Source of the DNA: Candidatus Chloroploca asiatica
GTDB lineage: Bacteria > Chloroflexota > Chloroflexia > Chloroflexales > Chloroflexaceae
Direction of reading: 5' to 3'
NCBI RefSeq assembly: GCF_002532075.1
Contig: NZ_LYXE01000121.1
Span: 1 to 38,104, forward strand
DNA length: 38,104 nucleotides
Made by a program: the position numbers and the translations under genes. Positions 1-38,104 of the stretch are shown here, in pieces. The first letter of the stretch is position 1; each line of letters starts with the position of its first letter. The notes under the pieces were generated by a model. The model worked only from the letters and a program-made list of their open reading frames with translations. It had not been told where the DNA came from and searched no databases.

Positions 1-232
1 GGCAGATTCCTCACTCCGCTCCGCTCCGTTCGGAATGACAGAGCTGGCGTTGGCAGCCCGCTGCGCTTGCCGTGGCACCTTGCTGCGCTTGCCGTGGCAC
101 CTTGCTGCGCCCGCCTTGTCACCCCGAGCGCAGCGAGGGGTCTTCCGTGCGCCGCAGGGAAGATTCCTCACTCCGCTCCGCTCCGTTCGGAATGACAGAG
201 GACACGCTGGAAGCCGACTGAAGTCGGCACTC
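1..232. repeat. Dispersed hairpin repeats at the left edge
   Basis: No credible gene here. Two copies of a segment ending in CCGTTCGGAATGACAGAG lie at about 2-42 and 162-202. Between them is a 22-bp tandem duplication (61-82 and 83-104), then a CACCCCGAGCGCAGCGAGGG arm at about 120-139. The CACCCCGAG arm and the TTCGGAATGAC arm form one imperfect hairpin unit. The same unit recurs at 33808-33888 and, in the opposite orientation, at least four times in 37441-38024. A GCCGACTGAAGTCGGC palindrome core follows at about 213-228. Confidence 0.8.
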
Positions 233-260
233 CGGTTTGCCTGATGTAATGTTTAAAAAC

Positions 261-377
261 CATCCAGCCCGCAAATTCCATGCGGGCTGGAAGCCCGCGC
301 CACCGTTGTGCCCCATAGTAGCGCGGGCTTCCAGCCCGCAAACCCCATGCGGGCTGGAAGCCTGCGCTACCGTTGTA
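261..377. repeat. GCGGGCTGGAAGCCCGC inverted-repeat cluster
   Basis: Four alternating copies of a CCAGCCCGC / GCGGGCTGG core form two successive hairpins with closely similar flanks (CGCTACCGTTGT-like and CGCCACCGTTGT). They lie just past the stop codon of the minus-strand hydrolase gene and slightly overlap its 3' end. They could limit read-through or protect an mRNA 3' end, but there is no T-run, so an intrinsic terminator is not supported. Confidence 0.75.
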
Positions 378-1338
378 CGCGCTTATGCCCGAGCAGCCCT
401 TCGCTGCCCAGCGCATCAAGAATGGCATCCATCGTTGTCTCGGCGTAGGTCTTGCCCTCAGGCGTCCTGACTTCCCAGCTGAAATAGTTATCCTTGCCGT
501 TGTGGCTAAAGGGGCCGAGCTCGGTGAAGGTGATCTTGCCCTGGGTCATGGCTCGGTTCCACACCGACTGCTTGAAGACCGGCCAACGGCCCGCATAAAG
601 CTTGCCTCCCATGGCCTGGATGGGGTCGTTCGAGCCGTAGAAATGGTAGAGGTGGGTCACGCTGACCAGCCCCGGGTCGTCAGCCATAACCCCGCCAATC
701 GAGATAACCCGGATTGGTGCCCTGAGCATGCCGTTGAGGAAGGCCGTTGCCCCGAGGGAAATCTGGCCTCCGCCGCTCCAGCCGATCAGGGTCACCGGGA
801 TACCACTGCTCAACTGGTAGCCGTGACGTTGCAGTGACTCGACGATCGCGTTGGCGATACCGAGATTGTAGATCGGGCCATAGCGGGGGTCAGCCGAAAC
901 CGCTACCTGGAGCACATTGCGCAGGTTGATCAGATTGCCAAGCGCTACCGAGGGGTTCTTGAAGCGTAGTTGCTCGATGTACTTCCACATCCGGCTGAAG
1001 AAGCGTTCGTTGGTAAGGCCAGCGCCCACGACGTTGTAGGGAAAGACATCGCGCACCAGGAAGCTATCGGTGAGCCGTCGTTCAAACTCGGCGAGCCACT
1101 TGATCTCCTCGTCGGGTACCGAGTCGGCGGTAATGGCCCCAATCCCCGAGAGGTAGACGAGGTAGTGGGGGGCTGACTGGGTGGTACGTTCAGGCGCGAC
1201 CTGAGGCGTCTTGTTGAGACGTACCGGAACCGCCTCTTCACCGAACCAGCCGGCCCACCAACCCAGGGCCGTGATCGGGGCCATCGCCGCAGAGATCAAG
1301 AGCAGGGCTATAGCCCCGAAAAAGAGCATTGAAATCAT
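367..1338 (-). CDS. Membrane-anchored alpha/beta hydrolase-like protein (copy A)
   Basis: 323 aa. The N-terminal hydrophobic segment (about residues 3-26) runs into GWWAGWFG (26-33), which suggests a membrane anchor with the catalytic domain outside or membrane-associated. GWSGGGQ (186-192) is a nucleophile elbow with Ser188. Asp238 in YGSNDP and His279 in FSHNG complete a plausible Ser-Asp-His triad, and all three are kept in the paralogue at 8870-9817. The substrate is unknown; a lipase/esterase role is only inferred from the fold. It is the last gene of a three-gene minus-strand operon and overlaps the Yip1-like gene by 4 nt (ATGA), so translation is probably coupled. The start is the ATG in that overlap. 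Confidence 0.8.
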   Translation of the reverse strand: MISMLFFGAIALLLISAAMAPITALGWWAGWFGEEAVPVRLNKTPQVAPERTTQSAPHYLVYLSGIGAITADSVPDEEIKWLAEFERRLTDSFLVRDVFPYNVVGAGLTNERFFSRMWKYIEQLRFKNPSVALGNLINLRNVLQVAVSADPRYGPIYNLGIANAIVESLQRHGYQLSSGIPVTLIGWSGGGQISLGATAFLNGMLRAPIRVISIGGVMADDPGLVSVTHLYHFYGSNDPIQAMGGKLYAGRWPVFKQSVWNRAMTQGKITFTELGPFSHNGKDNYFSWEVRTPEGKTYAETTMDAILDALGSEGLLGHKRVQR

Positions 1339-2021
1339 AGCTTCCGCTCACTTGCCGAAGGTTCGCTTTCAGTCTCGCTCGCAAAGGCGGTCAGGATATC
1401 ACGCGTCGTGGCGTCAAGCTTGCTGCCAACAACACGTTTGAAGATGGCGTTGCGTAGAGCCACGATCGGACGTCCGATGGTGGCCGTCATGATCATCATC
1501 AGCAACCAACCTGCACCGACGACGATGGCTCCTTGCCAGAAGTTGAAGCCGTACGTGAAGTTGACGACACTGATGACAATCAGCAGACTCCAGACCCACA
1601 GGACGCGACCGATGAAGACGCCGGCGTACGGGATGAGAACCAGGAAGCCGAACACAAAAGGTGCCGCACCGAGGGTCACAATGCGCAACACGGTCAGGTA
1701 ACTTGCTTCGCTGCCAAACAGGAAGCGCCCGCTGAGCCAGATCGTCGTGCCCCAGATCAGAATGCCGATAAAATAGGTCAGGCCGCCAAGCAGGAGACTG
1801 AAGGCAAAACGTCCGGGCTTGACCCGGTTGACAAAGAGGATCACGCTCTGGCCGATGAGCTGTGAGATGCCACCGACGAGCGCGATCCCCAGGGTGAGCA
1901 ACCCCGACCGGGGGAGATTCTGAACGCCTGCAAAGACCTGCTCGTTCAGCAGCATGGCCTGGATGATTACCCGCCAGAGATTAGAGAGATAATCAAGTAC
2001 TCCCTGGAAAAATCCGATCAT
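1335..2021 (-). CDS. Yip1-like multi-pass membrane protein
   Basis: 228 aa with about five hydrophobic segments (roughly residues 40-65, 72-100, 112-133, 137-160 and 163-185). The order, an amphipathic N-terminus followed by closely packed helices, matches the Yip1/YIF1 domain family of integral membrane proteins. No catalytic motif is visible. The C-terminal 40 residues are polar and probably cytoplasmic. It lies 21 nt downstream of the DUF1269-like gene and overlaps the hydrolase gene by 4 nt, so the three are very likely one transcript. Bacterial Yip1-domain proteins have no settled function; with these neighbours, a role in membrane organisation is inference. Confidence 0.7.
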   Translation of the reverse strand: MIGFFQGVLDYLSNLWRVIIQAMLLNEQVFAGVQNLPRSGLLTLGIALVGGISQLIGQSVILFVNRVKPGRFAFSLLLGGLTYFIGILIWGTTIWLSGRFLFGSEASYLTVLRIVTLGAAPFVFGFLVLIPYAGVFIGRVLWVWSLLIVISVVNFTYGFNFWQGAIVVGAGWLLMMIMTATIGRPIVALRNAIFKRVVGSKLDATTRDILTAFASETESEPSASERKL

Positions 2022-2042
2022 AGAACCTCCACGCCTTTTTCT

Positions 2043-2594
2043 CTAACGACGTGTCGTGCTCCAGTAAGCTGAGACAGGCCCACTGTTTGCTTCGGCCTTG
2101 ACGAGCGCCGCGCGCACGAGTTCCTGGTCTTGCTCGAGCGTTGCGACCATGTCTGAACTGATCATACCGCCCCGAATCTCGGTGGCCTTCGGTGTAAGGC
2201 GTACTTCAATCGCGGGCCAGTCGTTGGGAAGCGCGGCGATCAGCAATACCGAGCTATCGGGGGCGAGTTTTGCGGCGCGAGCCTTCAGGTCCGCGTTGGG
2301 GAACCCGGAGTCGCCGATCTTCGCGGCCAGGCCACCCATAGCCGCCCCGACCGCCACCGGGATGAGCAGTGCGCCAGCGAACAGGCCGAGGCCAGCGGCG
2401 ATGACGCCTCCAATCGCTGCGCCTTTGCCCCCGCCCATATCTTTCAGTTCCTTGACGTGTACCTTGCCGTTGACGTCAGCCTGAAGCGTCGCCGCCGCAA
2501 GGAGGAACAGGCCCTCACTGGTCAGTTCCTTCAGGGCCGCCTCGGCCCCATCCGCAGTCGCAAAAAAGGCCCCAGCCAGATAGACAGTGCTCAT
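2043..2594 (-). CDS. DUF1269-like glycine-zipper membrane protein (copy a)
   Basis: 183 aa. It has an alpha/beta N-terminal part with ATADGAEAAL, a pattern shared with the paralogue at 22527-23015. A strongly Gly/Ala-rich segment (about residues 53-95) reads as one or two glycine-zipper membrane hairpins. A C-terminal soluble part contains SSVLLIAAL, matching EGSSALFLM in the paralogue. This is the DUF1269-type arrangement, whose biochemical role is unknown. GGGAG-type ribosome-binding sequence GGGAG lies 7 nt before the ATG. It is the first gene of a three-gene operon with the Yip1-like protein and hydrolase A. It diverges from the redox operon across a 403-nt gap. Confidence 0.75.
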   Translation of the reverse strand: MSTVYLAGAFFATADGAEAALKELTSEGLFLLAAATLQADVNGKVHVKELKDMGGGKGAAIGGVIAAGLGLFAGALLIPVAVGAAMGGLAAKIGDSGFPNADLKARAAKLAPDSSVLLIAALPNDWPAIEVRLTPKATEIRGGMISSDMVATLEQDQELVRAALVKAEANSGPVSAYWSTTRR

Positions 2595-2670
2595 TTAGGA
2601 TCTCCCTTTCATCTGGTTACGCTTGTTACGCTAGGTTTAAGTCCAATACCTTGCAAATAAGGCGATTGTT

Positions 2671-2689
2671 TTGACGCAAAGGCGCAACG
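2671..2689. repeat. GACGCAAAGGCGCAA dispersed repeat, copy 1
   Basis: A nearly identical sequence occurs at 8146-8164, and its reverse complement at 35516-35542. All three copies are intergenic, near gene ends or starts. It is short and its function is unknown. Confidence 0.7.
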
Positions 2690-2854
2690 TTTTTAGCGTA
2701 CGTGAGCGAACCCTTCGCGCCTTCGCGTGAGCTTATTTGAAAAGTGTTGAGTTTAAGTCTACGGGGATCGCCTCGTTAGCGTCAACATCAGGGCTACGTA
2801 TCCAGACCGACCGAAAGTAGAAGCGCCTGTTGCCAGGAGTGGAAGGTTCCATCT

Positions 2855-2928
2855 GATTCGGCTGCCCGCTTTGGTAAGGCAAATTCACCATTCCTGATGA
2901 TGTTCGCCGTACTTACGCGCCTTACACT
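2855..2928 (+). promoter_or_regulatory. Promoter-like module of the redox operon
   Basis: GATG at 2899-2902 is followed after exactly 20 nt by TACACT (2923-2928), a good -10 box. With a 17-nt spacer the -35 hexamer would be ATGTTC, which is weak. The upstream block starting GATTCGGCTGCC at 2855 resembles the blocks before the minus-strand glycosyltransferase (11048-11120) and DUF1269 (23064-23136) genes. Expected transcription start is near 2936, giving a leader of about 60 nt. Confidence 0.5.
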
Positions 2929-2997
2929 TGATGTGAGAGATGGGAGCGCATCCGCGGCTGTGTTTTGGGCCTCGGCGCTTGTGTGAGGGAGGCTGTA

Positions 2998-3645
2998 TTG
3001 AATGATGCACCAGTAACCCTTGTTGTGGATGGTCGTACAATCACGGCCCCTTCTGGACGCTCTATCATCGAGGCTGTCTGGGCTGCCGGCCAGACGCTTG
3101 TTGAGCATGTAGGCTGCTTCGGCCAGGGGGTGTGCGGTTCGTGCCGGGCTATGGTGCGCCGCGACGGATCACCTGAAGTGGGCTTCGTGCTTGCTTGTGA
3201 GACCCTCATCGAGCCGGGGATGCAGGTCAGTTTCGTGCGCGCGCTTGCCCCGCGCCGCGAGCGTCCTTATCAGGTTGACCAGTTCCAGGATTTGTGGCGT
3301 GTCGGTACGCAGGTGCGCACCGCTTTTCCCGAAGCGGCCCTTTGCCGCCACTGTGGCGGCTGTGACGCGGTCTGCCCCCGCAAGCTGGACGTTCAGGCAG
3401 GTGTCGGTGCGGTAGTAGACGGACGGCTCCACGAGGCGAGTGCTATCTTCGCGGCCTGTGTGATGTGCAATCTCTGCACGGCGGCCTGCCCCGAGCAGAT
3501 AACCCCCAATCATGTGGGGTTGTTTGCCCGTCGGCTTACGGTGACCCTGCTCAGCCGTCCCGCCAATCTTATGCGGCGCCTCGAGCAGCTTGAGCGTGGC
3601 GATCTGCGGGTTGAGATCGGTGCCGAGGAGCATGTGTATGGCTGA
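2998..3645 (+). CDS. FrdB/SdhB-like iron-sulfur electron-transfer subunit
   Basis: 215 aa from the TTG at 2998, chosen because AGGGAGG (2986-2992) lies 5 nt upstream; an in-frame start at 2965 has no such site. Residues 1-85 form a 2Fe-2S ferredoxin domain with Cys40, Cys46, Cys49 and Cys67. The C-x5-C-x2-C spacing is adrenodoxin-like rather than the C-x4-C usual in SdhB. Residues 110-180 hold two CxxCxxCxxxCP motifs (Cys116/119/122/126 and Cys154/157/160/164), predicting two 4Fe-4S clusters as in the C-terminal domain of FrdB, TfrB or HdrC proteins. It probably wires the NuoF-like subunit to the flavoprotein. The following gene starts inside its last codons (8-nt overlap). Confidence 0.85.
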   Translation: MNDAPVTLVVDGRTITAPSGRSIIEAVWAAGQTLVEHVGCFGQGVCGSCRAMVRRDGSPEVGFVLACETLIEPGMQVSFVRALAPRRERPYQVDQFQDLWRVGTQVRTAFPEAALCRHCGGCDAVCPRKLDVQAGVGAVVDGRLHEASAIFAACVMCNLCTAACPEQITPNHVGLFARRLTVTLLSRPANLMRRLEQLERGDLRVEIGAEEHVYG

Positions 3646-5263
3646 TTTCCACCCCTACGATGAGGCTCTTGTGCGTTACCGTGCGGGTGGCCATCGCCCC
3701 CGACCACTGCCAAAAGGCGTACTTGAACCGGTGGATCTGCTGCGTGAGTTCCACCCTGACTATCACGAAGAGGCTCAGGCCAGGCTTGCTGTCGGGCCGA
3801 ATCGTGGCGAGCGCTGCCAGGCTCAGGTGGCCGATCTGCTTCAGAGCAACGGCCTGGTTGATGAGATCGACCTCGCCGGTGCCCCTGTTCGCGACACGGA
3901 TGTGGTGATTGTCGGCGGCGGCGGTGCCGGCTGCGCGGCGGCCCTTGCCGCGGCTGAACAGGGTGCCAGGGTGACGCTGCTTACCAAGTTGCAACTCGGT
4001 GACAGCAATACGGTGATGGCCGAAGGTGGCATGCAGGCAGCTGTAGGTGCAGATGATACGCCGCAGCTTCACTATGATGATACGCTACAGGCTGGACAGT
4101 ACGTTGCCGAGCGTGCGCTTGTCGCTCAGATGGTGATGGACGGCCCTGGTATTGTGCGTTGGCTGATCCAGTTGGGCATGCAGTTCGACCAGGCAGGCAG
4201 CAGCCCGTTCGGTGACCTGCTGCTCAAGCGTCCTGGCGGAGGATCGGTCCCGCGCATTCTCTCCTTCCGCGACTATACGGGCCTCGAGTTGATGCGCGTG
4301 CTGCGCGAGGCGGTGAGCCATACGCCCGGCATCGAGGTGACGCCCCAGAGCCCTGTGGTTGAGTTGCTGAGCGACGAGCGGGGCCAGTGTGCCGGTGTGG
4401 TTGCCTACAGCATTGCTTACCGTCGGCTGTTTCTCATCCGGGCGCAGGCGGTCATTCTCGCCACAGGCGGGATCGGGAGGATTCACCTGGCGGGCTTCCC
4501 GACCTCGAACCATTTTGGGGCCACCGGCGACGGATTGGCCTTGGCGTACCGGCTCGGGGCGCGGCTCCGCGAGCTCGACTCGTACCAATTTCATCCGACA
4601 GGCCTGGCCTACCCGCGTCACCTTGTCGGCGGCCTGGTCTCTGAGGCTGCCCGCTCGGCGGGGGCCACGCTGCTCAACGGGTTTGGCGAGCGTTTTGTGG
4701 ATGAGTTGCAAACTCGTGACGTGGTAGCAGCAGCGATCATCCGGGAATGCCGTGAAGGGCGCGGGATCATGCGCGACGGGCAGATGGGCGTCTTGCTCGA
4801 CACACCGGGGCTAGAGGCCGCCTCGCCTGGCACGCTAGCGCGCTTCGGTGGCCTGCGCCACCTGGCCGCACGCTGCGGCCACGATCCCGCCGAAACACCC
4901 TTTCTGGTCTACCCAACCCTGCATTATCAGAACGGCGGCATTGCGATCGCTGGCGACGGCGCAACCAATGTCCCCGGACTCTTCTGCGCAGGCGAGGTAA
5001 CGGGCGGTATCCACGGGCGCAACCGACTGATGGGCAACTCGCTGCTCGACATCCTGAGCTTTGGGCAGCGAGCCGGGGCAGCGGCGGCCGTGCTGCGCAG
5101 CAGCTTGCCCCGGCGCAAAGTGGGCATCGGCCACCTGGCCGACTGGCAACGCGAACTGACTCTCGCCGGCCTCTCGCTAACACGGCGCTCGCCACGACTT
5201 TTTCCCGACTATGCCAACTTCGAGTTGCGAGCGCATGTGGGGGCGAAACGTGAAGCGTCATGA
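3638..5263 (+). CDS. Fumarate reductase/succinate dehydrogenase-type flavoprotein
   Basis: 541 aa. The start ATG at 3638 overlaps the previous stop and has GAGGAG 7 nt upstream. After an unusual ~85-residue N-terminal extension comes the FAD Rossmann motif (GGGGAG, 93-98). The dicarboxylate-site residues of the FrdA/SdhA family are present: His319 in HPTG, Glu336 and Arg339, Arg360 (the TRD proton-donor Arg), His429 in LHY, and Arg463 in NRL. Asn124 sits in SNTVMAEGG where FrdA/SdhA have the His that covalently binds FAD, so FAD is probably non-covalent. The C-terminal helical domain is much shortened. The 541-aa length is closer to thiol:fumarate reductase TfrA or L-aspartate oxidase than to SdhA. 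I favour a fumarate-reducing role because of the partners. L-aspartate oxidase is less likely, as it needs no such Fe-S or NADH subunits. Confidence 0.85.
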   Translation: MADFHPYDEALVRYRAGGHRPRPLPKGVLEPVDLLREFHPDYHEEAQARLAVGPNRGERCQAQVADLLQSNGLVDEIDLAGAPVRDTDVVIVGGGGAGCAAALAAAEQGARVTLLTKLQLGDSNTVMAEGGMQAAVGADDTPQLHYDDTLQAGQYVAERALVAQMVMDGPGIVRWLIQLGMQFDQAGSSPFGDLLLKRPGGGSVPRILSFRDYTGLELMRVLREAVSHTPGIEVTPQSPVVELLSDERGQCAGVVAYSIAYRRLFLIRAQAVILATGGIGRIHLAGFPTSNHFGATGDGLALAYRLGARLRELDSYQFHPTGLAYPRHLVGGLVSEAARSAGATLLNGFGERFVDELQTRDVVAAAIIRECREGRGIMRDGQMGVLLDTPGLEAASPGTLARFGGLRHLAARCGHDPAETPFLVYPTLHYQNGGIAIAGDGATNVPGLFCAGEVTGGIHGRNRLMGNSLLDILSFGQRAGAAAAVLRSSLPRRKVGIGHLADWQRELTLAGLSLTRRSPRLFPDYANFELRAHVGAKREAS

Positions 5264-5299
5264 ACCTTGCACCGTTTCCCAGGCTATAATGGAGCACCT

Positions 5300-6544
5300 A
5301 TGAGCTCACTCAACCAGGTGCTGCGGCACCCCAAGACGCTGGTTGGTACCGATCTTGATGCGTGGTTTGCGAATGGCGGCGGCGTGGGCCTGGCAAATGC
5401 TCTCGGCGATCCGAGCGCCATCCTGCCCACGCTAGAGGCTGCCGGACTGCGGGGCATGGGCGGGGCTGGCTTCCCGATCTTTCGCAAGTGGGGCTTCATG
5501 CTGCCCTCGCCCCGTGACGGAGGCGACCGCTATTTTGTCGTCAATGGCAATGAAGACGAACCAGGCACGTTCAAGGATCGGGCCTTGCTTGCCGAGAGCC
5601 CGCACCAGGTGATCGAGGGTGCGCTGATCGCCGCGCTCGCGCTCGACGTCAACCAGATCGTGCTCTACCTCAACCCCGGGGCCACCGACGCCCTCGCCGC
5701 CGCCGAGACCGCGATCAGCCAGTGGCACCCGCATCTTGATGAAGTTGCCGCAACCATCGGCCAGAGGATTGCGCTGCGGGTCGTCTGCTCGTCGGGCCTC
5801 TACATCGGCGGCGAGGAGACCGCAGTCATCGCTACGGTAGAGGGCGGTTTCCCCTTTCCACGCCAGAAGCCGCCCTTCCCGGCGCAGAGCGGAGTACATG
5901 GCCGACCGACCACGGTCAACAATGTCGAGACCGTGGCCCATGTGACCCACATCCTGCGCCACGGGGCCGAGTGGTACCGCAACCTGGGCCTCGGCGAGGC
6001 GGTGGGCACCAAGCTCTACTCGCTCAGTGGCGACGTGCTGCGCCCGGGTCTCTATGAATTGCCAATGGGCACAACGCTGCGCGAGCTGGTCTTTACCCAC
6101 GGGGGCGGGATGCTTCAGGGCAAAGCGTTCAAGGCCGTCTTTACCGGCGGCCCCTCGAATACGATCCTTACAGCCGAAGATCTGGACGCGCCGCTCGACT
6201 GGGACTCGCTGCGGGCGTACCGCTCACGCCTCGGTACCGGGGCGATGATCGTGATCTCAGAGGGGGCGAGCATCGTGCGTCGGGTGGCCGACTACGTCGA
6301 ATTCTTCGCCGATGGCTCGTGCGGTCAATGCCCGCCCTGCAAGATTGGTACGCGTGAACTGGCCGGGGTATTGCGCACCATTGACGCAGGTCGTGGAACG
6401 CAGGCCGATCTGGCTCATATCGAGCATATGTGTGGGTTGCTCCCTGGGAGCGGGCGCTGCGCTCTGGTGGATGGTGCTATTACGGTGGTGGACAGCGCAC
6501 TCGCCAAGTTGCGCGATGAGTTCGAGCGCCTGCTGGTTGATTGA
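5300..6544 (+). CDS. NuoF-like NADH-binding FMN/4Fe-4S subunit
   Basis: 414 aa from ATG 5300, with GGAG 5 nt upstream; a TTG at 5267 is in frame but lacks a site. It matches the NuoF/51-kDa family: glycine-rich GMGGAGFP (52-59) and NEDEPGTFKDR (84-94) for FMN/NADH, an SLBB-like middle part (about 235-290), and a C-terminal 4Fe-4S domain with Cys341, Cys344, Cys347 and Cys387. No NuoE or NuoG partner is nearby. Similar stand-alone NuoF modules feed NADH electrons into hydrogenases, formate dehydrogenases and other reductases. Lying 36 nt after the FrdA-like gene, it is the likely NADH entry point of a three-subunit soluble oxidoreductase. Confidence 0.87.
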   Translation: MSSLNQVLRHPKTLVGTDLDAWFANGGGVGLANALGDPSAILPTLEAAGLRGMGGAGFPIFRKWGFMLPSPRDGGDRYFVVNGNEDEPGTFKDRALLAESPHQVIEGALIAALALDVNQIVLYLNPGATDALAAAETAISQWHPHLDEVAATIGQRIALRVVCSSGLYIGGEETAVIATVEGGFPFPRQKPPFPAQSGVHGRPTTVNNVETVAHVTHILRHGAEWYRNLGLGEAVGTKLYSLSGDVLRPGLYELPMGTTLRELVFTHGGGMLQGKAFKAVFTGGPSNTILTAEDLDAPLDWDSLRAYRSRLGTGAMIVISEGASIVRRVADYVEFFADGSCGQCPPCKIGTRELAGVLRTIDAGRGTQADLAHIEHMCGLLPGSGRCALVDGAITVVDSALAKLRDEFERLLVD

Positions 6545-6560
6545 CGGCGGCTTGTTGCTC

Positions 6561-6592
6561 CCCCTCCCCAGCCCTCCCCCGCTGGGGGAGGG
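6561..6592. repeat. CCCCTCCCCAGC / GCTGGGGGAGGG imperfect hairpin
   Basis: A GC-rich inverted repeat about 17 nt after the NuoF-like stop codon, with one bulge in the stem. It is the low-complexity CTCCCC/GGGGAG intergenic hairpin type seen in many GC-rich genomes. It could slow polymerase after the redox operon, but no T-run follows. Confidence 0.5.
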
Positions 6593-6621
6593 AGCCGGAT
6601 TCCATCGGGGGTTGGGGCGAA

Positions 6622-6654
6622 AATAGACATGAAAACGAAGTTTTCATGTCTATT
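6622..6654. promoter_or_regulatory. Perfect AT-rich 15-bp hairpin before cardiolipin synthase gene
   Basis: AATAGACATGAAAAC, loop GAA, then the exact reverse complement. It lies 20 nt upstream of the GTG start at 6675 and about 7 nt before the probable ribosome-binding AAGG (6662-6665). The low GC of the stem contrasts with the surroundings. It could be a factor-dependent terminator for the redox operon, an operator, or an RNA structure affecting translation of the next gene. The sequence alone does not decide. Confidence 0.6.
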
Positions 6655-6674
6655 ATTTAATAAGGCAAGCAACT

Positions 6675-8135
6675 GTGAATCCAACATTATGGTCTCTTGC
6701 AGGCGGTGCCCTGCATATCCTGATCGTGCTCGTTGCTTTTTTTGTTGTCCCGGTCAACCGTAAGCCCTCATCGGCCACGGCCTGGCTTTTGCTGATCACG
6801 ATTGCGCCGCTTATCGGTGTCGTGATCTTCCTGCTCATCGGTAGCCCCAAGCTGACCCCACGGCGGCGTCAGCTCCAGCATCAGATGAGCGGACTGATCG
6901 CCCAGGCCATTGAGCAAGCCTCGGGCGATCGTGCGACGGCGTCTCTGCTCAAGCCCGCTGTTCCCGCAGTTGCCCTGCCCCACACGGCGCTGGCCCAGAA
7001 GCTTGGTGGTATGCCGGCCTTTGCGGGCAATGGGGTTGAATTGCTGCCGACCTACAATGCTATTATCGAGCGTATGGCGCAGGAGATCGAGGGGGCGCAG
7101 CGGTATGCCCACATCGAGTTCTACATCATTGCTCGTGACACAACGACCGAGGTCTTCTTTGCCGCGATGGAACGTGCGGTCAAACGCGGGGTCAAGGTGC
7201 GCCTGTTGCTCGATCAGATTGGCTCACGCAAGTACCCTGGTCGCAAGGAGATGGAGCAGCACCTGACGGCGATTGGTGTTGCTTGGCACTACATGTTGCC
7301 AGTCGGCAAACCTGGCGAGTGGCTGCGCTTCGATCTCCGCAACCACCGCAAGATTCTGGTTGTGGATGGCGAGGCAGGCTATACCGGTTCGCTCAATGTG
7401 ATCGACCGTACCTACCACCGCAAGGATGAGCTCTACTACGACGAGTTGTGCGTCCGGGTTGTTGGGCCGGTGGTTATTCAACTCGAGGCGGCCTTCGTGA
7501 CCGACTGGTACGCCGAGACAGGCGAGTTGCTTGATCCGCGCAACTATCCAGAGTTGCAACGCACCGGCTGGCATGCTCAGGGCACTGCGCTCTGCCAGGT
7601 ATTGCCCAGTGGCCCCGGCTTCGATGACGAGAACAATCTGCGCCTCTTTACCGGGCTGATCAACGCAGCCCAGCGGCGGCTCGTGATTGTCAACCCCTAC
7701 TTTGTGCCCGACGACGCACTGATGCTGGCAGTTACCAGCGCAGCGCTGCGCGGCGTCAAGGTCACGCTGATCAACTCTGAGGCCGTCGATCAACTCTTCG
7801 TGGCGAGTGCCCAGAAATCCTATTACGAGCAGTTGCTCCGCGCTGGCGTTGAGGTGCTCCAGTACAAGTTGCCGATCCTGCTGCACTCCAAGACCATCGC
7901 CGTCGACGACCAGATCGCGATGATCGGGTCGAGCAACCTTGACATTCGCTCGTTCACCTTGAACTTGGAGGTCTCGCTGGTTGTGTACGACACAGCCGTG
8001 GTCGCCGAGCTATCCAAGATCTTTGATACCTATATCGCCCGCTCGAAGCGGGTAGAACTGCAAACCTGGAAGAGTCGGCCCGCAACTCAGCGCCTGATCG
8101 AGAACGTTGCCCGTCTCACTGCCGCGCTGCAGTAG
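6675..8135 (+). CDS. cls: Cardiolipin synthase (phospholipase D family)
   Basis: 486 aa, the usual length for bacterial cardiolipin synthase, which joins two phosphatidylglycerols (or related phospholipids) to make cardiolipin at the inner membrane. Two N-terminal membrane segments (about 8-26 and 36-56) precede two PLD domains. Each has an HKD motif: His224/Lys226/Asp231 followed by GYTGSLN, and His404/Lys406/Asp411 followed by MIGSSNLD. The start is GTG 6675 with AAGG 9 nt upstream. It stands alone on the plus strand after the redox operon and converges with the truncated permease gene. With the diacylglycerol glycosyltransferase nearby, it points to membrane-lipid remodelling. Confidence 0.92.
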   Translation: MNPTLWSLAGGALHILIVLVAFFVVPVNRKPSSATAWLLLITIAPLIGVVIFLLIGSPKLTPRRRQLQHQMSGLIAQAIEQASGDRATASLLKPAVPAVALPHTALAQKLGGMPAFAGNGVELLPTYNAIIERMAQEIEGAQRYAHIEFYIIARDTTTEVFFAAMERAVKRGVKVRLLLDQIGSRKYPGRKEMEQHLTAIGVAWHYMLPVGKPGEWLRFDLRNHRKILVVDGEAGYTGSLNVIDRTYHRKDELYYDELCVRVVGPVVIQLEAAFVTDWYAETGELLDPRNYPELQRTGWHAQGTALCQVLPSGPGFDDENNLRLFTGLINAAQRRLVIVNPYFVPDDALMLAVTSAALRGVKVTLINSEAVDQLFVASAQKSYYEQLLRAGVEVLQYKLPILLHSKTIAVDDQIAMIGSSNLDIRSFTLNLEVSLVVYDTAVVAELSKIFDTYIARSKRVELQTWKSRPATQRLIENVARLTAALQ

Positions 8136-8145
8136 GCTGATGCTT

Positions 8146-8164
8146 TGACGCAAAGGCGCAAAGG
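8146..8164. repeat. GACGCAAAGGCGCAA dispersed repeat, copy 2
   Basis: Same sequence as at 2671-2689. It lies just after the cardiolipin synthase stop codon and next to the palindrome that marks the truncation point of the permease gene. Confidence 0.7.
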
Positions 8165-8174
8165 GTAAAGTTTC

Positions 8175-8220
8175 CTGCTCTGCTGGAGTGCCGACTGAAG
8201 TCGGCACTCCAGCAGAGCAG
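8175..8220. repeat. Perfect 22-bp palindrome with GCCGACTTCAGTCGGC core
   Basis: Two 22-nt arms, exact reverse complements, flank a 2-nt loop (GA). The core GCCGACTTCAGTCGGC recurs at about 213-228, at 18684-18735 and, in diverged form, at 27072-27107 and 28766-28814. It therefore belongs to a REP-like family. It sits precisely where homology of the minus-strand permease to its paralogues stops. Confidence 0.85.
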
Positions 8221-8222
8221 AA

Positions 8223-8862
8223 TTTGTTCACACACTACCGCTACAATGCTCAGCACGGTTGAGCGTAGGCCCAGGGTTGCCATCTCGAGGAAGCGCCCCG
8301 AAATCGCTGGGGCCAGAGGGAGCCCGCGCTGGAGTTGTCCGACGAGGCGGGGGTAGCTCGGCAGCACGTAAAGCAGGGTAGCCAGAAAGACCCAGAAGCG
8401 GATAATCAGCTCGGGGATCGAGCTAACCAGACCAAAAACCCCTCCCGCAAGCTGCTCGATTGCCTGGCGGACTCCGGTGTCAAGGCGTACGCGCAGTTGC
8501 TCGCCCGTCTGCCCGGTCGCCTGGGCGATCCATTCAAAGAAGAGCCGCACGCGCTCACCGCCGGACGATGGATCGAACGACTGGATCTCGGCGAGGAAAC
8601 GCTGGCTCTGACTCGCGATCAGCGTCACCGCGACCAGCAGGGGGATCAGCACCGTCAGCGCGATGGCGAGCAGGGTCACGGCCAGGGCGACCAGATTACG
8701 CCCGCTGCTCCAGTGCCAGCCCAGGACTTTGTCGTAGAGCGGACGAAACAGAATGGCCGCCAGGAGCCCAACGGCAATCTCGCCTGCATACGGCCAGAGC
8801 ACATAGACGACCAGCAGCAGACTTGTTACGAGAATGCCGACAAAGAAAGGGCGATTGTTCAT
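8223..8862 (-). pseudogene. AI-2E-type permease, 3'-truncated
   Basis: The frame opens at ATG 8862 (MNNRPFFVG) and encodes about 213 residues alignable with the N-terminal half of AI-2E-family permeases: paired N-terminal membrane helices, a polar linker, then helices up to LRSTVLSIVAVV. The paralogues at 13654-15030 and 25133-26413 continue for about 150-170 residues with the conserved C-terminal membrane helices. Here the frame runs instead into the palindrome at 8175-8220 and the GACGCAAAGG repeat, stopping at 8116 inside the cls 3' end. The C-terminal half is therefore lost. It begins 7 nt after the hydrolase B stop codon, as the last gene of that operon. A functional half-protein cannot be excluded. 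Confidence 0.75.
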
Positions 8863-8869
8863 TGTTGCC

Positions 8870-9817
8870 TCATATCCCTTCGCTTTCCCACGCCCGAATG
8901 CTTGCGATGACCTCGTTGGCCGAGTGGGTGCAGTGGTCGGTTCCGTCGGGCAGCCTACTCTTGCCATCGTAGTAGCCGCCGGGACCCGTGTGGGCAATGG
9001 GCCCGATAGCGCACTCGCGGTAGATGCCGCGCTGACGGGCTTCCCACCACGGCGAGCGGTGGTTGATCGGCCAGCGGCTGGGGAAGATCATCTGCGGAAG
9101 CATCGTTGCCACCGGGTCTTTTGTCCCGTAGAGATGGTCGAAGTGTCGAAAGCTGAGGATGGCAGGGTCGCCGCTCATCACGCCGCCGAGGGAGACCATG
9201 CGTACGGGGACATGCAACGCCTGAGCGAGGAACGGCCCCGTCCCGAGGCCCATCTGCCCGCCACCGCTGGATCCGACCAGCGTAATTGGCACCCCACTGT
9301 TAATGACGTAGCCGTGGCGAACGAGAGCGATCAGGATCTGCTTTGCCAGACCGAAGCTTATCACCGGGCCATAGCGGCGGTCGGCCGAGACGAGAACCTG
9401 GAAGAGGTTGCGGGTATTGATCAGTTGCTGCCAGAAGCCGCCACGCCCAATGGCGTGGTGCCACAGCCGTCCCAGGGGCCGGGCCGGATGATCGAGGCTG
9501 AGGCCCAGCACCGAGTAGGGCAGCACCCCGTCAACAACGACCGTGTCGGGCAGGTGCGCCCGGAGCTGGGCGATAAAGGGCTGCTCCTCCTCCGGAACCT
9601 CGCCGCTGCGGGGGCTGCCTACGCCCGAGAGGAAGACCACATAGTGGCGCGCCGCCGCGCCACCGACGCCCTGGCGCTCGCGCAGAGCGTCGGCGGCAGC
9701 TTCCAATTCGTGGTCGTTGCCGAACCAGCCCGCCCACCAGCCGAGCGCCTCGAGCGGGGCGAGCGCGAGGCTTACCGCGACGAGGGCGAGGGCACCGAAG
9801 AACAGCAGCGCAAGCAT
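8870..9817 (-). CDS. Membrane-anchored alpha/beta hydrolase-like protein (copy B)
   Basis: 315 aa, a clear paralogue of the protein at 367-1338. Shared features are an N-terminal hydrophobic anchor (3-25), GWWAGWFG (26-33), a HYVVFLSGVG strand and the nucleophile elbow GSSGGGQ with Ser184. Asp234 in YGTKDP and His276 in IAHTG fill the other triad positions. The substrate is unknown. It lies in the middle of an operon, after the GT28-type glycosyltransferase and 7 nt before the truncated permease. The hydrolase is thus paired with lipid-envelope genes at both of its loci, which supports an inferred membrane-associated substrate. Confidence 0.8.
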   Translation of the reverse strand: MLALLFFGALALVAVSLALAPLEALGWWAGWFGNDHELEAAADALRERQGVGGAAARHYVVFLSGVGSPRSGEVPEEEQPFIAQLRAHLPDTVVVDGVLPYSVLGLSLDHPARPLGRLWHHAIGRGGFWQQLINTRNLFQVLVSADRRYGPVISFGLAKQILIALVRHGYVINSGVPITLVGSSGGGQMGLGTGPFLAQALHVPVRMVSLGGVMSGDPAILSFRHFDHLYGTKDPVATMLPQMIFPSRWPINHRSPWWEARQRGIYRECAIGPIAHTGPGGYYDGKSRLPDGTDHCTHSANEVIASIRAWESEGI

Positions 9818-9866
9818 AATGTCACCTTTTCGGGGGTCAGGGACAAGCCCAACCGTTTACGGTTGG

Positions 9867-11000
9867 CTAGATGACCTCCAGGTCGGCAAGCACCTGCTCG
9901 GCAATGGTGAGCGCCGCTCGAGGCTTGCCGACGGCCTGGGCGTTGGCACGCATGCGGCTCAGCAACGCGGGCGACTCGAGCAGGTGGAGCACGGTGATCG
10001 GTACCAACTCGGGCACGCGCAGCGAGATGCCGGCCCCGGACAGGGTGACGAAGTCGGCGTTGGGTTCCTCCTGCCCTGGTAGAGGGCAGATCGTGATCAT
10101 CGGCGTGCCACGGGCCAGCACTTCGCTGGTAATCAGACCGCCCGGCTTCGAGATCACCAGGTCGCTCGTCGTCACCAGGTCGTCTACGTAGTCGATCATG
10201 CCAAGCTTTTGCAGGCCAACGGTGGCGTTGCCCTCGATCCCGGCCAGCGCGTCCAGCAGTCGCTCATTGCGGCCCGCGCAGATCATCAGCGTGAGGGGCA
10301 CTTCTTGCTCGACCAGGCGCGCCGCGATGAAGGCGATCGTCGCGGGATCTACGCCCCCGCCGAAGATGGTCACGAGGGGCCGGTCGAGGGGGAGTTTATG
10401 CTGCCAGCGCAGCTTGTCGGCCTGCTTCGGCTCAGCGATGGCCGGGTTGATCGGAATGCCCGTCACTGTAAGATTGTCAGGGTCGAGCCCCTGCCATGCG
10501 AGCATGGCAGCCGTGGTGCGGCTAGGGACGAAGTAACGTGTCACGTGGGGGACGGCCCAGACGCTGTGGGCCAGGAAGTCAGTGACCACCCCGTAGAGAG
10601 GGCAGGCCAGGCGACCCTCGGCCTTAAGCTGGCTCATCAGGGCCAGGGGCACCGGCATTACCGCAATGATGGCGGCAGGCGCGAACTCGGCCACATAATG
10701 CTCGAGCTTCTGGAAGAAGGGCCAGCCGCGTGTCGCACCCCGCAGGTTCTCGGCCATCGCCCGTTGGGCATCGTCGGTGTCGGCGGCGCGGTAGACCTGG
10801 CTATACAGCCCTGCGGCGTGCTCACTCAGTTCCTTGTAGCCCTTCTTCCACAGGCTGCTGAGGGCGGGGTTGATAAAGTCGAGGCTATCCTCGACGTGGG
10901 CCTCGACGCCTGGGAAGCGTGCGAAGGCGGCGTCGAGGGCTCGCGCCGCGCTCAGGTGGCCCGTGCCGAGCAGAGCGTGCAGGATCAGAATCCGGCGCAT
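9867..11000 (-). CDS. Diacylglycerol glycosyltransferase (MGDG synthase / UgtP-like, GT28)
   Basis: 377 aa from ATG 11000, chosen because AAGGAG lies 7 nt upstream; longer in-frame starts have no site. The N-terminal GTGH (12-15) followed by SAARAL is the acceptor-side glycine-rich signature of MGDG synthase and processive diacylglycerol glucosyltransferases. The C-terminal half holds FGGGVDP and KPGGLITSEVLARGTP, the nucleotide-sugar binding region. Proteins of this family transfer galactose or glucose from the UDP-sugar to diacylglycerol at the cytoplasmic face of the membrane. Galactolipids are known membrane and chlorosome lipids in green phototrophs. The sugar cannot be told from sequence. 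It heads the operon with hydrolase B and the truncated permease. Confidence 0.85.
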   Translation of the reverse strand: MRRILILHALLGTGHLSAARALDAAFARFPGVEAHVEDSLDFINPALSSLWKKGYKELSEHAAGLYSQVYRAADTDDAQRAMAENLRGATRGWPFFQKLEHYVAEFAPAAIIAVMPVPLALMSQLKAEGRLACPLYGVVTDFLAHSVWAVPHVTRYFVPSRTTAAMLAWQGLDPDNLTVTGIPINPAIAEPKQADKLRWQHKLPLDRPLVTIFGGGVDPATIAFIAARLVEQEVPLTLMICAGRNERLLDALAGIEGNATVGLQKLGMIDYVDDLVTTSDLVISKPGGLITSEVLARGTPMITICPLPGQEEPNADFVTLSGAGISLRVPELVPITVLHLLESPALLSRMRANAQAVGKPRAALTIAEQVLADLEVI

Positions 11001-11047
11001 TACGTGACTCCTTACTCTGCGCTGAAGTTGGATCGTCGTCAATCTTA

Positions 11048-11120
11048 AGTGTAGCAAGAGAGTCTTTGACTGGCATCGTCAGGACACGCAAGCATCATGA
11101 CCAGTTGTGGAAGCCGGATC
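11048..11120 (-). promoter_or_regulatory. Promoter-like module of the glycosyltransferase operon
   Basis: On the minus strand, GATG (11077-11074) is followed after 20 nt by TACACT (11053-11048). As a sigma-70-type promoter this is ATGCCA, a 17-nt spacer and TACACT. A block beginning GATCCGGCTTCC exactly 43 nt upstream of the GATG matches most positions of the equivalent block before the DUF1269 gene at 23136, including TTGCG and GTCCTGACGATG. Confidence 0.6.
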
Positions 11121-11182
11121 GCGCCGAATACGTAGAGCATTGTGCCCTTCGCCGGGGCGGCTACGCATCCTGGGCAACGGGG

Positions 11183-11250
11183 CCTGCCTTATCTGGAAGC
11201 GGGATTTCAGCAATCGCTACGATGCATCGGGGGCCTCGGAGCGCTAGAGT
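11183..11250 (+). promoter_or_regulatory. Promoter-like module of the potassium-channel gene
   Basis: GATG at 11221-11224, exactly 20 nt, then TAGAGT at 11245-11250. Upstream, CTGCC-N5-TGG (from about 11184) lies at the same distance from GATG as in the module at 2855-2928. The predicted leader before the channel start is about 50 nt. Confidence 0.45.
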
Positions 11251-11307
11251 GGAGAGAGCCCCGGCCTCTGGCTGGATAAAGTCCCAACCGCGATGAGGTG
11301 CGCCCGC

Positions 11308-11781
11308 ATGGTTGCGCTGCTAATCACCCTAGCGCAGTTCTGGTCGACCGTCCGCATGGTATGGCGCGACCCGTCGTTCCGCTCGCTGGCCGCACTCACC
11401 GTGCTGCTGCTCTTCGTGGGGACACTGATGTTCCACGAGGTCGAGGGCTGGGCCTACCTCGATAGCTTCTACTTCTCGGCGATCACCCTGGCTACCGTGG
11501 GCTACGGTGACTTTACGCCCAAGACCCCCGTCGGTAAACTGCTGACGGTCTTCTACATCTTCATGGGCTTCGGCATGTTGATGGCGCTGCTAACGCGTTT
11601 CGCCGAGGCACTTCTTCAGTCGGAGCAGGAGGCCCGCACACGGCGGCACTTGCGCCGGATGCAGGCCCGCCAGAAGGAGGCCTTCCGCAAGGGTAAGCAG
11701 GCCTCCCGCAAGGGTGAGCGTACGCTTGCACCCTCGCTTAGCGAGGAGGCGCAGGCCATACCCGAGGAGCAGTCAACGTGA
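11308..11781 (+). CDS. Two-helix potassium channel
   Basis: 157 aa from ATG 11308, with GAGG 8-10 nt upstream; ATG 11293 is an alternative. The first membrane helix is at about 27-42. A pore loop carries the selectivity filter TVGYGD (63-68), the hallmark of K+ channels, and the second helix is at about 77-97. The C-terminal 60 residues are highly charged (Arg/Lys-rich with QARQKEAFRKGK) and probably cytosolic, with no RCK/TrkA regulatory domain. It would work as a tetramer letting K+ across the inner membrane. It precedes the large uncharacterised gene by 58 nt and could share its transcript with the AI-2E and band 7 genes. Confidence 0.85.
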   Translation: MVALLITLAQFWSTVRMVWRDPSFRSLAALTVLLLFVGTLMFHEVEGWAYLDSFYFSAITLATVGYGDFTPKTPVGKLLTVFYIFMGFGMLMALLTRFAEALLQSEQEARTRRHLRRMQARQKEAFRKGKQASRKGERTLAPSLSEEAQAIPEEQST

Positions 11782-11839
11782 GCATAGCACGGTCGCCGTT
11801 CGCGTGGCAGTGCTTTGGTGGTTAGTATAGGGAGCATCT

Positions 11840-13636
11840 ATGGGTGCAGCAAACCAGGCCCCTGTCCAGCGGCCTGACAATAGCTATGGCCGCTACTGGC
11901 AGGCCCCGTTCAACCGGCCAGCATACTACCCGCTCGACCGCAGGCCCGCCCCGGATCTGTACCAGCCGATCGGCGAATGGATGGGTCGGCTCATCCTGCC
12001 GCCCCTCGCGCAGCGCGAGCAGGTGCGAGGCACACTGATCGAGATCCACCATGCGCCCGCCGGGCATGATGGGCTCGTCGGTACAGTGGCACGTCTGCGC
12101 TGGGCCGACACAGCGGCGACCAACAAGATCTACTGGTCGCTCACCCGGCAGGTGCTCTTCGATGGGCGGGCCCGCAAAGCCGTCGCCGAGGGCACGGTGC
12201 TGCCCGAGCGGATCCAAGGGCTGTCCATGGTGAATCCGTTCGAGTCCCTGGCCGGTGCTCACCCCAACGATGACATCGTTGTGCGCCTGCCCGAGCCGGT
12301 CACACTGGACGCCGCGCCGGCCGACGGTGGGGCACCCATCCTGTTCGTGCCACGCCAGCCGGTGCAGATCACCGGGCGCTTCTACGCTCTTGTGAAGTTC
12401 CTCGCCGCCGAGGGCGACGACGAGCACTATCGGGTGGTTCATTACAGTCGAGACAGCGCCGCTTTCGACGGTCCCGCCGAGGTCGTCCACATGCCCCTCG
12501 TGGTTGCCAATCAGGATGGGGTTATGCCCTTCACCAACGCCGGGATCGAGCACGCTCTGGCCGGTGTAGACGGCTGGTACATCTACGGGGCGTGCGACCG
12601 CGAGGGCGTGTTTGTTGTGCAGGCCTTGGCCCCGCGTCAACTCCTGCGGCTCGCGCCCACACGCGTGATCGCCTCGCAAGAGGAGGCGCTCAGGTACGTC
12701 GGCAAGCAGGGCATCAAGAACGCTGCGGCCCATAAAGGCCAGGCGATGAACGTCTTTCTGCCGCCCCCCGGCATTGACCCGCAGGCAGCCCAGGCCGATT
12801 GGGGCGAGGGCGACGACGCCCTGCTTATCCACGTCTATGGTGGCATTGGCGGCGAACAGGCCGAGCCAGCCCTAAAGGCAAGCCCGCTTTACTGGGGCCA
12901 CTTCGCCTTCGGCGTGGCTCGGGTCGTGCGTGAACCCATCGCCGATGAACTGAGCTTCGATATCGAATACCTCCAGGTCTACGCCCACAACGCCGACGGC
13001 TTGACCTCGGGTGCTCTTCACTGGTCGCGCTACATTGGCGACCGCCAGTACGGGTGGCTCGGCACCCGCCCCGTGCGTGATGTGCTGGTGCGCCTGCCCT
13101 GCTTCACGGGGCGACGTGGGCAGACAAGCGTCACGCCGCTGGCGCTGACCCGTCGCTACCTAGAGATGATGACCGCACGCTACCGCATCGGCGGCGGTGC
13201 TGGTAGCAGCCTTGTGACGCCAGCTTACAACTGCGCTCAGGACTCGAACCAGGCGCTCTACGCCGCCTTCAAGGTCATCGCCCAGAACCTCACCTGGCAA
13301 GATCGCCAGACACTCACCGCTGGCGATAGCGCACACGAGCAAGACTTGGCCGACCTGATGGCCCTGGGCAATGACCTCGAGCGCTACCTCGTGCCGTTCG
13401 GCGGTGCGCGATCCGATTGGGCCAGCGACGCGGGCGTGCTGGGTGGCAGCGCCGAGATGGGCGGACTAGCGAACCTGCTCACCGCTCTGCGTAGCTGGCG
13501 CACGATGTTGCCCTCGGTGGCGGCGCGTACTCTGGTCGCGATCTTCCTGCGCCACGGTGCCGCAGCCTGGGTGCTCGACACCTACCAGTGTGGCGGTGTC
13601 AACCCGCATATTTCACCTGTGATGCCAAATGTGTAG
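11840..13636 (+). CDS. Large uncharacterised protein, cyanobacterial-type family
   Basis: 598 aa. AGGGAG lies 5 nt before the ATG. No signal peptide and no clear membrane helix. The C-terminal 250 residues (from HVYGGIGG at about 332) contain GHFAFGVARVVREP, YLQVYAHNADGLTSGALHWS, GWLGTRPVRDVLVRL and CAQDSNQALYAA. These recall, from memory, large cyanobacterial proteins sometimes labelled CAAX/Abi-type proteases. The metal-binding EExxxR and HxxxN/H motifs and the membrane domain of such proteases are not visible, so I do not assign a protease function. It lies between the K+ channel and AI-2E genes; the next gene starts 17 nt after its stop codon. Confidence 0.6.
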   Translation: MGAANQAPVQRPDNSYGRYWQAPFNRPAYYPLDRRPAPDLYQPIGEWMGRLILPPLAQREQVRGTLIEIHHAPAGHDGLVGTVARLRWADTAATNKIYWSLTRQVLFDGRARKAVAEGTVLPERIQGLSMVNPFESLAGAHPNDDIVVRLPEPVTLDAAPADGGAPILFVPRQPVQITGRFYALVKFLAAEGDDEHYRVVHYSRDSAAFDGPAEVVHMPLVVANQDGVMPFTNAGIEHALAGVDGWYIYGACDREGVFVVQALAPRQLLRLAPTRVIASQEEALRYVGKQGIKNAAAHKGQAMNVFLPPPGIDPQAAQADWGEGDDALLIHVYGGIGGEQAEPALKASPLYWGHFAFGVARVVREPIADELSFDIEYLQVYAHNADGLTSGALHWSRYIGDRQYGWLGTRPVRDVLVRLPCFTGRRGQTSVTPLALTRRYLEMMTARYRIGGGAGSSLVTPAYNCAQDSNQALYAAFKVIAQNLTWQDRQTLTAGDSAHEQDLADLMALGNDLERYLVPFGGARSDWASDAGVLGGSAEMGGLANLLTALRSWRTMLPSVAARTLVAIFLRHGAAAWVLDTYQCGGVNPHISPVMPNV

Positions 13637-13653
13637 GAAGGCATGCGTTACCT

Positions 13654-15030
13654 ATGGCAATGACTGTTACCCCACGCGGCACACGCCGCGCTTCGATTCC
13701 ACCAGACGGTGACAACAAGGCCGACCGCCCAGAGGGAGTGGCGCCCAGGGTACCAGAGGAGCGTGGATCCCCGGCGGTGCGGCGGGCACGAATGGCCTGG
13801 CGGCAACTGGGCGAGCGCATCGCCACGATTACCCCCGCTGGCCTGGCTCAGTTGCTATTGACGGTCGGAGCCTTGCTCGGCCTGATCGCCCTGATCTGGT
13901 TCGCCTGGGGTTCGCTCTTCCCGTTCGTGGTCGGCACGGCAATTGCCTACGTGCTGCTCCCCTTGGTCAACCTGCTCGACCGCGTTCTCCCCCGCACGCT
14001 CGCCGTCCTGCTGATCATGGGGCTGGTTGCGGTGCTCGCCGCATTCTTCCTCTCGCTGCTCGTGCCCATCATCGTGCGGCAGATCAATGAGGCCTACCTG
14101 AGTCTGCCTTCGCCCGACGACTTCGCCACCTACGAGCAGCGCCTTGCCGCCTACCTGCGCACGCTTCCGCCCCCGATGCGAGCCTTCATCATCGACGTGA
14201 TCACCCAGTTCTACGATCAGGCCCGCTCGAACGTCGACGTCTACCTCGGGCAAAGCGTCAACCTGACCATCAGAGCCCTGCTCGGGCTGGCGAATACCGT
14301 AGGCTTCGTGCTTGGGCTTATTGTCGTGCCAACCTGGCTGCTGGCTGTGCTGGTCGATCAGCCCCGCGGCCGCGCCGTCCTCGACCAGGCGCTGCCACCT
14401 GCCGCGAGAGCTGAGGTCTGGGCCGTGCTTCGCATCCTCGACCGCGCCTTCAGCGCCTTTGTGCGGGGCCAATTGTTCACGGCGCTGATCACTGGCGGGC
14501 TGGTCTACCTGGGGCTCGACCTGCTCACCCAACTCTTCGGCCTCGCCTCCGAGGCTCGCTACCTGTTGCTGCTGGCGATCCTGGCCGGGCTAGCCCAGTT
14601 GATCCCTTCGATCGGGCCGTTCCTCGGTGGCATTCCGTCGATCTTCTTCGCCCTAACGATTTCCCCTCAGCTGGCGCTTGCCGTCGTGCTCCTGTTCTTC
14701 CTCGTCCAGCAGATAATCAGTAACCTAGTGGCACCGCGCCTAGAGCGCAACATCGTTGATCTGCACCCGGCGATCCTCATCCTGGTCGTGGTCGCCCTGA
14801 GCCAGTTTGGCTTTTGGTGGATCCTGCTGGCTACCCCGATCACCGCAGTGGTACGGGATCTCTACCGCTACGCCTATGGACGCTTCGCCGCCCCGCCCCG
14901 CCCGGCCGGCCTGCTCCCCGGCGAGCCACTCCCCGCTGTAAAGGCGGTGCGGCGCCGCCCCGCCCTCGTCTATCGCCGTGTGACCCAACTACGCCAGCCG
15001 ATGTCTGAAGACCGAGAGCGAGGTGCCTAG
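13654..15030 (+). CDS. AI-2E-family membrane permease (first complete copy)
   Basis: 458 aa from ATG 13654; AGGAAGG lies 12 nt upstream, and ATG 13660 is a second possibility. A polar ~60-residue N-terminus precedes paired helices (about 68-90 and 95-120). A third helix and a long polar linker with PPPMRAF follow, then the conserved C-terminal membrane block with LAQLIPSIGPFLGGIP and VAPRLERNIVDLHP. This is the normal AI-2E (PF01594-type) arrangement of about eight helices. The family includes transporters annotated for autoinducer-2 and Na+/H+ antiporters, so the substrate is open. It sits between the large uncharacterised protein and the band 7 gene (2-nt gap), clearly one operon. Confidence 0.85.
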   Translation: MAMTVTPRGTRRASIPPDGDNKADRPEGVAPRVPEERGSPAVRRARMAWRQLGERIATITPAGLAQLLLTVGALLGLIALIWFAWGSLFPFVVGTAIAYVLLPLVNLLDRVLPRTLAVLLIMGLVAVLAAFFLSLLVPIIVRQINEAYLSLPSPDDFATYEQRLAAYLRTLPPPMRAFIIDVITQFYDQARSNVDVYLGQSVNLTIRALLGLANTVGFVLGLIVVPTWLLAVLVDQPRGRAVLDQALPPAARAEVWAVLRILDRAFSAFVRGQLFTALITGGLVYLGLDLLTQLFGLASEARYLLLLAILAGLAQLIPSIGPFLGGIPSIFFALTISPQLALAVVLLFFLVQQIISNLVAPRLERNIVDLHPAILILVVVALSQFGFWWILLATPITAVVRDLYRYAYGRFAAPPRPAGLLPGEPLPAVKAVRRRPALVYRRVTQLRQPMSEDRERGA

Positions 15031-15032
15031 CC

Positions 15033-16211
15033 ATGACTCAACCCGACGACATTCAACTCGACGAACGCGACGCGCAGTTGACCCAGCGGCGGGTGCCGCT
15101 CGAACTCGCGTCCGAGGCCTTCACAACCCGTGGTGCCGACGGTACTACGCCAATCGTGATCGTGCCCGAACGACTGGTGCGCCTGCAGGTCGGTGCCCTT
15201 GCCCTGGGCGGGGTTCTGGTGGCCGGCGCTATCATTGGAGCCATCGTCATCGGTCTGAACTGGACCATTGGACTGGCCCTGGCAATTGGCGTCGTCGTGC
15301 TGCTACTGGGACTCTACCGCTCGTTCTATGTGGCGATCCCCGAGGGTGTCAACGCATTGCTGGCTATCGGCGGGCGTTACGTGCGAACACTGGGCAGCGG
15401 CCCCCATGTGCTGCCGCCCTGGATGATCGTTACCCACCTCGTCACGCGCCGCGAGATTCCATTCGACGTGCTGGTTGTCGAGGCGCCCACCAGCGATGAC
15501 GTACGGGTCAGCGTTGACGCACTGATCACCTTCATGATCAAGGATCCGCAGTGTTTCATCTACAACATCTCGCCCGACGACTTCGACCGGGTATTCCAGG
15601 CAGCCTGCCAGGACGCGCTGCGCAAGCTGGTGCGCCAGATCGAGGTTGCAGCGGTGAACGATCTCGTGCGTCGGGATCTGGCAGAGTTGCGTGCGGCGTT
15701 GAACGCCTATGCCGAGCGCTACGGTATCAGCGTCGTGATGATCGCGATCACCTACGCGCAGCCGCCAGGCGGTTTCTTGGCCTCGCAGGAGGCGCGACGC
15801 CTGGCTCTTGTGCAGCAGTCCGAGCAAGCCGAACGCCAGGCCCTCGCTCTGCGGCTCCAGGCCGACGAGGCGGCGCTGACGCGCCAGCGCATCGTCGCCC
15901 AGGTCGACCAGGCGCGCGAGGAATTGCAGCTCGAGCTTCAACGGGCTGAGGCCCGGCGCACTGTGCTTGCGCTAGAAGCTGAGACCGAGGCGCTGCGACT
16001 GGAAAAGCTCCAGGAGCGGCTGCAGCAGTTCCCCGAGGCCGCAGCGTGGGACTGGCAGGGCGAGCAACTCGACGTAGCGCGAGCTCTGGCCGCGAACACG
16101 CGGGCCGTGGTGCAGTTCGGCAGTGCCGACGCGCTCGCTCGCCCGCTCATCCTGCACGACGCCACCACACCCGCGTCGACCGACCATGCTGCCCCTCCCC
16201 GAGCCTCCTGA
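15033..16211 (+). CDS. SPFH/band 7 (stomatin/flotillin-like) membrane protein
   Basis: 392 aa; GAGGTG lies 7 nt before the ATG. The N-terminal ~50 residues are polar. Two membrane helices (51-74 and 78-97) precede the SPFH/band 7 domain (about 98-265, with IPEGVNALL and PGGFLASQEARR). A long Ala/Glu/Arg/Gln-rich coiled coil (about 265-350) and a short tail follow. Such proteins oligomerise and organise membrane microdomains or control partner channels and proteases. Two N-terminal helices rather than one hairpin anchor is slightly unusual. It starts 2 nt after the AI-2E permease, suggesting that the two act together. Confidence 0.85.
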   Translation: MTQPDDIQLDERDAQLTQRRVPLELASEAFTTRGADGTTPIVIVPERLVRLQVGALALGGVLVAGAIIGAIVIGLNWTIGLALAIGVVVLLLGLYRSFYVAIPEGVNALLAIGGRYVRTLGSGPHVLPPWMIVTHLVTRREIPFDVLVVEAPTSDDVRVSVDALITFMIKDPQCFIYNISPDDFDRVFQAACQDALRKLVRQIEVAAVNDLVRRDLAELRAALNAYAERYGISVVMIAITYAQPPGGFLASQEARRLALVQQSEQAERQALALRLQADEAALTRQRIVAQVDQAREELQLELQRAEARRTVLALEAETEALRLEKLQERLQQFPEAAAWDWQGEQLDVARALAANTRAVVQFGSADALARPLILHDATTPASTDHAAPPRAS

Positions 16212-16223
16212 AAACCAGCAATA

Positions 16224-16270
16224 TGCGAGCCTGGGAGCGAGGGCGTCTCGCCCTCGCTCCCAGGCTTGCA
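16224..16270. repeat. 22-bp hairpin between convergent genes (CCTGGGAGCGAGGGCG family)
   Basis: Arms 16224-16245 and 16249-16270 pair completely apart from one G-T wobble, with loop TCT. The central 17 bp are shared with the hairpin at 33691-33729. It lies between the band 7 stop codon and the stop codon of the minus-strand DUF1269-like gene. It may act as a bidirectional transcription barrier, although no T-run follows. Confidence 0.8.
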
Positions 16271-16295
16271 AAACACCACGACGGTGGGTGGGTGC

Positions 16296-16811
16296 CTACG
16301 CGTTGGTCGCTTCGGCCTCGAGCGCGGCCTGAGCCTCTTCAAGACCCTCGACCGGGATCTCGTACTTCTTGGTCTTGCCACCGAGGCTCTCGATTTTCGC
16401 GGTCACGGCGGCGAGCTCATCTTCGTCAGCGGTCACGACGAGGGCCGCTTTGCCTTGACCAAGGTGCTCGGCGATCTGCTGCAGATCTTCTTTGGAGAGG
16501 TTGAGGTTCTTCTTGACGAAGGTGCCCACCACGGCGCCGCCGGTGGTGCCGATGAGGGCGCCGCCGATCAGTCCGACGGCTGGGAGCAGGGCGGCGATCA
16601 CGCCGACCGTTGCACCGACGACGGCACCTTTGCCGACCTGGCGACCAACGTGGGTCTTGACTTTGCCCTTTTCGAAGGTGATGATGCCGATTGCGCCGAG
16701 TTTGACTTCCTCGCTGGCCTTGTCCCAGCTCTTGATTGTGTCGCGGGCGCTCTCGGCGGCGTCCTCGCTGTCGAAGATGCCGACGACGACGTTATGGTTC
16801 TTGTTGTCCAC
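16296..16811 (-). CDS. DUF1269-like glycine-zipper membrane protein (copy c)
   Basis: 171 aa from GTG 16811, chosen because AAGGAG lies 10 nt upstream and the protein begins at the conserved strand (DNKNHNVVVGIFDSEDAAE). Longer in-frame openings run into the promoter region. A short cytosolic alpha/beta start is followed by a Gly/Ala/Val-rich zipper (about 65-110, with VGATVGVIAALLPAVGLIGG). A C-terminal ferredoxin-like part with KAALVVTADEDELAAV completes it. This is the DUF1269 layout; the biochemical role is unknown. It is monocistronic, with its own promoter-like box at 16882-16911, and converges with the band 7 operon. Confidence 0.75.
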   Translation of the reverse strand: MDNKNHNVVVGIFDSEDAAESARDTIKSWDKASEEVKLGAIGIITFEKGKVKTHVGRQVGKGAVVGATVGVIAALLPAVGLIGGALIGTTGGAVVGTFVKKNLNLSKEDLQQIAEHLGQGKAALVVTADEDELAAVTAKIESLGGKTKKYEIPVEGLEEAQAALEAEATNA

Positions 16812-16881
16812 GGTTAAACTGCTCCTTATGCTTGTGCGATACCCGGTTGCGAACTGCGCTCTGTTGACTCGAGACACCTCC

Positions 16882-16911
16882 AATGTAGCACCGTCCGTGC
16901 GTTCCTCCATC
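16882..16911 (-). promoter_or_regulatory. Promoter-like box of DUF1269 copy c
   Basis: On the minus strand GATG (16911-16908) is followed after 20 nt by TACATT (16887-16882), embedded in GTGCTACATTGGAGG, similar to CTGCTACACTTGAGG before copy b. The 44-bp upstream block seen at other loci is not recognisable here. The leader would be about 65 nt. Confidence 0.45.
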
Positions 16912-17054
16912 ACAGAAAATGCGGATTTTTGTATTCCTCTTTTCGCGGCGCAGTTACGCATACAAGGCACTCTCGTTACCATAGCTGGCAGCAGCTTTCC
17001 GTACGGTTTGCCGCCACTCGTAGGGCAATTGCATCATACGAAATCGGATACAAC

Positions 17055-17180
17055 GGGGCACCCGCAAGGGGTGCCCCTACACCGGATGCGGCCTCGCCCC
17101 GGTACGGGCACCCCTTGCGGGTGCCCCTTGCGGGTGCCCTTACGGGTGCCCTTGCGGGTGCCTTGGCGGGGTGCCTACAC
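17055..17180. repeat. GGGTGCCC(CTTGC) tandem and inverted repeats
   Basis: An inverted pair (GGGGCACCCGC / GGGGTGCCCC, 17055-17077) is followed by four or five direct copies of a 12-13-nt TTGCGGGTGCCC unit between 17105 and 17180, with small changes between copies. It looks like an actively expanding microsatellite-like tract rather than a regulatory site. Confidence 0.8.
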
Positions 17181-17222
17181 GGAAGATGCAATGCGCCCTA
17201 CCCGCTTGATGGGTGTGCCGGG

Positions 17223-18134
17223 CTAGCGGGCGGCGAGGGCGGCCTGGAGGCGTTCGCTGAAGAGTTGGTAGAACGAGGGCTGGCGCAGGATGCCGAAGTG
17301 GGCCATCCCGGCACCTAGACCGCTTTTGTAGGGCATGTCGTCGGCCCCGGCGATGATATCGCGCACCGAGAAGCTCAGGAAATCGTCGGGGTCCCAGACA
17401 TTCCACCAGTGGCCGAGGTAGCGTCGGTCGGGTGCGGGCACAGGTGTGCCGGGGCCATGGGCGAAGTCGCTCACGGCAAACAGTTTCAGTTCCTCGAAAA
17501 GGCCCACCTGCGACGAGGCGGCGGCCCAGAAGTCGATCCGCAGGTCGCCATCTGGGTGCAGCGCTGGCAGGAAGTGGGTCACCAGGTCGTAGATAATCTG
17601 TCCGCCCATGCTGTGGCTAAAGACGACCAGGGGTTCATCACCCCGCGCTGCCCTGGGCGCTGCGGCGGCCTCTAGCCCGGCGAGCACGCGTCGCACAATC
17701 GGCCCCGGGCTCTCGGTGGTGCCTCGGGCGGCAAAGTAGACCAGGGCGTCACCCAGGAACTCGACGACCTCGGCGCTCATTCGGTGGCGAGCGCGCGCTG
17801 CCGCCTTGCTCACCACATGGGTGGGCATCCAGAGGCTGCGTCGGCGTACCTCCCGCCAGCGGTCGTGCTGGTGGATGCGTGCGAGCAGGGGACGGATGCG
17901 CTGCTCGCGTGCTGTCGCCAGGTGCGCCGATCCGGGCAGGCTTGCCCCATCCCAGGCCAGGCGCACGCCAAGGTCGCCCCAGTAGATCTTGACGATCGGC
18001 ATCCCCTCGGCGTCAGCGCCGAGGACGGGCGCTACATAACGTCGCAGGTAGGTGGAGATATCGGCCCAGAGGGCTGCGTCTGGCTCGCCATCGCGGGCGG
18101 CTACGCCGTGCAGGAAAACAATAGGTATGGTGAT
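17223..18134 (-). CDS. Lipase-like alpha/beta hydrolase with non-canonical start
   Basis: 303 aa if read from the ATC at 18134-18132. The first ordinary start in frame is ATG 18002 (259 aa). The upstream part is clearly coding: PIVFLHGVAARDG is the oxyanion-hole strand and HG motif expected at the N-terminus of this fold, and it would be lost from the short form. The nucleophile motif SHSMGG lies near residue 148 of the long form, followed by a helix (QIIYDLVTHFL). The ATC forms TAATC with the stop codon of the preceding gene, exactly where a coupled TAATG would be expected. Substrate unknown; esterase or lipase by fold. It is translationally linked to the 165-aa protein upstream. Confidence 0.7.
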   Translation of the reverse strand: MTIPIVFLHGVAARDGEPDAALWADISTYLRRYVAPVLGADAEGMPIVKIYWGDLGVRLAWDGASLPGSAHLATAREQRIRPLLARIHQHDRWREVRRRSLWMPTHVVSKAAARARHRMSAEVVEFLGDALVYFAARGTTESPGPIVRRVLAGLEAAAAPRAARGDEPLVVFSHSMGGQIIYDLVTHFLPALHPDGDLRIDFWAAASSQVGLFEELKLFAVSDFAHGPGTPVPAPDRRYLGHWWNVWDPDDFLSFSVRDIIAGADDMPYKSGLGAGMAHFGILRQPSFYQLFSERLQAALAAR

Positions 18135-18631
18135 TACTCTTCATCACGGAGGCCCAGGGCCTCGCGTAGTTCGTCCAGCGCCTTACGCTCGTTGCGGCTG
18201 ATTGTCTGACCGCCGATACCAAAAAACTCCGCATCGGCGTGGGCCTCGGCGGCCTCCATGCCCAACCCCAGGGCAAAGCGCTTGTAACCCTCGGCTTCGG
18301 CAGGGGTCGTCTTTGCCGCCAGGATGCCTGCCACCTGCGCACACTGGGCCACCACTGCCGCGAGTACCGCGCCGGCGTTTTTATCGCGGCTGCGCTTCAC
18401 CAGTTCGTCCGACTCCAGCAAGTCGGCTACCTGCGGTGCCACCTGTTGCACCAGGGCGTTGTCTGCGTACTGTGGGGCTGTCTTCGTCGCCGCCGCCCGC
18501 AGTTCACGGATCTCCGTGCGCCGACCACGCCAGGATGCCCGTTCGGCAATCATCACCGCAAAGCCGATATGGGCTGGCAGGCGGCTCAGCAGATCCAGTT
18601 CCTCTGGGGTGTAACTTGTCATCGCGCTCAT
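18134..18631 (-). CDS. Uncharacterised 165-aa helical protein
   Basis: AAGGA lies 5 nt before the ATG at 18631. The protein is Ala/Glu/Leu-rich, predicted largely alpha-helical, with no signal peptide or membrane segment. Visible patterns are a short N-terminal EELDLLSRLP, a central DNALVQQVAPQVADLLES and a C-terminal FGIGGQTISRNERKALDELR. I do not recognise the family. Its stop codon overlaps the presumed start of the lipase-like hydrolase by 1 nt, so the two are one translational unit. The upstream gap to the ABC exporter holds only a REP-like hairpin. Confidence 0.7.
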   Translation of the reverse strand: MSAMTSYTPEELDLLSRLPAHIGFAVMIAERASWRGRRTEIRELRAAATKTAPQYADNALVQQVAPQVADLLESDELVKRSRDKNAGAVLAAVVAQCAQVAGILAAKTTPAEAEGYKRFALGLGMEAAEAHADAEFFGIGGQTISRNERKALDELREALGLRDEE

Positions 18632-18683
18632 CGTTTTCCTTATTTCGGCTGTGAACCTACTTCTTCTCCACAGCTTTGCGCCT

Positions 18684-18735
18684 GTAGTGCCGACTTCAGT
18701 CGGCTAAGTTGGAAGCCGACTGAAGTTGGCACTAC
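18684..18735. repeat. REP-like hairpin with GCCGACTTCAGTCGGC core
   Basis: 22-nt arms (18684-18705 and 18714-18735) pair with one G-T wobble around an 8-nt loop. The core matches the palindrome at 8175-8220. It lies between the ABC exporter 3' end and the next minus-strand operon. Confidence 0.8.
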
Positions 18736-18772
18736 GAGTCGAGGGTAAAGCTGATCTGGCGCATCAGGCGTC

Positions 18773-20599
18773 TCATCCCGTCGCCGCCTCTGGTCGTACG
18801 CGGAACTGGGTCATATACAGATCATAATAAAGACCCTTGTGCGCCATCAGTTCTTCGTGGGTGCCCTGCTCAACGATCACCCCATCCTTGATCGCCAGGA
18901 TGCGCGCCGAGTCGCGAATGGTCGAGAGTCGGTGGGCGATCACGAAACTGGTCTTGCCCTCCATCAGGCGCAGCAAACCCTCCTGGATCAGCTTCTCCGT
19001 CCGCGTGTCCACGTTGCTGGTTGCTTCGTCAAGGATCAGCATCTTCGGGTTGGCGACCATGGCTCGTGCGATGGTGAGCATCTGGCGCTGGCCCTGCGAA
19101 AGGTTCGCACCCCGCTCGGTCAGCATCGTGTCGTAGCCCTGGGGCAGTTGCATAATGAAGTCGTGGGCGTTGGCTTCTTTGGCCGCCGCGATGCATTCTT
19201 CGTCGGTTGCGCCCTCGCGGGCATACTTCAGGTTGTTCATCACCGTGTCAGAGAAGAGAAATGCCTCTTGGAGCACCGCACCGATCTGTTGGCGCAGGCT
19301 GGCCTGGCTGAGCGTGGCAATGTTCTGCCCGTCAATGGTGATCGTCCCGCTGTCCACGTCGTAGTACCGGGTGAGGATGTTGATGATCGTGCTCTTGCCG
19401 GCGCCTGTGGGTCCGCAGAGACCGATCTTCTGGCCGGGCAGGGCCTCGAAGCTATTGCCGCGCAGGATCTTGCGCCCTTTGACATAGCTGAAATCCACAT
19501 CCGTAAAGACCACGTGGCCGCCTTTGAGTTGCAGGTCTTGCGCTCGCGGCGCATCCTGCACGGTTGGCCCTTCATCGAGAATGGCGAAGACCCGCGCTGC
19601 GCCCGCCGCCGCCTGCAGAATGGTATTGTAGATCTGGCCGAGTTGCTGCACCGGCGACTGGAGTTGGCCCGAGTAGGTGATGAAGGTCAGCACAGTCCCA
19701 AAGCCGAACTCGCCCTGAATGGCCATGATCGAGCCAACAAGCGCAATGATCGCCTGTTGCGAGTTCTGGGCAACATTGACAATCGGCGTCACTGAGAGCG
19801 CTGCGAGCATCGCTTTCGCGCCGGTGTCGCGGACGCCCACGCTGAGATCTTCTAGGCTGTCGCCGGACTGACGCTGCTGGCCGTAGGCCAGAATGGTCTT
19901 GTTGCCCGCCAGCGCCTCTTCCATAAAGCCATTGGCATCAGAGAGCTTCGCCTGGAGTTGGGCAAAGGCCGGGCCGGCGATGCGGCCCATAAAGAGCGCC
20001 ACGCCGAGCATGATCGGCATCGTGACAAGGGTGATCACTGCCAGCGTCACGTTGAGGATGAACATCACCGTGACGATGACGACAATCGTCATCGTGGCGG
20101 TCAGCAATTGGTTGAGGCCACGGGAAAAGAAGTTGTCGATCGTGTCAATGTCGTTGGTAGCCCGGCTCATAATCTCGCCAATCGGCTGGCGGTCATAGAA
20201 GTTGAGCGAGAGCGTCTGGATGTGATCGAAGAGCTCGGTGCGCAGCCGGAAGAGCGCGTCCTGGGCCAGGAACTGGATGTTGCGGTTGCTCTGCCAGGCA
20301 CAGATCCAGTAGAGAGCCGCTGCCCCAGTGATGGTGAGCGCGATCCTTGCAAGCTCGTCGAGATCGCCCCTGGCCCCGATCAGATCCACGGCGCGCCCCA
20401 TCAGGTAGGGCAGCAGTGCGCTGAGCAGCACCGACGTGATAAGCAGCACAATAACCAGGATGAAGCGCGCGCGGCGGTGTACTACGTAGCTCAGCAGGCG
20501 CCGGAGGGTTGGCACAAGCTCGATGCGTTCGTCGCTGTCTGCCCCGCCTTTGCGGCGACGAGGATCCTTTGCAACAGGCTTCGGTGTCGTCTCGCTCAC
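18773..20599 (-). CDS. ABC exporter half-transporter, catalytically complete subunit
   Basis: 608 aa from GTG 20599, with GGGAGGT a few nt upstream. The N-terminal membrane domain has about six helices (44-330). The nucleotide-binding domain has Walker A GPTGAGKS (396-403), signature LSQGQ (500-504), Walker B ILDEA with the catalytic Glu525, and H-loop His556. It belongs to the MsbA/LmrA-type (ABCB-like) exporters. The start codon overlaps the stop codon of the partner gene by 3 nt (GTGA). Together they form a heterodimer in which this subunit supplies the hydrolysing site; its LSQGQ signature would face the degenerate site. Substrates of such pairs are drugs or lipids, here undetermined. Confidence 0.9.
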   Translation of the reverse strand: MSETTPKPVAKDPRRRKGGADSDERIELVPTLRRLLSYVVHRRARFILVIVLLITSVLLSALLPYLMGRAVDLIGARGDLDELARIALTITGAAALYWICAWQSNRNIQFLAQDALFRLRTELFDHIQTLSLNFYDRQPIGEIMSRATNDIDTIDNFFSRGLNQLLTATMTIVVIVTVMFILNVTLAVITLVTMPIMLGVALFMGRIAGPAFAQLQAKLSDANGFMEEALAGNKTILAYGQQRQSGDSLEDLSVGVRDTGAKAMLAALSVTPIVNVAQNSQQAIIALVGSIMAIQGEFGFGTVLTFITYSGQLQSPVQQLGQIYNTILQAAAGAARVFAILDEGPTVQDAPRAQDLQLKGGHVVFTDVDFSYVKGRKILRGNSFEALPGQKIGLCGPTGAGKSTIINILTRYYDVDSGTITIDGQNIATLSQASLRQQIGAVLQEAFLFSDTVMNNLKYAREGATDEECIAAAKEANAHDFIMQLPQGYDTMLTERGANLSQGQRQMLTIARAMVANPKMLILDEATSNVDTRTEKLIQEGLLRLMEGKTSFVIAHRLSTIRDSARILAIKDGVIVEQGTHEELMAHKGLYYDLYMTQFRVRPEAATG

Positions 20600-22404
20600 G
20601 CGGTACCTCCCATTGACTGACCGGCAAGGGGCGAAGCTATCCTCTCGGGTTGCTCGTCGAGCTTGCCTAGCTGCGACTCGTAGATCTCACGGTAGAGGGG
20701 ACTGGTCTGGATGAGTTCAGCATGCGTGCCAACGGCCACTTGTCTGCCATGTTCCAGCAGGACAATCTTGTCGGCGGTGAGCACTGTGCTGATGCGCTGG
20801 GCGACGTAGAGCTTGGTCGAACTGGACATCAGACCCTGCACGGCTTCCTGGACGCGCGCCTCGGTAGCCATGTCTAGCGCACTGGTGCTGTCATCGAGAA
20901 TGACGATCGGCGGGCGCGAGGCGAGGGCACGGGCGATCGCGAGACGCTGCCGCTGGCCGCCCGAAAAATTGGTGCCGCGCCGCGACACTGGTGCGTCGTA
21001 TTGCTCGGGGATGCGGCTCACAAAGCTATCGGCGTCGGCGGCCTGGGCCGCAGCCACTATCTCGTCATCATCGAGATCGGGCCGGCTGAAGAGAATGTTG
21101 GCCCGTACCGTCCCGCTAAAGAGCACGGACTCTTGCAAGGCCATGCCGACGATCTGATGCAACTGGCGCTGGGGAAGATCGCATACGTTGATACCATCAA
21201 TCGTGACCTTCCCCTCGAGCACATCGTAGAAGCGCGGGATGAGATTCACCAGGGTGGATTTGCCCGAGCCCGTAGCACCCAAAAAGCCTATGGTCTGTCC
21301 TGGCTCAATCGTCAGGTTGATCTTCTCCAGGACAAGCCCTGTGGTCTTACCTGCGCGGTCGCGGTACCCAAAGGAGGCGTTCTCGAAGACGATCCGCCCT
21401 TTGATATTGCTGACATCAACAGGTTTTGCCGTTGAACGATCCTGGATCTCGGCCTCTTCGTCAAGGATCTCGAAGACACGACCACACGAAGCCTCGCCCG
21501 ATTCGAGGAAAGGGATGATGAAGGCGAGCATCGCCATCGGGCCGACAACCATGCTCAAGACGTTGCTGAAGACAACAATTTCGCCCAGGTTGGTCGTACC
21601 GCCAAAAACACCCTGCCCGCCAAAGTAGTAGAGCGCCGCGGTACCCGTGTAGACGATCAGTTGCAAGCTGGGTACAAAGAGTGCCATGCGGTACGCCGGG
21701 CTCAGCGCTGCATCAAGCCAGGTGTTTGAGACCTTCGCAAAGCGCTGCATCTCGAAACGCTCGCGTACGAAAGCCTTGACCACCCGCACCCCGGCCAGGG
21801 CCTCTTGCAGCACATTGTTGACGCCATCAAGAGCCTGCTGGCGGGCAACGAACATCTGCTGCACGCCCCGCAACAGGAAGAAGAGGACGACCGAGACGAC
21901 AACCATGATCACGATCATGAGCCAGAGCAGACTGGGGAGCAAGAAGATTGCCATTGCGACCGCCATGACAATCATAAAAGGGGCCTGGAAGAGCAACAGG
22001 ATGCCATAGAGCACCGCTTGCTTGACGTTGTTGATGTCGGACGTGAGGCGAACGAGCAGGTCGGACGTACGAAAGCGATCCAGATTGCCGAACGACAGGG
22101 TCTGGATTTTGCGGTACGTGCCGACCCGCAAAAAGTTGGCGGTACCCTCGGCAAAAAGCACAGCGTAGAGCGAGTTGCCCAGGGCAAAGATCGTCTGAAT
22201 CAATGTCAGGCCGATCATCCAGACGGCGGTGCTGATGACGACCTCGATGTTGCCCTGCTGCACGCCATCGTTGACCAGGGTGCCGTTCAGGGCAACAATA
22301 GCGAGGTTGAGCAGGACGCTGAACGCCAGGAACGTCTGGGAGACAATGAAGGGGCCGCGTGCCCCCTTGTAGATCACGAGTAGTCGGCGAAAATTCTTGT
22401 ACAT
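20596..22404 (-). CDS. ABC exporter half-transporter with degenerate ATP site
   Basis: 602 aa from ATG 22404 (AGGGGA 4 nt upstream), with six membrane helices over residues 15-300. The nucleotide-binding domain has Walker A GATGSGKS (376-383) and signature FSGGQ (480-484). Walker B reads VILDDSTSALD, with Asp505 replacing the catalytic Glu, and the H-loop reads VAQRIST with Gln536 replacing His. Both changes are typical of the degenerate-site subunit of heterodimeric exporters such as BmrC or TM287. It is the first gene of the pair, and its stop codon overlaps the start of the second subunit. A 122-nt gap separates it from the DUF1269-like gene upstream. Confidence 0.9.
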   Translation of the reverse strand: MYKNFRRLLVIYKGARGPFIVSQTFLAFSVLLNLAIVALNGTLVNDGVQQGNIEVVISTAVWMIGLTLIQTIFALGNSLYAVLFAEGTANFLRVGTYRKIQTLSFGNLDRFRTSDLLVRLTSDINNVKQAVLYGILLLFQAPFMIVMAVAMAIFLLPSLLWLMIVIMVVVSVVLFFLLRGVQQMFVARQQALDGVNNVLQEALAGVRVVKAFVRERFEMQRFAKVSNTWLDAALSPAYRMALFVPSLQLIVYTGTAALYYFGGQGVFGGTTNLGEIVVFSNVLSMVVGPMAMLAFIIPFLESGEASCGRVFEILDEEAEIQDRSTAKPVDVSNIKGRIVFENASFGYRDRAGKTTGLVLEKINLTIEPGQTIGFLGATGSGKSTLVNLIPRFYDVLEGKVTIDGINVCDLPQRQLHQIVGMALQESVLFSGTVRANILFSRPDLDDDEIVAAAQAADADSFVSRIPEQYDAPVSRRGTNFSGGQRQRLAIARALASRPPIVILDDSTSALDMATEARVQEAVQGLMSSSTKLYVAQRISTVLTADKIVLLEHGRQVAVGTHAELIQTSPLYREIYESQLGKLDEQPERIASPLAGQSMGGTA

Positions 22405-22526
22405 AGAGTCCCCTATGGGTTGTTTTCGCAGAAGTAACACCCCCTCAAGGGGTTGCACCACATACCGCACTCCCGACCCCTCGTTTTGTTAGGCAAAGGG
22501 CTTGAGGGTGCAATTCTGCCACCATA

Positions 22527-23015
22527 CTACTCGGCACTGAAGGAGGCCTTGAGTTTCGCCTCCTGATCCTTTGAGAGGTTGGTGGCGAGTAATTCCCTCT
22601 CACTGGCCCCAAAGGCCTCGCGGAGCCGATCAACGACCTCGTCCTGGCTCATCAGGAAGAGCGCCGAACTGCCCTCTGTTACCTGCTCACGTACCGACCT
22701 AATAAAGTCATCGTCAATACCGATATCGGTGAAATGGCCGCCGAGGGCGCCGATCCCCGCGCCAATCAGACCGCCAAGGAGCGGCATAAAGAAGATGAGC
22801 CCAAACAGCATGCCCCAGAAGGCACCGTCAAGGGCGCCTACCCCGGTCATATTGACCGCCTGTCTCGTCTTCGGTTTCTTCTTGCCCGTAGGCCAGGTGA
22901 CGGTTGCGGCGTCAAGTACCGTGATCAACCCCTGGGCTTGCAAGCCCTTGAGTTGCTCGAGTGCTGCCTCGGCACCATCAGCCGTTGGATACTTGTACAC
23001 AGTGAGGTTTGCCAT
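22527..23015 (-). CDS. DUF1269-like glycine-zipper membrane protein (copy b)
   Basis: 162 aa; AGGAG lies 7 nt before the ATG. The N-terminal strand-helix (TVYKYPTADGAEAALEQL) is followed by a basic patch KKKPKTR. A DGAFWG motif leads into a hydrophobic Gly-rich hairpin (about 72-105), and EGSSALFLM and a polar C-terminus complete the DUF1269 layout. It is the clearest family member in the window. The promoter-like module at 23064-23136 lies immediately upstream and resembles that of the glycosyltransferase operon. Function unknown; family members are often annotated as stress-related membrane proteins. Confidence 0.8.
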   Translation of the reverse strand: MANLTVYKYPTADGAEAALEQLKGLQAQGLITVLDAATVTWPTGKKKPKTRQAVNMTGVGALDGAFWGMLFGLIFFMPLLGGLIGAGIGALGGHFTDIGIDDDFIRSVREQVTEGSSALFLMSQDEVVDRLREAFGASERELLATNLSKDQEAKLKASFSAE

Positions 23016-23063
23016 TGCGATCTCCTTGCATGTCGATTGATTGACCGGATAAGTTCAACCTCA

Positions 23064-23136
23064 AGTGTAGCAGCAGGTCACGCCCCTGACATCGTCAGGA
23101 CGCGCAACTCCAATGACTACTTGTCGCAGCCGCATC
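23064..23136 (-). promoter_or_regulatory. Promoter-like module of DUF1269 copy b
   Basis: On the minus strand GATG (23093-23090), 20 nt, then TACACT (23069-23064). GATGCGGCTGC begins exactly 43 nt upstream of the GATG. By eye roughly three quarters of the upstream positions agree with the module at 11048-11120, at identical spacing throughout. Confidence 0.6.
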
Positions 23137-23195
23137 GCCTCAATTGCGTAGTTCCCCGCCGTCGCACCACATCCCGGTGGCGGGGGTCCCTGCAG

Positions 23196-23268
23196 AAACC
23201 TGGCAGGTGCGCGCCGCCGCGATCCAAAGGGAACCAGAGGCATGTCCCGGTGCGCACCTGGCAGGTTT
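23196..23268. repeat. Long inverted repeat around AACCTGGCAGGTGCGC
   Basis: Arm AAACCTGGCAGGTGCGC (23196-23212) and its near-exact reverse complement (23252-23268, one central mismatch) are separated by 39 nt. Because each CCTGGCAGG is itself nearly palindromic, the arms could also be two copies of an operator half-site between the divergent DUF1269 and pfkB promoters. CCCGGTG also repeats nearby. Confidence 0.6.
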
Positions 23269-23361
23269 GACCTACGCATTTCGTCACCGAACTTGCTACT
23301 TGTGGTGGGTGGATTCACGTAAACTTGCCGATGACACGAGGAGCCAGAAGCGAGTAAGCTG

Positions 23362-23390
23362 TTGCACGGGCGTTTAGATCGCGGTACACT
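23362..23390 (+). promoter_or_regulatory. Sigma-70-like promoter of pfkB
   Basis: TTGCAC (23362-23367), a 17-nt spacer and TACACT (23385-23390), 85 nt before the pfkB start. A second candidate with the recurrent architecture, GATG (23330-23333), 21 nt and TAAGCT (23355-23360), lies just upstream but has a poorer -10 box. Confidence 0.5.
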
Positions 23391-23475
23391 TGTTCTATGA
23401 CCCAGACCCTCTCCACACGTACCATATGCTGTAAGCGGTGGATTCTTGACCGTAGAATCGAAAGAGGTGCCGTCG

Positions 23476-24408
23476 ATGATTGTGACCCTTACGATGAACC
23501 CGTCGGTTGATGTGAGTACCGATGTCGACCATGTCATGCCCGAGCACAAGCTGCGTTGTAGTGCCGCTCGCTTTGAGCCAGGCGGGGGGGGCATCAACGT
23601 CTCGAGGGCGTTGCGCAACCTCGGTGAAGAGTCACTGGCTCTCTATACTGCCGGTGGCATGCGTGGCGCAATGCTCCACGATCTGCTCGATCACGAGCAC
23701 GTATCGCATCGTGCTCTCGGTGTTGCCGAGCCGACCCGCGAAAGCTTCGCGGTGCTCGAAACCAATAGCGGACAGCAGTTCCGTTTCAATCTGCCCGGCC
23801 CGACGCTCAGCGAGCCCGAGTGGCGGGCCTGCCTTGAAGCGTTGGCGTCCATCACGCCGGTCCCCACGTTCATTGTTGCCAGCGGGAGCCTGCCTCTTGG
23901 TGTGGCAGACAATTTCTATGCTGAGGTCGCCGCCTTTGGGCGCACTATCGGGGCGCGGGTGATCGTTGATACCTCCGGTGCGGCGCTCCAGGCCGCAGTG
24001 GACGCCTCGCTCTTTCTGATCAAGCCCAACCTGCGCGAGCTGGCGCTGCTGGTCGGGCGTTCCCTCGACGATGAGACTGAGGTAGAGCGAGCTGCCCTCG
24101 AGCTAGTGAGCTCGGGACGTACCACGGTGGTTGTCGTTTCGCTCGGCGCGGCTGGGGCGCTGCTCGCAACCGGCACGACGTGTGAGCGGCTACGGTCACC
24201 CACGGTGCCGATCCGCAGCAAGGTCGGCGCAGGCGATAGCATGGTGGCGGGAATCGTTGCCGGGCTTGTCCGTGGCCTCGATCTTCGCGAAGCCGTTCGT
24301 TTTGGCGTGGCTGCGGGTGCCGCAGCCGTTATGACGCCAGGTAGCGAGCTCTGTCGACGCGATGACACCGAACGCCTCTATCGCTATGTTCGGCGCGAGG
24401 CGGAATAA
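23476..24408 (+). CDS. pfkB: 6-phosphofructokinase, PfkB type
   Basis: 310 aa from ATG 23476, with GAGGTG 6 nt upstream, in close agreement with the 309-aa E. coli Pfk-2. It is a ribokinase-fold sugar kinase phosphorylating fructose-6-phosphate (or a related sugar phosphate such as fructose-1-phosphate or tagatose-6-phosphate) with ATP. Diagnostic stretches are HKLRCSAARFEPGGGGINV (about 24-42), GQQFRF for substrate contact, IKPNLRELA, and the anion-hole/catalytic GAGDSMV with Asp254. The Pfk-2-type start (KLRC...FEPGGGGIN) argues for the PfkB rather than the FruK branch. It leads a plus-strand run with membrane-protein genes; a 62-nt gap follows. Confidence 0.9.
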   Translation: MIVTLTMNPSVDVSTDVDHVMPEHKLRCSAARFEPGGGGINVSRALRNLGEESLALYTAGGMRGAMLHDLLDHEHVSHRALGVAEPTRESFAVLETNSGQQFRFNLPGPTLSEPEWRACLEALASITPVPTFIVASGSLPLGVADNFYAEVAAFGRTIGARVIVDTSGAALQAAVDASLFLIKPNLRELALLVGRSLDDETEVERAALELVSSGRTTVVVVSLGAAGALLATGTTCERLRSPTVPIRSKVGAGDSMVAGIVAGLVRGLDLREAVRFGVAAGAAAVMTPGSELCRRDDTERLYRYVRREAE

Positions 24409-24470
24409 TACCTGGATACCAGTCAAGGGTGAGTATATACGTTCGCTTTGCATATCACTGAGGAGGAGTT

Positions 24471-25043
24471 GTGTTTCAGACACTCGTAATCGCTGTCCTG
24501 TCGATCGGTATCGGGTTGGCTGCTTGTTTTATGGGCTACCAACTCTTCCGCTTCCTGTTGCCGTTCCTCGCCGCTCTGTACGGGTATGCCGTCGCCGCAA
24601 GCTGGTTTAGCCCCGAGGCGTGGTTCTGGCCGTTCATCATTGGCCTCATCGTCGGCCTGATCTTCGCATTCCTGGCCTACTTTCTCTGGAGCATCACCGT
24701 GGGCATCGGCGGTGTCACGCTGGGCTTCGGCGCAGGGATGCAACTCGCTGCCTTCCTCGGGCTCGGCTCAATGCTCGCCCCGGTGATTGGCATTGTCGTC
24801 GCCTTGATCTTTGGCTTTATGTTCTTCAGCGCCCGCGATCTGCTCGTGATGGCCTCGACCTCCCTCGCCGGGGCTGGCCTTGCGCTGACAGGTCTCGCAA
24901 TCATGCTCCCCGGTTTGCTCGGCTGGCTGGCCAACAGCAGTAATTTCCTTACCTTCATCTTAACCATCGTGCTCGCGGCAATCGGTTTCGGCACCCAATA
25001 CCGCACGATGGCTGGGCGCAACATCTACGCGGTGATGGTGTGA
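24471..25043 (+). CDS. DUF4203/TMEM198-like membrane protein
   Basis: 190 aa starting with GTG 24471; GAGGAGGAG just upstream is an excellent ribosome-binding site. Almost the whole protein is hydrophobic, with about seven helices rich in Gly and Phe (for example IIGLIVGLIFAFLAYFLW and VIGIVVALIFGFMFF). This matches the DUF4203/TM7S3-TM198 layout. No catalytic residues are evident. It lies between pfkB and the AI-2E permease and probably belongs to the envelope set rather than to glycolysis. Confidence 0.65.
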   Translation: MFQTLVIAVLSIGIGLAACFMGYQLFRFLLPFLAALYGYAVAASWFSPEAWFWPFIIGLIVGLIFAFLAYFLWSITVGIGGVTLGFGAGMQLAAFLGLGSMLAPVIGIVVALIFGFMFFSARDLLVMASTSLAGAGLALTGLAIMLPGLLGWLANSSNFLTFILTIVLAAIGFGTQYRTMAGRNIYAVMV

Positions 25044-25132
25044 ATGGGGCGACTCCTATCCTCGTCTTACGGATTCGCAAGCAAACAGTGTCGAACATGA
25101 AGGCGTTATATCGATAAGGGTGGGGTGCAGCT

Positions 25133-26413
25133 ATGGAGGAGTCGATCGGATCCACATGGACACGTCCGACGAGGTACGTTGTTGGGATCGGCCTGGCTAT
25201 CTTTGGGGTTTTTCTTCTCTTCATCAGCAACTCGGTGATCCCGCTGCTGGTTGTGGCTGGCCTGCTTGCTTTCACGGTCCGCCCGGTGATCAGTCTGCTC
25301 CACGAGCGGCTCCGCCTGCCCTACGGTCTGGTCGTTGGGTTGACCTACCTCGTCGTCTTGCTTTTGCTGCCCCTGGCCGCGCTGATCCTGCTCTCAGCCA
25401 TCGGCCAGGCCCTGGCCTTTGTCTTCAACCTCGACTACGAGCGGGCGATTGACGGCTTTACCAACGCTGTGCAGGGCTGGATGGAAGGGCTGAAAGCCTG
25501 GGAGATTCCCTTTGGCCCGCTCGATACCTACGTTGACGCGATCGCCGACGCGGTGCTGGTCGCATTGAACGGGGCCAGTCAGGTAGCTCAGCCCGAGATT
25601 CCTCCTCTCGCTGACCTGGCCGAGCAGTTGGGTTCGGCGCTTACCGTCACCTTTGGGGCGATGGCCGGGTTGGTGGGCAACATCTTTTCGTCGGCGATCC
25701 TGCTCATCTTTGTCTTTCTTTCGGCGATCTATTTTACCCTTAGCGCTGCCCGCTACCGTGACGCAATGGTGGCGGCCTTGCCGAAACCCTATCAGCCCGA
25801 GGTTGTCGCTCTCTTGCGCCGGGTCGGCCACGTCTGGGTGGCTTTCTTCCGCGGGCAGATCACGCTCATGATTATTATCGGTGGCGTCGTCTGGCTTGGG
25901 CTGACGCTGCTCGGTGTGCCAGGAGCCCTCAGTCTGGCTATTATCGCGGGCCTGCTCGAGGTCGTGCCGAATCTGGGGCCCGTGGTGGCGACCATTCCCG
26001 CCGTGATCGTCGCGCTGCTTCAGGGCTCGACCTATTTGCCGGTCAACAACGTCGTGCTCGCCCTTATCGTGATCATCTTCTATGTTATTGTGCAGCAGCT
26101 CGAGAACAGCTTGATTGTGCCACGCGTGCTGGGCGAAGCGGTGGAACTACCACCCCTGGTTGTTATGACCGGTGTGCTGGTGGGTGGCTCAGTGGCAGGT
26201 ATTCTCGGTGCGTTGCTCGCCACTCCGGTCATCGCGACTGGCCGTGAAGTGTTGAGGTATCTCTATCGCAAACTGCTCGGCGAACCGCCCTTTCCACCTG
26301 AACAACTCGATCCGGTCGCACATCGACAGGATGTGAAAGAGCAAACACCCATCCCGGCACCGTCTGGCGCTGGCTCAGATGCATCTGCGGCTACTCCTGT
26401 TGAAGGTGGTTAA
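25133..26413 (+). CDS. AI-2E-family membrane permease (second complete copy)
   Basis: 426 aa from ATG 25133. Helix pair at about 18-50, a third at 63-88, then a long amphipathic linker with WMEGLKAWEIPFGPLDTY. The conserved C-terminal membrane block includes GLLEVVPNLGPVVATIP, QQLENSLIVPRVLGEAVELPP and a final helix near 350. These are the family's typical loop motifs, with P-N-L-G-P and a VPR...L-P segment. The C-terminal tail is polar and Pro/Ala-rich. It is similar to the copy at 13654 and intact, unlike the one at 8223-8862. Transport substrate unknown. The divergent DUF1269-like gene follows within 57 nt. Confidence 0.85.
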   Translation: MEESIGSTWTRPTRYVVGIGLAIFGVFLLFISNSVIPLLVVAGLLAFTVRPVISLLHERLRLPYGLVVGLTYLVVLLLLPLAALILLSAIGQALAFVFNLDYERAIDGFTNAVQGWMEGLKAWEIPFGPLDTYVDAIADAVLVALNGASQVAQPEIPPLADLAEQLGSALTVTFGAMAGLVGNIFSSAILLIFVFLSAIYFTLSAARYRDAMVAALPKPYQPEVVALLRRVGHVWVAFFRGQITLMIIIGGVVWLGLTLLGVPGALSLAIIAGLLEVVPNLGPVVATIPAVIVALLQGSTYLPVNNVVLALIVIIFYVIVQQLENSLIVPRVLGEAVELPPLVVMTGVLVGGSVAGILGALLATPVIATGREVLRYLYRKLLGEPPFPPEQLDPVAHRQDVKEQTPIPAPSGAGSDASAATPVEGG

Positions 26414-26470
26414 GAACTTCGCTACGCTTAGGATCACTATGAATAACCGCTGCCAATGAGGGGGCCGCCT

Positions 26471-26962
26471 ATGGTGAGGTTGACAGTCTGGACGTTTCCA
26501 TCATTTTATGGAGCGGGGATCGTGGTAAAGAGGCTCCAAATGCTCTCGGCAAGTGAGCTCATCAGGTTTCACGATGCTGCCTTGCTCTCCTGGTCATGCG
26601 GTCGCCACACCCCTTGCCTGCAGGTTATCGTCGAGTTACCGCGCATCTGGATGCTCGACGATGCCTTCTGGGGCATCCTGGCGGGGGCGCTCTTCCACCC
26701 TGATCGGTTCAACTCAGGGGCGGCTGATGGTGGCGCGATCGGCGCGATGCTGGCCTCGCTTGGGCTTAACGCGGAACTGCTCGATAACATCAGAGGGCTG
26801 GTCATCGAGGGAACCTCAGCCCTGCTGCTGCTGATCGAGCCCGAGGTGGTGTGGCGCATTCGCACTGCCTTTGAGGGCATGAGCTATACCCTTGTCGAGG
26901 CCCCTCTCTCGCTTGATCAACAGCAGTGGCTGCGTAGTGCCTTCAGTGCTCATATAGATTAA
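26471..26962 (+). CDS. Divergent DUF1269-like protein lacking the glycine zipper (copy d)
   Basis: 163 aa from ATG 26471, with GAGGGGG 6 nt upstream. It aligns end to end with copy b. The VVKRLQMLSA start corresponds to its strand-helix, LDDAFWGILAG to DGAFWGMLFG, and IEGTSALLLLIEPEVVWRIRTAF to the EGSSALFLM region. LSLDQQQWLRSAFSA matches its C-terminus. The Gly-rich membrane hairpin is replaced by a short polar stretch (FNSGAADGGA), so it may no longer insert in the membrane. It may be a decaying paralogue or a soluble variant. It ends the pfkB-led run and is followed by a strong terminator. Confidence 0.65.
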   Translation: MVRLTVWTFPSFYGAGIVVKRLQMLSASELIRFHDAALLSWSCGRHTPCLQVIVELPRIWMLDDAFWGILAGALFHPDRFNSGAADGGAIGAMLASLGLNAELLDNIRGLVIEGTSALLLLIEPEVVWRIRTAFEGMSYTLVEAPLSLDQQQWLRSAFSAHID

Positions 26963-27011
26963 GACCGGGTTTCATGCTTCTTCGCCGCCCGCGCTCCCGG
27001 GAATGCCAAAC

Positions 27012-27056
27012 AACGTAGGTGAGAGACTGCTCAGTAGTCTCTTACCTACGTTTTTT
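27012..27056 (+). terminator. Intrinsic terminator
   Basis: A 17-bp stem (27012-27028 with 27036-27052, one G-T wobble), 7-nt loop GCTCAGT, then T-run 27051-27056. It lies 49 nt after the divergent DUF1269 gene and ends the plus-strand run starting at pfkB. It is the only textbook Rho-independent terminator I see in the window. Confidence 0.9.
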
Positions 27057-27071
27057 GCTCTGCTGCCGAAG

Positions 27072-27107
27072 GGAGTGCCGGCTTCAGCCGGCTAAAGCCG
27101 GCACTCC
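27072..27107. repeat. REP-like hairpin, GCCGGCTTCAGCCGGC variant
   Basis: 13-bp perfect stem (27072-27084 with 27095-27107) around a 10-nt loop. The core is the GC-shifted version of the GCCGACTTCAGTCGGC family. It sits just past the 3' end of the DUF2252 gene and after the terminator. Confidence 0.75.
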
Positions 27108-27120
27108 AGAATACTAGGTA

Positions 27121-28572
27121 CTACGCAGCAACAATGCGCCCCTCTTTCACGGCTGCTGCAAGAGCCTCGTGGTCACGCTCGGTCTGATCCGCATACCGCT
27201 CGGCGAACGCAGTGATCGCCTCATCGAAAGCCTCGCCTTTGCCCATATAGGCGGCGATGGTGATGCGGTCTCCCGAGCGAGCATGCGCCCGCGCCAGCGC
27301 ACCACCGCAGATAGCTGCGTAGAGCTGGAGCCCGTCGGGGCCGAGCATACTCACCTCGGCCGAACCCTTCATATCGCGGAGTTGGCGCCAGTAGTAGTCG
27401 TTGCCGTCAGCGCCCGTGTTCCAACCCAGGAAGATGTCACTCGCTGCCTGGAGCAACCGTTGGCCTGCGATTACCCGTTGGCCCTGGTTAGCGTAGCGAC
27501 TCGGTGCTAGGTGCGGCTCTAGTACCGAGTGGTTCGCCTGCTTCACCTGGAGCAAGAGCGGGTCGTTGGCGTCGCGGCCAAGCAGCAAAATGACATAGGC
27601 CCGCGTCCCGACGCTTCCGACCCCCACAACCTTGCGGGCGATATCCGCGACACGATAGCGCATGAGCAGGTCGTGTCGATCGTCTTGAAGACTCTCGCGG
27701 TAGGTGCGAAACTCCTCGCGGATGCGCTCCTCGTGACTCCCCGAGCTCAGGGGAACCAGCAGGGGCGGATCGCTGATGAAGCGTCGTTGCCCGTCTACGA
27801 ATGTGGTCAGTTTGTCGAGGGCTTGCAGGCTGTCTTTGCGCCGAGCCTTCGCCATATCGGTCTTCGCCATCTTTGCGGCACGCCCCGAGACTATTTGATC
27901 CAACATCTCGAGCAACTGCGTGGCCTCGATCCGGTGATACCAGAGCTCTAGCTCTCGCATCTCTGCGAAGCGCCGCATGGTCTCGCGATAAGAGAGAACC
28001 GCTACCTGCGCGGCGCGCCGAGACTGGCGGGCGGAAAAGTCATTGCTGCGGGCGGCTACGACGAAGCTTGTCGCCAGGCGCTTGACATCCCACTCGAATG
28101 GCCCCGGTAGCGTCTCGTCGAAATCGTTGAGATCGAAGAGCAACGCCCGCTCAGGTGAGGCATAGACGCCAAAATTTGAGAGGTGACAATCGCCGCAGAG
28201 CTGAACGGTGATGCCGCTATTGGGGGTACGGGCCAGGTCGTGGGCCATCACAATCGCTGATCCGCGCAGAAACGCAAAGGGTGACGCAAGCATGCGCCCG
28301 TACCGCAGGGGGACGAGTTCGGGCAGACGGGCCGGAGTCTGCGCTTCCAGAAGCGCAACCGGGTCAAGCCGATCTGCGCTCGGCTTCCACCTGGCATGAG
28401 CACTGCGGGATGCACGTTCGCGGGCGGCACGCCCCTGTTCTTCGCGCTGTGCCACCGTGGGATGGCGTAGCCGTGGGGGCGATGGCGTGGTGCTCGTTTC
28501 AGGCAACGCAGGTGTAATAATCACGTGCATACTTGCACCGGATGCCTCTTGTGAGACAAGACTCTCTGGCAT
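27121..28572 (-). CDS. DUF2252 family protein
   Basis: 483 aa from ATG 28572, with AAGGAGG 5 nt upstream. The N-terminal ~60 residues are Pro/Ser/Thr-rich and probably disordered. The core begins at the RYGRM segment. CGDCHLSNFG (126-135) and LFDLNDFDE (145-153) resemble the catalytic-loop and metal-binding-loop signatures of aminoglycoside-phosphotransferase-like kinases, followed by a DVKRLATSF helix. DUF2252 proteins have this kinase-like pattern, but their substrate is unknown. The gene is monocistronic with its own promoter-like module at 28624-28694. No physical neighbour suggests a substrate. Confidence 0.85.
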   Translation of the reverse strand: MPESLVSQEASGASMHVIITPALPETSTTPSPPRLRHPTVAQREEQGRAARERASRSAHARWKPSADRLDPVALLEAQTPARLPELVPLRYGRMLASPFAFLRGSAIVMAHDLARTPNSGITVQLCGDCHLSNFGVYASPERALLFDLNDFDETLPGPFEWDVKRLATSFVVAARSNDFSARQSRRAAQVAVLSYRETMRRFAEMRELELWYHRIEATQLLEMLDQIVSGRAAKMAKTDMAKARRKDSLQALDKLTTFVDGQRRFISDPPLLVPLSSGSHEERIREEFRTYRESLQDDRHDLLMRYRVADIARKVVGVGSVGTRAYVILLLGRDANDPLLLQVKQANHSVLEPHLAPSRYANQGQRVIAGQRLLQAASDIFLGWNTGADGNDYYWRQLRDMKGSAEVSMLGPDGLQLYAAICGGALARAHARSGDRITIAAYMGKGEAFDEAITAFAERYADQTERDHEALAAAVKEGRIVAA

Positions 28573-28623
28573 AGCTTCCTCCTTATTAGGTTGCACACGG
28601 TAAGCGACATGCTTGCTAAGACC

Positions 28624-28694
28624 ATTCTACGCCGCTGAACGGTCGGATGGCATCGTGCGTTGCCGCAATTCTGGTAGCCAACAAACGCAGGATC
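28624..28694 (-). promoter_or_regulatory. Promoter-like module of the DUF2252 gene
   Basis: On the minus strand GATG (28654-28651), 21 nt, then TAGAAT (28629-28624), the best -10 match of the set. ATGCCA is in the -35 position with an 18-nt spacer. GATCCTGC lies 40 nt upstream of the GATG, 3 nt closer than at 11048-11120, so the upstream similarity is weaker. Confidence 0.5.
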
Positions 28695-28765
28695 GCGGCC
28701 ATGCGTCCTACGTAGATCGGGCAGGAACGTTGCTACTTTTAGCAGTTCCTACCCGCTGCAACGCT

Positions 28766-28814
28766 GCTGGGGGCGCACCGAAGTCGGCTATGCCGACTTC
28801 AGTGCGCCCCCAGC
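28766..28814. repeat. 23-bp hairpin containing the GCCGACTTCAGT core
   Basis: Arms 28766-28788 and 28792-28814 pair with one wobble and a 3-nt loop (TAT). It is located 22 nt past the anti-sigma stop codon. A CTACC/GGTAG pair outside it extends the symmetry loosely. Confidence 0.8.
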
Positions 28815-28835
28815 AAAAGTGGTAGGGCGTCAGCC

Positions 28836-29561
28836 CTACCCATAACGCCGTCGCCAGACAAGATACCACGCCAACGCGCCCCCCATCAGCAAGACGCCGA
28901 CCCCAAGCAACATCTGTGCCCTCACCGGCGAACTTCCTGGGCTAAGAGGCGGTGATTCTACTGGTGCATTGTCGCCCGGTGCCGAGTCAACCTCGGGCGC
29001 AGGTTCAGCCGCCATCATCGGGGCCATTGGCGCGGCTGGTTCAACCCTCGCTTCAGGGGTTGCCGCCGCTCTGACGGACGCCTCGGTCGGGGCGCTTGCT
29101 ACCTCGGGACTCTCCAAGCCTCCGGCATGCCCTACGCCTGGCTCAGGGCTGGTCTGGGCCTCTTGCTCAATCAGCGCACTCATGGGCTCGAACATGGCGG
29201 TATCGGCCATCGCCTGGTTGCCCATCCCGAGCAACTGGACACTGGCAAACACGACGAGCAGGAGCCCGACGAGACCACTGCCAAACTGCATCACCCAGGC
29301 GAGCGGCCAGGCAAACCTGGGGCGCACGGTTGTCGCCGGGTCAAGCGTGAACGAACGTGGCGGCACGACCGTTTCAAGCTCGCGCAGACTCGCCACGGTG
29401 GCCCGTAATGCTTCAAGCTCGGCTTTGAGCGGTGGCTCACGTTCGAGCCGACGTTCGAGGTTGACCCGCTCGGCTACCGTCAGTTGCTGATCAAGATAGG
29501 CCGAGAGCAAGAGCTCATCGTGTTCAGACAGATGTGTTCTAGATACGTGATTCATCGTCAT
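28836..29561 (-). CDS. Anti-sigma factor-like membrane protein
   Basis: About 241 aa from ATG 29561; ATG 29555 and GTG 29594 are also possible, as no start has a good ribosome-binding site. The N-terminal cytosolic domain (LSAYLDQQLTVAERVNLERR) has the anti-sigma fold sequence pattern but lacks the Cys/His ligands of zinc anti-sigma factors. A membrane helix (about 80-105) is followed by a ~90-residue Ala/Pro/Glu-rich segment. A second C-terminal helix (MLLGVGVLLMGGALAWYLVW) ends in RRR. Two helices would place the Pro-rich linker outside and both ends inside. It follows the ECF sigma gene and presumably holds that sigma at the membrane until a signal arrives. Confidence 0.75.
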   Translation of the reverse strand: MTMNHVSRTHLSEHDELLLSAYLDQQLTVAERVNLERRLEREPPLKAELEALRATVASLRELETVVPPRSFTLDPATTVRPRFAWPLAWVMQFGSGLVGLLLVVFASVQLLGMGNQAMADTAMFEPMSALIEQEAQTSPEPGVGHAGGLESPEVASAPTEASVRAAATPEARVEPAAPMAPMMAAEPAPEVDSAPGDNAPVESPPLSPGSSPVRAQMLLGVGVLLMGGALAWYLVWRRRYG

Positions 29562-29632
29562 GGCTGCCAGGTCATCAACCGGACAGATGGGCACCTTGGG
29601 TGATGGTGCAAGGCCAGGGCAAGCTGTATCAG

Positions 29633-30235
29633 CTAGCTATCATTATCATGACGGAATTGGCTTGGTAGAAGTTCCCCCGCTCGGAGCAGATCGCGCATCC
29701 GCGCTCGGGCGCGACTCAAGCGCGATTTGACTGTGCCCAGGTTGGTGCTGGTGATCACAGCAATCTCTTCGTAAGCCAGCCCTTGTACATCACTGAGGAT
29801 CAGCACAATGCGCTGATCCTCGGGGAGTTTTGCTATCGCTTGTTGGATCGCGGCCGCCAGTTCATGGCGCAACGCCGTCTCTTCGGGCAACTCACCGGTG
29901 TCGGCCAGTTCTAGCACTGGCCCGCCCGCTTCGCTCTCCGTAGCAGCCTCCAGCGAGATGCTCGGACGGCGTTTGCGGCTGCGCAACAGATCGTAACAGG
30001 TATTCGTCGCAATGCGCAGCAACCACGAACGAAAAACCCCGCCACGGAACTGGTTGAGCTTGCGGTACGCGGTGATGAAGGTCTCTTGGGTTACGTCAGC
30101 AGCGGCCTCGGCTTCGCCAAGCATGCGGTAGCAAAGGTTGAAGACACGGCGCTCGTAGAGCCGCACAAGCTGATTGTACGCCTCGACATCACCTTGTTGA
30201 CTGGCTTGCACCAGACGCTGTTCTTCATGCTCCAT
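29633..30235 (-). CDS. ECF-type RNA polymerase sigma factor
   Basis: 200 aa from ATG 30235 with AGGTG just upstream; ATG 30265 is possible but would leave a leader of only about 10 nt. Region 2 (AYNQLVRLYERRVFNLCYRM through DVTQETFITAYRKLNQF) contacts core polymerase and the -10 element. Region 4 (LPEDQRIVLILSDVQGLAYEEIA through GTVKSRLSRARARM) is a helix-turn-helix for the -35 element. Region 3 is absent, as in ECF (SigW/RpoE-like) factors. It is cotranscribed with the putative anti-sigma 71 nt downstream. Whether it drives any promoter modules in this window is unknown. Confidence 0.9.
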   Translation of the reverse strand: MEHEEQRLVQASQQGDVEAYNQLVRLYERRVFNLCYRMLGEAEAAADVTQETFITAYRKLNQFRGGVFRSWLLRIATNTCYDLLRSRKRRPSISLEAATESEAGGPVLELADTGELPEETALRHELAAAIQQAIAKLPEDQRIVLILSDVQGLAYEEIAVITSTNLGTVKSRLSRARARMRDLLRAGELLPSQFRHDNDS

Positions 30236-30280
30236 AACACCTGGTAGACTTGCTCGCGGGCGCATTTCCGGCCCGTATTA

Positions 30281-30289
30281 TACCAGAGT
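30281..30289 (-). promoter_or_regulatory. Extended -10 promoter of the sigma factor gene
   Basis: On the minus strand TGGTATAAT is a perfect -10 with the TGn extension, just past the MATE stop codon and about 46 nt before the sigma start. No good -35 lies at 17 nt, as is usual for extended -10 promoters. It does not resemble the GATG-type promoters of the other genes. Confidence 0.55.
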
Positions 30290-31632
30290 TACCCTGTTCT
30301 CTCCCATGCTCGCACCACGCTGCGCCATGCCCGCCAGAGGAAGTAGGTCTCGATCGGTCCGCTGATCAGAAAGGCCGCCCAGACAACCCAGAGTGCCGGT
30401 ACCAGCCAGACGCCGACCAGGGCGATGACGACGGCGAGCCAGTTGAGGATGCCGGTGATGATCAGCGGCGTCCGTGTGTCGCCGGTGCCGCGCAAGGCTC
30501 CGGCATACACAAACGTCGCTGCCCAGAGCGGTTGGGTCAGGGCGACGGCAATGATCGCTCCTGATCCACTGGCAACGAGCGTTGGATCGTCGTTGAAGAG
30601 CCGGATCAATGGGGCGGCAAAGAAGATAAAGAGTAGCCCCAACCCACTCATCCAGAGCACCGCCCACCGCAGGGCAACCCGGGTATAGGCCTGTGCTTCA
30701 TCAATCCGTCCAGCCCCGACGGCTTGCCCCACCAGGGCGGTTGCCGCAAGCCCAAACCCAAGCCCCGGCAAAAAAGAGAGCGAGAGAATGTTGAACGCGA
30801 TCCGGTGCGCCGCCAGATCGACGGTGCCGAGCATTGCCACAATCGGCGTCAGCGCTGCCAGCGCTGTGATCACCAGCACCTCTTCGAGCGCCGCAGGGAG
30901 CCCAATGTGCATCACCGACCCGAACGCCTTGCGCTCGGGTCGCCAACTCCCGGCTCCACCTACCTTCACCCCGTTGCGCCCCCGGACAAGCACCAGCACA
31001 AGCAGAATCGCCCCCATGCCTCGTGACAGCACGGTGCCCCAGGCACTCCCCACCGCCCCAAGCTCTGGCATGCCCAGGTGCCCATAGATCAGGGCCCAGG
31101 TCAGAACAAGATTCACCAGATTCGCCAGGGCCGTGACCTGCATAGGCGTCTGCGTATCGCCGGCCCCACGCAGCACGGCACTCGCCAGCAACATGATCGT
31201 CAGGGTCGCAAGCGCACCCATCGTGACCATCAGATACTCGGTGCCAATCGCGGCAACCTCTGGCTCAAGCCCAAAGAGCCCCATCAGCACGGGACTCAGC
31301 AGAAGCCCAAGGAGTGAGAGAGGCACCGCAATCACCACGCTCCAGATCAGCGTCTGGCGTGCAACCCGGCTTGCTTCAACCAGATTGCCTGCGCCTACGG
31401 CCTGGGCTACCAGCACCGACGCCCCGACAGCCAGCGCGCTCATGGCGGCCAGCAACACAAAGATCACCTGGAGCGACGCCCCGACCCCGGCGAGCGCTGC
31501 CACGCCGAGGCCGGCCACCAGCAGCGTATCCACCACACCCATCAAGGTCTGGAGCAGATTTTCGCCAATAACCGGCACAGCGAGGTCAAAGACCCGCCGC
31601 CGGATCCCTTTTTGTTCACGTGAAACAATCAC
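30289..31632 (-). CDS. MATE family efflux transporter
   Basis: 447 aa with 12 predicted membrane helices in two homologous halves, the normal MATE size. The first half has FDLAVPVIGENLLQTLMGVVDT and VAQAVGAGN; the second repeats this as ATALVGQAVGAGR. MATE proteins expel cationic drugs or metabolites in exchange for Na+ or H+. It begins with GTG 31632, whose last bases overlap the PanE stop codon (GTGA), so it is translationally coupled to panE and part of the coaA-panE operon. A link between efflux and CoA synthesis is not established; it may simply be cotranscribed. Confidence 0.9.
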   Translation of the reverse strand: MIVSREQKGIRRRVFDLAVPVIGENLLQTLMGVVDTLLVAGLGVAALAGVGASLQVIFVLLAAMSALAVGASVLVAQAVGAGNLVEASRVARQTLIWSVVIAVPLSLLGLLLSPVLMGLFGLEPEVAAIGTEYLMVTMGALATLTIMLLASAVLRGAGDTQTPMQVTALANLVNLVLTWALIYGHLGMPELGAVGSAWGTVLSRGMGAILLVLVLVRGRNGVKVGGAGSWRPERKAFGSVMHIGLPAALEEVLVITALAALTPIVAMLGTVDLAAHRIAFNILSLSFLPGLGFGLAATALVGQAVGAGRIDEAQAYTRVALRWAVLWMSGLGLLFIFFAAPLIRLFNDDPTLVASGSGAIIAVALTQPLWAATFVYAGALRGTGDTRTPLIITGILNWLAVVIALVGVWLVPALWVVWAAFLISGPIETYFLWRAWRSVVRAWERTG

Positions 31633-32606
31633 TTGGTGACGACCTGTTCGAGCAGTTTCACATTCGCATACACCGCATCAATGTGCGGCGTAGGCGTGCC
31701 AGTCAGACGGCCAAGTTCGGCGACTGCCCCCACCAGGGCATCAATCTCGGTGCGTCGGCCTGCTTCGATATCTTGCAACATCGAGGTCTTGTGGGCCCCG
31801 ATATCTTCGGCCATTTTGATGCGCCGTTCGATCGAAACTGGGAAACGGATGCCGAGGGTTTCCGCCACGGTCTGGGCTTCGGCCATCATCTGCTCGGCCA
31901 ACGCTCGGGCAAGCGGATCGGCAATAATGCGATCAACCGTCGCCCGTGTCAACGCACTGATCGGATTAAATGAGAGATTGCCCCAGAGTTTCAACCAGAG
32001 TTCGTTGCGAATATCGGGGCGTGGCGGGGCCTTGAGGCCAGCCTCGGTCATCAGGCGCGACAGGCGGATGACCCGTTCGCTTCGTTCGCCATTCGGCTCA
32101 CCAAGCGTAAAGCGGTTGCCCTCGATATGTCGGATCTCCCCGGGGCGCGTGATTTCGGCGGCAGGGTAGACGACACAGCCCATCACCCGCTCGATCTCGG
32201 TGGCGGCAGCGATGACGCCCCCCGGATCAACCGTCTCGATCCGGCGGCCTTCGTATGGCCCACCGTGCTGCTGAAAATACCACCACGGAATGCCATTTTG
32301 CGCATAGACCACCGCTGTCTCTGGTCCATAGAGCACGCGCATCGGCTCGACCAACCCCGCGAGACTCTGCGCCTTCACGGCGACGATGACATACTCTTGG
32401 GGGCCAGCCGCACGCATATCATCAGTCGCCAGCACCGGGTGCGCCACCTCACGCCTGCCATCATCATACGTCAACGCCAACCCGTCGCGCTGGATCGCCG
32501 CCAGATGCGCCCCTCGCGCAATCAACGTCACCTCCGCCCCCGCCAGGGCCAGTTTGACCCCCAGCAAGCCGCCAATTGCTCCCGCGCCCACAATGCAAAT
32601 ACGCAT
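31629..32606 (-). CDS. panE: 2-dehydropantoate 2-reductase (ketopantoate reductase)
   Basis: 325 aa. Reduces 2-dehydropantoate to (R)-pantoate with NADPH, the second step of pantothenate synthesis. The N-terminal Rossmann motif GAGAIGG (7-13) and VAVKAQ strand are followed by the C-terminal helical domain with NELWLKLWGNLSFNP, containing the catalytic Lys in WLKLWGN. The C-terminal DIEAGRRTEIDALVGAVAELG is also typical. The IPWWYFQQHGG insertion is found in a subset of the ApbA/PanE family, so another 2-keto acid reductase is a minor alternative. Its partner coaA, 22 nt upstream, makes the CoA-pathway reading strong. Confidence 0.88.
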   Translation of the reverse strand: MRICIVGAGAIGGLLGVKLALAGAEVTLIARGAHLAAIQRDGLALTYDDGRREVAHPVLATDDMRAAGPQEYVIVAVKAQSLAGLVEPMRVLYGPETAVVYAQNGIPWWYFQQHGGPYEGRRIETVDPGGVIAAATEIERVMGCVVYPAAEITRPGEIRHIEGNRFTLGEPNGERSERVIRLSRLMTEAGLKAPPRPDIRNELWLKLWGNLSFNPISALTRATVDRIIADPLARALAEQMMAEAQTVAETLGIRFPVSIERRIKMAEDIGAHKTSMLQDIEAGRRTEIDALVGAVAELGRLTGTPTPHIDAVYANVKLLEQVVTK

Positions 32607-32628
32607 AGCTCAAACCTTTGAGATCTCA

Positions 32629-33588
32629 CTACAACTTCCGCAAATAGACCTGCTCCAGCGTATGGCGCACCCCTTTTTCCAGGATCAGGTCGGCCCGTTC
32701 ACGCGTTGGCTCAATATTCTGTTTAAGGTTGACATAATTAATCTCACGCCAGATCCGCTGCGCTGTAGCAACCGCTTCGGCTTCACTCAGATCGGCATAG
32801 CGCCGAAAATAGGAGGTCGGATCGCGGAAGGCGGTGCGCCGCAGACGCAAGAAGCGTTCGATATACCACTGATCGAGCAGGCGCTCGTCAGCATCAACAT
32901 AGATCGAAAAGTCAAAGAAATCCGAGACAAAATTCTGAGGAGCCTGGGCGACTCTTCCTCCACGTTGCAGCACGTTCAGACCTTCGACAATCAGGATATC
33001 AGGGCGATCAATCACCATCGTCCGATCCGGCACAATATCGTACACCAGGTGCGAATAGATCGGCACCTCAAGGCGGGGCACCCCCGATTTGACATCCGAC
33101 ATAAACTGGAGCAACCGTCGCCGGTCGTAGCTCTGCGGAAAGCCTTTGCGGTGCATGATCTTGCGCTGTTGCAGCACCGTATTCGGATAGAGAAAGCCAT
33201 CGGTGGTGATCAATTCAACCTTGAGATCACCGTGATAGCGTGAGAGCAACGCCTGGAGAATCCGGGCCGTACTGCTCTTGCCGACCGCAACGCTTCCGGC
33301 AATGCCAATGACATACGGCACCCGCTTGGCCGTTGGGTTGCCCAGAAAGACGTTTGTAACCTGATAGAGTTGTTGTGAGGCATCATAATAGAGTTGCAGT
33401 AGACGGACGAGGGGCAAATAGATGTCGGCAACATCTTCCAGCGAGACCGTATCGTTCAGGCTGACCAGGGTATCCAATTCTTCAGCGTAAATTGGCAGTG
33501 GCACCCCCTGGCGCAGACGTGCCCATTCGTCACGGGAAAAGATGAGATACGGGCTACAACGTCGCTTGGCAGCGAGCATAGATGCCAT
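32629..33588 (-). CDS. coaA: Pantothenate kinase, type I (CoaA)
   Basis: 319 aa from ATG 33588, with GAGG about 8 nt upstream; ATG 33603 is an alternative. Phosphorylates pantothenate to 4'-phosphopantothenate, the first committed and usually feedback-inhibited step of CoA synthesis. The N-terminal [14 protein letters not shown] is typical. The P-loop GSVAVGKS is at 98-105. [12 protein letters not shown] and [10 protein letters not shown]-like segments ([16 protein letters not shown]) and the C-terminal [16 protein letters not shown] match CoaA. It is the first gene of the minus-strand operon with panE and the MATE transporter. Confidence 0.95.
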
Positions 33589-33690
33589 CACGCTTCCTCT
33601 CATAGCTTATTCGTTTGTAAACAAAGTTTTCCGGTCTTCCTGGGAGCGCGGGCCGCCCGAAGAAGGTTACGTTGCTTCCTGATACTTCGT

Positions 33691-33729
33691 GCCCTGGGAG
33701 CGAGGGCGAGACGCCCTCGCTCCCAGGGC
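33691..33729. repeat. Perfect 18-bp hairpin (CCTGGGAGCGAGGGCG family)
   Basis: Arms 33691-33708 and 33712-33729 are exact reverse complements with loop AGA. It shares its stem with the hairpin at 16224-16270, except that the loop reads as the reverse complement. A partial, diverged copy (CTGGGAGCGCGGGC) lies at about 33640. Confidence 0.85.
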
Positions 33730-33807
33730 GCGTGTCATGCTGAGTACTACATGGCCCGCGGGCCAGTGGTGCCGTGAGCAACCAGTGTGTTGCACCGGCC
33801 TGCCCAT

Positions 33808-33888
33808 GTCACCCCGAACGAAGTGAGGGGTCTTCCATGACGATCCGTGCAGATTCCTCACTGCGCCTGCGGCTTCGTTCGGAATGAC
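33808..33888. repeat. CACCCCGAACG...TTCGGAATGAC hairpin repeat, single copy
   Basis: The same two-arm unit as at the left edge (1-204) and in the right-hand tandem field, here isolated and in the left-edge orientation. The inner part is diverged. Confidence 0.75.
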
Positions 33889-33974
33889 CGCGGAGGCGTT
33901 GCGATCCGACCATCCATGAGGTTTGTTGCTCAGGAGCGGAGCGAAGCATCTCTACCAGAAAATGTAGTTCACAA

Positions 33975-35504
33975 CTATTGACTCAACCCGAGCGCCTTTG
34001 CCATGGTAATCCGCTGAAGCTTGCCTGTCGCCCCACGGGGCAGGCTTTCGAGCATATGGATGCGCCGTGGCACTTTGAAGTCGGCCAGGGTCGCGCTACA
34101 ATAGTCCCGTAATGCCTGTTCGCTCACCTCTTCTTTGAGGACAACCGCCGCATGAACTTCTTCGCCCAGCGTCGGGTGAGGTACGGCAAACGCGAGGGCT
34201 TCGGCCACCGCAGGATGCCGCAAGAGCACATCGTCAATCTCGAGTGGCGAGATCTTTTCGCCGCCGCGGTTGATCAGTTCTTTCAATCGCCCTGTCAGCT
34301 GCAGGTAGCCGTCGGCATCGAGCATCCCCTGGTCGCCCGTGCGGAACCATCCCTCCACAAACGCGGTCGCATTGGCTTCGGGGTTGTTTTCGTACCCATC
34401 AACCACATTTCTCCCGCGCACCACGACCTCGCCGCGTTCACCCTGGGGCAACAGTGCCCCGTGCTCATCCATAATCCCAACCTCGACGCCAAACCCAATG
34501 CCCACCGAGCCAGCCTTGCGTGGGGCCGGTGGCAACGGGTTCGACGTCATCTGGTGGCTCGCCTCGGTCATCCCATAGCTCTCGAGCACCGGCGCGCCAA
34601 AGACGGTCTCGAGGCGTTCCATCACCACTGGTGGCAGAGGTGCGCTGCTCGAACGAATAAAGCGGAACGGATTGGCGCGAATCAGGTCGAGGTTGCGTTC
34701 GGCGCGCGCCAGCAGCAACTGATGCATCGTCGGCACCGCCGAATACCAGGTCGGGCGGAACTGCTCGACCCAGTTCCAGAATTTCAGGCCATCAAAGCCC
34801 GCCGGACAGATCACCGTACCCCCGGTTGCCAGGGTGCTCAACAGCGAGGCGACGATGCCGTGGATGTGAAAGAGGGGCATCACACAGAGCGCGCGGTCCT
34901 CGCCGTTGAGGTTGTAGGTGGCCCCAATATGGGCCGCCGAAGCAGCCAGATTGCGGTGACGGATCGGCACGCGCTTGGGCCGACTCGTTGTGCCGCTGGT
35001 ATGCAAGATCATCGCGACATCATCAGGGGTTGCGAACGCCGCATCTCGTGGGTGCGGCGCAGGCGTAGCGCCCCCCGGCTGAAGCGTAAACGTACCATCA
35101 GCGGCCGCCACCACTTCGAGCACAAACATCCCCGGCAAGAGCGCCGCCCGCGCCTCGGCCTGGGTCTCGGGCAAGACCACGAGCGCCTTGGCCTGGGTAT
35201 CCTCAAAATAGAAGGCAAACTCTTCTTGCCGATACTTCGGGTTGAGCGGCGCCGCGGTCGCGGCCGTAGCTGTCGCAAGAAACGTGACCACCATCGCCGG
35301 GCCATTGCCCATTGCAATGGCAACCCGATCACCGCGACCTAGCCCGAAGGCCTGCAACTGCGCCGCCATTGCGACCACCGAAGTGCGCAACCCTTCATAA
35401 TTCAACCCTGGGTAATCTGGCGCGACGAGGGCGGCAGCTTCAGCGTCGCCCTCTTGCAACAGGTCAAGCAAGGTTTTCTGTATATCATTATCAATTAGCG
35501 CCAT
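33975..35504 (-). CDS. AMP-dependent acyl-CoA synthetase, oxalate-CoA ligase-like
   Basis: 509 aa, full length for the adenylate-forming ANL family, which activates a carboxylate with ATP and then transfers it to CoA. The P-loop ILHTSGTTSRPKRVP lies near 167. PLFHIHGIVASLLSTL and TWYSAVPTMHQLLLAR resemble the Pcs60/AAE3 (oxalyl-CoA synthetase) branch. ESYGMTEASHQM, WFRTGDQG, LKELINRGGEKISP and the C-terminal PRGATGKLQR with the catalytic Lys complete the family motifs. Oxalate is therefore a reasonable but unproven substrate; a medium-chain acid is possible. It is convergent with nothing and lies 51 nt after the gamma-glutamyltransferase 3' end on the same strand, with a repeat between. Confidence 0.85.
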   Translation of the reverse strand: MALIDNDIQKTLLDLLQEGDAEAAALVAPDYPGLNYEGLRTSVVAMAAQLQAFGLGRGDRVAIAMGNGPAMVVTFLATATAATAAPLNPKYRQEEFAFYFEDTQAKALVVLPETQAEARAALLPGMFVLEVVAAADGTFTLQPGGATPAPHPRDAAFATPDDVAMILHTSGTTSRPKRVPIRHRNLAASAAHIGATYNLNGEDRALCVMPLFHIHGIVASLLSTLATGGTVICPAGFDGLKFWNWVEQFRPTWYSAVPTMHQLLLARAERNLDLIRANPFRFIRSSSAPLPPVVMERLETVFGAPVLESYGMTEASHQMTSNPLPPAPRKAGSVGIGFGVEVGIMDEHGALLPQGERGEVVVRGRNVVDGYENNPEANATAFVEGWFRTGDQGMLDADGYLQLTGRLKELINRGGEKISPLEIDDVLLRHPAVAEALAFAVPHPTLGEEVHAAVVLKEEVSEQALRDYCSATLADFKVPRRIHMLESLPRGATGKLQRITMAKALGLSQ

Positions 35505-35515
35505 TGATCAGACCC

Positions 35516-35542
35516 CTTTGCGCCTTTGCGCCTTTGCGTCAA
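35516..35542. repeat. CTTTGCGCCTTTGCGTCAA repeat, inverted copy 3
   Basis: The reverse complement of the GACGCAAAGGCGCAAAG repeat at 2671 and 8146, here with an extra internal CGCCTTTG unit. It lies between the stop codon of the gamma-glutamyltransferase gene and the start of the acyl-CoA synthetase gene. Confidence 0.7.
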
Positions 35543-35555
35543 ATCATCCGTCTTC

Positions 35556-37166
35556 TTACCACCCGGCGGCGACTCCATCACAGCGGGCTTCGGTGCCGGC
35601 CACATACTCGCCCGAGTCGCGCCGCCAGATAATCTGACCACGCCCAAAGCCACCGACTTCGGCTTCCGCGATCACCTGATGCCCCCGCGCCATCAACCCC
35701 TCGATGACATGGCGCGGTGTCTCAAGCTCGACGCGCACGCTCCCATCGCGTTCCCAGCGCCAGCGCGGTGCATCCAGGGCCGCCTGCGGATGCATGCCAT
35801 AGGTGAGGCTATTGACGATCACCTGGGCATGGCCTTGCGGTTGCATATGGGCACCCATCACCCCAAACGGCCCGATGCCCTGCCCATCTTTCAGCAGAAA
35901 ACCGGGGATGATTGTGTGGAAGGGCCGCTTGCCGGGCACCAGCATATTCGGATGCCCAGGGGTCGTGACAAAACCACAGCCACGATTATGCAGCGCAATA
36001 CCCCAGTCGGGCACCACCACCCCCGAACCAAAGCCCATATAGGTCGACTGGATCATGCTGACCATCCGCCCTTCGCGGTCGGCAGCACAGAAATAGACCG
36101 TGCCACCTTGTGGCAATTCACCGGGGCCAAAATCCTGGGCGTGGTCACCAATCAGACTGCGCCGTGCAGCCAGGCGTTCACGGTCAAGCATCGCCGACAC
36201 TGGCACCTCAGCCATCGCCGGATCGCCAACATACGCAAAAATATCAGCAAAGGCCAGCTTCATCGCCTCGATCTGCAGATGAAAACTCGCCGCCGAGTCA
36301 CGCACATAGCTCGCCAGATCGACGCCATCAAGGATACCGAGCGCCAGCAACGCCGCGATGCCCTGCCCATTCGGCGGAATCTCGGCCACCGTATAACCAC
36401 CATACTCCATCGTAAGCGGTTCAACCCACTCGGAACGATGCGCCGCGAGATCGTCTGCCGTCAGCAGACCACCGGTTGCCTGACTGAAGCGTGCGATCGC
36501 CTCAGCGATCTCACCCTCATAAAACGCCCGTGGCCCGACCTCCGCGAGCATCCGCAACGTCCGTGCGTGCCCAGGGCTACGGAACCGCTCACCCGCCCGT
36601 GGCGCACGGCCATCGAGGGCAAAAGTCTTGAGAAAACCGGCAAACTCAGGGCTTGTACGCTCGTGCGCCGCAGCGACCCCTTTGGCCCAGAAATGGCTCA
36701 CCATCGCGGCCACCGGCGCACCCTGCTCGGCATAGGCAATGGCTGGCCCCAACACCTGGGCCAGCGGCAGCGCCCCAAAACGGCTATGCATATCCCCCCA
36801 GAGCTGCACCACCCCGGGCACCGTCACCGGCAACCAGCCATAGGTCGGCATCGTACCCTGCCCCGCGCGCTCAAGAGCCTCCACACTCAACGCAGCCGGC
36901 GCCCGCCCCGACCCATTGATCCCGTGCAGTTTAGCCCCATCCCAGATCAGCGCAAAACCATCGCCCCCAAGCCCATTCGAGGTTGGCTCAAGCACCGTCA
37001 AACACGCCGCAGCGGCGAGCGCAGCATCTACCGCCGTCCCCCCGGCCTGCAACATCGCAAGGCCAGCCTGCGACGCCAGCGGATGGCTCGTCGCCACAAC
37101 GCCATTCCCCGCGATCAACGGCACCCGGCGGGAAGCATAAGGAATATGTAACAGATCGTTGTTCAC
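35556..37166 (-). CDS. ggt: Gamma-glutamyltransferase, probably cytoplasmic
   Basis: 536 aa from GTG 37166, chosen for the GGAG 6 nt upstream; ATG 37178 is possible. N-terminal nucleophile hydrolase that cleaves gamma-glutamyl bonds of glutathione or related compounds after self-cleavage into two chains. The nucleophile is Thr356 in GGTVYF, followed by VSMIQSTY. LEPTSNGLGGDGFALIW (large chain) and PNGQGIAALLAL (about 265-276) are family signatures. There is no signal peptide, in contrast to the periplasmic or secreted enzymes, and the motifs recall YwrD-type proteins. The true substrate may not be glutathione. No obvious operon partner apart from the acyl-CoA synthetase downstream. Confidence 0.88.
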   Translation of the reverse strand: MNNDLLHIPYASRRVPLIAGNGVVATSHPLASQAGLAMLQAGGTAVDAALAAAACLTVLEPTSNGLGGDGFALIWDGAKLHGINGSGRAPAALSVEALERAGQGTMPTYGWLPVTVPGVVQLWGDMHSRFGALPLAQVLGPAIAYAEQGAPVAAMVSHFWAKGVAAAHERTSPEFAGFLKTFALDGRAPRAGERFRSPGHARTLRMLAEVGPRAFYEGEIAEAIARFSQATGGLLTADDLAAHRSEWVEPLTMEYGGYTVAEIPPNGQGIAALLALGILDGVDLASYVRDSAASFHLQIEAMKLAFADIFAYVGDPAMAEVPVSAMLDRERLAARRSLIGDHAQDFGPGELPQGGTVYFCAADREGRMVSMIQSTYMGFGSGVVVPDWGIALHNRGCGFVTTPGHPNMLVPGKRPFHTIIPGFLLKDGQGIGPFGVMGAHMQPQGHAQVIVNSLTYGMHPQAALDAPRWRWERDGSVRVELETPRHVIEGLMARGHQVIAEAEVGGFGRGQIIWRRDSGEYVAGTEARCDGVAAGW

Positions 37167-37246
37167 ACGGCACTCCATCGGGCTAAACAAGAAAGCATCA
37201 GGCAGGCACCCATGCACACACCTCAGGTGAATTATGCCACAGAATT

Positions 37247-37287
37247 GCAACTGTAGGGGCACGGCTTGCCCGTGCCCCTACAGTTGC
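37247..37287. repeat. 18-bp perfect palindrome, CTGTAGGGGCACGG
   Basis: Arms 37247-37264 and 37270-37287 with loop CTTGC, upstream of the gamma-glutamyltransferase start. The TGTAGGGGCACGGC type is a common dispersed hairpin in bacteria. It has a stem strong enough to terminate, but no T-run. Confidence 0.8.
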
Positions 37288-37440
37288 TGGGCCAACAAGC
37301 GCGATCATCACAGCCCTCCTCCGCCGAAAACCGCAACCGCCTCATAGGGCGTACGGGCTGTTTGAGCGAAGGGCGCTTATGCAGAGTTTGCCAGCAGTAT
37401 CCCAAGAGCCAGAGGCGCACGGCGGGGGTGCCAACGCCAT

Positions 37441-38024
37441 CCATGTCATTCCGAACGGAGTGAGGAATCTTCACTGATGCGCATGGAAGACCCCTCGCTA
37501 CGCTCGGGGTGCCACGGCGGGCGCAGCGGGGTGCCACGGCGAGCGCAGCGGGGGTGGCAACGCATCCATGTCATTCCGAACGGAGTGAGGAATCTTCACT
37601 GCGGCGCATGGAAGACCCCTCGCTGCGCTCGGGGTGACATGGCGGGCGCAGCGGGGTGCCACGGCGGATGCCTTGGGGTGCCACGGCGGATGCCTTGGGG
37701 TGCCACGGCGGGCGCGACGGGGTGGCAAGGACGCACGGCGGGGGTGCCAACGCCAGCCATGTCATTCCGAACGGAGTGAGGAATCTTCACTGCGGCGCAT
37801 GGAAGACCCCTCGCTCCGCTCGGGGTGCCACGGCGGGCGCAGCGGGGTGACACGGCGGATGGCCTTGGGGTGCCACGGCGGATGCCTTGGGGTGACACGG
37901 CGGGCGCGACGGGGTGGCAAGGACGCACGGCGGGGGTGCCAACGCCATCCATGTCATTCCGAACGGAGTGAGGAATCTTCACTGCGGCGCATGGAAGACC
38001 CCTCGCTGCGCTCGGGGTGACATG
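37441..38024. repeat. Tandem field of hairpin repeats with a ~192-bp period
   Basis: CCATGTCATTCCGAACGG starts at 37441 and 37566, and with a one-base change or shift at 37757 and 37949. Intervals are 125, 191 and 192 nt. Each unit holds the hairpin arms (GTCATTCCGAACGG ... CGCTCGGGGTG) followed by variable numbers of GGGGTGCCACGGCGGATGCC-like blocks. The last two periods are near-identical, pointing to recent duplication. The orientation is opposite to the copies at 1-204 and 33808-33888. Confidence 0.85.
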
Positions 38025-38034
38025 GCGTGTTAAA

Positions 38035-38075
38035 TGTCAACTAGATTTGCCGCCTGGTGTCAACTAGATTTGCCG
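38035..38075. repeat. Two 18-bp direct repeats, possible insertion-sequence end
   Basis: TGTCAACTAGATTTGCCG occurs at 38035-38052 and 38058-38075 (period 23 nt), right where the tandem field ends and near the edge of the window. Multiple TGT-starting repeats close to an end are typical of IS21-type elements, but no transposase lies inside the window. The call therefore depends on sequence beyond 38104. Confidence 0.45.
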
Positions 38076-38104
38076 GTTCCCGCTCCCTTCCCTCGTGACC
38101 TGCG

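Follow-up and report, generated by a model that had tools for sequence, protein, structure and literature searches.

A close-packed FrdB–FrdA–NuoF operon of Candidatus Chloroploca asiatica probably encodes a soluble NADH:fumarate oxidoreductase

Three intact, close-packed ORFs on the + strand, at positions 2998–6544 of a 38,104-nucleotide stretch of the Candidatus Chloroploca asiatica genome (contig NZ_LYXE01000121.1; the whole stretch is referred to as the window), raise the question of which reaction an iron–sulfur protein, an FrdA-like flavoprotein, and a NuoF-like protein could carry out together. These three linked genes, in this order, had been proposed in a sequence-only reading, with which both the ORFs and their Pfam domains agree. 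The genes are as follows:

2998..3645, + strand: frdB-like gene, 215 amino acids; TTG start with GGGAGG just upstream; alternative in-frame TTG at 2965
3638..5263, + strand: frdA-like flavoprotein gene, 541 amino acids; ATG start; 8-nt overlap with the frdB-like gene
5300..6544, + strand: nuoF-like gene, 414 amino acids; ATG start; FMN/NADH domain, SLBB domain, and N3-type [4Fe-4S] domain

A promoter scan detected no + strand sites upstream of position 2998. The order FrdB–FrdA–NuoF, whose conservation had been suggested as a check, was kept in all 47 related loci, which derive from 45 genomes (L008 and L086 share one genome, as do L009 and L098), and in one further genome. Comparison of the window with Candidatus Chloroploca mongolica gave dN/dS values of 0.22, 0.06, and 0.02 for the FrdB-, FrdA-, and NuoF-like genes, respectively, from few substitutions (10, 33, and 15). 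The recurrence in 47 of 47 loci and these low values, even if based on few substitutions, indicate that the trio is more than a chance arrangement. Besides Chloroploca, it is carried by Neisseriaceae, other proteobacteria, and one Anaerolineae metagenome-assembled genome (MAG); FrdA identity across the trio loci was 52–99%, and a translated re-search recovered all three genes in 34 of 34 regions. Strong matches occurred in 26 of 83 Neisseriaceae genomes; six of these initially had no locus, of which two (L092 and L123) were added later and the other four lie outside the trio check. Near-threshold matches in two other Chloroflexota genomes (L053 and L054) were rejected as trio members, as they consisted of FrdBA with no NuoF match within flanks of approximately 1.5 kb. 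The L053 match is interrupted by two stops.

The sequence features that bear on cofactors and substrate are listed below. The FrdA and NuoF residue counts refer to 48 rows (the window and all 47 trio loci), and the FrdB alignment of 27 rows comprises five trio members and 22 FrdB rows from other operons.

3115..3198, + strand: [2Fe-2S] ligands Cys40, Cys46, Cys49, and Cys67 of the FrdB-like protein, invariant in 27 of 27 aligned FrdB
3343..3375, + strand: first [4Fe-4S] motif, CxxCxxCxxxCP (Cys116, 119, 122, and 126), invariant in 27 of 27
3457..3489, + strand: second motif, CxxCxxCxxxC (Cys154, 157, 160, and 164), invariant in 27 of 27
4007..4009, + strand: Asn124 codon of the FrdA-like protein, at the site of the covalent-FAD His in E. 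coli FrdA/SdhA; Asn in 48 of 48 rows
4592..5026, + strand: dicarboxylate-site residues His319, Ser335, Glu336, Arg339, Arg360, His429, and Arg463, identical in all 48 rows apart from position 335, which is Ser in 29 and Thr in 19
6317..6460, + strand: N3-type [4Fe-4S] ligands of the NuoF-like protein (SCGQCPPC and a distal Cys), all four Cys present throughout the 48 rows

The FrdB-like protein consists of Fer2_4 and 4Fe-4S dicluster domains according to Pfam; the [2Fe-2S] domain of the host SdhB is of the Fer2_3 type. The full pattern of 12 Cys was found in 47 of the 48 trio rows, the exception (L140) being truncated by a contig end. Quinone-linked enzymes have a [3Fe-4S] cluster at the second cluster position, and because the corresponding motif here contains four Cys, a [4Fe-4S] cluster is predicted instead. 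The single-chain model of the protein (pLDDT 83, pTM 0.72) matched PDB structures over partial domains alone, at TM values of about 0.3 (NuoG, RnfC, HydA, SdhB, and others), and we therefore make no claim on the geometry of the relay.

In the FrdA-like protein, which matched FAD_binding_2 (251.6 bits), the dicarboxylate-site residues named in the sequence-only reading were correct in the 541-residue numbering and aligned with the catalytic residues of FrdA and NadB from E. coli. The FAD is predicted to be non-covalent because Asn124 replaces the covalent-FAD His. The best fold match of the FrdA model in the PDB was E. coli FrdA (1kf6_A, TM 0.66), and the model was weak (pLDDT <50) at residues 124–129, 278–281, and 291–295. 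The trio members formed a clade with 97/96 support in a tree that took in 62 of the 80 FrdA rows gathered. Among the NCBIfam models, the top match was TfrA, far below its cut-off, followed by nadB; because no model names the trio flavoprotein, its mis-annotation is likely.

The NuoF-like protein carries the Complex1_51K, SLBB, and NADH_4Fe-4S domains, and its score fell short of the curated cut-off for complex I NuoF (365.9 versus 558.65 bits). In a tree of the window and 20 of 36 trio loci, from which two loci with weak NuoF (L070 and L071) were excluded and in which the NuoF of L059, split between frames, was represented by its longer piece alone, unjoined, the trio members formed their own clade (100/100). 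The trio clades of FrdA and NuoF contained matching subgroups, as judged by eye. At E 1e-15, neither NuoE, the usual partner of NuoF, nor NuoG was matched in the window or 34 related regions; with the separate NuoF clade, this led us to reject a remnant of complex I. The missing NuoE also counts against the function proposed for the trio.

The absence of a membrane anchor, as originally claimed, agrees with two kinds of search. None of the three proteins contained a 19-residue stretch resembling a membrane helix (best Kyte–Doolittle means, 1.65, 1.61, and 1.79), and at E 1e-15 neither E. coli FrdC/FrdD nor the host SdhC was matched in the window or 34 related regions, a search that short divergent anchors could escape. 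A flavoprotein of the FrdA type with a dicarboxylate site, an NADH-binding subunit, and no anchor match, as judged from sequence, are features expected of a fumarate reductase of the soluble, NADH-dependent kind (EC 1.3.1.6 type).

We therefore consider it probable that the product of the operon is a soluble heterotrimeric NADH:fumarate oxidoreductase. This was the function originally proposed, and its checkable sequence claims are borne out; the assembly of the three proteins into one complex, the activity, the order of the clusters, NADH as the donor, fumarate as the substrate, the direction, and the role in the host are what we infer from them. In the NuoF-like subunit, FMN would take up the electrons of NADH and the N3-type [4Fe-4S] cluster would hand them on to the FrdB-like subunit, whose two [4Fe-4S] clusters and one [2Fe-2S] cluster would relay them to a non-covalent FAD in the FrdA-like subunit. 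Fumarate would be reduced to succinate at this FAD, with Arg360 as the proton donor, a role that we assume by analogy with flavocytochrome c3 and E. coli FrdA. Because NAD+ would be returned without contact with the quinone pool and without ion movement, the enzyme could be a redox sink and supply the fumarate step in a reductive TCA branch.

The genes that neighbor the trio in its relatives point to fumarate and succinate metabolism. Of the 11 Neisseriaceae regions, 10 had a class I fumarase beside the trio (the remaining one ends at the trio), and all 11 had a DASS symporter. Among the 19 non-Neisseriaceae regions, KorA and KorB adjoined the trio in 11, and also at L009, and were absent from eight, whereas malate dehydrogenase was found in two. 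No fumarate-type neighbor was found at the Chloroploca locus or in the Anaerolineae MAG, and the metabolic context is therefore borrowed from the relatives.

The same fold could also serve an NADH-dependent reductase of another 2-enoate, such as mesaconate, methylfumarate, or an acrylate-like compound. The position equivalent to NadB residue 121, which is Phe in E. coli FrdA and SdhA, is Ala in 45, Pro in two, and Val in one of the 48 trio rows, and another enoate is therefore possible; the lack of fumarate-gene neighbors in Chloroploca would also fit. The 3-hydroxypropionate (3-OHP) pathway includes mesaconyl-CoA intermediates. According to the available part of the genome paper, 3-OHP genes occur in the Chloroploca lineage and Calvin genes are missing from it, and RuBisCO had no match in the host genome, so that an initial remark on the 3-OHP cycle fits the genus. 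Nevertheless, the complete set of C4-dicarboxylate residues and the fumarase, malate dehydrogenase, and KorAB genes adjoining the trio in relatives make another enoate an unlikely substrate.

Very unlikely is the reading of the flavoprotein as an L-aspartate oxidase or dehydrogenase passing electrons to NAD+ via FrdB and NuoF. NadB belongs to the same superfamily, TIGR00551 (nadB) scored 291.6 bits against the FrdA-like protein of the window, and two of 30 regions (L150 and L151) have a true nadB immediately upstream of the trio. However, this score is below the nadB cut-off of 452.75, which genuine NadB proteins exceed (511.1 for the host NadB on contig C156; 652.7 and 656.5 for those of L150 and L151), and a 100/100 branch with a length of 2.8, to be read with caution because the branches are long, separated the trio FrdA from the E. 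coli and host NadB. Moreover, NadB Glu121, present in the host, L150, and L151 NadB, was absent from all 48 trio rows. Placement among the L-aspartate oxidases, which would have spoken against the original proposal, is thus rejected on the separate clade, the score cut-off, and the missing Glu121.

KorAB needs reduced ferredoxin, fumarate is a high-potential acceptor, and the presence of KorAB beside the trio in 11 of the 19 non-Neisseriaceae regions could suggest electron bifurcation, in which NADH would reduce fumarate and ferredoxin jointly and thereby feed KorAB. A NuoF residue pattern separating bifurcating from non-bifurcating enzymes is given in the available text of PMC7311640, with Ala/Glu and Met, Phe, GGPSG, and extra Fe-S domains as the bifurcating signature. 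In the trio NuoF, Thr and Lys stood in all 48 rows, Tyr in 45, the bifurcating Phe in three, and GGPSG in none, and apart from the three Phe rows it therefore shows the pattern published there as non-bifurcating. As Pfam detected no added Fe-S domain in the window NuoF, bifurcation has hardly any probability on these criteria.

Equally remote is a succinate:NAD+ oxidoreductase working in the oxidative direction, given that textbook standard potentials put electron transfer from succinate to NAD+ about 350 mV uphill, that the FAD is predicted to be non-covalent and E. coli FrdA mutants with non-covalent FAD favor fumarate reduction, and that the host already has SdhC–SdhA–SdhB on contig C56. 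The point in its favor is that the Chloroflexus 3-OHP cycle, as far as the available account goes, contains a succinate dehydrogenase. That the proposed NADH:fumarate oxidoreductase runs against normal succinate oxidation in the host is speculation. If the proposal is true, NADH would be reoxidized on fumarate in the cytoplasm independently of quinones, the membrane, and the proton motive force, and the picture of redox balance under anaerobic conditions and of the reductive TCA branch would change for a green filamentous phototroph, for Neisseriaceae, and for other proteobacteria.

No description of an FrdB–FrdA–NuoF enzyme was found in the literature by title or abstract. In the accessible portion of PMC12604563, frdABCD and frdAB are named for Accumulibacter/Propionivibrio and no such trio is described; fumarate reduction by Blautia luti was, in the part available of PMC12773636, measured with methyl viologen and therefore gives no evidence on NADH.

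Among known systems, complex II (E. coli FrdABCD and SdhCDAB) has the catalytic fold and residues in common with the trio FrdA, whereas its membrane anchor, covalent-FAD His, and three-Cys second cluster were not seen in the trio. The trio NuoF has the FMN/NADH/[4Fe-4S] module in common with complex I NuoF and the beta subunits of formate dehydrogenases and hydrogenases, but differs in forming its own clade with no NuoE or NuoG match nearby. The CCG/HdrB-linked FrdBA of Chloroflexaceae (TfrAB/SdhABE-like) is also an FrdB–FrdA pair, with a flavoprotein 45–47% identical; the host itself has this Hdr-linked FrdBA, with HdrB, HdrC, HdrA-like, and MvhD-like partners where the trio has NuoF. In trio loci L001 and L006–L009, pCCG had no match, and Pfam found no CCG (HdrB-like) domain in the window genes and their neighbors. 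The FrdA of Nitrospirota, accompanied by one or two FrdB, is the sister group of the trio FrdA (47–50% identical, same active site), but unlike the trio, the loci fetched had no NuoF match. At the Nitrospirota locus L011, the sister-clade FrdA lies between aconitase and SucCD genes, and the NuoF present in two Nitrospirota genomes (G421 and G422) is unlinked, contains the CGQCPPCK motif, and is 43–51% identical.

Soluble NADH-dependent fumarate reduction is already known from Hydrogenobacter: Miura et al. (2008, J Bacteriol 190:7170) reportedly described such an enzyme in the reductive TCA cycle of Hydrogenobacter thermophilus, and its FrdABCDE is said to have five subunits encoded by dispersed genes, with an FrdA-type catalytic subunit. 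The predicted enzyme of the trio would likewise be soluble and NADH-dependent, and its genes differ from the five dispersed ones in standing together as a linked set of three at each of the 47 loci. In the available text of PMC11508158, KEGG K18556–K18560 are the entries for the Hydrogenobacter-type FrdABCDE. By its predicted subunits, the trio would be a compact variant, with a NuoF gene in the place that anchor genes occupy in quinone-linked enzymes. A broader reading, with slightly less than even prospects, is that it represents a distinct and widespread class of complex II and the smallest NADH-fed fumarate reductase, in which NuoF, a complex I NADH module, docks directly on FrdB at the anchor site, that the cassette has moved between Pseudomonadota and Chloroflexota, and that the enzymes of Nitrospirota, and possibly Aquificota, are its dispersed-gene relatives.

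Three adjoining genes in the window encode the components of a predicted soluble NADH:fumarate oxidoreductase, and all are intact:

2998–3645, + strand, TTG start: FrdB-like iron-sulphur protein (Pfam Fer2_4 and 4Fe-4S dicluster)
3638–5263, + strand, ATG start: FrdA-like flavoprotein (Pfam FAD_binding_2)
5300–6544, + strand, ATG start: NuoF-like protein (Pfam Complex1_51K, SLBB, and NADH_4Fe-4S)

Among the NCBIfam families shown, none of the three attained the cut-off of a named family. The flavoprotein scored highest against TfrA (300.7 bits vs a cut-off of 718) and reached 291.6 bits against nadB (cut-off, 452.75), and the best family of the NuoF-like protein was nuoF (365.9 vs 558.65 bits). 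The dN/dS values relative to Ca. Chloroploca mongolica (FrdB, 0.22; FrdA, 0.06; NuoF, 0.02; from 10, 33, and 15 substitutions, respectively) suggest that the three genes are under purifying selection. Two proteins, one on each side of the trio (367–1338 and 8870–9817, both on the − strand), have a common ALGWWAGWFG stretch near the start; NCBIfam returned no match for either, and Pfam none for the first.

The linkage of the three genes was widely conserved. When 84,980 species genomes were searched by pattern, 27 relatives of the flavoprotein emerged, four of which lay in the same FrdB, FrdA, NuoF order (Chloroploca mongolica, an Anaerolineae MAG, Bergeriella denitrificans, and a Nitrosomonadales MAG). 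Strong matches were then counted in whole-genome searches, whose genome draws overlap. Chloroflexota had them in 4 of 400 genomes, two with the trio and two without NuoF, and Bergeriella's family in 26 of 83. For the order and the class of the Nitrosomonadales MAG, the counts were 16 of 399 and 12 of 369, respectively. All 43 loci fetched from the family, order, and class searches (32 + 11) carried the trio, as did the first four loci, giving 47 of 47 loci in 45 genomes; FrdB was cut by the contig end in one (L140). A further genome among the 26 of the family search (L123) also had the trio, which was present in two of the three genomes of the host genus. The other 14 genomes matching at 1e-100 in a 41-genome sample of the host's family comprised 13 with the kind linked to an HdrB-like (CCG) partner and one cut-off locus (L047).

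In phylogenetic trees, the trio members formed a single clade for both FrdA (62 rows; support, 97/96) and NuoF (36 rows; 100/100), with subgroups that matched by eye. The FrdA clade adjoined a group of Nitrospirota and CCG-linked sequences, held together with it by a 100/100 branch of length 2.8, beyond which lay the E. coli and host NadB; the SdhA, FrdA, and NadB of E. coli and the host sat on long branches, which leaves their relative order unsure. The Chloroflexota rows were nested in otherwise proteobacterial diversity in both trees, adjoining Neisseriaceae and one other proteobacterial subgroup (FrdA, 90/65, weak; NuoF, 94/92), a placement suggesting, short of proof, that the trio was transferred as a unit.

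The catalytic residues were examined in 48 rows (the window and 47 loci, two genomes being counted twice). The equivalents of E. coli FrdA His233, Glu246, Arg249, Arg288, His356, and Arg391 were kept in all rows, the Thr245 position was Ser in 29 and Thr in 19, the position of the covalent-FAD His was invariably Asn, and that of NadB Glu121 was Ala in 45, Pro in two, and Val in one. The 12 FrdB cysteines were kept in 27/27 rows of a mixed alignment and 47/48 trio rows, the exception being the cut fragment. The second ferredoxin motif of FrdB contains four cysteines and hence predicts a [4Fe-4S] cluster rather than the [3Fe-4S] cluster that faces quinone. The modeled FrdA (pLDDT, 79; pTM, 0.84; weak near 124–129, 278–281, and 291–295) matched E. 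coli FrdA best (1kf6_A; TM, 0.66), and the FrdB model gave only partial domain matches. The alignment of the trio FrdA to E. coli SdhA/FrdA stopped near residue 500 of 557, approximately 170–190 residues short of their ends, so the protein lacks most of the usual C-terminal domain; its N-terminal extension of approximately 85 residues includes invariant positions.

In NuoF, the four N3 cysteines were present in 48/48 rows. The residue pattern given for non-bifurcating beta subunits in PMC7311640 was also found (Thr and Lys in 48/48; Tyr in 45/48, with Phe in three). GGPSG occurred in none of the 48 rows. On the economical reading, electrons would pass from NADH through FMN, the N3 [4Fe-4S] cluster, the FrdB clusters, and FAD to fumarate. 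By textbook potentials, this transfer is approximately 350 mV downhill, so the reaction should run towards succinate. The enzyme would spill reductant without conserving energy, which may be useful under NADH excess or where succinyl-CoA and 2-oxoglutarate are produced in the reductive direction.

In a translated search, each of the 34 regions covered (20 + 10 and the first four loci) yielded all three genes; NuoE, NuoG, FrdC, FrdD, and SdhC had no match at E 1e-15 in these regions or the window. In Neisseriaceae, a DASS symporter lay downstream of the trio in 11/11 regions and class I fumarase was present in 10/11 (both families confirmed), on both sides of the trio in L111; the eleventh region, L110, ends at the trio. 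Among the other 19 regions, KorA and KorB adjoined the trio in 11 (upstream in five, downstream in six), malate dehydrogenase was found in two (L117 and L148), a true nadB lay directly upstream in two (L150 and L151), and six (L114, L116, L118, L121, L144, and L152) had none of the genes sought. Of the first four loci, L009 had KorAB and L008 (Bergeriella) the DASS symporter; L006, L007, and the window had none of the neighbor genes sought. A sister FrdA in Nitrospirota (L011) lay between the aconitase and SucCD genes. Fumarase, malate dehydrogenase, KorAB, and SucCD all belong to the oxaloacetate–malate–fumarate–succinate–2-oxoglutarate line. A large protein followed KorAB in five class-draw regions (L143:11697-13501, L146:1-1458, L147:11891-13501, L148:1-1386, and L149:1-1457), with no Pfam match in the three copies tried and no NCBIfam match in one. 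In Bergeriella, the trio and symporter were followed by an apparent repeat array and Cas1/Cas2-like ORFs, named by eye (L008:6351-8259).

The trio flavoprotein was 99% identical to its counterpart in Ca. Chloroploca mongolica. A genome paper describes Ca. Chloroploca asiatica as supposedly an obligately anaerobic phototroph, of a lineage with 3-OHP cycle genes and without Calvin genes; we found no RuBisCO match in the host genome (5.84 Mb). The host also encodes SdhC-SdhA-SdhB (contig C56), NadA-NadB, each above its cut-off (C156), and a further FrdB-FrdA pair adjoining Hdr-like genes and KorABC (C109); therefore, the trio adds to succinate dehydrogenase and does not replace it. The C109 gene run (G000:C109:140000-152000, L154) reads HdrA-like, MvhD (FlpD), Fe-S protein, HdrC-like, HdrB (CCG), FrdB, FrdA, KorA, KorB, KorC, and its FrdB-FrdA set is a candidate Hdr-linked fumarate reductase, perhaps bifurcating. 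CCG-FrdB-FrdA was also found in other Chloroflexaceae.

The NADH-dependent fumarate reductase of Hydrogenobacter reportedly has five subunits encoded by scattered genes. KEGG numbers for FrdABCDE are given in PMC11508158. In two Nitrospirota genomes with FrdA/FrdB operons, an unlinked NuoF was 43–51% identical to that of the trio and had the same CGQCPPCK motif (L058, 1453–2757, − strand; L059, 1013–2310, + strand, with a split frame); by eye, both are flanked by an apparent sigma-54-type regulator and an ErpA-like gene. This arrangement appears to resemble a dispersed-gene version of the trio, with the placement of its NuoF beside the trio clade not settled by the tree. No description of the FrdB-FrdA-NuoF enzyme was found in the literature covered, most subscription papers lying outside it. 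Given the Hydrogenobacter enzyme, this kind of enzyme is already known, and what is added here is its linked three-subunit form, the spread of that form, and its sharp clade.
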